NCBI GenBank assembly: GCA_020080175.1 | Contig: JAGHQL010000058.1 | Coordinates: 62,001-126,000 of the forward strand | Length of the DNA stretch: 64,000 bases | Source of the DNA: Glutinoglossum americanum | Lineage: Eukaryota; Ascomycota; Geoglossomycetes; Geoglossales; Geoglossaceae | Direction of reading: 5' to 3' | Shown: one piece after another, positions 1 to 64,000 of the stretch | Layout: each line of letters begins with the position of its first letter | Numbering within the stretch: position 1 is the first letter of the stretch | Notes under the pieces: model-generated | Told to the model about the DNA's origin: nothing | Seen by the model: the letters and a program-made list of their open reading frames with translations, nothing else | Databases searched by the model: none | Made by a program: the position numbers and the translations under genes

Positions 1-812
1 GGTCGGAGACACAAGCATACTTCCGACAACCAAGGTTCGACCGTGATAGCAAAGACGATATAAATTTTCCACTACCTTTCGAAACCCATCTTGGGGAATT
101 GCGGAACATTGCAAAAGACTCGGAGTTTGTAGGGTCGAAGAGGGCAAGCTAAAGAAAAAAATCGAAAACACACAATTATGGGGATGGATGGAGTTGGGAA
201 GATTTTTTGAGCCGCAGTCGCTTATGCTGACTGCATCGAGCTGCTCTCTTCCAACGATTTGACTCGAAAGCAAGCAGTATCCGAAAAAAACAAATCTCCC
301 ACCAACCATCACAGTGTAGTCCGATCCCACTAATTGTCGTCGGGAGGCAACAATTACACTCAGAAAATCTGTTGACGGGTTTGAACTTTCCCCAAACCCT
401 CTCAATAAAGATTCTTTCCGGATTCCGAAAACTAGCCGAGAAAATACGTGACCCCAAATTGACTAGGGTCAAAGTCTCCTCCTTTAACGTGAGCATTACA
501 TAACGCCCTGCAAAACTCATTCGAGGTGCACAGTCCTGCCTATCTACCTTGATCTACTTTAAGGTCGCTCAAACTAGACTGTGAGGTAGCATAAAGTTAT
601 ATTTCAAGGTGTCTGGAAGGGATCGGAAGAGCCAGCGACAGCACAACTCTACATCGCGGACCCTCGCTATCTCACATTCGTTCGCCGCAGACAACTTTCG
701 CGCATCGTACCTTTAACACTGGGCCCACCAGCCGAATTGGGACGGTAGAGGTGGAGGGCGAGCTTGGTATCTTGGCTATCAGTCTTGAGTCACCAACTTG
801 AACGGAGACGTT
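1..812. other. Intergenic / 5' flank of taxilin gene
   Basis: I find no supported gene here. The only sizeable open frame, on the minus strand at 176-520, has no recognisable family features. The last 200 bases are probably the promoter and 5' leader of the taxilin gene that starts at 813. Confidence 0.5.
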
Positions 813-3442
813 ATGGCAACTGTATCAGCTCAGCAACAAGCAAGCCTCACAAGCTCCCGCTCTTCCTCTGTCGTCAATGGAACCTCAGGTCATAGCCAGA
901 GTCACACCGGCCACGCTAGCGGCCACCATGCTTCAACACAATCGGATGCTCAGAGCTCGAACGGAGCGCATTCGAATGGAACGACTGCATCCGCCCCGAA
1001 AAAGACTGGGAGCAAAGCAAAGAAGAACGCACCCGACCCATCGGAGGTGCCTAAGCTACTCGCAGCCAAGATCTCCCAGCTTGAGTCTGACCAGGCTGGT
1101 GAGAAGGAAGAAGAGGCTGAGATTGGTGAGTACTCTGGAATGTTCTTATCCGAAGTTTGATCATCCGCCGTGAGGGGTTTGATGTGGTCAAGTGAGGCAA
1201 TTCTTGGATCTTCTGATTCCTAGAGCAACATATTTACACTGTACGAGGGCGGAGGATACTGTGGGGATCAATCACTAACGGAATACTGGCTTGAAAACAG
1301 ATCGCGAAGTAAAGAAGGCAAATCGAGACCTAGCCAGTTTGCTGTCGACAGCCGAATCTCCTCTTTCACGCTTCGAAACCATTCAGAAACGGTATACCGA
1401 GCTGTTATCTGATATGAAACGGCTGGAACGCGATTATCAGAAGAGCAAGAAACGTGCAGATCAGCTACAGAAAGAAAAGGACGCTGGGAAATCTGAGCTA
1501 AATAAAACAGTTTCTATCAAAGATAAATTGGAAAAGCTGTGCAGGGAATTACAGAAGGAGAATAAAAAAATAAAGGTACGTTAGGAGTGCTAGGAGGTTA
1601 ATTCTACCTTGAGGTGTGCTAATTGAACCCGGTCTATGCATCAGGAGGAGCAAAAGAGGCTTGAGGAGACTGAAAAGAGACAGAGGTTGATTCTGGCTGC
1701 AAATCTAGACGGAATGGCGGGAGAAGTCAATGATGTCGTGAGCCAGAGAGAAGACACGGGATTGCATAAGCTGAATGTTGAAACAGACGAGCTGTATGTT
1801 TAGAAGGAGTTGAATGATTGGTGTTTGGTATTCAAAGCTAACATGGTCTACATTATAGGTTCAAGCAGAAATTCAAATCCTTTATCGACCAGTATGAACT
1901 CCGTGAACTTCACTTTCACTCCTTGCTCCGAACAAAAGAGCTTGAGGTCCAGTACAACATGGCCAAATTCGAAGCGCAGAAGAAAGCAGCCGAGCAGGAG
2001 GCAGCTCGATCTCGCGCGCTCAGCGCACAGGTCTCGACTTTCAGCCAAACCGAGTCGGAGCTGAGGAACCAGCTCAACATATATGTCGAGAAGTTCAAAC
2101 AGGTGAGAGATGATTTCCGTGAAGAACACCTACAATCCCTTTCAGCAGAGATTGCCGAGCGTCTTACTGCTGTTCTTACTCTCGTCGCCCTTCGTAATCG
2201 GAGCAATCCGGCTCTAGAGGAGGACTATATCAGTGCTCTAAGTACCTGTACTTGTACGGGCTGTCCTTTAAGTAAATCATACAATGCCTCGGCTCCTATG
2301 GCAGGACCAGCGCTTTCGGATGAGACTCGCCCGTGCAACCTCGAGGACGAACTAGGTATCACAACAAACCAAGTTTCCGAAGAAAGTCTGCCAGCTTCTA
2401 TACAACCCCGAGATATTTTGAGGGCGGAACAGAGGAGGATCGCAAGGGAACGAAAGAGGTTGGGGAAAACTAGACTTGTTGATGCCGCTGTCACAGAGAG
2501 TGAGTCTAGAATCGAAGTAGAGCTGCTGGACGAGATGTCTGCCTACTTCTCGCGCGACCTGAAGTCCATGACCGATGCAAGGCTACCGGGCCCAAGTTCT
2601 GTTGAAGATCCGCCTCCAGCGAGATCAGTTCCTGAGGTTAAGCTCACTACCATCCCCCGGCCAACTCACACTCGAACGGATCAAATGCAATGCCAATGCG
2701 ATATATGCGGCACAGATCGCCTTAGGCCTGCTTCGGAAAATCCGGGTGACCGTCGCTCAGAGGTGGTGGAGGACAAGACAGAGAATTTTTTTAGGATGTT
2801 CAAAAAGCCAGATTGGATTTCATCGATTTTCTCAGAGGCTTCAAAATGAGACTTTCTTCCTAGCGTTTTCTCGTTTTGTTTTGTTCATTGTACGATGAGG
2901 TGGTGAGGTTTGGACACTAATAGTTAATTTTCTGAGATCCATAGGTCGAGGATACCCTAAACAATTCCAATGACCTCTTCCTCACCTTTCGAAAGGAGAT
3001 GGAAGAAATGTCAAAGAAAACGAAAAGACTAGAGAAAGAGAACATCCAGTTGACGAGAAAACACGATCTTACTAACCGCAACATTCTCGAAATGGCCGAA
3101 GCGGGTGCGAAGTCCAAAGAAGAGATAGATATGCTAAAAAAGAAGAACGCAAAGCTGGAGAACTTGTGTCGGGCATTGCAACGGGAAAGGAGGGGATATG
3201 AACCTGAGACCACAGAACTAGAGGGTGATGAGGAGGGCACAGAAAGCGACTATGATTATGAAGATGATGAAGAGGGAAGCGAAGAGGAAGGCGACTATGA
3301 TGACGATACGGAAGAAGAGGCCTTGCATCCTAGTGAAGGAGCGCCGCCAACGTTTGGTCCAGTGCCTCCACCGCCACCATCGACAACGCAGACTATTGTC
3401 AATGGGAAGACCAGTAGTGGGATTAATGGCGTGAAGCACTGA
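813..3442 (+). CDS. Taxilin family coiled-coil protein
   Basis: Taxilins are long coiled-coil proteins that bind syntaxins and are linked to vesicle traffic. Exons by splice site and phase: 813-1125, 1301-1575, 1645-1793, 1859-2102, 2945-3442. The ATG at 813 is the first in frame. The N-terminus is Ser/His-rich and low complexity. The core carries the family blocks ELHFHSLLRTKELEVQYN, QLNIYVEKFKQ, VEDTLNNSNDLFLTFRKEME and EMSKKTKRLEKEN. The C-terminus is a Glu/Asp run followed by a proline stretch, as is usual in fungal members. The joint KFKQ|VEDTL across the last intron matches the unbroken family sequence. That intron is 842 nt, far longer than the others, and its 5' part stays open in frame for 248 codons (see findings). 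The family call is firm; the role in traffic is inferred from the family. Confidence 0.9.
2103..2944 (+). other. 842 nt intron with long in-frame open stretch
   Basis: The donor is GTGAGA at 2103. A CTAAT branch-like site lies near 2917 and the acceptor ATAG ends at 2944. From 2103 the taxilin frame continues without a stop to a TGA at 2847-2849, giving 248 extra residues. The encoded stretch is hydrophilic, has a basic segment (RRIARERKRLGKTR) and two CxxC-like pairs (CTGC, CDIC). I recognise no domain. It may be an alternative coding end, or an insertion that has kept its frame. Confidence 0.6.
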
Positions 3443-3707
3443 GAATATGCCCTTGGTATGGCGGCATATTTGTTTAGAGGCAGCTTCCTAGCTACCGAAG
3501 CTGCCGTTGCAACCAGAATCTGTAAATTAAATCAAAACCCTGGTCATGACGTGGCTTATACATTGATGCGATTGAAAATACACTGAATAATCGAAAACCA
3601 AAAATGTGTCACTAGATGAAGATCCGACCGTTTAAGGGCTCGCGAGATTTCGTGTAAATTTCTAGATTCAGTCAGTCATCGATCCCTCATTATTGACACA
3701 TTATAGG

Positions 3708-4523
3708 ATGATAGTCAATAAACTTCTTGGTCAGTTGATAAGGAGGCCATTTTGATGGGTCAGATACTCATCAGCTTCTTAAATAGCTATCTCCACCTCG
3801 AAAACTTTGCTCGTTCCTTACTGCGAGCATCATGTGTCCACATATCACAGATGGATGCAGGACCAAGTACGCCGCAAAATACTCTTGTGTCTCCTCAGCC
3901 TTAAGCCCCGCCATACATCCCACGCTAAGGTTATTCCGTGATAGGAGCTCCAAAACCTGACGGCCTCCGAACCTCTGACACTCGAAGAAGAGCACACAAT
4001 GCAACGTAGCTGGCAAACGGATAGAGATAAGTTGACCTTCATCATCTGTTTACACTCTGCGGCTTCTAGAGAGACAGGAGAAGATATGATTGGGGATGTG
4101 AATCTGTTCCTAACGAATGGTGGGGGTAGAGATGGAGATGAGGGTGTGGTGGGTGAGGTGGAGTTAATGATTGCTGAGGAAGATATGCGAGGAAAGGGCT
4201 TGGGTAGAGCCGGGCTACTAGCTTTCTTGAAGTTTGTTACTGAGCATCTGGAAGAGATCCTCAAAGAGTTCCAAGGAGGCGAGAAGGGCGAGGAGGAGGG
4301 ACTGGAGTATATGAGAGTTAGGATCAGTGAGGGGAATATTAAGAGCATTAGGTTATTCGAAAGCCTGGGGTTTCAGAAGATTAGAGAGGAGCCAAATTTC
4401 TTTGGGGAGGTCGAATTACGAACGAGGGGTTTGACGGTAGCACGTGTAGATGCGCTATTGGAGAGGTATAGCATTGCGGGGTACCAGGAAATTGAATACC
4501 GTGGACGTTTGGGAAGTGTGTAG
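3708..4523 (+). CDS. NAT9-like GNAT N-acetyltransferase
   Basis: This is a member of the N-acetyltransferase 9 family (GNAT fold), which transfers acetyl groups from acetyl-CoA. Animal NAT9 has been linked to tubulin, but the fungal substrate is unknown to me. Proposed exons: 3708-3729, 3787-3866, 3945-4523 (226 residues). Exons 2 and 3 are well supported by family blocks: TLLVPYCEHHV, YHRWMQDQELQ, LTASEPLTLEEE, MQRSWQ, the acetyl-CoA loop MRGKGLGRAGL, and NIKSIRLFESLGF. The first exon (22 nt, MIVNKLL) is a best guess chosen because its donor and phase fit. The middle is stretched by a Gly/Asp/Glu-rich segment around the beta-strand before the CoA loop. The start is the least certain part. 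Confidence 0.8.
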
Positions 4524-5642
4524 GGGTGAACTAGACTACCGTTTGTTGGTACCATGGAGGTCCGGAGCAGCACGACTGGAGGGTGTGAAGGGGCCACACT
4601 ATGTCTGCCAGCAATAGCTAGACATAGTAGATATTAATGACGGGCCCCGGCCATCACTGTGTCTGTACGTCGGGTGGGGCCCATGGGCAAGCCTTAAGAG
4701 ACCTATGCGTATACACAAGAATGAGACAAGTCTCGATCGAGCTAGTCTGGTTGAATATCCTCCCAAACCCTCAGCAACAAGATTCTTATTTAATTCAAAA
4801 TAGGGGGATATAAGTACAATGGACGCCTACCGTTATAGCATAAAGGTTCAACTTTAAAAGTGGGTATTTAAATAAATAGAATAAAAAGGGACATCAAGAA
4901 TCGAACCCTCCTCCTTCCGCCACCGCATAGAACACCACCCCTTCCCCTTCACCCTTCAAAAAGGCCACCCCGATATCCAAATCAGACAACCCAACAACCA
5001 AAAACCTGCCCCTGAAAACGGCAAAAAAAATCGATTGCCACAAGGAGGCTAAAATTCGCAAAGCAGCTGGGTCGCGTACCGGTTTTCCCTTCTTCAACGG
5101 GGCATCACCGTCGAGGCTCCACCGCCAACCCTCTTCCTTCGGCCTTATTTCCTGTCTTTGTGGTCTTCTCAACACATACGCTGACATATCCTCAAGTGGC
5201 CTCGATGAAAGGCAAAGAAACCTAAAACACCACACATATCACGAAGGATGAGATACGAATGTATCTATCTCAACGTTTGTACTACAGAAAGTTTGTCCAA
5301 GCCAGGGTAACATTTGCTGAATGGATAGAAGTAAATGTGACAGGCAATTATAGATCCATCTAAACAAGCATCTTCCAAGGGGAGCTCTAGTCTAACTTGC
5401 GCGGACACTTTGGGATTACGTAGTGTTAGCGATAACAGTTACCGGAACCCCACGAGCTGCAAATAGATGTTAAGCAAGCATGGCATCTTAGTGCGATAGG
5501 AGATAGCAGAGGCGCAGAGAGCCGGACGGACCCAGTATAACTAGCAAAAGTGACCGACTCAATAAAAAAACGCCGGAATAACTCCACCCGATGATAATAG
5601 CAAACTCTCCTGCTATGGCCACAAAGCCGAGGGACTTCCCTA
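4524..5642. other. Intergenic, convergent gene ends
   Basis: This lies between the 3' ends of the NAT9-like gene and ATG5. It holds a minus-strand open frame at 4894-5235 with no family resemblance. About 4790-4890 is AT-rich. I see no supported gene. Confidence 0.4.
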
Positions 5643-6861
5643 TTACCCCATCATCATAATACCCATATGCACCCACCCGTCCGCATAAGCTGCCCCTCGC
5701 ATTACCTCCTCAATTGGAGCACCTAATGGCAAAACTGCTCCGTGTAACACAGGCCGAGCCAAAATAGCCGTTCGCCGGCTTGGAAATAGGGATGGGAGAA
5801 GAGTGTTGAGGGCTGTTCCAACAGTTCGTGGCTCTCCTGGCATTATATTTGCGTTAGTGACTATGCATATGGTTTAGAGGGGGAGGCGGGGTGTGCCGAC
5901 TAGCTGATAATGATGGAGTAATGAGCGCCTGGACCACCCTTAAAGACCCGGTAGTTGAGTTACTCCCGGGATCGGTAGGGAGGTAGATCTTTAATGGTAT
6001 ATGACGAAGATTACTGCCTGGCGGGTTTAGGAGTTTTTGGTTTACTGCATTAAAGGGAGCAAGATCGTCTATTCCAGTTATTAGCATATCGCTAGGGGAC
6101 AGATAGATAAAAGGGTAAGTACGGTTTTGGACGGATGTCCATAGCTGTGTGGAGTCCTCTTTGGAAAGAGACATGATGCCTTTCGCTGTAGCGTTGCGCA
6201 TATAATCGGCCTGCGGATACACGAAAGGTACATTGTTAGCTCTATTCTACCAGTTCTCGAGAACAAACGTCTTCTAATGGAGCCCGCTCATTTCTGTAAG
6301 GGTAGTTTAGGAAATAAGCATACTTCCTTCACACTATTAATGAAAGCATCATGCATGACCCGCCCATCATTGTCAAGCCTGACAAGCTGTTCATCCGGCC
6401 AATCTGTGAAATGCAACTCCAGCTTCCAGGGCAAAAATGCAGATATCTCATCGCCGCTCTCCTGTCCCGCACCACCGCCCCCCTTACTGTTCGTAGGATC
6501 CGCACCCGAGAAAAGATCATAAAGTAGACCAACTGGATAATGCCACTTTAGCGGCACACCTTCAAACGAGAGCCAGCCATCGTGAGCAGGTACATCCGGC
6601 TGAATCAGAAAGGGGGTGAAGAATGCCTTTAGGCGCTCAAGTAGGAAAGGGAAGTAGGAGATACGGGGGTAGTGAACCTGTAGGCAAGCACCTCGATTAG
6701 CCTTGAATGAACTGTTTGAGTGGAGACGGGTCACGCACGAGATACAGGTCAGATTGGTCGAAAGAGCGGCATTCTGATGGAGATAGTCGGATCTCTAAAG
6801 GGAGAGAGCCCTCCCAGATTTTCTTCTGGATTATGTTGATTTCACTAGAGTTGCGAGCCAT
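5643..6861 (-). CDS. ATG5: Autophagy protein Atg5
   Basis: Atg5 becomes covalently joined to Atg12 and, with Atg16, drives Atg8 lipidation on the growing phagophore. Exons on the minus strand: 6861-6739, 6677-6324, 6210-5901, 5836-5643, giving 326 residues. Family blocks: [12 protein letters not shown] at the N-terminus (first ubiquitin-like fold), [37 protein letters not shown], and [18 protein letters not shown] with [15 protein letters not shown] at the end. The lysine in SVKEADYM (about residue 158), formed across the second intron, matches the known Atg12-conjugation lysine. A Gly-rich insert ([14 protein letters not shown]) follows the LYDL block. The third intron uses a weak donor, GTCGGC, but phase and product fit the family. 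Confidence 0.93.
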
Positions 6862-7221
6862 TTTGGAATGAAACTCTGCTCGAGTCAAAACATAATCACA
6901 AAGTTAGGGTCGAAAAGCCATTTCAATCTAGAGATTTGACAAGACATTCCCTGAGCTCTCGAGATTCAAGAGCCGGACCAAATCCACTTCTTGAAAGGGA
7001 AACTTTTTTTTCATAAAAATTCTAGAGGTCGTGCATTCAATTATCCCGACTTTGTGCCTTATGTATTCTCGTCGCTTGTTTTCGGGATCAGCCATCCTTA
7101 GCCCTCCGAGCCATTTACCAGCTTGGAGTAGCAGAACGCCTGTCCTTTATCCGGGAGCTACCAGGGGATACCTATGGAGCAGCTTTTACGCATCATCGCA
7201 TGACGGCCTCAGCTACCAAAC
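6862..7221. other. Divergent promoter region, ATG5 / unknown gene
   Basis: About 360 bases lie between the ATG5 start and the plausible start of the next plus-strand gene. No distinct motif was seen beyond A/T tracts near 7005. Confidence 0.35.
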
Positions 7222-8068
7222 ATGAGCCTTCCTCCAAGTCACGTTTCCGACGGTCAACAACCGCCGGCTCTCTTTCCTATGGGGCAGGTATCATTAAACC
7301 CGCGCAAGAGGCCGTCAGATGCATCGCCTTCAGCCCCAGGTCCGACGTCTACCGGCGAAGCTCTCGGCCGCATGCAATCCGGTACCAAAAAGCGTAGAAC
7401 ACAGAGACCAGAAGAGAGACCGAACTGGGTTATCGATAAGGAAGATAGTTGGGTGTTGGATCTGCATAAGCTTTATGGATCTGTCTGTGGGATATCTCGA
7501 GGGCACGGCGAAGTGGCGAATGGCCAGCTGGGAGATCTTGCGGGGAAAGAGCTGAACGGTGGATTGGTAGTGCTCTGCATCCTTGGGAGCACTACCGTTC
7601 ACTTACGGGCACTGAGGTACAATCCCATCACGTCACCTCATATTATGCTCTTACGGGTTTTAAATTGGGTCTTCTAGTTCACTGTCTCCTTCTCTTTCGG
7701 CTTCTTATCCGACCATCGGCATCCTCGGGGTTTCCCTCCATGCATCCGTCCTTCATGACTATCAGTTTCCTATCGTTCATGACTCTCCACCTAATATCAC
7801 ACCTGCGCTAGGGCTTCTCCATCCCCTTGGCGGAGGACGAGAGGCTCTCGATGCAATTGTGGTACTAGATACTTGTGGCAGGCGGAGGATGGTTCTACCC
7901 GTCGGATGGGGTCAAAGTCGCCATTGTACTGTGTCAGACGAACTATTGAGGAATACAATGGCGAAGCTGATGGCTAACCTTATGGATGGGGTCCGGTGGC
8001 TGGACAAGGAGTGGCAAGAGCAACGGGAAGAGGAACTTGAGGAAATGGAGGTTGACACGGAGGGATGA
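7222..8068 (+). CDS. Uncharacterised protein, exon structure unresolved
   Basis: I do not recognise this gene. Two stretches look coding. From 7222 an open frame gives a Pro/Ser-rich start, a basic NLS-like patch (TKKRRTQRP), then NWVIDKEDSWVLDLHKLYG. From about 7683 a second frame reads SYPTIGILGVSLHASVL and IVVLDTCGRRRMVLPVGWG, with an acidic coiled end (EWQEQREEELEEMEVD) stopping at 8068. One or more introns must lie between about 7470 and 7682 because the two parts are in different frames. I could not find a unique splice solution. The balanced hydrophobic pattern of the second part argues for a real protein domain. Confidence 0.45.
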
Positions 8069-8594
8069 CGCATAGTTTGGTTGTAATCTCACCCGAAACG
8101 AAACACCGGTTGTATATTGTAGATCTACATTCACATTCAGGTCATATTATATCACCAATAAGACCACACGCCTTCAATACTACATAGTAGAGTCTTTCGG
8201 GAGCACGCTGTGAAAGCAAACAGTGCAAACAAGCAACAATCTGCTTCCAAGCACGTGATCTGAGTATCCTACAGTACCAAACTTTCAGAATGCATGACGA
8301 GCTTGAGCCTGTAACTCCTATATCATAGCTTCCTTTCTAGTCATAATTGAGCAAGATAGGGGAAGTATAAGTCAAGTGCATAAGTGGTTAAGAGAAAAAC
8401 TGGCTCTATTTTATAGTAGGTGATTCGTCCTCTCTATTGCCCTTTCCATTTTTAACTCGAATGAATCGAAAGTCACCAACATGGGGTGTTGTCACCCCAG
8501 CTCACCCGGCTAAAGCAGCAACATCTTGGATTTTTGTGTTTTTACCCGCGAAGTTTTCCAGAGGAGCTTGAATCCTCCTCGCACAGATGTAATC
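8069..8594. other. Intergenic, includes GCTCACC motif
   Basis: Gene-free. Near 8499-8510 it carries the same GCTCACCC word that clusters at both ends of the accessory island. Otherwise nothing recognisable. Confidence 0.35.
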
Positions 8595-9708
8595 ATGATA
8601 TTACTACGAACATTACGGTGGCAGGACACCCTTCGTGCCGTATCTGGCCCTTTCGTAAGCGCTAGTCCCTAGAGTTGTTTGGCCTGCGGTCAGTGAATTG
8701 AACAAACTGACAGAAATCCAGAGACGGGCATCCCTTCAGAACCGTCAACTACACCACGTCCCTCCATTGACCCATGGGGAGAGCTTTAAAAAACATGGCC
8801 TGCCAGGGTTATTTTCAGCCGAGGGGTACGACATCGCATGGCTACAGTACCAGCAATTGATGGTGGAAAAATTGAACCTCTTGACTGCGGGTTAGTCGAA
8901 GGCGATGTTTTATTACTGCTGCTGTGCTTTTACTAAGGTGGTCTGGGATTTGGGCTAATATACAAGGCTTGTTTTGTATAGGAACACCCCATGAGCATGC
9001 ATCTACAAAGACTCTCCTCTTGACGTATGCACGGCATTCTGATGTGGCCTCCCTCTTCAACCACGCCTCAATGGCTCACAACAACCATTTTTTCTTCAAT
9101 TGCCTTGTATGTCTTCTCTACGTCGTCTACCCTTGCGCCCATACCTATCACCACCTCACAGCCCAGCTAATAGACCCTTTTAGTCCCCTAAACCCACCCA
9201 GATTCCTTACACCCTTGCTACCCAACTTGCAGAGGACTTCTCTTCTCTCGAAACCCTCCGACTCGAAATGATCGCCACAGCTTCTGCAATGTTCGGCCCC
9301 GGCTTCGTCTGGCTCGTAAGGAATACAGACAAAAACCGGTATCGTCTTCTGACCACCTATCTTGCCGGCAGCCCATATGCCGGCGCACACCATCGTCGGC
9401 AGGCCGTCGACATGAACACAGAATCCTCCCGGTCCGTTGCAAACCTATCGGCTGCCGAGTACGCGCGCCAAAGTAATGTCCAGAATCTGGCGGGTTCGTT
9501 TGGAAGTAGTTCGGGCCTTGCTTCACCGGCAAGTGCTGGTGGGGTGTCGCTGCTGCCTCTGTTGTGTGTTAATACGTGGGAGCATGTGTGGCTACGGGAC
9601 TGGGGAATTGGCGGAAAGAGAGGCTTTCTAGAGGCTTGGTGGAATATGATAGATTGGAATGTTGTGGCTAGCAACGCGGACTTGACACATACGTCGATTA
9701 GAAGATGA
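8595..9708 (+). CDS. Mitochondrial small-subunit ribosomal protein, Mn/Fe-SOD fold (mS42/mS43 type)
   Basis: This is a homologue of the yeast mitoribosomal proteins Rsm26/Mrp1. These keep the fold of manganese/iron superoxide dismutase but act as structural ribosomal proteins. Exons: 8595-8654, 8722-8890, 8982-9106, 9184-9708, giving 292 residues. The N-terminus (MILLRTLRWQ) is Arg-rich with no acids, as in a mitochondrial targeting peptide. Family blocks: GYDIAWLQYQQLMVEKLN, FNHASMAHNNHFFF, SAMFGPGFVWLV, and LCVNTWEHVWLRDWGIGGK near the end, which is the SOD-like WEH motif. A Ser/Gly/Ala-rich insert separates the last two blocks. Whether it is Rsm26 or Mrp1 cannot be settled by eye. Confidence 0.88.
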
Positions 9709-9874
9709 AACGACTTAGATGCGCCGGATGTATTGATAGGGCTTGGATGTCTTTTTATAGTGTACAATATAGTAGGACACTTTCGTGCACAGAATGGATT
9801 GTTCTACTCTAGGATATTTCGCCTTAGGATGCTCTAGTACCAAATCTATATAGCATCTCGCCATAGTTGTTGAC

Positions 9875-10651
9875 TCATTCATACGACTTTCCGACCACGT
9901 CTCCCGTTCGTCCTATCGTAGTCGACCTTGCGGCTTCGGTAGCCGGTGCATCTAGCAATTCCTTCACTCTCTCTTCGAATGCCTCAATCATCATTCCGGC
10001 AACCTTTGGCGCAACGGCCTTGCTTAGTGTTGAGTAAATGGGATTCGCGAACTGAAATTCAATATCCAGGTTAACCTCCGTCTCCTCCTTCGGCAGGAAA
10101 TCCCCATTTTCCCGTAGTAGCGGCTTACGGAGAAATGGTCGAATCGTCCAGCGCGTTAGAAGGTGCGTGAACAGGCCGCTTGCAGCACTTAATGCTGGGC
10201 CAGTCGCCGGTGGTAGGCCTTCACGCGAAGTCGTATTCTGTGTATATCCCGAGACGGCCTCCACAACACTCCCAGGAACACAAAGTACCCTACTCACAAA
10301 CCTCTCATCCAAGGCACCCCAACCAACACGCAGTTCTGCTTCAGTTGGCCATCGCTTGCCGCTATGAGCAGCAGGTAACGTCCAGCGCGACACGGAGGAG
10401 CCAAGACAGTAGGGTAGGAAGGCGGAGTAGGAATCTATGTCTGCGACGATATCGTAGAGGGCGGCAGAAGGGTAGGGGAGCGTGCGCTTTACGTGGAGGG
10501 TCTGGACTTCAGGGGTCAGGCCGGGGAGGAAATGACGTCGGTGGTTAGGGAGAAGAAGCCCAGGCTTTGACGGAGACCAGGCATGACAATTGAGTAAAGG
10601 CGTCCGACTAACTGAAGATGGCGGTAATTTTAGAAAGCGGAGGTGTCGCAT
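9875..10651 (-). CDS. COQ10: Coenzyme Q-binding protein COQ10 (START domain)
   Basis: Coq10 is a lipid-binding START-domain protein of the mitochondrial inner membrane. It binds coenzyme Q and supports its use in respiration. A single exon of 258 residues starts at the ATG at 10651. The frame stays open far upstream, but MRHLRF gives a sensible Arg-rich mitochondrial presequence before the domain. Family blocks: RTLPYPSAALYDIVADIDSYSAFLPYC, RVGWGALDERFVSRV, NLDIEFQFANPIY, and VAPKVAGMMIEAFEERVKEL. It is transcribed away from the methyltransferase gene, and the two ATGs are only 129 bases apart, so a shared promoter is likely. Confidence 0.92.
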   Translation of the reverse strand: MRHLRFLKLPPSSVSRTPLLNCHAWSPSKPGLLLPNHRRHFLPGLTPEVQTLHVKRTLPYPSAALYDIVADIDSYSAFLPYCLGSSVSRWTLPAAHSGKRWPTEAELRVGWGALDERFVSRVLCVPGSVVEAVSGYTQNTTSREGLPPATGPALSAASGLFTHLLTRWTIRPFLRKPLLRENGDFLPKEETEVNLDIEFQFANPIYSTLSKAVAPKVAGMMIEAFEERVKELLDAPATEAARSTTIGRTGDVVGKSYE

Positions 10652-10780
10652 TTCGCCCACACTGAAAAACGGCCAGTAAAGAAGCTGTTCGCGAAGATAT
10701 CTGCCAGCGTTTGAGCCGCAATCCGAAGAGCCGCACCTTAAATTTTTCGACCTAACGACCTCACCTCCCCCCACCCAAAA
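10652..10780. promoter_or_regulatory. Short shared promoter of COQ10 and m3C methyltransferase
   Basis: Only 129 bases separate the two divergent start codons. The stretch is C/T-rich on the plus strand just before 10781. Co-regulation is an inference from spacing alone. Confidence 0.5.
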
Positions 10781-12083
10781 ATGGAGCCCACGTCCGCAGA
10801 ACCCCCTCCTGACCTGGGAACGCTCAGTGTAAATGCACCGCCGAGCCCAGAGCAAGCCTCTGTAACCGCAGAGCCAGTGGTTATCCCTCCTCACCGCTCC
10901 CACGACCCCCGCGATAATCTTAAACGCAGCAACCCCTTCCAGTTCGGTTCGCGATACCTCCTTGAAGATGACGACGTTTTTGAATTCAACGCCTGGGACC
11001 ATGTAGAGACCGACGCGACGTACCAAGAATACGCAGAAGTGCAGTACGCGAAACAGCGAGAACACCCAGTTGCTGAATTTGACAAGAGTGAAGATATCCT
11101 CGTTTCGCATGCTCTCTAGAACCCATTCGTTAGTTGGACACACCACGCTGACCCTGTTTTCCGTTGCAGGACGTTTTAATTCCGACCCGGCAAAATGGTG
11201 GGATCTCTTCTATCGCAATAACACAACAAATTTCTTCAAGAATCGTAAATGGCTTCAGCAAGAATTCCCGATCCTCACCGCTGTCACACAAGCAGACTCA
11301 CCACCTACCACCATCCTCGAGGTCGGTGCTGGCGCCGGCAACACCGCATTTCCTATCTTAGCGCATAACCAAAACCCCCATCTAAAAGTCCATGCCGTTG
11401 ACTTTTCCAAAAAGGCTGTCGAGCTCATCTGCGAAAGCGAACACTATCACCCGCAGTACATCCAGGCGGACGTCTGGGACGTAGCTGACCCCTCCTCTCT
11501 CCCGCCAGGGATAACTGAAGGTTCCGTAGATATAGTGCTCCTAATCTTCATATTCTCTGCATTATCACCAGACCAGTGGCAACAAGCGGTACGGAATATT
11601 TACCGTGTACTGAAACCTAGTGGGGAAGTGTGCCTGCGGGATTATGGGCGCGGGGATTTAGCGCAGGTGAGGTTTAAGAAAGGGAGGTGGATGGAGGATA
11701 ATTTTTATGTGAGAGGGGATGGGACGCGGGTGTATTTCTTTGAGAAGGATGAGTTGGCAGGGATTTGGCGGGGGAGTAGGTTGGGTACAGCAGCAGCGAC
11801 GCAGGCCGTAGATGAGGCTGGTGGGGCTGAAAGAGAGGTGTCTGATAAGGATGGTGACGTCAAACGTCGGGAGAGAAAGGATGAAGGGAATGAAAAAGAA
11901 GAGGTCTTTGAAATGGTTGACCTGGGCGTCGACCGAAGACTACTGGTAAACAGACAGAGGAAACTGAAGATGTATCGATGTTGGCTACAGGGACGATTCC
12001 GAAAAAGAGCGCCTACCTGTCAGCCTCAGCCAGCTATGGTCGAAGAGCCGATACCACCAGCTTCAGGAGAGATTAAACCATAG
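10781..12083 (+). CDS. tRNA (3-methylcytidine) methyltransferase, METTL2/Trm140 family
   Basis: This SAM-dependent enzyme of the Trm140/METTL2 family methylates C32 of the anticodon loop of certain Thr and Ser tRNAs. Exons: 10781-11087 and 11170-12083, giving 406 residues. Family blocks: NPFQFGSRYL, FEFNAWDHVE, KWWDLFYRNNTTNFFKNRKWL, the SAM motif ILEVGAGAGN (about 151-160), VHAVDFSKKAVELI, and YRVLKPSGEVCLRDYGRGDLAQ. The end keeps DRRLLVNRQRKLKMYRCWLQGRFRK. An acidic/basic low-complexity insert (GAEREVSDKDGDVKRRERK) sits before it. Budding yeast Trm140 is fused to an actin-binding part through frameshifting; this one is the plain single-domain form. Confidence 0.92.
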
Positions 12084-12282
12084 TATAATTGATCATTCAG
12101 TTGCATCGCCTATTCGCTACGCTAGAGTCATAAAGCTCATCAACCAGGAAAATTGTCAAGATGGCACCCCTATCCATGTGGCACGAAGGAATGACGTATG
12201 TAGGTGCGACAACAGATGGAGTTTAGGCGTGTAGTTAGCAGACAAGGATAGACTAGGAGGACATATACCACCACCAGAGATC

Positions 12283-15200
12283 TCACAATTCCTTCGATTT
12301 ATCATCCTCAGAGCCATCGCCATCACGCGAATACGCCTCTTCATCTGATGCAAACTCTGACTCCTCTGGTTCATCCTCAACATCTGTCTCTTCGTCGCCA
12401 TCTTTTGGTTTAAGGCCATAGTCGTCGTGAAAGAACTTTAGAGGCTTAACTTGGACATCAAAACCTGCGTCCTCAAACCCATCACAGATCTCCTACATGG
12501 AAGAAATTCAAATCGTATCAGCTGAGCAGCTTACATCTTACTTCCCCAGTGGAATGTGAAGGGTGTGGAAGTGGAACTCACCTCTAGCATGACTGGCGCA
12601 CACGTAACGACCAAGTTGGCAGTTTTCGGCTCGAAAACCGGTAGCACAACCTTTTTCAGCACCTCCTTAACGTCATCTACCCCAATATCTCTAACCCTCT
12701 TCAAAATCTCCGAGCTGTAGTTGGGAGATAGGTCACGGACCACTTGGTTAATAAAACTCATCTGCGCTGCACTATACATACTAACCTGTTCATCCGCAAA
12801 CGCGACGACAATGGAGCTCACGGCGCCCTCCAAGCCTAGTGAATCGAAAAGAGTGTCACCCGAGATATGGTCCTCAATGACTTTTTTGCTGGCAACAAAA
12901 GCCTTATGAGCGTCTGGCGAACGGTAGATGCGGAATTGCAAATGTCCAGCGTCAGTGTCGCGAGAAAAACCGGTACCGTAAGCAAGGCCTGTCCCACGGA
13001 CAGCACACCATAGAGGTCCTTCAACAGCATCAAGGTAGGCAGTAGCAACTAGAAGGGCGGGGAGCTCTGGGTGGTCGTAAGTATCAGGACCGCGGGCTGT
13101 CTGAATAGAAAATGAGGAGTCAATGGTAGGCATCTGGATAACGTAGGCTAGATTGCCTGGTTTTCTACCAGCATCGCTAAGACGAGAAGAGGGCCGGTCT
13201 ATCGGGCTAAGTGTCTTGTCGGTCTTGTGGTCATCAACTAGACTTTTCCATGTCGAGACAGGAGATGGGAGTTTCTCGATATCACCTATGACGAGAACCC
13301 GGATGTTTTCGGGGGTGCAGAGACATTTTCGGAGCTCATTGAGTTGCTCGATTACCGTTTCAGGCTCATCTTTGAGGAGCCGATTTATGCGTTTGAGATA
13401 AACCGCTTTAACAAGCGTATTGCGCGCCCGGTTAGTAGATTCAGGAGCGTAATTGATGATTGAGTCCACAGCCCAGAGCATCTTGTCATCATCAGTAAAC
13501 CTTCTAGGTGGGCCACTCTAGGGAGAATCTGTAGAGGTATAACATACGCTGTTGCCACTGCGTTTTTCATCCGGAATATCAGCGAGCATCTTTGTAACGG
13601 TTGCCTTCAATCTCTACTTCGAATTAGCTTCCATTGCCTTTAGAATGATGGCCTTGCTGCGAACATACCGTTTCATCGAACACACTTTCCCACAACGCTT
13701 CTTTAATCCAACGAACAGCAGCTTCATATTTATCTGGCTCAACCTCGAGCTTGACGCGTACAAGTTCCGGTAGGGATGGGTCGATACTATAGCTGACTGT
13801 GTCTTTCTCCAACTCGACTACGACCTCTTCGAACTCGATTCTCTTCCCTTCACGGATGATTGGGGTATTAAAGAAATTCGTGAGATATATAGAAAGTAAA
13901 GGCCTTTTCTCAACGGGAATCTTCTCGGTGCAAAGTACGATGTTAATATGGACGAAATTGGACGGTACGCTCTCAAAGTGGATGAATAATGGAAGGTCTG
14001 GCCCATCTTGATCTATAATTTTCTGAACTCTGTTGTCCAAAGGCCCCATTTTCTTGGCAAAACCAGACCGTGCTGTGATTGTTTTAATAAAATGGATGGA
14101 ATCGGTTCCAGGGATCTTGAACTGTTCTAGTAACGACCTGGGTACTTCGATATCGTTTGAGGCTTTTGCGTTCCGCAACCGCATTTCCAATTCTTTTAGG
14201 CCTTTCTCGCCGAGACGCTTCTTCTGACGTTCAACTCGAGCTTTTTCCTCCATCTTAAGCTTTTTAGATAGCTTCTTAGATGGGCGGCCTAAGATTGTGA
14301 CGTGTGCAGCATCAGATATCCATTCCCTGAGAAAATTAGTCCATTGCTGGTTGCCCCACTTCTCCAAGACGTCGTATTCCCTTAAAGATTCCAGGTCCCT
14401 TAAGGTCGACCCATCCCTCTTGCCAAACAAGTGGTCGGATATCACTGGGTCCGAGAAGAAGTAGCCAGAGGCCTCGGCCATAGATTTTGTCTGCCTCTTC
14501 TGCCTCCTTATGCAATCTAGTACGTAGGCCATGTCCAGCGGCTTTGACGCGGTCTCACTTAGGACCTCGAAGAACCTCTTTTCAACCTCAGCAAGTTGCC
14601 CAGTCGCTACGCCACTAATTGTGAAGCTGATGACGCTTTTCAAGCGCCAGTCGATATCATAATAGATGCCACTGGCCAGTTGCTCCCTCTCGACAAGCGT
14701 ATTTTCGAGAATCGAGATTGAGGAGCCGCACAGGTAAACCATGAGGACTCCAAGTGCGCTCGCTGCTCGAAGTTAGAATAGGATATTCAGCAGAGACACC
14801 TCTACCTACTTAGCAATGAATCGTTCCCATCTGGACCAAAAAAGCTAATCGATATTTCTCCCATTGACTCGTCATCCTCTGGAAACTCTACCGTTTCGAT
14901 TACAGACTCCTTAAGCGGAGGCGGCTGAGTTGATTCAATCCACGGGCGCTTCCAGGTGTCGCTGGGTTTCGGCAGGTCATCAAGGAATGGTGTTTCGAAT
15001 TTGTCTAGTACTTCGAGCAGGTTTCTATGATCTACCTCCCCTATGATAACAAGGCAGAGGTTTTTTGGGTGGTACATTTCCCGATGGAACTCTCGTATGC
15101 GGTCCGCAGTAAGCACCCGAAGTTGCTCTAGCATCCCACCAGTCTCGTAACGGAAGCCTATGCCTTCTGGGTAGAGCAGACGTCTAGCTTTGAGATCCAT

Positions 15201-15912
15201 GAGCTCTTCCGGGTTGTTTTGAACACCTTGCATTTCCGAGTATACCACTCTGAGAAAGCAGTCAGCTAATAGAAATGAAATAAAAAAAACACCGTATGAC
15301 AAACCCTGCATCGTGACCCGTGCCATCGATATGGTGAACTTCAGTGTAGCAGCCGGAATCAGTGAGCGTCGGGAAAAGGACATGCTCAAGATAGACAGGA
15401 AGCTGGGCCACTAGTCGTTAGTGAAGTAAAGGGTTGGGTGACATTGATTTCACGCACGATCTGCGCAAACCCCTCCCAGCCCGCAGTGTCGAGTGTGTAA
15501 GCCGTGTGGTCAGTAGCAGTCCAAGCGTTAGTCATAGAGTATGCTCGCGTTGCGATTCTGTCCAAAACCCCTTTATATTTGTAGTTCCTAGAACCCTACC
15601 GTAGCTTTAGCTTTCCGCATTACAACGTGTCATTACCCCTTACCATGAAAACAAGATGCTCAAGTGTATGAGCTAAGCCTAGTCAGCGTCCAGGCGTACG
15701 ACGCGTGGGCAGGACTACCCACGTGCGCCAGAGTCATCATGAATCTCTGTTGCCAATGCAAAAAAACCCCGAACTTTAGGGCCTTTTCGATCCACAACAA
15801 TTGCCCTCATTCCAGTCCTTTCAGATTCATACTGCGTGATGGTGCATGGCGAATAATCTGTCTCGAATTTCTGAAGCGTTCTGAAGAATGTCTTCTTTCT
15901 AATGTCTGGCAT
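12283..15912 (-). CDS. M16-family zinc metallopeptidase, Sdd3/YOL098C-like
   Basis: This is a large pitrilysin-type (M16) peptidase. Nine exons on the minus strand: 15912-15723, 15672-15644, 15595-15458, 15402-15305, 15249-14810, 14765-13669, 13613-13548, 13481-12582, 12492-12283, giving 1055 residues, close to the roughly 1040 of yeast YOL098C. The inverted zinc motif HxxEH is intact (HTLEH, about residues 65-69). It is split across the first intron and lies in a 29 nt exon. Flanking blocks fit: FALATEIHDDSGA, NAWTATDHTAYTLDTAGWEGF, VYSEMQGVQNN, then the second M16 half (INYAPESTNRARNTLVKA). The C-terminus is a highly acidic tail. No clear mitochondrial presequence is seen. Substrates of this branch are not known to me. 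Confidence 0.9.
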
Positions 15913-16809
15913 ATTGAAGATTGTATCCTTTATCCGTTGTATGTTAAATGCAAGGTCAATCTGAGTTGAATACTTTGTAATGTATCGTTCGCTAGAAGTA
16001 GGGTATTGGTGTTTGGTCAGTTGGGGCCTCGAAGCGGATCGGGGAGAAATATAAAGATATAAGCAAACATACGGCCATGGAGTTGTGGATCTTAGAACCA
16101 CCAGGGCAAACGGGAGTAAGAAGCCAAATACCAAAACCAGGGAATAACGCGGTACCTTCGAAGGAAGAAACATACAAGTGGATAGGCGAGAAGACGTCGA
16201 GCTTGAGCTCTTTTAAAGTTGCACAGTCGGAAGGATTGTGATACGGGGAGATGGGGCAGACTGGTTACACCGGCTTTGTTTGGCGGGCTTTGGATGGTGG
16301 GGCAAAGAGTGCTGTAGCTATCTATGGACGGAAGAGTCCCCTTCTATTTCTAAAGGCGTGTTCTGACGGCGCTGTTGCAGTGGGGATGAACTACAGGAAG
16401 AAACGGGATCTGAGTAAAGGGAATGGAAGTTTATCGATAGGGTTCTTGTCGTCGTGTTGCGTGGGATGGTGACCGGCCTGTTAAGGTGGTGATGTGCTAA
16501 GCCCAATCACTGGCCCCGCCCCGCTATGGCATAACCCAAAATCCCTACTTAGTACTAGAACTAAAGATCCAGAGACGGTGGTTTCGCTTCAACAATATAG
16601 GGCGATAGGACGTTCTCTTGGCTAATTCCCACATACGCTATTCCTGGTTTTTTACCCTGTTTGCTATGCTTGCGCCAGTCGCTAGTCGACTCTAATTGGG
16701 ACAGCTCCCGGACCGTCAACGTGGTCGCGAATTTGGGAGCTCGAGCTCCGCAACTTCCTTAACCACACCTCAAGTGATTCCCCGGATATGATAGTCCCTT
16801 GCTAGCTAG
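15913..16809. other. Divergent intergenic region
   Basis: About 900 bases lie between the divergent peptidase and ZW10 genes. Short open frames here (for example 16251-16472 plus) have no family features. I see no supported gene. Confidence 0.4.
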
Positions 16810-19512
16810 ATGAAGTCGCAAATACCAGGTGAGCAGCTTGGAGAAGCTGTGCTCAACTCCGTTCAATACGGGGTATATCCAGATTCCGAAGAGATTATAT
16901 CAGCGGATGTCCCGGCTTCAGCACTCCCAGTTGTTTTGGAAATCCTCGACAGGGCCCGAAATGATATTAAGGTATCTACCTGTCTAGTTTCTGGAACCAG
17001 GCAGATAGCTGATTTACCAATTCAAGAGCGACATTCGAGGCTTAAGCAGTGATGCTGCCCCAGATATCGACGACTGGATATCCCAGGCCTCCCAACTGCA
17101 TGTAGACATTGAGAAGTCGAAGGAGGTTGCGCATGGGATTCTCCAGCGTGCCGAAGGACAAAAGGAGTTGCAGGAGAAGCTTCAGGACGCCACCAGCAAA
17201 CTAGAACTCCTAAGAGGGGAGGTGCGGTTCAACGAAACATTGACGGAGACATTGGAGCAAATCTACACAATTCAGAAAAGCCTTGAACAGGTACAGGAAG
17301 ACGCTTTAGCTGATCGCTTAGCTGAAGCAATTGGAAAGCTTGACAAAGTAGACGGTGATATAACACGACTACAGTCGATCGAGAACGCGACTGCAGTAGG
17401 CTTGCTTCGAGATAGGGCTACCGACCTACGGCGGGCAATAGTTGAGAACGTTAGCGATTACTGGGATGCATTGATTGAGGCCGACCGATACGAGGGTCGC
17501 ATAACAATAAGAAATGAATTCCAGAGTCAGTATGGCAATCTTTGTTTTCAGTACGGTTGGTTAACATTTTCGCAGAATCCCCAGAATTCCCTCTGATAGA
17601 CGTACATGCTATCGTCGATGCCCTCACCAAACTCCAGCTGTTAGAGAAGACCATCGACGTGCTATACCAAAGTTTCGACGCTATAATTCTTAGCCCACGC
17701 CTGACTCTCGCCACAGACAGAACGATAGCAGCTATTTTAGTGAGCGGGGATGATATAAAAGTGTCGGGGCGGGACCCGGATATTGGTGTTCAGCACCTAT
17801 TCGAGGATTTCAACGTTATTATAGAATACCTAAGCACGCGACTTCCGCTATCTGTTTCTACCCCACTATCTCAGATTTTGGTACCAAGTCTGACCTCTCG
17901 ATTAATCTCGACATGGCTAGCTTCATCGGTACCACCTTCTCTAGAAGGTATGCAGGAATATCGAGAGATTCTAGCCCTGGCAGTTAAGCTAGAAGAGGAC
18001 ATCGAATCGATAGGATGGACAGCCAAAGGCGAACTGTTGGACTGGGTTGAGCGAGCTCCAAGAGTATGGCTTACGAGGCGAAGGGAAGCGTCTCTGGATA
18101 GCGTTCGAGGCATTCTATCCAGGGGATTTGGGAAGGTCAAGAGTGTTGAGAGAGTCGAAACCCAAACGGTGACGCGGAAAGAGCAACTTTTCAATAATGG
18201 TGGTGGGGATATTTGGAATGAAGACTGGTCGGACGAGGGAAATGAGGAGCCACAAGTCCAACACACGAAACCCCCAACTGAAGATGAGGAAGATGTTAGT
18301 GCATGGGGGCTTGACGTGGATATGGAGGTCGAAAGTGATCATCCAGAGGTTCCGAATCCGCCTATAATAGAAGATGATGATGACGATGTTGGAGAAGCAT
18401 GGGGCTGGGGCGATGATGGAGACGACGAGCCTCCACTGAGTCCGAGCGGAATAAAGGAAACCGGAGAGATTGGCAACGGAGCGGAGGCTAATACCGACCG
18501 AGAGGTTACATTGAAAGAAACGTACAATATCACTGCTATCCCGGAGTCCATACTTGAAATCATCACAAAAGTAGTTAATGACGCGGAGACGCTAACACTA
18601 CCTGCGTATGTGATATCCTCCTGAAAGGTGCTCAACATAAGCTAATGGAATTCAATTCTTAGCTCTAAATCCTCACCGATCTCCCCCGCGGCTACCGGTC
18701 TCTTCTCTCTACCAACGCTCATCTTGGCAATGTTCCGAGCATCTGCGCCTTTCTACTACTCCAAGGACTTCAGCGGCAGCATGTTTCTTTACAATGACAG
18801 CCTGTGGCTTGGAGAGCGGCTTCGTGAGCTTCCAGAAACACGAACTCAACGTACGACAGCTGTAAACCCCTGGATTGCAGGTAAATTAAATCTTGAGCCT
18901 GAAATCAAGCACCTCGAGGCGTTCGGAAAACGTGCCTACAGCAGGGAAATGGAATCGCAACGGACAATCTTAGTTGACTTCCTTGATGGTGCACAGGGCT
19001 TTGCAAACTGCTCCATCCAGCCATTCGCTAGAGAATGCGAGACAGCTATTAGCTCTTGTATTGACAGGATACGGGACATCTACGGTCACTGGGAGAATGT
19101 GCTTTCATATTCGGCCTTGTTGCAATCTATAGGATCACTGTTGTTCACAGTTACAAACAAGGTCATTGCGGATGTGGAGGATATGAGCGATATCCCAGAG
19201 GCGGAATCCCAACGACTAGCATCCTTCTGCAATCGGATCTCGACACTGGAGGATTTGTTTTTACCGCAGAAGGCAACAGAAAAATCCCTACCACTCACAC
19301 CGATCTACACACCGAACTGGCTCAAATTTCAGTACCTTGCGACTATTCTAGAGGGCTCACTCGCCGACATCAAATTTCTTTGGTCAGAAGGAGAATTGCG
19401 GCTTGAATTTGCAGCGCAAGAGGTTATAGATCTGATTGAGGCTCTCTTTGCTGATTCAGAGCATAGAAGGAAAGCCATCGCACAAATTCGGAGAGGCTCT
19501 GTGGGACGATAA
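16810..19512 (+). CDS. ZW10/Dsl1-type vesicle tethering protein
   Basis: This resembles ZW10, which in fungi acts as the Dsl1-complex subunit that tethers Golgi-derived COPI vesicles to the endoplasmic reticulum. Animal ZW10 also serves at kinetochores. Exons: 16810-16971, 17027-17525, 17576-18605, 18663-19512, giving 846 residues. The N-terminal third is helical and coiled (SKLELLRGEVRFNETLTETL). The middle has an acidic, Trp-containing stretch (DIWNEDWSDEGNEE and EAWGWGDDGDDE), reminiscent of the lasso of yeast Dsl1 that captures coatomer through Trp residues. After the last intron come LPTLILAMFRASAP and FLYNDSLWLGERL, typical of fungal ZW10 homologues. The second intron uses donor GTCAGT. 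The family call is strong; the coatomer-binding reading of the acidic Trp segment is inference. Confidence 0.85.
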
Positions 19513-20114
19513 GTCACGTGTTCAACTTCCTGTCAGGACAGGGTCAAGGCTTTTGGGCGTCTTTCCTGGCACAAGAAGAAAACAGAAATCCGTAATTCCA
19601 TCACTCGCGCTCACCTAGCTAGCGCCGCTTTAAAGGTTGAGCATGGGTGAGCTGGGGTGATGCTCACCCTGAGCTCACGCGAGCATACCAGTTCATCCTT
19701 TACATCCCGCGTCGGCACTCCAAACATAGCCCGATAGCGACAACGAAAAAGTTGATCCTGTAGACGTGGTCGAAGATCCTCAGAAACGACTTCGTGTCCC
19801 TGAGCCTTCTCTCGACTAGACCTAGGTCCCTCCCAATGATAGTGATCAGAACTGACACTTCCCTATTTTTAAAATTTGTGTCGAGCTTTATAGATTTTTG
19901 CAAGGTTGCGGCATATGGAGGTGATGAGATGTTCATTCATTGCTATATTTGTATTTTTTGTAAAAACGAAATACAGGGGCTGTCATGAACAAGAGGCTGC
20001 AGCGAGGAGTTCCCTCCTCAACAACAAATTCAAAGCAACACGAATGAGATCGTGTTTTGTATGACAGGACAGTAAGGGGTGGAGTGATATGTCTGACAGC
20101 TAGTTGCCATCGCC
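19513..20114. other. Island left flank
   Basis: No gene. It holds the left copy of the direct repeat (19574-19642) and a dense cluster of GTGAGC/GCTCAC words (about 19636-19684). Confidence 0.5.
19574..19642 (+). repeat. Left direct repeat of accessory island
   Basis: This shares two exact cores with the stretch at 24082-24146: ATCCGTAATTCCATCACT and CACCTAGCTAGCGCCGCTTT. Between and around them are a few substitutions and a short length difference. The orientation is the same. The two copies are 4.4 kb apart and enclose all the non-housekeeping genes of this region. Confidence 0.75.
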
Positions 20115-21296
20115 CTAATTGCCCTCATCGTTGCTGTCGTCTTCATCTGAAGAGGTTGCGATCTCGTCGTCCTCGCCGGTGCTAGATTCCGATTCCCCGG
20201 AGTTACGGTCGGCCGCCGTCCTTCCATACTCGTCCTCGCCGCGCTCATAACGGGCCTTGACCAGGTTGGCAAGATCAACCTCTGGGAGCTCGTTCGCGAT
20301 GCTGTCGTCAAATGTGGAGGGGATACTGAGAATCTTCGGTAGTCTTCGCCAATGGCGAACGAGATTCCAGTCCTCCTCAGATAAAAACTCCATGGTGATA
20401 GGATCGAGTTTTGTTACGTTCATACCACTGTTCGAAGGAATCTCTTTGAGATTCTTTCTCCTCCTCATCCTATTTTCGTTCGTGAGCCTAATCTCCTTCT
20501 TAACCAGGTTTACGAGCTCCTCCAGCGTGTAGTAGATATGTTCCGGGGGATCGGGCCCCAGTGCCGCGGTTGGGAAACGGTAGCGTCGCTTGTTGCGACG
20601 TGCTCTATATATCTGCATGTCGCGGGCGTAATGTCTCGCCGCCTCGGCGATGCCGGCCTTAGCTTTGAAAAGGACTTCGCGTTCTAGCTCAGTCTTCGTC
20701 TTCATCAGTTCGAAATCTACCTGCTTCGCGTGCTTGTCGTATGTGTCCACGAAACGAAACACATCCTGGTGGATGTTGGTTTCCCACCTCAATTTCACAA
20801 ATGACCCCTCTCTTCTATGGTACTTTGCACTGCGACCAGCACACTCCTCTTTAGGCGTGACGGAGTCCCTGTGGAACGCACCGGCGATGATCGAACGAGT
20901 ATGCGTCGGAGGCAACCACAATTCCGGATATGGTGGAAGAATATCTTCCCTCCACCCGTCAGAAAAGATGTCTTCATCGCTTATCGTGTTAAGCTCTGCT
21001 GCTGGCCGACGAGACATGACTCTATCAGCAGCTCTCCGATGGGTTTCGACTGAACCTGTTGCGGCTTGACGGGTCGCGGCCCCGCCGACTGATTGCTGTA
21101 TTGGCCTGCTCGGAGGTAGTTGACGAGATATGACTTTATCAGCAGCTCGCCGACGGGTTTCGACCGAACCGGTTGCGGTTTGACGGGTCACGGCCTCGTT
21201 GATTGATTGCTGTATTAGCCTGCTCGGAAAGGCGAGGGTTGGGTCAGTTAATGACTCCTGCGTAGCTTTGTACCCCGATCCTGTGTGCTGTGTCAT
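20115..21296 (-). CDS. Unrecognised protein with internal 38-residue duplication (island ORF2)
   Basis: This open frame of 393 residues starts at an ATG that overlaps the stop of the upstream ORF (ATGA). I do not recognise the family. Near the N-terminus a unit of about 38 residues is duplicated in tandem (IQQSINEAVTRQTATGSVET... then IQQSVGGAATRQAATGSVET...), each ending in RRAADKV or RRAADRV. The central part is charged and helical (KAGIAEAARHYARDMQIYRARR). The C-terminus is Ser/Asp/Glu-rich. There is no transmembrane segment, no catalytic motif I can name and no reverse transcriptase or integrase motif. It belongs to the repeat-flanked island rather than to the conserved neighbours. Confidence 0.55.
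   Translation of the reverse strand: MTQHTGSGYKATQESLTDPTLAFPSRLIQQSINEAVTRQTATGSVETRRRAADKVISRQLPPSRPIQQSVGGAATRQAATGSVETHRRAADRVMSRRPAAELNTISDEDIFSDGWREDILPPYPELWLPPTHTRSIIAGAFHRDSVTPKEECAGRSAKYHRREGSFVKLRWETNIHQDVFRFVDTYDKHAKQVDFELMKTKTELEREVLFKAKAGIAEAARHYARDMQIYRARRNKRRYRFPTAALGPDPPEHIYYTLEELVNLVKKEIRLTNENRMRRRKNLKEIPSNSGMNVTKLDPITMEFLSEEDWNLVRHWRRLPKILSIPSTFDDSIANELPEVDLANLVKARYERGEDEYGRTAADRNSGESESSTGEDDEIATSSDEDDSNDEGN
20975..21215 (-). repeat. Tandem intragenic duplication, two units
   Basis: There are two adjacent copies, each about 114-117 bases. They encode the duplicated RxIQQSxxxAxTRQxATGSVETxRRAADxVxSR units of the island ORF2. The DNA is still clearly similar between copies, which suggests a fairly recent duplication. 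Confidence 0.65.
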
Positions 21297-21676
21297 GATA
21301 GAAACCCGTTTATGGCGGTGAGCCGTTGGCTCATGTTTCCTGTTTCCGGATCTTGACTGTTTCGGTCGTGTTTCTTATTTAAAAGTAACGCATCATGAAA
21401 ATCCTTATAATTTTGGTCATTTATGTAAGCTAACTTGTGAGTTAGTGCTTGCTGCAGTGTCATGGAGCTATCGTCCATACCTTCAATCTCAGAACTACTA
21501 CTAGTTACGTCGCGAGATCCATCGCTCCTAGATCGTAGTGGGGGGGCGTTTTGGGCCGTTGCGCCGATCGTGAAGGGCGGCTGTTGTTGACTGGTGGTCG
21601 GTTCCTGACTCGATCGCCCCGTATTCAAATGAGCCCAGAGGGCCCTTAGGTGGTCGTCTTCGGAGTTCTGAGACAT
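21293..21676 (-). CDS. Unrecognised small protein (island ORF1)
   Basis: The ATG at 21676 (MSQNSEDDHLRALW) opens a frame of 127 residues ending in a TGA that overlaps the start of the next ORF. It is Ser/Gln/Thr-rich in the first half, with a helical end (LTHKLAYINDQNYKDFHDALLLNKK). I know no family. Either this and the following ORF are joined by splicing that I could not identify, or they form an overlapping pair, which is unusual for a fungal nuclear gene. The upstream region holds a minisatellite. Confidence 0.4.
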   Translation of the reverse strand: MSQNSEDDHLRALWAHLNTGRSSQEPTTSQQQPPFTIGATAQNAPPLRSRSDGSRDVTSSSSEIEGMDDSSMTLQQALTHKLAYINDQNYKDFHDALLLNKKHDRNSQDPETGNMSQRLTAINGFLS

Positions 21677-21732
21677 CGTCGAAGTGATGAAGTAACAATA
21701 AGGAAAAGTGTGATGTGACAGACGTGATAGAA

Positions 21733-21980
21733 GACGTTGGTGATATACTGAAGTAAGGGCAACAATCAGGAAAAACGTTGTGATGTACCGAAATGAAGGC
21801 AACGATCAACAAAAGCGTTGCGTGAGGTACGTGAGAGAAAAGCGTTGTGATGAGCTGAAATGAAGGCAACGATCAACAAAAGCGTTGTGATGAGCTGAAA
21901 TAAAGGCAACGATCAGTAAAAGCGTTACGTGAGGTACGTGATAGAAAAGCGTTGTAATGTACCGCAACGATCAGCAAAAA
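21733..21980 (+). repeat. Minisatellite, alternating ~40 bp and ~27 bp units
   Basis: The recurrent unit begins AAAAGCGTTGTGATG, continues with GCTGAAATGAAGGCAACGATCA, and repeats about six times with drift. The two units at 21839-21878 and 21879-21918 are nearly identical. Shorter units with GCGTGAGGTACGTGA alternate with them. The array lies just upstream of island ORF1, so it is probably in its promoter or leader. Confidence 0.8.
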
Positions 21981-22572
21981 CAAAAGGTGAGAGGTGAGAG
22001 GTGAGGTATGTGAGAGGTAGGGTAGGGGTAAAAGGTGAGAGAATGTGAGGTGGGGTGACGATAAGGAACAGCGTGATGAAAGTGAGTAGTGAGGTAAAAG
22101 TGAGAAATCACGACTTGAAGATCGTGTAGCCCTAGAGTAGTCTTGGAAGTATGGCGACCATGACGTGGACAGGGTCATGCTGGTCGGATGGAGACTATTC
22201 CTAATCGTGAAACCTCCCTTCCTTCCTAGCAAATGAGCGATTTGCTCAATCTTCAGCCATGTTGCAATGCAAAAACTAGCGTCTCCATCAATCCTAATCT
22301 CTACGCCTTCACCACTACCTCCACTCTAGCTCACTCCGTCTCTCTTGTCGGTTATGCATCACGATTGTCACAACCCCTTTTCTTACTCTTGTATACTATT
22401 TAAATAAAAGTATAGGAATAGAAACATCATCTGAAGCAATGAGCAAGGAAGATGACAAAGCGTGAAAAAATTGATTAAGAAAAGAAGAACAAAGGATGAA
22501 TATGGAAAGAGTGGAAAAAGTGATGACTATTATCTCTATAGAGAATTCGAAAAGAAATTGCTAGGAGGAGTT
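21981..22572. other. Intergenic within island
   Basis: It is purine-rich (GGTGAGAGGTGAGG-type runs) from about 21990 to 22110, and AT-rich from 22380 to 22570. A small plus-strand open frame at 22462-22647 overlaps the end of the nuclease gene and looks spurious. Confidence 0.4.
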
Positions 22573-23870
22573 TTAAGGATGATAATCTGGGTCGTTGTGA
22601 TTATCCAGCCGTGGATCTCGTTGCTTTTGATACCGATAAACGGCTAAATCCCTGATCTGTTCCTTCAAGCTTCGTTGGTAATCTTTCCAGTTAAATGTTA
22701 TATCACGATCATTCTCGGGGCCCACAGTCATAAAGTCACTTAGCCTCAACCCAAGTTGAGTTGGGTTCGTTAATGAATAGAGGTCCTGTGATGTACAAGT
22801 CAGCGTGAAACGCTCTCTTCATAGGCAATAACTTACAATGCGACCACCGTCCTGAACCGCGAGTCTAGTGGTGGCGTCGCGCTTCCAAACTTCTAGAAAG
22901 GCCGAGACCCTTCCCACCCACGCCAGTCCATCGTGGACGACAGGGCCGTATTCGTTCTTGAAGGTAAAGTGCGAGACTTTAGCCTCCGCGGCACTAGGAT
23001 AACCAAGTTCCTCAAAACCCTCGCTATCGAGACCCGGAGCTGGACTCTGATAGTTCGGGGTCTCTTTGAACTTGACAAGCAAGACGGCAGAGACATCATT
23101 TCTACCATTGATCCATAGTTCGGCATCCCGAACCAGGTCATCATATGACTCTGAAAAGCCGGCTTCGAGAATAAATTTAGGCTCAAACCCTCCTTCAGTA
23201 TTCACAAATTTCACCGCGAGATCGGGAGTCTTTTCCGAGCCACGATACCGTCCTCCAAACCCAACAAAATCCTGACCGGGAACGGCAGAAATCATTGGAC
23301 GGAGAGGGACTGGAAGTGTCGATATCGCAGCAGTGAATCCTTCTATTAAAGTGGATGTGATAGACTCATAAACAGAGGTGGGCATGAGTCGGATGGAAAG
23401 GGTCGAAATTGATGAATTGTACGAAAACCTCGGATACCTAAAATCTAGGTATTAGCAGTACCTTAAGTGATCGTGTAAGAAAGCTTAGACCTTTTGTCCG
23501 TCCCAAAAATGTTGAGATCGTGACTCAACCTAGTCCACTCTTTCAAGGATATCCTGAACCTTTTATAAGGTTCTAGCAAGCCAGGTGCAATCTTGGCTCC
23601 AGAATAGTCCTTGAAACGATCAAGATAATCGCGAACCTGATCGTATGGTGATAGAGAACCCTTCACCACTAGAAGTTGCTCTTCTCTCAGAAGAGCTATA
23701 TTCTCCGGGGAGGTTGTGTGGCGTACAGGATTGAAAGGAGCAGGGTGGAAGTGACCGTGAGTGCTATGTGAGGAGGGCGAATGGCTTTTCCGAGGGAGGT
23801 GAGGTTGTGAATGAGGTGGATAGGAGCTATACTGGTCGTAGTCGACCAGGTCTCTATTGAAGGGGATCAT
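22573..23870 (-). CDS. PD-(D/E)XK nuclease-like protein
   Basis: Exons on the minus strand: 23870-23491, 23437-22837, 22785-22573, giving 397 residues. The N-terminal 60 residues are His/Pro/Ser-rich. The core resembles a lineage-expanded group of fungal proteins with a restriction-endonuclease-like fold: a strand/helix entry (RFSYNSSISTLSIRLMPTSVYESITSTL), GGRYRGSEKTPDLAVKF with the PD pair, then FILEAGFSESYDDLVRDAELWING with the acidic residue, and VSAVLLVKFKE after it. The lysine of the classical motif is not obvious, since the third element reads EAG, as in many such fungal relatives. The C-terminal exon (SLTNPTQLGLRLSDFMTVG...) is of unknown role. Catalytic activity is unproven. The gene is the most recognisable cargo of the repeat-flanked island. 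Confidence 0.65.
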
Positions 23871-24063
23871 AATAGTTGCCCTGCACTGTGATAGTGAAGG
23901 TGACGCAGGACATAGAGAAGTTGTAATCAGATATAAAGGAAGTTTTGACCGGGTGTGGAAGGATGTAATGAGTAACGGAGGATTGTGAACCGAACGTAGA
24001 GAAAGGTTGTTATCAAGTGTTAGAGAAAGGGAGAGAGTTAGCTAATCACGACCAGTACGTGAT

Positions 24064-24094
24064 CTAACTTTTCTTCGCGCTAGAAGAAAGTTAG
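24064..24094. repeat. Short inverted repeat (hairpin)
   Basis: CTAACTTTTCTTC faces GAAGAAAGTTAG across a 6-base loop. The arms match over 12 bases with one extra T. It overlaps the left edge of the right-hand direct repeat. Confidence 0.6.
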
Positions 24095-24146
24095 AGATCC
24101 GTAATTCCATCACTTGCACCTAGCTAGCGCCGCTTTGAAGGGTGAG
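24082..24146 (+). repeat. Right direct repeat of accessory island
   Basis: This is the second copy of the stretch at 19574-19642, in the same orientation. It lies 212 bases upstream of the nuclease-like gene start and 430 bases before the YTM1 start. Confidence 0.75.
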
Positions 24147-24575
24147 CCCGGTGAGCTCGGTGAGCCTGCTTTTTGCTCGTGAACCCGCACAAGACAACTA
24201 GCCCACCAAGGAAGCTACAAGACAGCATATATCACTTCCCTCTATCAACATCATCTAACTGTTCACATCACATTACGTCGTAGCTAGATCGCGGCACCAT
24301 TGTACGGCCGCTGTAGCGTAGTCTTCACACTACCTAGTAATCCCGAAGAGGCACTTGAGACAGCACTCCTTACAAATCACCTTGGTTTGCGCACTGGCTC
24401 ACCCAGTCGCGCGAGCACAGGGCGGGATCGCTCACCCACCGAATTTGGGGTGAGCTCGCCACGGATTTTTGTTATCTTGGCAAGAAACTTTATCTCAGAG
24501 CCTCACCTGTAAACTTGACGATACATATTTTAATCCCCAAACCGAGCAAAGAATTGCCGGTTTCTACAGTCCCAA

Positions 24576-26098
24576 ATGTCCACAGATCCAACCGTGGCAG
24601 CAGAGTCGCCGCCAGGCGCCCAGGTCAAAGTTCAATTCATCACTAGCCATGCTGACATCTCACTCCCCGAGAATACTGGACCAATTCTCGTCCCAACTCG
24701 TAAGTTTTTCCAATTTCGAATTAAGCCAGAGCTCTATTGACTGCACGTTTGTCACAAGATCTCCGTCGCTACGGCTTATCATCGATCATAAACCACCTTC
24801 TTGCTTCCGAGAAGCCTATCCCATTCGACTTCCTAATAGCCGGCGCCTTCCTTCGCACCTCGCTCGATGAGTATCTGACCGCGAATGGCCTCTCCTCTGA
24901 GAGCATACTCACGCTCGAATACGTCCGCAGCCTTATTCCCCCACTATATCTCGCTTCTTTTGAACATGACGACTGGGTGTCTACTGTGGACGTCCTTTCG
25001 AGGTCATCTCCTCTTCCACAACTGAGTTCCGATGCTGCAGGGCAGGAGAGAATTCTATCTGGAAGCTACGATGGCCTGTTACGAGTTTGGAATATGTCTT
25101 CGCAGATACTAGCTACATCTTCATCTGTAGGAGACGGTGGACACACATCCTCCATCAAAGCTGCGAAGTTCATATCACCATCGCAAGTGGTTTCTTCCGG
25201 GCTCGACCGTACAGTACGTATATGGAATTACAATGAGTCGTCTGACCACTTCTCGGCGGAGCTAGAACCGCTACTCGAATTATACGGCCACACCGGAAGC
25301 GTGGATAGCCTAGCCGTACATGCACCTACGAATAAGATCCTCTCCGCATCGACAGACCACACATTAGGCATCTGGTCTGTAAATAAATCCGATAATCCCA
25401 CCGCTCCTCCCCAATTACTCCCCTCTCGGCGGTCCACATCCGCGCGCTCAAAACGCCGGAAAACAACATCCTCTGATTCTACAACCCCTTGCCGCGGACC
25501 CCTTGCCCTCTTGAGATCTCATACTGCCCCAGTCTCATCGACCGTTTTCTCACCCTCAGATCCAACGGTCGCCTACTCCGTATCTTGGGACCATACTTTA
25601 CGCACCTGGGACCTCGTCACCGCATCCCTAGTAGACACTCGCACAACTTCCCACCCCCTCCTTTCCCTAACTAGCCTCCCAGACCTCCACCTTCTTGCAG
25701 CTGGGACTTCGGCACGACACATTACACTCATCGACCCCCGGGCCGACGTCACAACCGTCTCAGCACTAACCCTCCGTGGCCACGCTAACGCTGTTGTGAG
25801 CCTAGCACGAGACCCAGAAAGCGCATGGGGCCTGGTGAGCGGCAGCCATGATGGCACATGTCGGATATGGGACGTGAGATCCACGAAACCAAGCACGGGC
25901 GCAGTGAGTGGGGAGGTGGGTGAAAGCGTGTACACGATCAAGAGGGAAGATCAGCCGGACGGCGTGAGGAAGGTTGGGGGGGAGGGTATCAAGGTCTTTG
26001 GTGTTTGTTGGAACCGTGAGCTAGGGATTGTGAGTGCAGGAGAGGATCGGAAGGTCCAGATTAATCGAGGAAAGGACGTCATGGCTAGTAGTGAATAG
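24576..26098 (+). CDS. YTM1: Ribosome biogenesis protein Ytm1 (WDR12)
   Basis: Ytm1 forms the Nop7-Erb1-Ytm1 (PeBoW) complex that matures the 60S subunit in the nucleolus. It is later removed by the AAA-ATPase Rea1/Midasin, which grips its N-terminal ubiquitin-like domain. Exons: 24576-24699 and 24759-26098, giving 487 residues. The N-terminal NLE-type domain is visible ([16 protein letters not shown]...[20 protein letters not shown]). WD repeats follow ([75 protein letters not shown]). A basic linker (SARSKRRKT) interrupts the propeller, as in other Ytm1 proteins. It ends soon after the last repeat ([16 protein letters not shown]). Confidence 0.93.
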
Positions 26099-27225
26099 GA
26101 AAAGGGAAGGCTGTGATGGGTAGCGTTTGATTGAAGGAAGGCCTGGATTAATAGCCTTTTTGTGTAATGTGGTGCACGAAATCCATATAACTAGATTCCA
26201 TTTCCCCCAACAAAATGAAAAGGTCGGGTCCCAGAAAATAAAATAAAGCTCCAAAACCTATAGAGACAGTGCTCTAAGGCAGGTCTGTAAATAGTGTCTG
26301 CAGAGTTGAGACGGGATGGGCGGAGTAAATAGAGAGAAAGCCGCGGAACAATAGGTGGTGTTTTTGGATATTCAGGGGGTGGTAACCCAAAAAATAAACC
26401 AAAACCGCACCGGGAAGCAACGGAGAAAACCTGTTGCGGACTAACCCCCACCACCCCCATCCAGAATGAAATTATGATTGCCGATATGTTTAGCCACGAT
26501 AGTTTAACCATAGCTAGACCCCAAAGTTATCGAAAGACGGAAAAATAAAAAAATAAAAAAATCCAGCCCGAACTCCGAAGATCCCCGGTTCACATTTAAG
26601 ATCCAAGGGGGCTTTCATCCCTTGGTCAACCACTAGGCGAATTATGCTTATTTGCTCGAGCAACGAAATCAGGTTCCCTGACTCGGATTGCCCAAATGCA
26701 TACATTTTCTCCGTTCGGTGACTACTGGTATCTACATAATGTGCCTCCCTAGCTTGTGCTCATACTCGCCTTCATTCTGGATAGTTTTCTTTCGCTAGGA
26801 GACTCGCAGCGTAACTGCCGAGACCTGAAAGGCCAATCTATCACGGAGCAAGGCTCACGATGCCACCAACCAGTGAACGTGAAAACGGGACATTTAGGAG
26901 GACAGGTTTTATTCTAAATGGGGGTGCTATCCCGCAGTTAATATGCAGGTTGGTGGACACCGTTCCAGCAAGCCATCGCTAGGCGGTTAGGAGCGAGTTG
27001 GGCCGTGCCCATAAATTGCCTCCTCAAAACCAATGAAAAAACCTTTAACTCCTTCCAACCCCTCAATATATCCGCCCTATGAATCCACGAACACCTTTTG
27101 ATGCTCCACCCACAACCAACCGCCGAGCATGAAAGCTGAATATCGTTTTGTATGCGTGCTATCATTACACTATTGCAGGGTTAAATGCATGCGTGAAACT
27201 CGGGTATGATAGACCCACCAGCAAG
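26099..27225. other. Intergenic, convergent gene ends
   Basis: About 1.1 kb lies between the 3' ends of YTM1 and RAD7. Several short open frames occur without family features. I see no supported gene or repeat. Confidence 0.4.
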
Positions 27226-29632
27226 CTAGTATCCGTCATCTTTGACGAAAAAGCGGCCACGAAGGTTCACTCGATGGATGGTTGACTCTGTGACGCGGGG
27301 GCAACCATAAACCTACTCAACAACGGTTAGCTTGGAGACTCCCTTCTAGTTTGGCTTCCAGCCTTTGCTGTTCAGTGTGGGTCTTTGGAACAGTGTGGGG
27401 AAACTCACGGTGAGAAACTCCAGCTTTGGGCAGCATCGAACTATACTCCCCACAACGAAGTCGTCAACGGCTTGAACAAAACTAAGGTCGATATTCTTGA
27501 GGTATGAGTAGGTGTTTCCCTCAGTAAAAGCAGAGCATAGATCTTCATGGCTAATGGGACGGCTGGAATGCAAATCAAGCTTCTCCAAGCGTTTGCCAGA
27601 GTGAGCCATCAACGCCGTAAGAGCATCATGAGTTCCTGTGAACTCAGCATCCCCGTCAGACTGCTCGCCGAGGTCGAGAGTGCGGACTGACGACAAGTCC
27701 AGCTTTGTAAGACCTGGATTTTTCCAACCGTTGAAAAGTATCGAAAACGCACTAAATGGTAGGGATTCAGCTCCACTGAGATTCAAACGCGTGATGCGTG
27801 GACAATTGGTTCGAATTGCAGTTAGGATAGAACGATCAAGGCTAGCACAGTCCTTGATAGCGAGCGTACGGAGATTCCATCCGAAAGCCTCAATCAGCAT
27901 GATAAGAGTTTGAGGGTCGACGTCTGCTCCAAGACGCACAGTAAGGTGTTCTAATTTTGTAAACTTTGCCAATTCCTGAACTGCATCGTCTTTGAAGTGA
28001 TTCAGGTGTTCAAGTCTAAGCGATTTTAGTCTTGAGCAATGCTTGACCATGACTTTGATAGTATCTAGGGTGAAAAATTCATCCAAAAACTCAAGCCGAA
28101 GTGACTCTAGCGAGTACCCGTGCCTGACGAAAAAGGACTGCCAGCGGTTGTCGTCAATCAAGTTAGCAGAATGGAGGTGTAGTTTTCTTAAAGACTTGAT
28201 ACGCTGGGTGAAATAGTCCATAACATCGTTTTGGAACTGGCTAGCGTTGAGGAGCGTCAGAGACCCAATGGCTGGCGCAATGGCGAATATCCTCTTATAG
28301 TCATCAACTTCAAGCTCTATAGCACAAATCAGTTGATGAATTATGATTTATATGCGACAGGGATAGGAAACATACTGCCACAATCGTAAATCGATACTGC
28401 ATCTAAATCTGGCTTTAGAAATAGTTGGATAGTGGTGGAGTCGATAGCCCTGCTCTTCGAGAGAATTCGGCTCAGTTTGTCTAGGACTTGAGGTGGTTGA
28501 TCTCCGAAATCATCGATTTGGTCGATGTGTTTAGCTACTTTCTATTGCCAATCAGTTCACTTCGAGCCCCTGGAAATGCAGACAATAGAGGCCGCCCCTC
28601 TGAAATGCGAGTTTCAAGAACTAGACACGCCAAAGTCGAGATTTCGCCGGGCGAGGTTGGTACCTAGCCGGATGTAACAGAATGAAGGTGCAATTGATGG
28701 TGCAGAAGAGCTAAAAGATTTTACAGAACAGAAAACAAAATGGAACATAAAGCGGGATGGGCACCAAACTATCTGTAACAGGAATATGCACGAACTGACC
28801 TCTATACACAGCTGCAATAAACTCTTTGCCCCGCGTGAGCTCTGACCGTCCAATAGATTGCTCTGAATCTGGCGTCGCTTTTCGCGATTCACCGTATGCT
28901 GATCAGTTGATTTCTTTCGACCAAGGATATTCCTAGCACATTTTGCACAAAGGAGGCCGCCGCCTTCGTGACTACCCTCTGGGGCAGCTCTTGAGTAAGG
29001 GGTGACTGTAAATCGTACTCCACATTCAACACAGTTATCGATTTGTCCGGGCATAGGCCTGGCTTGCTTGATTGGAGAACGGTGGCCCTGGGCAAGATCA
29101 TCGTCGCCTGTATCCTCGGGGCTTAAACCGAAACGGCGGCGCTTGAACTTCTTACTACGTTTTCCTAGAGATCTCCTTGAACCTGCCCTGCTGTTTTGTA
29201 GCTGGTCCTGGCCGACCTCTTGACCAGGACTAGTGGCAGCCACAGGATCAGTCGGTAATTGCTCTTGAGCAGCACGTTGACGTGCCTCATAATCGAGACG
29301 AATTTGACGAGCCGATATATTGTGTTGCTATGCGAAAGGAGTTAGTGTCGTTCCCTGCATCTTCAACGACTGTACCTGTGGTCTATTCGCTTCACGCCTA
29401 CAAAGCGTATGAAGCCTCTAACAATAGGAAGTTGAGTGAAAAGGCTTACGGCTAAAAAGTCCGTTAATGCGGACTGCCTAAGCAGCGAATGCAAGTTAGA
29501 CCCATAAAGATATTTGCTAGACTAAAAGGAATAACTCACGGTCCACGTATCTCATTAGGGCGCCTCGACCTGTTCCGCGCAAGACAATCAATTTAAGTGT
29601 CGGTATAACCCAAAGGGAGGCCAAGCATACAT
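27226..29632 (-). CDS. RAD7: DNA repair protein Rad7
   Basis: Rad7 works with Rad16 in global-genome nucleotide excision repair and in a cullin-type ubiquitin ligase. Exons on the minus strand: 29632-29631 (AT), 29569-29540, 29477-29450, 29327-28800, 28541-28376, 28316-27409, 27312-27226, giving 582 residues. The start codon is assembled across the first intron (AT|G), giving MSRRPNEIRGPQSALTDFLA, the typical fungal start. The N-terminal part is basic (KRSKKFKRRR) and has a zinc-binding-like set CVEC...CAKC (about 119, 122, 147, 150). The rest is a leucine-rich-repeat solenoid (RLKSLRLEHLNHF, PRITRLNLSGAESLP, KRLEKLDLHSS, PKLEFLTVYGCPRVT). It is divergent from RAD16, about 880 bases away. I rate the family call as strong and the first exon as likely. 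Confidence 0.9.
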
Positions 29633-30512
29633 CCTCAGAAGCGGCGAAGCTGCAAAAGCCTGTTTATGATATAACTTTGTAGTCTTTCAATACAGACAGA
29701 GGTGGGAGGGTTGCGATAGAGGTGGGAGGAAATATGAAGGCTGAAAGTAAGTGAGAGGTAAGAAGAGGTGACGAGACGTGAAGGGAGATACTTAGGAATA
29801 AAGAAGGAGTTCGTGGAAAGGAAGAGAAAATACAAGGAAAGAGAGCTCTGAATGAAATGGGCCTATAATAGGTCACGTGCCTGCGCGTCGCGCGGCTTTT
29901 TACGCGTCCATTCACAAGCTCCAACACATTCCTCTCTCAAGTGCACTCTCCTCATCACACCAAGGCGAACTTGCGACTACGCCATCAATCCACTGCCCTG
30001 TTGCAGCTAACGTCAGTCCAGGGAGGTTGTGACTGTTACAGCGTCGAAGTAAGCTCTTTCACACCCTGTGTTCAAATTTCGATTCCAAGGCATCGGCAAT
30101 CGCCAAAGCCACGCTAAGATTATCCTATCCTATGCAACTTCCCTCGTTGACACATCTGCACCGTTCCATTCGCTGTGCATCTATCATCCTTGGTCTATAC
30201 AATTACTGACAAGGCTTCGAGACTACTTGCGGTTTGCTTTCGTCGCTACGTCTTCCGGAAAGTTAAAAAAAAAGATCTTTGACGTGGTCGTACTTCTTTC
30301 TGCCTTGCCACTCGGATCGGGCACAACGGCCAACACCTTATTTATTATTATTCTCCCAGAATTAGACAACCTTTGGTAGAACTCATTTTTTATTCACTTG
30401 GATGCACTAACCCTGCCCTACACTCGTGCTAACTTAGCTCTCAGCGACAGCACGCTACTCACTCTTGCTACACCTTTCATTATTCCGGAGCATATGAATA
30501 CTACCCTTTAAG
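29633..30512. promoter_or_regulatory. Bidirectional region between RAD7 and RAD16
   Basis: About 880 bases separate the two start codons. Part will be 5' leader, since RAD7 must have a leader upstream of its AT. It is GA-rich on the plus strand at 29690-29840. No coding potential was seen. Joint control of the two repair genes is a reasonable inference. Confidence 0.5.
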
Positions 30513-33500
30513 ATGGCCAAAAAAGAGGTAGCAGGGGTTTCATCGCCGCCTCCCGGTCGTATGTTAAGACATACTAGTAAGTTTCTTTGATGGGCCCTTA
30601 AACTTTCGTCCCTTGTCGTCACACTGTGAAGTAGCCTTGTAGTTATATAACTTACTAACACTCACAACAGCCGCAAGGAGTACGAAGCCTACAGCTACTC
30701 AACTACGCGATATTTCCACAGATCACGAAGGAGCAGGGGATTACATCAGTCTACATATCACAGATCCCAGAGCAATAGATAGCGATCAGCGACCCAAAAC
30801 CACGGCTCCGGCAAAGAAGGCAGCACTTAAACCTCCACCCTACCGAGTATCAGCCATGAGTCCATCGTCAATTTCTTCCTTTGGCACCGCCTCTGCTGGC
30901 GATCTCTCCAGTCGTTATACAACACCTGGAACAAGTGTCTCTGTTACTCCACGCGATACAGCTGCCCGGCGGCTTGCCTCTCATCGGGTCTCTAGATCGC
31001 ACTCTAGAATCGGAGGCATTGAGCGTCTCGGGCAACCAAGCGATACCAAGCCAGCTTCGAGGCGCAACATGAAACGCAAGAGAGATCTAAGCGACGAAGT
31101 CAGTGATTCCGATGCCGCGGTGGGTATCATCGAAGACTTAGATTCCCAGGTTGCCCGTGCCCTGCAAATGGAGGAAGACGAGGAAGGGATCTATGTTTTC
31201 GTCGCCCATAAGGGGAAGAAGCGCGCAATATCGACCGAAGATATTATGGAGGTTGATAGCGTAAACGATGATAATGATGATGACGATGATGAGGACGACG
31301 AATATCAAGACGATGAAGAAGACGAGGATTATGACGATGCCGACTACGTAAATAGGCCAAAAGCTACTGTGAGAGTGCCCGCGAAAAATTCACGCAACCG
31401 TCATTCAGCAACGCGTGTCAGCAGTTATCGCCTTAGCCGCCCTTCAATTCCCGAACACCTCTCGGACTCTGAGTTATCAGATATATCCGTCAGTTCCCTC
31501 GACTCGGCCGCAGAAGGCTCCGATATACACGGCAGCGGCGATCAACCTACTGGTGCCATACAACCGCATTCCACCCCCATGGCAGGACCTCCGACTCTGC
31601 CACTTGACACCACTCCACGAATGCGCCTAAGAGGACGGAGACTTCGAGCACATATCCGTGGGTTTAGTTCAAGAGTGAGTAATCTCCTGTTTTTCAAATG
31701 TCCTTCTAGGGGCATTTATTTACATTCAACCACCGTTCCCCTCCTGCTACCCTTTTTAGTTATTTATCCATCCAACGATATACTAGTCGTGATGGCCGAC
31801 GTGCCGGGCATGGCTTATGATTTATCCTTTGTCGTCATTTGCCTCTATATCCCGACACATCTACCCACAGCACCCATAGCGATAACTTGGTAAAACTAAA
31901 ATTTCTTCACATATTTTAGGCCGATAGAGACCGCCAGAACCTTGAACGGCAACACCCAGAACTTACCACTATGTGGGACACGCTTCGGGAGACCCCCGTC
32001 ATTCAACCAGAGAAGTCTCCACAGCCCAAAGAGATCAGCCGTTCACTCAAGCCCTTCCAGTTAGAAGGCCTCAACTGGATGATTAAGCAGGAGAAGACTC
32101 CTTTTAAGGGAGGACTTCTTGGGGATGAGATGGGTATGGGGAAGACCATACAAGCGGTTTCTCTGATCATGTCCGACTACCCAGCGAAGCACCCGACGTT
32201 GGTTCTTGTCCCACCAGTTGCTTTGATGCAGTGGCAGAACGAGATAAGGGACTATACAAACGGGAAGCTCAAGGTCCTCGTCTACCATGGCTACAAGAAG
32301 GATAAGCTGAGCAGGGCAGACTTAAAGAGGCATGATATTGTTTTGGTTACCTGTAGGACACCCCTCACACAAGCAATAGACAATGGATATTAATCACACA
32401 GTATCACAGATGCCGGTATTGAATACACCTACCGCAAGGAACAAAAAGGAGTCCGTCGAAAAGTAGATTCAGAAGAACTGGAAGAGGAGCTAGTCAAAGC
32501 GAATAGCGTGATCCACTCCGTTAAGTGGCACAGAGTAGTTCTAGATGAAGCGCATAGTATCAAGGTTAGTCTGAACCACAACCCATCCCCCATCCAATAC
32601 CCAGGACCCTACTAAGGCAAATGACATGGCAGACTAGAAATTCGGGCACATCGAAGGCTTGCTTCGCACTTAAAGCTAATCACAGGTGGTGTTTATCCGG
32701 TACACCTTTACAAAATCGTATTGGAGAACTCTTTTCCCTATTGAAATTCCTGGAGGTCAAGCCATTCGCATACTATTTCTGCAAGAGGTGTGCCTGTAAA
32801 GAGCTCCATTGGAATTTTATAGATAAGCGTAGATGCGTTACATGTAATCATGGGTGAGTTCTTCATATTTATTGAAGCTGATATTCTATTGCTGTCCCAT
32901 CACTGACCTCGATAAGGCCCATGGATCATGGTGAGCTCGAAAACGGAACAGTCACCTTCAAATAGAGGTTTGGACTAATACGGTGTTTATAGTATCTGTT
33001 TTCAACAAGGAAATTCTCGATCCCAGTAAGTATAACATCAATCCAGAGAGAGGAACCAATTTTCTAACACTCCTAGTTCAACGATCTGGCAACGAGGGCG
33101 ACGGAAAGCTTGCATTTAATAAATTACAGATCCTTTTGGATAGGGTCATGCTCAGACGTCTAAAGAGAGACCATGTATCCACAATGGAACTCCCCCCAAA
33201 GCAGGTTATCATCCACCGTGAAGTTTTCAACGAAATCGAGCTCGACCTTGCCACTAGCGTTATGACAAACACCACTCGCCAGTTTGACAGTTATGTTGCA
33301 CGGGGAGTCATGTTAAACAACTACGCCAATATCTTCGGTCTTATCATGCAGATGCGTCAAGTTGCTGACCATCCCGATCTTCTTCTAAAGCGACACGCTG
33401 AAGCAGGTCAAAATGTTCTTGTCTGCACTATCTGCGATGATGTGGCTGAGGATGCCGTCCGCTCTAAGTGTCATCATACATTCTGCCGGAGATGTGTCAA

Positions 33501-34345
33501 GAACTTCGTAAGCTCCTTTCAGGTCACTGATGTTGAGGCAGATTGCCCCAAATGTCACATCACCCTCAGCATTGATTTGGAACAGCCAGAAATTGAGCAG
33601 GATGAGGTCCAAGTCAAGAAGTCCTCGATAATCAACCGCATCAAGATGGAGAACTGGACTTCCTCGACCAAGATTGAGATGCTGGTTTATGACCTCTATA
33701 GGCTTAGGAGCGATAAACAGACCCACAAATCAATAGTTTTTTCACAATTTACCTCGATGCTACAGCTCATCGAGTGGCGTCTACACCGGGCGGGTTTCAA
33801 AACCGTCATGCTTGACGGAACAATGACGCCTGCGCAACGTGCTTCATCTATCAAATACTTCATGGAGAACGTTGAGGTTGAAGTCTTTCTCGTGTCACTT
33901 AAGGCCGGTGGTGTGGCGTTGAACCTAACGGAAGCATCTAGGGTTTTCATTGTTGATCCGTAAGGCCCCCTTTCTGTGTGCAGCGTCATGATTACATTCT
34001 GATAACAGGTTATAGGTGGTGGAACCCGGCTGCGGAATGGCAGAGTGCGGACCGCTGCCACCGTATTGGGTATGTATATTTATATTACTGTGCATCTGCC
34101 TTTAGAGCTCGTGGCATCCCGCTAGACTGGCAGCATACACGAAGTTGCTGACAGCTCAAATCGTGTTTAGTCAACGTCGTCCATGCATAATAACTCGCCT
34201 CTGCATTGAAGATTCTGTCGAGTCCCGAATGGTGCTTTTGCAGGAGAAAAAGGCTAACATGATCAACGGCACTATGAATGCGGATCAAAAGGCTATGGAG
34301 AGCCTCACCCCAGAGGACATGGAGTTTTTGTTCCGCGGCAACTAG
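30513..34345 (+). CDS. RAD16: DNA repair helicase-like ATPase Rad16
   Basis: This is a SNF2-family ATPase with an inserted RING finger and is the partner of Rad7 in global-genome nucleotide excision repair. Exons: 30513-30576, 30671-31674, 31920-32352, 32410-32564, 32633-32853, 32917-32930, 32993-33025, 33077-33959, 34016-34069, 34171-34345, giving 1011 residues. The N-terminal third is disordered with an acidic run. Motifs: [13 protein letters not shown] (about 420-432), DEAH (546-549), CLSGTPLQN, a RING of CTIC...CHHTFCRRC...CPKC (about 758-801), [18 protein letters not shown], and [15 protein letters not shown] then DRCHRIGQ at the end. One exon is only 14 nt (PMDH). Intron 2 (31675-31919) is long and mostly open in frame. 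The frame is intact throughout. Confidence 0.93.
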
Positions 34346-36533
34346 GATGTTTTGGTGACCAGCGCCTTCTCCAAGGATATAGGAGGCTTAGTAATTGGCA
34401 ATCTATGATCTGTATTACCTGCGGACACTCCCGAGGGGAACACTGGATTATCCATTCTGGGTCGATTTCTCTATCTGGTACTTGGTGAATGGTGGGCAGG
34501 TACTGCTCTAGATGGGATAGTGTGGTTCATGCGGATTATTATACTTCAAAAAGCAAAAAAACGAAAAAGCGAAGAGGGGGGGAAACAAACCCCCAATCAA
34601 GCTGCAGAGAAAGCGATCAACGGTCCAGAGGCAGTAAAGACAGGTGTTATCGAATCCTTTCGTAGCGAACTCCGAGTAGTAACCTATGCAATTAGCTCCC
34701 CTTTGTCCAAGCCATCACAGCTGAAAGGACCGGAAACAAATGTTTTGGCAAACGTGAAACTGTTTATGAAACGCTCAAACACTAATGGCCTAGATCCCCT
34801 CACCTTTGCCCGGCCAAAGCTTTTACCTCTCAAGTCCCCTTTGTGATGATCTCTTAAAATACCACAACTTCCATTTTATCCGCCCAGTCCATAAGGTCAA
34901 TTCGCAAGACATTAGTGGCATTACAAGTTATAAGTCGCACACGCCGGGGAGGGATCCCTATTGTTAGTGGTAACCCACCCGAAAGGGATCAACTCTTACA
35001 TCTCTCTTCCCATTCTGCATCCTTGGATTGAGTACCTTGACCGACAACCGTGGGCCCGGCTGATCCCAGGAGAGCAGCCCATGAACCCCCCCGTGGTAAA
35101 CTGAAAGGATGTGCTGAGTTTCGTCCAGGGGAGGTTGTTTAAAATAGGTGTAGTTTCTCGACCACCGAGTCTCGTAGGGGCACTCGAAGTCCCAAGTTTG
35201 AGTCTACCGGAGGGCGTTTGATTTGTCTAGTATCCACCCTTTTTTTTCCTTTGGACCATAGTAGTGAAAGGAAATGAGGACTCCGTTGGAAGCCACGATA
35301 TGCACATCATATGTCGTGACTTTGTGTCGGCAACACGTTTTTCCTTATTGGGAAACGCAAGGGAGGAATTCTAGAATTTGTCCACCTTGGGTACGTGTGG
35401 AAGAGCCTCTACGGGATGGGGATCAATGCGTTCTGGCGGTCATTGGTTTATTGCTGTGAAAACCCACGGAGCGGTGCTTGCACGGTACTCTGGATTTGTG
35501 GCGGAGATGAAACAAGTTGTGTCAATATTTCAATGGGGCGTCATAGATCTCGTATTTTATTTTTCCAGGAATTAGAGGCCTCCAAATGGTCATCGCGTTC
35601 GCCACGGAGCTGCGATGCGGACGAAGGCAATCTGCCTTTGAGTTTTCCAGTTTTGCAGATCGTTTGGGGCGGTCCTTGTTTGGGTGGGATTGAAAACCCT
35701 GGAGGCTACTGGTCGATCTGCCCCGATACATGCCCAACCGCACGCCACCTGCGCAAGGTGCAAATGGTCCCCTTGCTGCACGGCAGTCATGGGCGGTCAC
35801 AATGCGGGTGAAAACAGGAATGAGGAGTGGCGAGGCTAATTATCAGTGACCGAATAGAGCGACACCCGAGGGCCTGGACTAGGAAGGTGACATTGCTTGG
35901 TTGAATTGGGGAGGATTAATTCGTGCCGTTCAGGCTTTATTCCCGCGGGAAAAGCCGAGAAGGAAGAGACAAGGTGGTGACGGAGAAGGCAGAGCGTGGC
36001 GGTTCACCACTCACGGAGGGTGCCTTGGCCTTGCATCGCTTTGTGCGGAGTGCATGTGCACCTACCGAGCGTTTGTTGTACAAGTACAACAGGTACCGGC
36101 ATTTGGGAGTGGTTGGGAGTGGCTAGCCGGAGAATCATCGACTCTCTTCCACGACTCATCGGCGGCATGTTTTGCTTTGTTGGAGGCGGGAGTTGTGGGC
36201 GGGCTGGCCACGCGGAAACGCTGTCTTTCGAGTTGAGCTCGAGTGCCCTTGGCGCTACAGAGAGCACTGCGAGTTCATTCTCTAGGGGAACTCGTTCCCT
36301 GGAGAACTAGTCCCCATACGCCTAAGATTGGTGATTAACGCGTGGATCACTACGTGACAATGATGAAAGCGTCGACCGTGACACGGGCTGCTGCACGGCT
36401 CCGATTGGCCAACCGTAGGCGATAGATTTAACAAGGCTGATATCGTTGAAGGTGCCAGTGTCACCAACACTTTTATTTTATCGCTTTCATCCCAGGAGTG
36501 GGTTCATGGCGCATCTTGCTGTGATGCATATGT

Positions 36534-36579
36534 GTGTATGTATGTATATATATATACATATACACATATATATACCTCA
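36534..36579. repeat. TA/TGTA microsatellite
   Basis: This is a run of TATG and TA units turning into TACA/TATA, nearly self-complementary, about 400 bases upstream of the permease gene. Confidence 0.8.
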
Positions 36580-36777
36580 CCCAGCCAGTCACCTTAACCT
36601 AGTTGCTGTACTGGTGCACTGCTAGGGTCGATCTTTCGATAAGAAGCTTGACCGTCCCTTGTGGGTTTGTGCGTGTGAGAAGAACAACCGCCACGCCATA
36701 CATGCCCCGGCAACTAATATAAAGAACTCCGCTGTCCCCTAGTAAATTGAACATTCACATCCTGCTCTGGCATACAT

Positions 36778-36799
36778 AGATATATATATATATATATAC
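36778..36799. repeat. (TA)n microsatellite
   Basis: A run of about ten TA units lies some 140 bases upstream of the permease start codon, probably in its promoter or leader. Confidence 0.8.
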
Positions 36800-36940
36800 G
36801 CTTCCGTCTCGATACGGAACCGAATCCCGATCCCGGATCCTATTTCGAAACCGACTGGGTCCCCCACCCTTCGATATCACCTCCACCTCCGCTCCTCTCT
36901 CCACCGCCCCTCGAGACAAGAACGGAGATCCAGTTAAGCC

Positions 36941-38960
36941 ATGGCCGGGAGGGACCTCGAGAACGGTTCGCCGTCGTTCGAGACCAAGCCTCCTATGTAC
37001 GGGGATACGGAAGATGCCCATCGAGCGATACATGTGCGCATCTTGGATAGCTTCAAGAGGGACCCCAATCAGCATGCTACGCACAGGGGATCCATTGGAG
37101 CCGATGGACGCGTCTTCGACGCTGAGTCGGCGGCGGCAGCCACGGCGTCGTCGCCGTTGGCGCGGAAACTCAAAGGTCGCCACTTGCAGATGATAGCAAT
37201 TGGAGGTTCTATCGGTGAGCGCACAGCGCCCTACATTTGCCCTTTAGGACTTGAGCTGGCTGGCTGACCTTTTGCGCAGGTACCGGCCTCTTCGTCGGTT
37301 CTGGTTCGGCTTTGGCAAATGGAGGACCGGCGTCGCTTCTGATTGCCTTTGTCCTGATTGGTATCATGTTGTACTGCACCGTTCACGCCCTTGGGGAGAT
37401 GGCGGTCCTCTACCCCGTCTCCGGTTCGTTCGCTGCCTTTTCGACTCGATTCCTGGATCCTGCTTGGGGCTTCGCCATGGGCTGGAAGTAAGTCTCCTGG
37501 GTATAACTTGTTATTCGTGTTTCTTCGCTTCTTCTGAAAACGTCTAATGCAACGATTAGCTATGCGATGCAATGGCTGGTAGTTTTCCCACTCGAAGTTA
37601 CTGCTGCAACGATAACAATCGAATTTTGGACTACGAGCATAAACAAGGCCGCCTTCGTTTCTATATTCTGGGTTGCTATCGTCTTAATTAATCTATTCGG
37701 TGTTCGGGGCTATGGGGAAGCCGAGTTTGTCTTCTCCATGGTCAAAGTTGTTGCGGTCCTCGGCTTCATGTAAGCTTCCCCCCCCCCGGGTTCTCCTGAT
37801 ACTGGGTACACGAGGGATAGCTAATTTGATTCTAGCATTCTGGGAGTGATCTTGACCTGCGGTGGCGGACCAGATGGTGACTACATTGGTGGCTCCCATT
37901 GGCACCACCCAGGCGCCTTCAATCATGGTTTCAAGGGGCTGTGTAGTGTCTTCGTCACAGCCGCCTTTGCTTTTGCTGGAACCGAGCTTGTGGGTCTCGC
38001 TGCTGCCGAGACAGCAAATCCCCGCAAGTCGCTGCCTACCGCTATTAAACAAGTGTTCTGGCGTATTACTCTAGTATGTTCCGACTGCTGTTGGATACGG
38101 ACCTCCACATAGTTGCTGACATGTGACAGTTCTATGTTGTATCACTCACACTTGTTGGTCTTTTGGTCCCATACGACGACCCACGACTTCTTAATGGAGC
38201 ATCGAGCGCCGACGCAAAGGCATCGCCTTTTGTCATCGCGATCCGCAACGCAGGGATCAGTGGACTTCCGTCCGTCATGAACGCAGTCATCATGGTCGCT
38301 GTCTTGTCTGTTGGAAACTCTGCCATCTACGGTTCCTCTCGGACGTTGGCTGCGCTTGCGGAACAGGGTCAAGCCCCTAAGTTCCTCAGCTACATTGACA
38401 GAAAGGGTCGGCCGATAATAGGCATCGCCATAGCGTCTGCCATCGGTCTTCTCGCATTCCTCGCGTCTTCTAGCCCAGAGACTGAGACTGAGGCGTTTAC
38501 GTGGATGCTTGCGTTGTCCGGTCTCTCTTCCATCTTCACCTGGGGCTCCATCTGCTTGGCGCACATTCGCTTCCGCAGGGGCTGGCACACCGGAGGGCAC
38601 ACTCTCGACGAACTCGCCTTCCGTTCTCAGCCAGGCGTAATCGGTTCTTGGATCGGCTTCTGTATGAACTGTCTCGTGCTTGTGGCCCAGTTTTGGACCG
38701 GGTTCGCCCCCGTCGGCTACGCCGACATGAGCGCCCAGAAACGCGTCAAGAATTTCTTTGAAGTTTATCTCGCCGCGCCAATCGTCATCCTCTGCTACCT
38801 CGGGTATAAGATCTGGTTCCACACTCCGTTCGTCAAGGCCGACAAGATGGACCTTCACACGGGTAGACGCGAACTGAATATTGATGCGTTGTTGGCGGAG
38901 GAGCGAGCAGAGAAGGCTGCATGGCCGGCATGGAAGAAGATTTACAAATTCTTCTGTTAA
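36941..38960 (+). CDS. Amino-acid permease (fungal YAT family)
   Basis: This is a plasma-membrane, proton-coupled amino-acid transporter of the yeast amino-acid transporter family. Exons: 36941-37214, 37280-37487, 37560-37769, 37836-38073, 38130-38960, giving 586 residues, the usual size. A hydrophilic cytosolic N-terminus of about 85 residues leads into [24 protein letters not shown], the conserved first transmembrane segment. ALGEMAVLYPVSGSF, FAFAGTELVGLAAAETANPRKSLP and the ring of later membrane segments are all present. The C-terminus (KIWFHTPFVKADKMDLHTGRRE...WKKIYKFFC) ends in FC, as in general amino-acid permeases that become palmitoylated there. Substrate range cannot be told from sequence. 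Two AT-rich microsatellites lie in the upstream region. Confidence 0.92.
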
Positions 38961-39781
38961 AAGAATAGGGTCTGTGGGAGGGGGGTTTCCCCTAGACTTT
39001 CTCCTTTTTGTTATTGTATCCACCTGGGTTATTGCTGCGGTTAGCTGGCGTCAAATCTGTGCTATGTACTGGGAAGGGAAATGGTGATTATTGGTTATTG
39101 CTTTACGATAATCTAGAGGGTGAAGACAGAAGCCTATGCTACCTTTTTGCAGCTCTTTGTTTTCGGATTGACTAGGACTATACGGTATCTAGGGGCGAGG
39201 GATCTCATCTTCTGACAGCCGCGGCCGGTTTAGATTAGTCAGTGCCATGATAGGGAGATTAATTACCTATTCATAAAGTATTGTCTTTCACACAGCGTCT
39301 CGATATTTATGATTAGAATGAACGGATAGATGTTGCTTTAAAATGTTCTTTCCTCTAAATGATATGTAGGGGCATATTTAACCTTGAAGTGTAGGAGATG
39401 ATTGGTCGGCCCGGTTGGGATTTTTGTGCCTAATTAAAAATGGTCGAGTCGAGTTAAACTACATTGCTCATGGAACGTTTCTGCATGAGCCATATCCTGC
39501 ATCTCCCGCTCGACTGTTCGAGAGGTTTGTGGGGAATATATAAACGATCAAAATCAAGAGAAACCTCCGTAACCCTGGGCGCAACAATGGCCGAAACATA
39601 TTATCGTGAACGATGAAATAAAACGAAAACGAACTCTCCAAGAGGAAAAAAAAACCCTCCTCCCAAATGCCAGAACTCCTATGCGACCATTTAGCCTTTC
39701 TGATGCTGCTGTGAAACGCCAATGATGGTTTTATTACAATGACCCCCGGTCCCCCAGGTTATCCGACACCAAACACTAAGC
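38961..39781. other. Intergenic, convergent gene ends
   Basis: This lies between the permease and the histidine kinase 3' ends. It is AT-rich from about 39230 to 39470. I see no supported gene. Confidence 0.4.
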
Positions 39782-42658
39782 TCACTCGCTGGTGGTCTTT
39801 CGTGCGCAGAACTCTAATATCAGGCGCTCCAGATCCAGGAGTTTATACGGTTTCGTCATAAAACCTTCCATACCCGCCTGTGCTGCGCGCTCTAGCGCTT
39901 CACTAGTCACGTCAGCTGTCACGGCAAGGATCGTGACGATCTTCGATCCGCTGTCATTTGTATGTTTCGGCATTGACAAAATTCTCCGCGCTGCTTCGTA
40001 GCCGTCCATATATGGCATCCAGAGGTCCATTAGCACGACGTCGATATGCTTATCTCTCTTAACTTCCATCTGCCGCACGGCGTCCGCACCATCAAACGCC
40101 TCGTAAATGTCAGTGTACCCCATCTTGCGTAGCATATTGACAAGGAGCTTGCGGTTAATTCGGTTATCTTCAGCTACGAGGAACGTAATAGGGTATTTCT
40201 CGGCAAGCCTTCTGTCGAAATCTATTTTCTTTATTGGTTGCTGGGGGCTGAGTGTGTTTCGCCGGGAGCGCGAATTGGTAAAGAGTGGACGCCGAGTCCT
40301 TTCGGGCATGAGGGGGGAAACTGCCGACAGCGCTCCAATAGTAGTGGGTAGGGAAAGTCGTTGGCGAGGGCGATTGGGCGTAGTTAGGGACGAAGCGATA
40401 TCCTGTAGAGGGACGCTGCGCGGGATTTCCTGGAGGGAGATAAAGCCTTCAATATCGGGAGACTGCCTAGAATCTGAGGATGACGGTGTTGGTGTTCGAT
40501 GAATAGGAGTGCCTGGGCCGCTCATGTTGCCATCTAGGGGCGTGATGGGCACTCGAATCTCAAATACCGATCCTTTGTTGGGTCCCGAGGTATCCGAGCT
40601 GATGCAGTTTAGATCACCTCCTATTTTCCTCGCCAAACCCTTCGCAACAAGCAGACCAAGACCCAAACCGTCCTTTTGGCGAGTCAACGAATCGTCCTCT
40701 CTCGAAAATGGTTTGAAGAGGTATGGCAGAAACGTTTGTGGGATGCCAGGGCCGGTATCGGTGATCGTGACCACTATATACCGAGCTTTTGGATTGAGTT
40801 TGGCAGTGACAGTGATCTTGCCAGATTCTGTGAACTTCACTGCGTTTAGAAAAACGCACGAAACTAGCTTCGTGAGATCGCGCTCATCGACTGGCCATTT
40901 TATTAGCCACCGAACAAAAAGATGGTGCGAGGTGGGTTACCTAGCAGAGTCTCAGGCACTGATGGATCAACCGTCAACTCGATAACTTTTGTCTTAACGT
41001 CGCCTCGCAAGTCTTTTGACTGCACTTCAATCCTTTCTCCTAGATCCGTGTCTGCAGCAATAGCAGCTTCTGGTCTTTCCCCAACACCCAAAGACTCGTT
41101 GATAATTAAGTGAAGAAGTTCGCGTAGTCTCGAATGCCCAACAGTAGCTGCGGAGGTTTCCTCACTTCCATCAAAATGGGGCAATATGGCAGTAACCGGA
41201 GCGGCGTCTTCGAGGCTTTCGTCAGTATCACTCGCAATGTCCACGCTCTCTCGAACCGCTCGCTTGGGTCCCAGGCTTCGAGGAGAAACAGGTTCGGTTG
41301 AAGGCGACGAGTCTGGAGTCTCAAAAGCCCTATGCTTTGCTTGTTGGTTATAGTACCAGTCGCTGGGAGCACAATTCCTCTTTCTCTTGCTCGGCCGCTC
41401 TATCGAAAGGTCGTGACCCTCAACGACGATGCTGGGTCTCTTTCCTTTGGAGAACTGAATGTCAAGATCATTCTTTGGTTGTTCCGGCTCGCCCTCGACT
41501 CCACTCGTAGGTTGCTTGGGAGTTTCTGGCACTTGCATGTTGAGATCGTATGCGTGTACCACGTTATCAGCCGCCTCGACTGCCCTTCTTGAGCTGTCTA
41601 GGATGAATTAGGCACAAATGGATGAAAGTAAACAAGCACTATCTGGACTGGCACCAACCTTGAACAAGTTCGATGTTCTCCTTTAGGTTCCGGAAGACTT
41701 CCTTGACGTGCCTGTCAGGTTGTCCCTCCACCTCCTCCTGAACTGTGGCGTGCATGACATCTAGCATCCCTACAACACCCTGCATTGGTGTTCTGAGCTC
41801 ATGGGAAAGGCTGCGTGCATAGGGTTTTAGTGACTGGTTGGTCATAGTTGCTCCCCGAGAAAAGTCGGTCTCGCCCAGTTTCATATCTGAAGCATTCGAC
41901 GAAAGATCGCCATCGGCAAGCATTCTGCTTGATACAAGATCCTCAAGCGCGTAGAGGAAAAACTCCAAGCTACTCCAAGGGAGTTTTCGATTCCTGGCAC
42001 CCTCGTGAGACCACATAATACCGAAATGTCCGAAACACTGTCCCTCTGAGAATAATGGTACCGCCAAACTCGCCTCCACAGGGAAGGGCAGCCGGAGGTC
42101 GGTGGCAGTTATGGCCTCTCCGAATCTTTCTGGAATAAATAGAACCTTATTATGCCTCATGTAATCGCAAGCTGTCCCAAAGGCGGCTTCGTATTTCATG
42201 TTCCGTATGCTATTCGATATGCCATAGCCGTCATTATAGTAATACACTAAAGCCGTGTACAAGGCTCCTGTTGCGCCGAACTGGAGCTTATCCGAGACGC
42301 AGTCCTCTCCATCCTCGGGTGCTCGTTTAGAAACGAACGCAATCTGAGCTCCAGCAACGTCGGTCATTCCTTCCACTAATACCTGCCAGAAGTCATCTGT
42401 GCTTGACATCCTCAACCTTGTCTTTAGCTCAAATACTCCCTTCCCGGCCTTGATCTCCGGGACGGAGAAGTGCCGTCGAAGTTCCTCCCGGAAACCGTCC
42501 TCTCCATCGTGAAGAATAACCTTAGACTCATGATGAGTAAGGCATAAGGACAGCCTGGAGATCGAACTTGGTAGGTCTTCGATATGTACGGGTCTACCCG
42601 TACTCATACTGGCTGCCCTTTTCACCAAGGACCAGGCCTCTGGGAAGTAACTTGTCAC
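39782..42658 (-). CDS. Hybrid histidine kinase (GAF-HisKA-HATPase-REC)
   Basis: This is a fungal two-component hybrid kinase. Exons on the minus strand: 42658-41659, 41597-40941, 40890-39782, giving 921 residues. The N-terminal 250 residues resemble a GAF-type sensor. The H-box is SLSHELRTPMQGVVGML with the phospho-histidine near residue 286. The kinase half has LNAVKFTESG (N-box, Asn about 568), TDTGPGI and KDGLGLGLLVAKGLA. The receiver domain carries VVLMDLWMPYMDG with the phospho-Asp near 841 and the lysine in MTKPY. Between H-box and N-box is a spacer of about 200 residues with acidic, basic (RPSKRKRN) and Ser/Pro-rich parts, much longer than in a bacterial kinase. No transmembrane segment is seen, so it is probably cytosolic. 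The signal sensed is unknown. Confidence 0.9.
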
Positions 42659-44413
42659 TGGCCACCGTTGTTTCGACTCGACGAGCTATTCAGTCACTGG
42701 TGCTAAAGATCTGGTGGCTATCCGGAGATACAAGGTCGTATTGCAAGTAAATACTCTGTGGGAGGTACAGTCAGCTGCGGGCTATACAAAACACTCTCGC
42801 CAGCATCCCAATGTAACGTGGACCGCATGTGATGGGTGCTTGCCGCGCACTTGTCGCGGTACTCACTGAGAGACAACGCTGGGTTCGCAAGGGCTTGGGA
42901 GGAATATTCCGGTACTTACTGGAATAAATATCTGATGGATGTGATCATGTTATACATGGTTGGTAGATCAGAAAATGATACTGAGTGTCCTACATATCTG
43001 CGTTGAAAAACCTCTGCAGGGTGGCAGGGATTGAGTTGGGGCCGATCGCGTTCTAGAGCGGTAAGTTGAACCTCCCAAGGCTTCCAGAGGTGGCCGATGC
43101 AACATGGCTCGCCCCCTTCCCATGAATACATTGTATGGGGTCAGAGCCACGGCCGTTTCGAACACGGGCAGCCAAGGAGACACCAAATTAGGAATGTGTT
43201 TTTGGGTCTCGCCGTCAGCCTTCGAGACTGCCATTGGCCCATTGGAGCGAGCTGAAGAAGGCTGGAACGAGGAACCAACGGGTTTGCCCGTGGTTACCAA
43301 GAACCGCTACCTGGGATGTTACGGAAGCCGGGGGTATTGCCTAGCACCTCATGGCCGAGACCTCACGGCTAATGACCCACGCACCAAGTATCCTGAAATC
43401 AGTCGCGTGGCCCTCGTGGCACTCGCATCAGGAAATGAGAAGGTTGACCTCGAACCAGTTCGGAGGATTTTGGAGTCTGAAGGCCTTCCCGTCTTTCCAC
43501 GTACAACATACTCGACGTAGCTGTAGAGCCCGATTCTGCCACGCTGGGTACACTAGATCCAGACTGATGATCGTTGCCTTCTCGGGGTGCCCTTTTCTAC
43601 GCAGATCCACATTCGGCAGTTGGAACCGATTGAGCCCCCACTCATTTCGGCTCACCGGCCTATCATGGTGAATGGAAGAAGCTTAATCCATGTCTAAGGC
43701 AACGATGCTGGGCTCAGTGAACCACGGTTGTCGAAGGCAAGCCGCGTCAAATCCCCCAGGCGTTACGTAGCACGCAGTGTCGGATAGGCTCTGCAGTTGC
43801 ACTTTGTTCTTCTGGCTGCCCTAAGGCCTAGACCGCCCGTTTCCTGTGTGCCAAGACATGTCGCCAGGGTGAATCCCTAAGAACGGAAAAAGACCGTTCT
43901 GGACAGATCCCAGGCATGGCCTCTAGAATGTCCATATCCCGCTCACTCAAGTCTGTCCCATCTGGAACTCTTGGAGACTTCTGAGGAGTGGGCCTCCGTC
44001 CTTCAGCCTTATCGACCCGTTGACTACTCTGTGTTACATGGGCGAGCACAGAGTATTTTGTACTTAGTAGAACATACGATAAAATTAGAACAATATAGAG
44101 TTGAGTACAACCTCTGAGGTAAAACCCGGTAGCCCCTTTCTCGCCGCTGGGCATGGTAATTGCACGAGAGATCTTGGAGATGGACGATTTGCGAGGTTGA
44201 GAATGATATCATACCCTGTGATTTCTTCCAATTTGACATGAAACTGTCTCCTAAGCGACTGGTGAAAAGATGCATATACACTAGATGTGACTGCCCTCTC
44301 TAGTTCTTGGCGCGTAGGGCACACCCTCGTTAACCACAGCAGGCTATATGATTAGCAAAACTGCAAGACGAAATTCACCATCACCAATTTAACGTCCGCA
44401 ACCAACCATCAAA
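42659..44413. other. Intergenic 1.75 kb, no supported gene
   Basis: Plus-strand open frames at 43104-43520 and 43351-43671 overlap each other. Minus-strand frames at 43828-44324 include a helical-looking start (MCPTRQELERAVTSSVYASFHQSLRRQ) but no family I know. None is convincing. The right end is the promoter of the eL36 gene. Confidence 0.4.
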
Positions 44414-45003
44414 ATGTCGGCGAAGGAACGTTCCGGTATCGCCGTCGGTTTAAACCGAGGGCATGTACGTAATTCAATTTCTCTCATTCATTTGGAAAGC
44501 GAAACCGGCTAAGGATGGTGATGAAATAGAAAACTACCTCCCGTGAATTCAAGCCTCGCATCTCTAGAACCAAAGGCCACCTTTCCAAGAGAACTGCTTT
44601 TGTAAGGGAAATTGTGAAGGAGGTTTCTGGGTAAGTTTGCGTTTGCTCTGCTCCCGGTGATATCCACAATACCTACAGAGCGAGGACATTCATTGATTGG
44701 CGATGCTCCGCGGGCGCTCTTCTGATCCTTTCGGTCCGGATCCGCTAACCCTCTTCCTGTACAGTCTCGCACCCTACGAACGCCGCGTAATCGAACTCCT
44801 GCGCAATAGCAAAGACAAGCGTGCTCGAAAGTTAGCAAAGAAGCGGGTTCGTAGCCCTCCTTCCAATGTCCTCTAGGTCTACCTGGCACGGCTAGAAGTC
44901 TAACACTGTCAACCTCTAACAGCTTGGAACGTTCGGCCGCGCAAAGAGGAAAGTGGACGAGCTGCAGCGGGTCATCGCAGAGTCTAAACGGGCAGGCCAC
45001 TAA
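44414..45003 (+). CDS. RPL36: 60S ribosomal protein eL36
   Basis: This is cytosolic large-subunit protein eL36. Exons: 44414-44464, 44530-44630, 44765-44846, 44923-45003, giving 104 residues, the usual length. Blocks: [83 protein letters not shown]. The many introns and the basic composition are normal for a fungal ribosomal protein gene. Confidence 0.97.
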
Positions 45004-45297
45004 ATGGAAAAGGTTTCATTGTTTCTGCATGAGGAACTGGCTGGTGACCATTAGGTTATAAATTGTGACAGGGCTTCGGGGGTAATCTGAAGCTTGGCTC
45101 AAATGCAAACAGTTACAAAACCAAAAAATCCACAAGGTTTCTTTATTGGCAGAGTGCTTCATTGCAGGGAATAGTCTAGGAAGAATCCGAATCCACCACA
45201 ATCGAACTCCATTCGCCATGAATATCAAGTGAGGGACCATGAGAGGAACAGAAGCTCTGCCGTCAACTAGGGACGACCCATTTCTTAGAACACGAGT

Positions 45298-46923
45298 CTA
45301 CTTCCTTCCTGGCAATTTGAACCATTTCGGCATACCCTTTTTCTGCTCTCCTCCAGTTGCTCTTTCCTTTCCTTTACCCCCTCTCTTTTCCTGCTCTTCG
45401 GCGACCTGTACGGCCTGGATCTCTTGAACCTTAATCTCTTTAGCCATTTCTGCATATTCATCTTTCAGTGCCCCGTCGTTCCTCGCTTGTGTACTAGCAC
45501 CCTCATCCCAAGCAAGTGTGATTAGCATCCTTCCCTCAAAGCCCAGATCCTTGACAAGTATTACATTAGCATCTCTAGGAACTGTCATATTAGGACCTTT
45601 GGAACTCTTAAAGCTAAGGGAAAACGGCTCGTCCCTGTGCTTCAGCGTCGAGCTGGCGAAATCGTACAGCGAAGCTGCGGAGTCTGTAGACGAGAATCTA
45701 CGGACGACTTGCATTTCGTCTGGGTAGCGGATCTTAACATCGATGTCGGTTACCTTGGCCAGCCGTTCTGATGTGGCGCGTTGCTTAGCAGCGAGCTCGG
45801 CATCTGAGAGAAGACGGCGATTCTGGGCGGTGGAGGATAGGCGAGCTTGGTGGAGCTTAGCATGGTCGATTGTGGGCTCATAATCCGCGGCGTTGAAGTC
45901 ATCTGGAGCATTTTAGGAACTGCTTTATGTTCGGAAACGAGGAGAGAGTCTTACATGTTGCCGCTTGGGGCGTTGAGTTGCTTGAAGGAGCATATATTAA
46001 GACTGGTCTCTGCCCTGGACCTACGACAGGTTCATCGGCAGATACACCCAGCTCCTCCAGATTAGAACTCTGCTCGTCTAGTTGCCCTGTTTCGCTGGCT
46101 TCGCCATCATGCGTCTTTTCTGCCCTTGTATCCAAGACCACATCCTTGCCATTGTTCCCCTGACTCATCGCAGCGTTTGCCGTGGACGAGCTGCTCGCGG
46201 CGTCCTCGGGGAGGGATCCAGAAGCAACCCCAGTGTTTTCTATGTCTTTGAAGTATTGACTGATCTCCAACATAGCCTCTTCAAATGGTTTCGCGGTAGG
46301 TTTGAAGCTTAGACGCAGTAAAATGCTCCCACTGTTATATCCCAAATCTCTCAATGTCATTTGCATGTCCGTGAAAGAAGAAAGCTCACGACCCATGGCT
46401 TGTACCACTGGGGCTTGGTAAAGTAGCCTTTCAGTAATGCCCCCCACCGTAAATCCACGAGCTGTGAAATTTAGGCTTTGGTTTTCAGATTCAAATCTTC
46501 GAAGAATGATCCATATGCTAGTTGTGCTCGAGAATTTATTGGTCAGTCGTGCTTTCGAAGCATCACTAACTAAATTATCGGGGATCTGCAGTGCGACGGA
46601 GACCGGTGATGGAGACTGAGATATCTGGACGAGCTCGAGCTTTGCGCCTGAGGGGAGACCAGATAGGCGGATTGGGCAGGACAAGTCGAGCTGCTTTTTG
46701 CTGTGTCTTAAAGCCTAACGGTCAGCATCTGTATATACACCTTCAAGGATTCTGCTGTCTATTCCATGATTATTGTACCATACTTTAGGGTATATTGGCC
46801 AGCCTCAAGTCCCAGTTTCGTACAAGCTTCTTTAAGGATATCACTGAGAAACCTGGAAGGCGTGACCTTTACGGTAACACGCTTGACTCGAGGGTCTATG
46901 ACAACGACATGGGAAGATGACAT
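45298..46923 (-). CDS. TUG/ASPSCR1-like UBX-domain protein
   Basis: This is a relative of mammalian TUG (ASPSCR1) and yeast Ubx4, adaptors of the Cdc48/p97 ATPase. Exons on the minus strand: 46923-46784, 46706-45955, 45902-45298, giving 498 residues. The N-terminus is a ubiquitin-like domain (VVVIDPRVKRVTVKVTPS...LEAGQYTLKHSKKQLDLSCPIRLSGLPSGAKLEL). A second ubiquitin-like region may lie around ERLLYQAPVVQAMGRELSSF. The middle is a Ser/Glu-rich linker followed by PVLIYAPSSNSTPQAAT. The C-terminal UBX-like domain (VDVKIRYPDEMQVVRRFSST version reading DIDVKIRYPDE) ends in a Lys/Glu-rich tail with MPKWFKLPGRK. Family placement is good; its cellular task here is inferred. Confidence 0.87.
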
Positions 46924-47342
46924 TTTGCGAGCAGGATAATGAAGGGGTCGATGCTGGTATTAGTGGCGGGGACAGGTGGTCGGTGTCTCTGAGAATTTAA
47001 ATTCCCTAAAATTTCTGGGTTATACGGTTGAACCAAACCGCTATGCGTCATGGAGAAGAATAGAAATTGCCATGCTCGGTTCGTTTGTTATATGTAATCT
47101 TTCTATGGTTTTCTGGCATTTGATGCACAAGCTCTAGGCAACGGTGAGCGGGGCGCACCTGTAACGCAGGTGACATAGCAGGGGTCCAACAAAGAGGCTC
47201 TGCCGGGATACGCGTAGACCAGAGCTCCAACAAGCTCACAACCATCGCCGTATCCAACCCCACCGTCAATACTATCCCTTTTTCCTGCACTTCTCAGCAA
47301 ACCCGCTGAGCTACTAGTCGCTTGTATATCACAACGTTCATC
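46924..47342. other. Divergent promoter region, UBX gene / PUP3
   Basis: About 420 bases lie between the divergent UBX and proteasome genes. Both products serve the ubiquitin-proteasome/Cdc48 system. No motif was identified with confidence; a proteasome-associated control element (GGTGGCAAA type) was looked for and not seen. Confidence 0.4.
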
Positions 47343-48152
47343 ATGGTGCGTGAGCTCTTCGCACCAATCTAATGGAGGAAGCTTAGCTAACCTTCGCATA
47401 GAGCTCCCCCTTCTCGATAAGTTCGTCTGTATTCCTCCTTTCTCTGAATGTCTACTAAAAGTGTTACCTAGATGGTGGTGCCTGTGTAGCCATGGTTGGC
47501 AAGGACTGCGTGGCCATTGCCTGCGATCTACGACTGGGACTACAATCATTAACAGTCTCAAACAACTTCCCGAAAATCTTTCCCTATGGAGACGTTTATC
47601 TTGGACTCACAGGTCTCGCTACTGATGTTGCCACGGTCTCCGACTTGCTACGCTACAAAGTAAATCTCTACCGACTTCGTGAAGAACGCGCGATATCTCC
47701 TCAAACCCTAGCAAACCTCGTTTCCAGTTCATTGTATGAGCGGCGGTTCGGACCATTCTTTGTCAGCCCTGTGATTGCTGGCATCAACCACACGACAGGG
47801 AAGCCTTTTATCTGTGGGTTTGACTCGATTGGGTGCATTGATTTTGCGAAAGATTTCATTGTCAGTGGTACAGCGAGTGATCAGCTTTTTGGTACTTGCG
47901 AGGGACTTTGGGAGCCCGACTTGGTGAGTTATTAACCTCATGTTTCATCCAGTTGTGTTACTGTTATGGTTTATCGTTACTCATCGGCGTCCATACCCGA
48001 GGGCTTAGGCGCCGGAGGACCTGTTCGAGACCATCTCGCAAGCATTACTGAATGCTGTCGACCGTGATGCGTTGTCAGGGTGGGGGGCCCACGTCTATAT
48101 CATCGAGAAAGACAAGGTCACGAAAAGGCTGTTGAAGGGGAGACAGGATTAG
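47343..48152 (+). CDS. PUP3: 20S proteasome subunit beta-3
   Basis: This is a non-catalytic beta subunit of the 20S proteasome core. Exons: 47343-47345 (the ATG alone), 47402-47420, 47472-47923, 48009-48152, giving 205 residues. The spliced start [26 protein letters not shown] matches the family exactly. Further blocks: [72 protein letters not shown], and [26 protein letters not shown]. It has no catalytic N-terminal threonine, as expected for beta-3. The start codon is a separate 3 nt coding exon, with the donor GTGCGT following it directly. Confidence 0.95.
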
Positions 48153-48440
48153 TGAATCCCGGCCTTACACTAGCAGCCGACTACTTGGTGTGTTTGAAGG
48201 GTCTGGACTAGGGCTTTCAATATATACGATGGTACATTAGACCTGCTGGTCTCCTCCAACTTCTTATAGTAAAAGCATTATGTCCTACTCTCCTTCTCTG
48301 CCTAGAATCTATCTACACCATAGATGGCACCTGGTCAATGAAAACAAAGCGGGAGTCTACTGCATAATATGAGTACAAGGCTGATGCGTAACCAATCTAC
48401 TGAGTCTATTTCTATGGGGAATCGTCCGATCTATAATCAC

Positions 48441-51400
48441 CTACTCCAGTTTCTTTAAGCCCCCGTTAGCCCTAATCTTCGTAGGTTTTGGTAGATACAT
48501 TCTTCGCTCGAAGAATTTGAGAGTCTCATCTATGAAACTATAGAGGCGGTCAGCATTTGAATGTCTTGGAGGTTTTTTGCTGGTGCGGCTTCAAACGTAC
48601 ATGACAGGCGAACTGATCAACAACACTGCCCTCCATTCATTCCAATTGAGCGGAATTATAGAGAAGAGCCCCTGCAAGAATGGTATGTAGAGAAGCGCAA
48701 AGTGGAGCACCATAGACAGCGAAATAGCGTATACAAGCATCATGTTCTTCCATAGTGGAAGCGTGAGGAGTGATTCGCTCGACGAGAGTGCGTTCATGGC
48801 GTTAAGCATTTCGATCACGACCAATCTGAGGCAGGTTAGTGAAACTGGGGAGCAGGGACCGCACGGGGATGTCTCACATGGAAAGGGAAACGGTTGAAGC
48901 AGACTTAGCCATATCATCTGCGAACATCGAGCAGCCAATCTCAGGGAACTGGGAAGAGCATTTGTGGAAATTCGACTGGACAGAACGAAAGGTAAGCATA
49001 CGCTTATTTGCGGTACCGCATAAATCGGGGGAAGGGGAGTTTGCCACATACTAATTGCCATGGAGAGATCTGGGGCCCTTCAGGGTTATATATAAACCAC
49101 CACGCGTATCCAAATACGGTGGCTGTTCCGACGTATATTCCAATGATCATGTACCTGAAGAACAACCATCCGCCAACAAGGGCTTCATCTCGTTTCCGGG
49201 GAGCTCTCCTCATCAGATCGTGATCCGGGGGGTTGAACGAAAGGGCTGTTGCCGGCAGGCCATCAGTGACCAGATTGACCCACAATAGTTGCACCGGAAT
49301 CAGTGCTTCCGGCATCCCGGCGGCCGCTGTTAGGAAAATCGAAACAACCTCGCCAATATTGGAAGAGATCAAGTAGCGGATGAATTGCTGTGTGTTGTTG
49401 TAGATAGATCTGCCCTCCTCGACTGCCACTTCTATAGTCGCGAAATTGTCGTCTGCAAGAACCATATCTGCTGCAAGCTTGGCTACATCGGTTCCCGAGC
49501 CCATCGCCACACCAATATCGGCTTTCTTGAGAGCAGGAGCATCATTAACGCCATCGCCAGTCATGGCAACAACCCCGCCAAAGGATTGAAGAAGGTCCAC
49601 GAGCTTCGATTTGTGGGCTGGCTCGGTTCGTGAAAACAGCGAGGCCCGTTTTGCAGCTTTGAGCTGCTCACCCTCACTCAATGAATCAAACTCTCGGCCA
49701 GTATAGCTTTTCCCATGTAGGCTCTCATGATCCCCGAAAATCCCGATCTGGCGACATATCGTTTCTGCCGTGTTCTGGTTATCGCCCGTGATGACTACAA
49801 CCCTGATGCCAGCATCTCGACACTTGCGAATGGCATCTGCTACCTCAGGACGGGGAGGATCTAGCATGCCAACTAGCCCTATTAGAGTCATGCCCTGTTC
49901 AAGCTTTGCATAATCTCGCGTCGTTTTCGCAGTGTGTAATAGGGGGGTTTGGCCAACATTTTCAATGCTTGCCAATGCAATCACACGTAGACCTCTGTTT
50001 CCATATTCAACGACTTCTCTTGAAAGAATGCTGGTAAGCTTAGCGTTCAGCGGAACTCTTTTGCCACCCGCGCCGATCACAGCATGAGAACACCGCTCAA
50101 TGATAGACTCCGGAGCCCCTTTAGCTAGAAGACGTTGATTGCCACCCTTACCAACCAGCACAGACATGCTTTTTCTATCTCGTGAAAACTCATATGTCGC
50201 GAGCCTGGGGGCTTTCGTTTCGAAATACTGGCTCGCATACCGAAGCCTATCTTTCAGCGAATAGGATAGCCGTTTGCTGTTGAACGCGCGATCCGCGGTA
50301 CCAATTTTCTCAGCTAGAACTCGAAGGGCTCCCTCAGTCGATTCTCCGACACAGCTGAATGTGCCTGTTTTTGGATCATACGCAATAGATGCTTCATTAC
50401 AAAGTGCTGAGATCTCGGCCATTTGCAGTACGGTGGGTGATTTCGCAGCAGGGTTATCAACAACTCTACCATTCATTCTAAGGTATCCCTCGGGAGAGAA
50501 TGTCGTGCCTTCGACATCAATTTCCTCAAGATCTGTTCCGGACTCGCTGATGTATGCAATCTTATTCACACTCATCTGGTTTGTCGTCAGAGTCCCAGTT
50601 TTGTCAGAGCAGATAACGCTGCAGCTTCCGAGCGTTTCAACTGATGGAAGACTACGAACAACAGCGTTTTTCGCCGCCATCTTGCGTGTTCCAAGCGCAA
50701 GACATGTTGTGATAACCACAGCAAGCCCTTCGGGGATAGCCGCAACACCAAGAGACACGGCGATCTTAAGTTCGAATAGGACCGATTAGCACCCCTTAGG
50801 CGATGGGTTCGTATTGACTTACCTTGAGATAGTAGATCGCACCCTTTGTCCAACCCCCATGCGCCGGGTCGCTGAAGTTGCGTATGTTGATGACCCAGAC
50901 TATGACGCAAATGATTGTAATGACCTTCGCAAGTACGTCCCCAAAGTCATTGAGCTTTTGTTTGAGTGGAGTCGGCTCTGAAATCTGTGAAGTGATGCTC
51001 TCATGAATATCTCCGATGGCGGTTGAGCTCCCAGTCAGGACCACTATTGCAGTTGCATGTCCGGTTACCACCGTAGTTCCAGAAAACAGCATGTTCATCT
51101 GGTCTTGTTTGACAGCCTTTGCATCTGCGATAGATTGTGAATCCTTCCCAACACTCTCACTTTCACCAGTCAAAATAGCTTGGTCGAGGCGAAAACTGTT
51201 ACTCAGAATTGAGAGTATTCTGCAATCTGCAGGTATCCGATCTCCGACTGCTACTGAGATGATGTCCCCTGGGACCAGTTCATCGGCACGTATACGCTTG
51301 ATCTGACCCTCGCGAAGAACCTTGGCTTCGCTAGCAGAGTATTCCTGCAAAGCAGCGATCGCTTTTTCTGCGCTGTTTTCTTGAGACACACCCACAATCG

Positions 51401-51813
51401 CATTTAGTATCAGGATGGTGAGGATCTGCTCAAGTCGAAGAATTAGTTTCACAACAAGCATCATTGTAAATATATTCAACATACCACCGCAGGGTCAACA
51501 AATGCTGTCCAACCCTCTCCATCCTCAAACAATGCCAACAGGAACGACACAGCAGCAGAGGCGAGCAGAATGATCACTAGTTGATCCTTAAACTGTTCGA
51601 GAACAAGCCGCCAAAGTGGTGTTGGGGGATCGTCAGGCAAGGCTGCTGCTAGTCAGCCCTACACTACATTCAAATCAAGCTGGGTCATACGGTACCATTA
51701 CGCCCATATTTTTGCTTAGCTTCCTGGACCCGGATATCTGATAAACCTATCCGCTCAGAGACGCCAAAGTGCTTAAGAATCTCCTGCCCGGAGTAGACAT
51801 ATGCAGTCTCCAT
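48441..51813 (-). CDS. SERCA-type Ca2+-transporting P-type ATPase
   Basis: This is a P2A calcium pump of the sarcoplasmic/endoplasmic reticulum type, moving Ca2+ from cytosol into the endoplasmic reticulum or another internal store. Exons on the minus strand: 51813-51696, 51642-51485, 51425-50823, 50764-49052, 48975-48878, 48825-48601, 48537-48441, giving 1003 residues (mammalian SERCA is about 1000). Motifs: [12 protein letters not shown] and EQFKDQLV near the N-terminus, the actuator loop [20 protein letters not shown] in M4, [14 protein letters not shown] with phospho-Asp near 347, [13 protein letters not shown], and [22 protein letters not shown]. Membrane segments M5-M6 ([33 protein letters not shown]) and M7-M10 follow. 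The short C-terminal tail lacks an ER retrieval signal that I can see. Confidence 0.95.
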
Positions 51814-52843
51814 TGTGTCCTCCACCTTTCAATGGCCAGCACTTTATCCGTTGCCGGAGGGCACCGGCGTCAACTCGCAATATAGAATTATTTACTAAAG
51901 GGAAGCGGCAGAAAAGTGACCAGCATATGGTGTTTTTGTCGACCCGTTGCGACTATATCGCAGTCAAAGGAAAAATATTGTCTCGATAAGGATCGACTTG
52001 TTAGGAAAGAATGGATTAACTCTGCAGAAAGCTCACTAACTCAAACGTGGCCTTAGTGGTGGACATTTCAAAGCGACGAATCGCTAAGCGATGTTTGGGA
52101 TGAGGCTCAACCATCGTCATCGATGGCGGGAACATCAACGAACACGGCTGAGTTATGAACCCTGGATCGGTTTGCTCGACTCTGTGATACCTCGTATCCT
52201 GTGTATGCCTTGTATCCTTGAGGCTCCCTCTAGAATAGGTGTTTTTTTGGTCGCATTTATGCCCTGAGCTTGAACTATGTTGGACTTCTTTGCAATTGTT
52301 GTTTGTTTGTTCGTCAGACCCCCTTTTCTCGCACTAGGGCGGCCTCCCCATGACCCGTTTGGACAGTCCCCCATCAGGCACAAATCCGCACTCATTCCGC
52401 GCGTTGGTGCAAGTCCTCTCAGGCACACTTATTACTGGTCTCGTGACAGAGTGAGATAAGGAAGATAATGATCGCAGTCCGTGTGAGACTTGCATCACCT
52501 CTGCAGTTGGCGCCTGCGGCGCCTGCAGAGAGCCCACTTGCATCACAAGGCTGAATAGGTAGGTTGATTTTGGTAAATGCTAACCAGTGAGAATTGTAAT
52601 GAATGGGATTCTACCATTGGTGACCTCGTTAAGTGTTTGTTGTTTGCTGTGCAGAATGAAGGCTTAAAGCAGCGAGATGTCGTCGCTCAGCGCTTCTGTC
52701 GCTCAACCACCATCGTAACAGCCCACTCTCATTTGATCTTCCTTTCACCCTTCAAGTGTGCGCCCAACAAATCTGTCATCAACACCAACATTCACAACCA
52801 TTTCTGCACTTATCTCGCAAATCTTCTATTAAATCCGTACAAC
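51814..52843. other. Divergent intergenic region
   Basis: About 1 kb lies between the Ca2+ pump and 14-3-3 starts. It includes a small GC-rich duplicated word (GGCGCCTGC, near 52508). No gene is supported. Confidence 0.4.
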
Positions 52844-54299
52844 ATGACTACTGAAGTAAGTTTCTTCTCAGAATCCTGTGTGATTCACATGTCTATCTGG
52901 CATTAAGAGAAGATTGGAGGCTTATCCACTACCAATCTGTAATCACTCGCTTGGCTACCTGTAAAGACTCAGATATTCTAACAGACTACTAACTTCTGGT
53001 TCCATAATATAGCGTGAAAGGTAGAGACCGGTCAATCGCCTGATGGTTCTAGATAATAGTTAACGATCTATCAGCAAAACCTTCTTGGCGAGGTTGTGTG
53101 AGCAGGCCGAGCGTTATGATGGTAAGAAATCCTATCCAATATTCACTTCTTGATGATTTCTGTGGGACTAACTTCTTACTTGTAGAAATGGTCACGTATA
53201 TGAAGGTATGTCGTCCTCCCACAAGCGTTTTGAGAAGCCCGACAACCCCGCTTCTTGTGTTGTTGATGACTGATCTTTACCACAGGAAGTCGCCAAGGTA
53301 CGATGACGATCGCCCCACAATGCGATAATGAACAGAGAGTCATGCAGTCTAATAATCTTACCTATCCTGAGAAATCGGTTAACTAATTTAATAATAATTA
53401 TAGCTCGGTGGAGAGCTTTCGGTCGATGAACGTAACCTTCTGTCCGTCGCTTACAAGAACGTTGTCGGTACACGCCGCGCTTCCTGGCGCATCATCTCTT
53501 CCATCGAGCAGAAGGAAGAGTCCAAGGGATCAGATAAGCATGTGGGAACAATCCGTGACTACCGCCAAAAGATCGAGACCGAACTCGAGAAAGTCTGCCA
53601 AGATGTCCTTGATGTCTTGGACGAGTCTCTTATTCCAAAGGCCGAATCCGGCGAATCGAAAGTATTTTATCATAAGATGTACGTGCCTGTCTAAGCATTC
53701 TGTACTCGGCCACTCCAAATGTCAGCGTGAACAGAATGCTAATGAGAAATATCCAACAGGAAGGGCGACTACCATCGCTACCTCGCGGAGTTCGCGTCTG
53801 GAGAGAAGCGCAAGGTTGCGGCTACTGCCGCGCACGAAGCTTATAAAGTTAGCTTTCTCACATTACCCTCTACTTACGGTATAGATTATGTGCTAATACT
53901 AGCTTGCTCTAGAATGCTACCGATGTCGCACAGACTGAGCTCACGCCCACCCACCCAATCCGCCTCGGCCTTGCTCTCAACTTCTCAGTGTTTTACTATG
54001 AGATTTTGAACTCGCCCGATCGAGCTTGCCACCTTGCTAAGCAAGCATTTGATGACGCTATTGCTGAGCTTGACTCACTGTCTGAAGAGTCCTACCGTGA
54101 TAGTACGCTCATCATGCAGCTTCTCCGAGACAATCTAACCCTTTGGACCTCTTCTGATGGCGGTGAGCCTGAGCCTGCTGTTTCTGGGGATGCAACCGCC
54201 AAGGATGCTGAGAAGACAGCTGCACCGACAGAACCAAGAGAGCCAGAAGCCGTTCCTGAGCAAAAGACGGAGGAGGCCGCCCGGGCTCCCGAATCTTAG
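52844..54299 (+). CDS. 14-3-3 protein
   Basis: This 14-3-3 protein dimerises and binds phosphoserine/threonine targets throughout the cytoplasm and nucleus; it is the homologue of Aspergillus ArtA and yeast Bmh1/2. Eight exons: 52844-52855, 53013-53020, 53075-53121, 53186-53205, 53286-53297, 53404-53678, 53760-53847, 53913-54299, giving 282 residues. The spliced start [24 protein letters not shown] matches the fungal family. Blocks: [59 protein letters not shown], and [16 protein letters not shown]. Phosphopeptide-binding Arg and Lys residues are present within these blocks. The C-terminal tail is longer and more Glu/Ala-rich than in animals. Exons of 8, 20 and 12 nt are unusually small. Confidence 0.96.
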
Positions 54300-55369
54300 A
54301 CATCTCCTTAGCGTAATGGTCTTGATGTCAGTTTTCCATCTGAAATTGGATCTCCGTTCCATGATGGCTTGCTATTGCTGGCCTAGTGATCCTGAAATTG
54401 GACTTTAGATGGCATCCTGATCTCAGTCTGATCTGGGAACCGGAGGAGTCTTTGATAAAGCGTATGCGATTTGCGAACATACCAGGGGTAGGAAATCAAA
54501 TGATCCTTCATGCTCCTTTCGTTTTCCGTTGATTCTCTTTGCTTGCTTTGTTGTGACCAGCGGTCGGTGAGGCGAAAAACAGGAGAAGCTAAAGGTGGTG
54601 GTTACAAAGCCTGCCTTGTTTCCTTAGGAGCGACATTTATGTGAACTTTCATGCGAGCATTAGAAGTTCTTCGATGCTTCCGCCGATGATAAGAGACAGC
54701 CAAGTCCCATCTCTCACCGTCAATTCCTACGTACTAACTAACCTGTCTGCCCCTTACCCGTTTTCGATCGATTTGTTTTAGCGAATAACTCCATCTCGTT
54801 TACACATCCACCCCGAAAATTTCTCATCACCAAACCCTTTCCCCTGCGGTCCGGTCCTATCGGTTTTCAAATGTGTTCCTCACGTGCTCCTTCAGTATCT
54901 TCTCTCTTCTCTCTATCTTCGTGAAGATCGAAAGCCGCGGGCAATGACATTGTCACCTCTTTGCCTCTATATTCGGGGGCGACGCAGATGTAGCTTTCTA
55001 CAGTCAAGAGAAACTCAGATGTCCACAATATTTCGATAGCCACACTCAGTGCTAGGCTGCTATTCAATGCAAAGGTGTGACTATACAGGTAGGTCGTTGG
55101 AACAACGGCAGCCTTGACATCCAGCCCTAATTTCTGTATTGCCGAGTTGTGCATTGAGATGGCTAAAAAGAGACCGTGACATGAGAATTACAACAGCAAA
55201 AAAATACACATAGTCCTGGCCTCTACTACCCCTTGGTAGAACCACTGACGCAATGCGGCTTGGATTGGAGGATGTATTCTACGGCCACCTACTCGAGGGA
55301 TGGACAGGTAGGGAAGCCGCGTATGCATATGCAATCTATCGCGCCAACCATAACCTCGTAGACTGCTTA
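54300..55369. other. Intergenic, convergent gene ends
   Basis: A minus-strand frame at 54867-55154 (95 codons) shows no family features and no link by splicing that I could establish. Nothing else is supported. Confidence 0.4.
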
Positions 55370-55865
55370 TTATCGCCCGTTCACACCATCGCCCCTCGCT
55401 CCATCCTTCCCATGTTCACCGTCTATTCCATCTTCCATAGCACCTAAGTCGGCCCCTTCTCTCGTACTAGTTGCTGCCGCCGCTGCCGTCGGCCTATCCC
55501 CATTCAAACTCGCCAAGAATTCATCCAGCTTATGCTCCAAACTCGTCAAGTGGCTTTCCAGAGCCGCTGCGGTGCGCTCGCCCCTGCAGCAGAATTTAGA
55601 ACGACCCTTCGTTTGCTCCAATGCCCTTCACGTCTTCTGGAAAAGAGATGAGGCAAGATTTTGGGATTTGATCTTACTTAGAAAGATCGTTAAAAGCCTA
55701 AAGGAAATGGGCGATTGTGTAAGTTAGCATAGATCAGCAGATTTGCAGCGGTGAAGACGACTGGATGGGAAAAGGTTTCAGATTGTTGCAAGCCTCTTAT
55801 GAATCACTAACCTGGGCGAGGTCTGCTTCCGCAGACGCGGAGGTATCCATCTCGCCGGCCGCCAT
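55370..55865 (-). CDS. Small coiled-coil protein of unknown function
   Basis: Exons on the minus strand: 55865-55812, 55697-55678, 55583-55370, giving 95 residues. The spliced product runs MAAGEMDTSASAEADLAQ, AFNDLSKGERTAAALESHL, TSLEHKLDEFLASL and then a low-complexity Ala/Gly/Asp tail. The central 30 residues form a leucine-heptad coiled coil. I believe similar short coiled-coil proteins occur widely in filamentous ascomycetes, but I know no function. The middle exon is only 20 nt. The joint SK|GERT is in phase only if that exon is included, which supports the model. Confidence 0.6.
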
Positions 55866-57131
55866 CGTCTTCTACGGTTGTTAGGTATGCGTCTCCGAAT
55901 TAGGATCTTGGTCTAGTGGGAGCCGCTGTCACCAACAGATTTAGGTGTGAATCGGTAAAGCTTCGCAGCACCAAGCCTCAAAGCCAGGGTTACCCCAGAT
56001 GGCCAAAGTCTAATGTGCAGCGTGCAGATTCTGCATTATCGCTGAATACGACTTGGAAGGATTTCCCATGTGGATTTCGGTGCTCAGCGATGCCGGTTCT
56101 AGAATGTCCATTTTCCCGATCCATGTGGGAGCGCGAACATAACATACAACACAAAGAACGACGAACTGGAGGACTCCAGGTCTGCGATATTCAGGTTGCC
56201 GAATGGCATAAGCAGACAGCAGCTCTAAGGAATGGAGCCGCCCGCAAAAGACCGTTAGCGCCATTTACCTCTTGTCATCGCGCAATTTCAAATCATGCAA
56301 TTCTACAGCTGTGGGAATCTTGCAAACGGGAATCAAATTCGTTATCTGTATTTTATGATATGATTGTGGGGGGAAGTGGAAGAAATCCGATGCGCTGTTC
56401 CAAATGAATTGTTTGACAAGCCAGCGGAGGTGGAGTCCTGCTCCGCGGTACCGAGCAACTAGACCCAAGATGCCCTGTCAACCCATTCCTTCCGCATGCT
56501 TGTTTTCCTCAGTAACAGCGGTATAAAAGATCTTTCCCATACTCCCAGTCTATTTCCGACGGAACAAGAGTTCAAGCTACCCTTATTTAGTCTGCACTCC
56601 CATTTCATATCTACTTTACGTTTCGTCTCCAGGGCTACCAAGCCTCTCGTACCTTACTAAAAACGACAAAGGGTTGCTCTTGTGCCTCCTGACTGGAAGG
56701 TGTATTACCTATTTCCCTTCTTCTCCTGAAACCTCAGTCGGACTCGGGACGATGTCCGTCTGTCGATCGTGAATCGCGAGGTGTTCGAGAACCCGACTCG
56801 TTACAGGATAGCTTCAATTTGCCGAATTGCGAAAGCGAAAGGCTGCGGGATTGCAAGCTTCTTTCGACGTCGGGGAATCGGGGTCGTGTGTCCGCTTAAA
56901 GCAGTATCGTTTCGCCTCTCGCTTGATATTATTTAGGATTCCCCTATTGTACCACTCGTACGCTCGAGGTAGCACGCTGGAGGATCGACTGGTGGAAAAT
57001 ATACTTAAGCAAAGCCCTCCGGCATTGGAAAAGTCGAGCTCATACTCACCAATAATCCCGTAGAGCCTGGCGCTCGAGTCTCTCCTCTGTGCACTCTGAG
57101 GCATCGTTGCCTCTAGCAAAAATACAAGTTT
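55866..57131. other. Divergent intergenic region
   Basis: About 1.27 kb. The plus-strand frame at 55916-56407 lacks an ATG near its start and any family features. Probably promoters and leaders of the small coiled-coil and the SAM/HMG genes. Confidence 0.4.
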
Positions 57132-58840
57132 ATGAGTAACTTAGGTAGTGCATTAGCGCGTCTAGGCCTCTCCCAGTACTTCGAACGTTTTATTCAAGAA
57201 GGCTTCGACACTTGGGAGACGGTGTTAGATATCACAGAGTCCGACTTGTGAGTAAATTTCACATTCCAGATCTTTGGCCTCGGAGTTTACAGATATCTCA
57301 TAGAGAAGCTTTAGGCGTGAAATTGGGCCACCGGAGGGTACGAATTCCAAAATACTTTCCGTGGAATCCCTTTTGAGATTTCGGGTAATAACATGTACAG
57401 AGATTGCAAAGGGAGATTGCAAACTCGCGGGGGCTGTCGGCCGAACAACCTCTAAACTCTCCTACAAGACCACTACCGATTGAGGATGGAATTCTAGATC
57501 GAGAGGAGACCACAGGCTCGACTAGAGGCGAGCCTAGGGACAATGTCGGATGCGGGAAGAGAAAGTACAGACGTCACCCAAAGGTATATGCGCCTTTGGG
57601 AAAAGGCAAAAAGGCACCGGGATGTTGGATGCTGAAACCCTTGCAAATTAAAGGCAGACGAAAATGCACCGGAAAGGCCACCATCAGCGTACGTTATATT
57701 CTCAAACAGTAAGCCTCTATCTCAGCACATTTCTACAGGCGGTAGGAGGTTAACTAGGTATCAGAAATTCGTGAAGACGTCAAGGACCTCAGCCTTTCCT
57801 TCACGGAGATCGCAAAGCTTGTCGGAGAGAGCTGGCAAATATTACCGGCTGCAGAGAAAGAGTCTTATGAAGGACAAGCACAAGCAGCGAAGGAAAGGTA
57901 CAATGCGGAGTTAGCCGAGTATAAGAAAACGGTACCCTATAGAGTGTATATGGAATATCTAGCCGAGTTCAAGGCCAAGATGGTAAAGGATGAAATCGGT
58001 ACGGCCCATTGCCCTATACTTCGCACCGTTTTTAAGTTGACCCTATTGGTGGAAGGGAAACGGCCAAAACTGGAGAATCATCAGTGGGTTGCTAACAACC
58101 CGAAAACTAATGGAGCTCTTCCGCTCGGTCGGGTAAGAGTGGTTTCTATGAGCTCTGTGGGTACTTACGATTCAGTTGCTAGTGGCCAGACGTCACCTTC
58201 TACGGTGAATCTACACGCTCCCTTATTAAGTCAGCCTCCAGCGGTTGATGCCCCCCTGGAGTCGCCGCCAAAACCAACACAACTAGGCGGCGGGGGCTCT
58301 ACTGTACCGTCACGTCAACAAGCAGACACAATGGAGAACATCCCATCTGTGGAGGACCCCCGCGATCTCCATCCGGATCATATACCAAGCGCACAGCAGC
58401 TGCGTGGGATACTATTGAGAAGCGAAGAGAATCAGGGACCCTGCTCGTATAGATATGCTCCTTCAGCGGCGAAGGCGGGAAACCCGGTACCAAGATCACC
58501 CATGCAATCAAATTACGATTCTTCGGTGTCTTCTACTTCCTCTGGCTATAACACCAGTACATCGTCTTTATACACAGCAGCTACGTCACAGGAAGACACA
58601 ACCAACCGCATTCAACGGGCATTACCGCCTCCGTCGGTAAATTCAGCCCCCTCATCGGCGAGCCAGGGCTGCTTTGATTCACGCAAGCAACCAGCCCACC
58701 CCCCTGGATATCAGCCCATCTCACCCCCTTTTCAAATTCCGCCACTGCCCTCACATACGGCAGCTATCACGGGCATCAAGGTACGCGATTCTGAAGAGGG
58801 GCCTTCAGAAAAGCTAGGTAATGGAACTCTCACATGCTAG
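57132..58840 (+). CDS. SAM-domain plus HMG-box DNA-binding protein
   Basis: Proposed exons: 57132-57247, 57304-57337, 57401-57583, 57654-57708, 57765-57998, 58056-58840, giving 468 residues. Residues 1-60 form a sterile-alpha-motif domain (ALARLGLSQYFERFIQEGFDTWETVLDITESDLEALGVKLGHRRRLQREI). A linker leads to a basic patch (GKRKYRRHPK) and an HMG box (DENAPERPPSAYVIFSNKIREDVKD...FTEIAKLVGESWQILPAAEKESYEGQA...). The rest is Ser/Pro-rich and disordered. The HMG box suggests sequence-preferring, DNA-bending transcription control, perhaps in sexual development, where fungal HMG factors often act. That role is inference. The fifth intron (57 nt) has no stop and keeps frame, so a form with 19 extra residues is possible. 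The 3' end may have another exon. Confidence 0.8.
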
Positions 58841-59604
58841 CCAAGCATCGATGTTGCTACGGCTCTGATGAGCCGGAACCCTCGCTCATACAAGTTTTCT
58901 AGCTACGCCATCCCTATTCCGACCATATGGACGACAGAACTTGCGGCTCGATTATCGCGGAGACTTAGCATCTAGCGGATTGCCGACAACGGCTACGCCT
59001 GAATTACGGCCTCCTTCCCCGTTATCAGTCCTCCTTCTTGCAGCGAGTGGAACCGATTCGGCCACCGTGACGGAATCCGTGAGTTCCCCGCATTCATCAC
59101 GGCCTTGAGTTTTTCCAGGTTTCTGTCAGGAAGATGTGGTTTGTAATGTTTTGTTTCATCACCAGAGCCATCTCTTTCGTCATGGAGTTTGGTGGCGGGC
59201 TTCAGCTAGGCGCTTTCGGAACGCGACGCACCTTATGCCTATAGCAAAAAGCGTGAGGCTTTCCTCAAGTTGACTGCATTTTAAAGGGGCCATTTATAGG
59301 AGTAAGTGGGCTATGCGTGGCGTTTCAAGAGGACGACGGATGATCCGTCACGATCAACCAGATAATCGACCACCACGATAAAAGCTTGTTAGAGTGCCGC
59401 CGAGGATGGCTCCTGGATGGGAGCAGATTCCCCCGCCGGGTCCGCCGCAAGTATATTGGCCCAAGAAAGAGCTGCACGTACCGAGCATCTCCCGAAACCG
59501 TAGGAAAACTGAATGCAAAAAAATACAGATACGAAACTGCTAGGTGGTTTAGCGTCCCACGTCCTGTAACCCGTTTGCATGTGTCATGTACATCACCTTC
59601 ATAA

Positions 59605-59652
59605 TACAACATACTACGTAGTACGCACTACGTACTTCGTGCTACGTATGAT
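59605..59652. repeat. Palindromic TACGTA-type tandem repeat
   Basis: Units around TACTACGTAGTACGCAC, ACTACGTACTTCG and GCTACGTATG recur over about 48 bases and are largely self-complementary, so the strand could fold back. Confidence 0.7.
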
Positions 59653-59850
59653 GTGGTGTGATGATATGCGGGCGAGATTATGTCACCAGATCTTCACGGG
59701 ACATCTTGGCTGCAGTGGCGATCGTCGGGTTGTGGAGCCGTCGGGGGCCGTGGCTGGTGGTTCGAACGAGAGGGGTTGGGAGGAGCGAGGCGAATTGGGA
59801 TGTGTCCCTTCCGTTTTGTCCCCAGTCGACCGCAAGCGATGCCACAAAAC

Positions 59851-59900
59851 CCATGTGCAAGCCTTGTGCAAACCTGTGCAAACCCTGTGCAAACCTGGGT
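59851..59900 (+). repeat. TGTGCAAACC tandem repeat
   Basis: About four to five copies of a 10-11 base unit (TGTGCAAACC, with one AGCC variant and one extra C). Because the unit is short and the period varies, several overlapping reading frames stay open here. Confidence 0.85.
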
Positions 59901-60046
59901 CTCTCTTCCCAGCTTGGATGCCGCTTCGCCTGTCTATCGCGCTCTTTACCAACAACGGCCCAGCCGTGCCAAGACGGCTTGCGTAAGTTCCTAATGTAGC
60001 CTGGACGCAGAGAACTAGTACGTATTCGACAGGGGAGGGCGGTCTA

Positions 60047-60124
60047 ATTATCCTATTATCCTATCATCCTATCATCCTATCATCCATCGTTCTGCCCGTC
60101 CTGTCCTATCATCCTGTCCTATCG
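60047..60124 (+). repeat. CCTATCAT tandem repeat
   Basis: A run of 9-base ATCCTATC-type units, then a degenerate second block (CCTGTCCTATCATCCTGTCC), about 600 bases before the last gene. Confidence 0.8.
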
Positions 60125-60697
60125 AGCTTCCGTCGCTTGCATGAGGCGTGGCAGGGGTTGGGGTATAGAGTTAGGCTGAAGGCTGGATTGTGATCGGGGA
60201 GCCGTAGCTTGTATGCGCTTGCATCACAGCCAGCTGTCTTCAGTTGTGTCGGGGCTTTTTTTTTTTATCTCCATGTATTTCATTTCGCTCTGGTTTCGTC
60301 AGTGCGTGCGGAACTTGAAACGTCTATAACGAAGCTCCTCTGCCTCTTGTTTAGATTTGAGCGTGTTTAATTGCTCCTTGGGATTTTCGTTGTGGAGATT
60401 TTTATTACCGTAGTTGGCACAGGTGGCGCGCACGCGGCAGACCTTTTTTTTTTTCAGCTAATCTCCACGACATTTCTATTTCGGCTTCGAATTGATTGCC
60501 CCCACTGCTCGGGTTGTTCTCGCGCGGTTACTCTACAGGTCAGTCCGTGGTCAAAGGGCTGAGTATAGTGGGCCAAGACTGTTCGTTATATGCTTCTTGC
60601 CCGTCGCACGAGCTAACTTACTTCCGCGACCTAGTGCTCCGTGAAGCTGCGAGACTCCCATGGGAAACCGTACGAACGGCGAGGAGGCAGAGTAGGA

Positions 60698-63406
60698 ATG
60701 GGAAACCAGTTGTCGGCGGAAAAACAAAGGAGATTAGCCAAGCCTAAGACGAACAGCTCAGCGTCAAACCCACCACCATTGTCTGCTAGCCAGACGGAAG
60801 AACCTTCAGCGCTCACAGATATGCCAGCAATGACCCTCAGCATTGGCGAAGTCGAGATGGCTGCCATTGGAGCTCCCGGTGATCGCAGGAACCTACAAGT
60901 TACGTTCCAAAAGCTTCGTGATCATGGATGGAGCTTTGGAGGTAATGAATCGATGGACACGTTCAAGGAAGAGGACACACCTGTTGGAAGCCTCGGAGCT
61001 ATTGTCTCTGGGGTGAAAGACCGAATTTCAAGGTCCGGATCCGTCAGTTCGTCGCGGATGTCGGGTGCAAGAACTTCGTTAACGCGTTTGGCCTCTCGGG
61101 GCGGATCTCCGCGACTGTCGCTCATCTCAGAGCCAGAGATCTCCAACATTGGGGAAACGGCACTGATGAGACAAGAGATTGAGGAGAATATCCGAGCCAG
61201 CGAGCTCACGGCACTCCACCATATGTCCTCACCATCTCCAACAAACGAATATAGCCCCAATGTAACCCAATGCACCCAATGTACGCCCATCAGGCGGAGA
61301 TCTCTCCTTACTCCAGGCATTGCGACGCGTGGCTGCCCAAGTAACATCCTACGAAAAGCACCGCCTCCGGAAGAGCTCCAAACCCAGGCCGATCGCGATT
61401 ATTATTTCTCATCGTTTCCAAACACCTCACATCTCACTCACCTAGAGTCTTCGGGCCTCGTGGAGGGGTGGCGATCTTCCCCAGGACCGAGAGCCTCCAC
61501 ACCTTGTGACCTGGAGGTTGGAGTCCTGGGTGGATACAAGCAGGGCACCCTGCGAATTACCAACGGTGCCGCAAGTCCCGTTCCTAGTGAAAGGACATCA
61601 CACGACTCCCTAAGAGACCCACGCTCGCCCATATCAAGGGAAGGCGAAGAGTACTTTACGGCGTCTGAGGGCGGAGGAAGCTCGGAAATCGAGCCCACAC
61701 CCGCATCAAAACAGGTTACGTCGAGACCGCTTGGGAAGATTGTCGATAGAGGTGACCCTATTCGACAAGAGAACGCCGAATTTGAGCGAATGGCGAGGTC
61801 ACTGAGAATCTCGACCACTAGCAGCCAGCAGGGGTGTAGCAGCCTATGGGGAGCTCAAAGGCTACAGGATGATATGGACTTCTGCGAAGAGCCTGCAGAG
61901 ATTTTAGAAGACCCTCTCTCACCTCCAAACCTGGCTCCGTCAGCTACGCGGAGGTGTATACAGAAGCTTCCGGATAAACCATCCCCGTCTACGGACCCCC
62001 AACTTGAAGGCCCAACTTCAGGGCCCAAATCGAGGCCCGGTACCGTCGGAGCTGGCGACCATGAAGATGAGGGTGTCGTGGTAACGCCCATCACGCGGAC
62101 ACAGAGTATCTGCGACAGTACACACCTAGTGCAGCAATGGAGATCTGGAGAGCACGCACCCAGCTGCGGTGATTGTTACACGAATACACCCCCGTCCCTT
62201 ACTGCCTCCTCATCCATCACGCCTGAGCCCTCGCCACCGTCAGAAAACCTCCGTCGCGAGTCAGCGTTTCCAAGGCCGTTGAGCAAGACCGATAGTGGAT
62301 ATGACTCACAGCGCTCAGTCAAGTCAGTGGCTAAGAAAAGCGGGGCTGCGCGACAAGATTCACATTCCTCTAACCAGAGCGAAAGTTCAGCGTCTTCGAC
62401 CAGTAATGCCATCCGCAGCTCAAGACTTTGGTTGGAGCAAGGTCTTGAAGTGACACACGAACACCCTTTTCGGAGGCGTCCAGAGACAATGCAGTCGAAA
62501 GAAATGCGGAGCATATCCCTGCCTAAAAAAACGCCGTCAGTCACCCAGCCGACCGTGCTACCTACAACGACTATAGATACAGCGGAAGCCACAGTTATTG
62601 TGATTCCGCCGCCAACGTCAAGATGGAGTAACCGAAAGAGTCTACCAGAGGGGCTACTCCGACAAGCTTCGCTCGCTCGGAGACATAGCCGCGTGTCGCC
62701 TCCTCTTCCCCGCACACCCCTATCGAACCCCGCGGTTCATAGATATCGAAGAATCAGTCAGGCGCATATTCCGCCTCAGACACCGGCAGATGCAAGCAAA
62801 CCTGCTCGACGTGGGAGCAAACACTCACATTCGGTGCCTTGCAAGCCCGTCAACACGTTTAATCCTTCAATTCCTGAGCGCCGGTCAAGTTGGCATAGTA
62901 TTCCTGGGCACAGCGGTCTCCCCACCGCCCCAGCTGATTCGCATCAAGAGGCCCGACCAACCAACTGCTTCTCAAACAGGGAAGAAGCTTTGCGGAATGC
63001 TCGTGAGAGGAGCCACCCCCAAGGCCGGGATCCAATAGTCGATGGCTACAGGGGTGTAGTTAACACTCCGGGCATTATGAGCCGATCTAATTCGATGTAT
63101 ACAAGACAACCCCTACCAATCCCAGCCCTCCAGTCAAATGAAGAGCTAGAATGGGAAAGCATTACCTCAGCGGCACAATCCCCCCTCTACAGCGCTCCTT
63201 CAGGTCAAATGCTTTCAGACAACGAAATCCCGCTGATTTCTGAGAGCCCGAAAGTGGGGAAGAAACCTGTTTTTATCGCTAGGGATAGTGGTTATGGCGA
63301 AGGAGATCAGGAGCCGTATTACAAACATAATGGTTGCGGGGCCACAATGGAGAAAAGGCCAGACAGCTGGGGCTCAAGCAAAATCTCGATATCCATTAAC
63401 TCGTAA
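60698..63406 (+). CDS. Long disordered protein with N-myristoylation-type start
   Basis: This single open frame gives 902 residues from the ATG at 60698. I do not recognise a domain. The start MGNQLSAEKQRRLAKPKTN has Gly2, a small residue pattern and Ser6 with basic residues following, the classical N-myristoylation context. Membrane association is therefore likely. A segment at about 60-100 (TLSIGEVEMAAIGAPGDRRNLQVTFQKLRDHGWSFGG) looks folded. The remainder is Ser/Pro/Arg-rich with many possible phosphorylation sites (RSGSVSSSRMSG, SLTRLASRGGSPRL, RSVKSVAKKSG). The frame is open 57 bases further upstream but without an ATG. It may be a signalling scaffold; that is a guess from composition only. 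Confidence 0.7.
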   Translation: MGNQLSAEKQRRLAKPKTNSSASNPPPLSASQTEEPSALTDMPAMTLSIGEVEMAAIGAPGDRRNLQVTFQKLRDHGWSFGGNESMDTFKEEDTPVGSLGAIVSGVKDRISRSGSVSSSRMSGARTSLTRLASRGGSPRLSLISEPEISNIGETALMRQEIEENIRASELTALHHMSSPSPTNEYSPNVTQCTQCTPIRRRSLLTPGIATRGCPSNILRKAPPPEELQTQADRDYYFSSFPNTSHLTHLESSGLVEGWRSSPGPRASTPCDLEVGVLGGYKQGTLRITNGAASPVPSERTSHDSLRDPRSPISREGEEYFTASEGGGSSEIEPTPASKQVTSRPLGKIVDRGDPIRQENAEFERMARSLRISTTSSQQGCSSLWGAQRLQDDMDFCEEPAEILEDPLSPPNLAPSATRRCIQKLPDKPSPSTDPQLEGPTSGPKSRPGTVGAGDHEDEGVVVTPITRTQSICDSTHLVQQWRSGEHAPSCGDCYTNTPPSLTASSSITPEPSPPSENLRRESAFPRPLSKTDSGYDSQRSVKSVAKKSGAARQDSHSSNQSESSASSTSNAIRSSRLWLEQGLEVTHEHPFRRRPETMQSKEMRSISLPKKTPSVTQPTVLPTTTIDTAEATVIVIPPPTSRWSNRKSLPEGLLRQASLARRHSRVSPPLPRTPLSNPAVHRYRRISQAHIPPQTPADASKPARRGSKHSHSVPCKPVNTFNPSIPERRSSWHSIPGHSGLPTAPADSHQEARPTNCFSNREEALRNARERSHPQGRDPIVDGYRGVVNTPGIMSRSNSMYTRQPLPIPALQSNEELEWESITSAAQSPLYSAPSGQMLSDNEIPLISESPKVGKKPVFIARDSGYGEGDQEPYYKHNGCGATMEKRPDSWGSSKISISINS

Positions 63407-64000
63407 TGGGTATCCGGCCGGCGCGGTCGTAAAAGCTAGTCTAGTTATGGGTATTGGGTTAGATGATCTCGATTTTATCTAAAAAGGAGGTCATGTCCAG
63501 TCTTTTTGAGTTAATAACATTCCTTCCCTCTCTATCTCGGAATTGAGCTCAGTGGGCGTTTTCAATCCTTACACGCATCCTTCGCAGGATCATATTACGA
63601 GTTTACTTTTTCACACCATGAAGACAAGACGTCATCTCACCGGAAAAGTAAGGCAAGGGTTTAGTCTGTCCTTAATATGAATCCTACAGGGTGTGCTTTA
63701 AGTCGCACATGCGATAATCTTTCATATACCGCCCAGAGCGGAATGGCGTTGCTGGCGGCTTATATAGAGCAATTTATGTCGATACGAATGCAAGATTAAA
63801 TACGTAACACGTACTTCAAAAAGACGAATAACAGACCAAGAGCAATACATGTATCCACCAACTTTATGTACAATTAAGGACCTAGAGCAGAAACGAAACC
63901 GAACCTTGCCTCCCCGGTTTCATAGCTAGTAATCGACGTAAACCACCGTAGGCCTTGGCCCAGACCTATAGTTGTCAGCCCTGTAACCGTCACGCCTGTA
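63407..64000. other. 3' flank, no gene seen
   Basis: About 600 bases follow the last stop codon. It has AT-rich patches (63780-63880). Nothing else is supported up to the window end. Confidence 0.4.

Follow-up and report, generated by a model that had tools for sequence, protein, structure and literature searches.

What lies between ZW10 and YTM1 in this genome, and has it moved there as a unit? We addressed this question in a window of 64,000 nucleotides (the whole stretch analysed), in which the identities of both flanking genes are backed by Pfam and PDB matches; the YTM1 product scores 507 bits against 5cyk and 358.5 bits against 6elz, which we take to be the Chaetomium and yeast proteins. 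An earlier note had described an accessory island bracketed by a direct repeat of 65-70 bp. The repeat pair exists, since 19562-19656 matches 24070-24160 with 80% identity (E 2.8e-15 genome-wide), and the similarity covers some 91-96 bp instead of the length claimed, with local alignments of 83% over 36 nt and 94% over 31 nt. A core pattern composed from the two copies themselves has exactly two matches in the window (up to two mismatches), against 0.04 expected. The hairpin described at the second copy was recovered (-10.6 kcal/mol, z -4.29, equalled by none of 200 shuffles), as was the minisatellite, whose two periods fall within 21722-21959. None of the four ORFs lying between the two genes matched a family in Pfam (to E 0.1) or in NCBIfam (to E 1). 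The PD-(D/E)XK label once given to the 188-aa ORF was left unconfirmed: it has no family match, and its AlphaFold model is unusable (pLDDT 30.7).

The repeat is far from private to this locus. Both copies, A1 and A2, belong to a dispersed family (A) of which 35 ends are listed; its copies sit on many contigs, in flanks unlike one another, and share a sharp edge at the motif CTTGGC. Among 26 copies the motif is exact in 15, present as a one-base variant in eight (including the window) and found in neither form in three. In a profile of 24 copies, which leaves out the three copies devoid of the motif and one (L028) where it stands away from its aligned place, conservation is about 0-0.3 bits from -30 to -2 and is followed by T and CTTGGC. 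The homology of A1 to the other copies ends at 19733, a distance of 169 bp measured from where the direct repeat begins.

Family A is the 5' end of elements coding for a DUF3435 tyrosine recombinase, or captain. It lies less than 0.6 kb upstream, on the same strand, at 10 of 14 captain-start loci, with the captain start codon at 236 bp (C1), 306 bp (C99) and 348 bp (C190), counted from the first base of the direct repeat. In this captain subfamily A was found at four of five loci and, within 1.5 kb flanks, at none of 12 other DUF3435 loci; at one of these 12 (C258), an A end together with a captain start does occur at 5.3-5.6 kb upstream, beyond the flank tested. The C1 captain may head an element of 37-38 kb. 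The genome search proposed earlier yielded dispersed copies, also at the 5' end of recombinase-coding elements; the proposed mobile unit pairs A with another sequence.

This other sequence, the right-end family B, is also dispersed. Its pattern has 25 genome matches, against one for the reversed control, and the copies stop sharply at CTTGGC, with divergence directly after it; the motif is exact in 13 of 18 copies, has one mismatch in two and is absent from three. A reading of A and B as long terminal repeats was dropped, given that they differ and that A precedes a recombinase gene. With B the limits of the window element become 19565-24481 (4,917 bp), in the order CCTGGC, A1, a gene fragment with ORFs of unknown function, a partial A2, B and CTTGGC (Table 1). 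The right limit given earlier, 24146, is wrong for the mobile unit. The suggestion that the segment is mobile, carries cargo and may be mobilised in trans is supported; its bounding by the two direct repeats is not, the right end being B at 24376-24481. The element's two direct repeats differ by one mismatch.

Table 1. Features of the window element, in window coordinates
Feature	Position	Strand	Basis
Left direct repeat CCTGGC (family form CTTGGC)	19565..19570	+	One-base variant at A boundary
A1, left terminus: inverted repeat AACAGAAATCCGT and GGTGAGC/GCTCACC-rich subterminal part	19571..19733	+	26 further genome matches
Fragment of a stretch shared with contig C111, abutting A1	19734..19843	-	87% over 110 bp to C111:21303-21412
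Cargo ORF, 393 aa, no family match	20115..21296	-	C130 paralogue, 66% aa
ORF, 169 aa, overlapping the 393-aa ORF, no Pfam/NCBIfam match	21293..21802	-	ORF
Minisatellite, periods 40 and 107	21692..22082	.	Repeat search
Cargo ORF, 188 aa (earlier PD-(D/E)XK-like gene), no family match	22819..23385	-	C286 paralogue, 51% aa
ORF, 135 aa, no family match	23463..23870	-	ORF
A2, additional incomplete copy of the left end, with hairpin; direct repeat changed to CTTCGC (24073-24078)	24070..24160	+	A-family similarity
B, right terminus	24376..24475	+	Dispersed sequence distinct from A
Right direct repeat CTTGGC, element end	24476..24481	+	Sequence diverges beyond

The start codon of YTM1, as read here, is about 95 bp past the right end, so that B lies upstream of YTM1 much as A lies upstream of captain genes. 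Such positions would suit a promoter or another regulatory element shared by single genes, which the earlier note had named as the finding that would overturn its proposal. The placement upstream of captains is real, and yet the dispersed copies with unlike flanks, their sharp stop at a motif resembling a recombination site and the pairing with a right end contradict this explanation, while a local duplication would leave the other genome copies unexplained. We regard both as scarcely credible.

Could A1, A2 and B instead have landed independently, the genes between them being ordinary lineage-specific genes of the locus? Solitary copies are common in both families (for 10 of the 35 A ends, a B follows on the same strand within 11 kb), five A-B neighbours are in opposite orientation, and the window packs three end fragments into 5 kb. 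Yet pairing, orientation and the match of inverted-repeat type all exceed chance. Same-strand A-to-B pairs within 11 kb number 11 against 0.28 expected, and none of 20,000 simulations reached 11; the test is a generous one, as the 11-kb limit was picked after the C190 element was known, some ends were found via captains or paired-copy queries, and contig borders were ignored. Imperfect inverted repeats score above random in six of seven elements with both ends, the score of C101 being at random level (821/2000). In the window, AACAGAAATCCGT of A1 and AACAAAAATCCGT of B score 21, a value reached by 3 of 2,000 random pairs, and just 1 of 2,204 window pieces equals the fit of A1 to B. The inverted repeats also agree within elements, their own sum of 157 being reached by 27 of 5,040 permutations. 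Inverted likeness alone is unspecific, because A and B also resemble each other in direct orientation (shuffles equal to the observed value: window 1/300, C2 0, C35 0, C10 4, C190 34). On balance, separate insertions appear improbable.

The position of A2 fits a single element less neatly. Its inverted repeat is matched against B as well by 494 of 2,204 window pieces, and we rejected a mini-element of 409 bp made of A2 and B, the inverted repeat of A2 being without a match to B. We also rejected the idea that the stretch left of A2 closes the first of two tandem elements: it is unlike the right ends compared, scoring 9 against B (1,496 of 2,204 window pieces do equally well), and forms no more than a local hairpin with A2 (12/2204). 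By blastn, A2 also aligns with the C2 element at its left end. We infer that it is an extra left-end fragment inside the element, an explanation that is still imperfect.

Seven elements, of 2.3-10.5 kb, have both ends and CTTGGC-type repeats; C33 is included among them. A C246 A-B pair of about 7 kb was excluded as it is without a right direct repeat, and C35:157992-160872 was excluded because its left inverted repeat is deleted, its captain start being present. The C190 element (10,474 bp) is the fullest: direct repeat, A, DUF3435 captain, cargo with GATA and FTA2 domain matches, B and direct repeat, with CTTGGC just twice on the element's strand in 11,001 bp. Its DUF3435 match scores 60.6 bits (cut-off 25.8; one ORF stretch 44.1 bits) and contains three stop codons, which may be due to introns or decay. 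Five elements (window, C2, C10, C35 and C190) were read whole. By blastn (E<=1e-3), they share 22 terminus-terminus matches, involving all ten pairs, and a single non-terminal one, A2 against the left end of C2. Searches by tblastx with the C190 and C1 captains gave no captain trace in C2, C10 and C35, nor, at E<=0.01, in the window element, in agreement with the transposase absence noted earlier; other transposase types were judged there by the Pfam scan alone. The C2 element includes a HET-domain gene, which, with the YTM1 scores given above, bears on whether the host belongs to Pezizomycotina, as Starship hosts do. In the window element, the captain's place is occupied by the C111-like gene fragment (tblastx, 73% over 44 aa) and other genes. 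The 393-aa ORF, whose C130 paralogue has one stop inside, may form one gene with the 169-aa ORF. A 114-bp duplication lies at 21008-21228.

Judging from sequence comparisons within one genome of one strain, we lean towards reading the window element as a non-autonomous transposon, now decayed, from a family in which the coding members start with a Starship-type DUF3435 captain. It is probably a captainless cargo carrier with Starship-type ends, moved in trans. Both ends combine a CTTGGC-type repeat with an imperfect inverted repeat; a captain gene at another locus would supply the enzyme that binds A and B and recombines both with a target resembling TCTTGGC(N5)A, itself faintly discernible. 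Since other genes stand in the captain's place, the window copy would have needed a captain in trans. A full captain-bearing insertion that never moved without its captain and later lost it by internal deletion would look much the same today. In favour of it, the copies seem old (A1 is 71-91% identical to the others), captain pieces with stops occur elsewhere in the genome, and A1 is directly followed, at 19734, by a gene fragment. Such clean loss would, however, have to be repeated in the window, C2, C10 and C35 elements, all of which keep both termini, and the left-end homology of these four ends at different points. We consider this history rather unlikely.

The carrier reading may extend further. 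It is possible, and we propose it tentatively, that fungal genomes hold captainless Starship-type elements of 2-6 kb, with one or a few host genes between captain-recognised ends, end subtypes matched to captains, neighbouring insertion at the same site and movement in trans, i.e., non-autonomous satellites. If so, Starships would have small dependants missed by searches based on size and captains. These would offer a cheap route of gene mobility, might reveal the first step of cargo capture, and would provide a natural collection of ends for defining captain recognition.

How does the family compare with known systems? As in MITEs and other non-autonomous DNA transposons, defective copies and a coding relative share termini alone. 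MITEs are tied to DDE transposases, whereas the present elements contain genes, show direct repeats of the CTTGGC type and are linked to a tyrosine recombinase. With Cryptons, as described in the available part of PMC3212892, the family shares a tyrosine recombinase, short direct repeats (in fungal Cryptons) and small size, and non-autonomous derivatives are known there in an insect and in medaka. Cryptons are without inverted repeats and those of fungi carry GCR1_C, whereas the present family has inverted repeats and DUF3435; a Pfam scan (to E 0.1) of five ORF stretches each from C1 and C190, which may cover the genes in part, gave no GCR1_C match. Among titles and abstract openings of the open-licence literature, where the founding Starship papers are represented by those citing them, we recognised no captainless or non-autonomous Starships. 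'Non-autonomous' refers to ToxTA in the accessible part of PMC12506042 and 'nonautonomous' to mimps in PMC11620798, and we found no term for such Starships in PMC12289983.

Starships themselves differ in several respects. Those published are of about 20-700 kb and all bear captains, and elements below 15 kb were removed as captain indels (both from the available portion of PMC12153272). The present elements span 2.3-10.5 kb, the captain-bearing C190 itself falling below the Starship range, four of the five both-ended members read whole show no captain trace, and the family is known here from one genome. CTTGGC is not among the direct repeats that we found reported in the accessible text of these sources. 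The likeness lies in the architecture: 6-bp direct repeats, imperfect inverted repeats (frequent though not universal in Starships) and varied cargo are common to both, and in C1, C99 and C190, as in Starships such as the Hephaestus family and Sanctuary, the captain comes first among the genes, at 236-348 bp inside the left edge here and about 350 bp in Sanctuary (PMC12506042, in the part available). A Starship target given in the accessible part of PMC12153272, TTACA(N5)AAT, resembles TCTTGGC(N5)A in its gapped build. The window element, which shows no captain trace, we class not as a Starship but as an element with Starship-type ends.

Sequence alignment bore out the two direct repeat copies proposed between ZW10 and YTM1 (~19562-19656 and 24070-24160), and a search of the window for the core common to both found exactly two occurrences, where 0.04 would be expected. 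The hairpin and the minisatellite reported in the same earlier note were also confirmed. A 114-bp tandem duplication (87%, window 21008-21228) lies within the cargo ORF of 393 aa (20115..21296, minus strand). The top PDB match of YTM1 is 5cyk, a Chaetomium structure, which makes a filamentous ascomycete the likely host.

The first copy (A1) belongs to a dispersed family of left ends, A, of which the window also has an extra partial copy (A2). Used as a query against the genome (25.77 Mb, 317 contigs), it gave 27 matches including itself, and a divergent A copy gave 24; once both searches and the ends adjoining captains (the DUF3435 tyrosine recombinases of Starship transposons) were merged, there were 35 distinct A ends. 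The direct repeat motif CTTGGC is exact in 15 of the 26 copies examined, a one-base variant in 8 and neither in 3. When 24 copies with the motif or a one-base variant were anchored on it, conservation to its left was at most 0.3 bits per column, save for a T, and was stronger to its right. By eye, imperfect tandem units of ~20 bp (CTATCCTTCGACTCTGGC-like) lie downstream of the left end at four loci (L003, L004, L013, L015), ahead of any captain start present. At another, L029 (C15:75741-78833), ORFs that by eye resemble a Tc1/mariner transposase (155-1336) lie immediately upstream of the A end.

The A family is linked to the captain recombinase, whose domain (PF11917, DUF3435) has 46 exon-level matches genome-wide. 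When a single ORF stretch from the C1 captain copy served as protein query, six matches at five loci resulted, and four of these loci have a same-strand A upstream. Within 1.5 kb flanks, A was found at none of 12 other DUF3435 loci; one of these, on C258, has an A end and captain start farther upstream. The first 44 captain residues matched 14 loci, with a same-strand A end less than 0.6 kb upstream at 10 (C1, C170, C261, C201, C157, C99, C35, C190, C283, C258) and none within that distance at four (C120, C84, C12, C60). Among 29 distinct A loci tested directly, three of them originally found via captains, 10 had a captain start downstream; neither window copy did. On C1 (G000:C1:28442-66297), a left end with captain at 28.4 kb is followed on the same strand by two matches to the right end (65.5 and 66.3 kb), possibly delimiting an element of 37-38 kb, a normal Starship size.

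The segment ahead of YTM1 (24376-24481) is a member of a second dispersed family, the right end B. Of the 17 genome matches to 24050-24480, one is the query itself, 13 fall in its B part and 3 in its A2 part. CTTGGC terminates B exactly in 13 of 18 copies and with one mismatch in 2, and is absent in 3. A 19-base right-end pattern (at most 2 mismatches) matched the genome 25 times, against once for its reversed control. In 13 right flanks tested over 20 positions, with the repeat starting at +1, adenine is enriched (uncorrected P) at +6 (9/13, P 0.002), +11 (8/13, P 0.012) and +14 (9/13, P 0.002), but at +21 too (8/13, P 0.012); the target TCTTGGC(N5)A, with its gap, is no more than suggested by this.

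In seven elements both ends are present, each with its direct repeat, either exact or altered at no more than two bases.

Elements with both ends and both direct repeats
Element	Position	Strand	Length	Inverted-repeat kind	Remarks
Window	19565-24481		4,917 bp	AACAGAAATCCG	
C190	161804-151331	minus	10,474 bp	ACCAAAATSCGCCC	complete relative; exact CTTGGC at both ends
C2			5,848 bp	AACAGAAATCCG	
C33			3,316 bp	AACAGAAATCCG	
C10			2,751 bp	CAAACTGCGGCG	
C101			2,746 bp	CAAACTGCGGCG	
C35			2,254 bp	CAAACTGCGGCG	

The C190 element runs from CTTGGC and A through the DUF3435 captain and further ORFs, among them matches to the GATA and FTA2 domains, to B and a second CTTGGC; over the 11,001 bp covered, its strand has no other CTTGGC. 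Its captain, perhaps not intact, has three stops inside the DUF3435 match. Genome-wide, 11 same-strand A-to-B pairs lie within 11 kb, against 0.28 expected from 35 A and 38 B ends (0 of 20,000 simulations reach 11), in a generous test whose limit was picked after C190 was known, which ignores contig borders and in which some ends came from captains or from queries with paired copies. The same count gave 4 B-to-A and 5 opposite pairs. One further A-B pair of ~7 kb (L052, C246:149900-157300) lacks the right direct repeat and encloses a flavoprotein-family gene (PF02441), for which C57 holds another match that scores about as well. At L024 (C114, by eye) and L027 (C99), a right end in opposite orientation follows the left end within ~0.2-1.1 kb.

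Imperfect inverted repeats of three kinds sit immediately inside the direct repeats at both ends. Their own-pair scores total 157, reached by 27 of 5040 permutations of the seven elements (8 of 720 with six elements). They beat random pairs in 6 of 7 elements (at most 3 of 2000 equally good); that of C101 is no better than random (821 of 2000). Inverted likeness alone is unspecific, because A and B ends also resemble each other directly. At four junctions (C257, C106, C307 and C58; L021, L026, L023 and L025), right end, CTTGGC and left end directly adjoin, which looks like successive insertions at one site; the two ends at C257 differ in inverted-repeat type.

The likeness among elements is mostly terminal. 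In an all-against-all blastn (E<=1e-3) of the five elements read from end to end (window, C190, C2, C10 and C35), 22 matches covering all ten pairs were terminal on both sides (first 450 or last 200 bases), and the sole other match joined A2 to the C2 left end; tblastx added seven short stretches (11-38 residues) not terminal on both sides. No captain trace was found at E<=0.01 in the window, C2, C10, C35 or C246 elements, and the 1.6 kb examined from C33 showed none either. The captainless C2 element contains a HET-domain gene (L053, 1143-3020).

In the window, A1 pairs properly with B, a fit that 1 of 2204 window pieces equals, and A2 does not (494 of 2204). Homology of A1 (19571-19733) ends before the point where the captain starts in relatives, and a fragment also present on C111 adjoins it from 19734. 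Of the ORFs that come next, two have a single paralogue, one on C130 and the other on C286, contigs where genome searches with A and B queries and the right-end pattern found neither end. We read the window element as captainless, its captain region apparently replaced. The main rival is that the captain was lost after insertion. If the element was already captainless, a captain of the same family, from another copy, would have moved it.

The ends and coding relatives of the window element are of Starship type; we do not name it a Starship, because it lacks the captain that serves as criterion. In PMC12153272, Starships measure ~20-700 kb and all have a 5' captain, with direct repeats of 2-12 bp in 19 of 20 and inverted repeats in 18 of 20; elements below 15 kb were discarded there, and the Nebuchadnezzar target is TTACA(N5)AAT. 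For Sanctuary, PMC12506042 gives a repeat of 6 bp, with the captain ~350 bp from the edge. PMC12134995 describes inverted repeats as sometimes present in Starships, in contrast to Cryptons, and PMC3212892 reports non-autonomous Cryptons from an insect and medaka.
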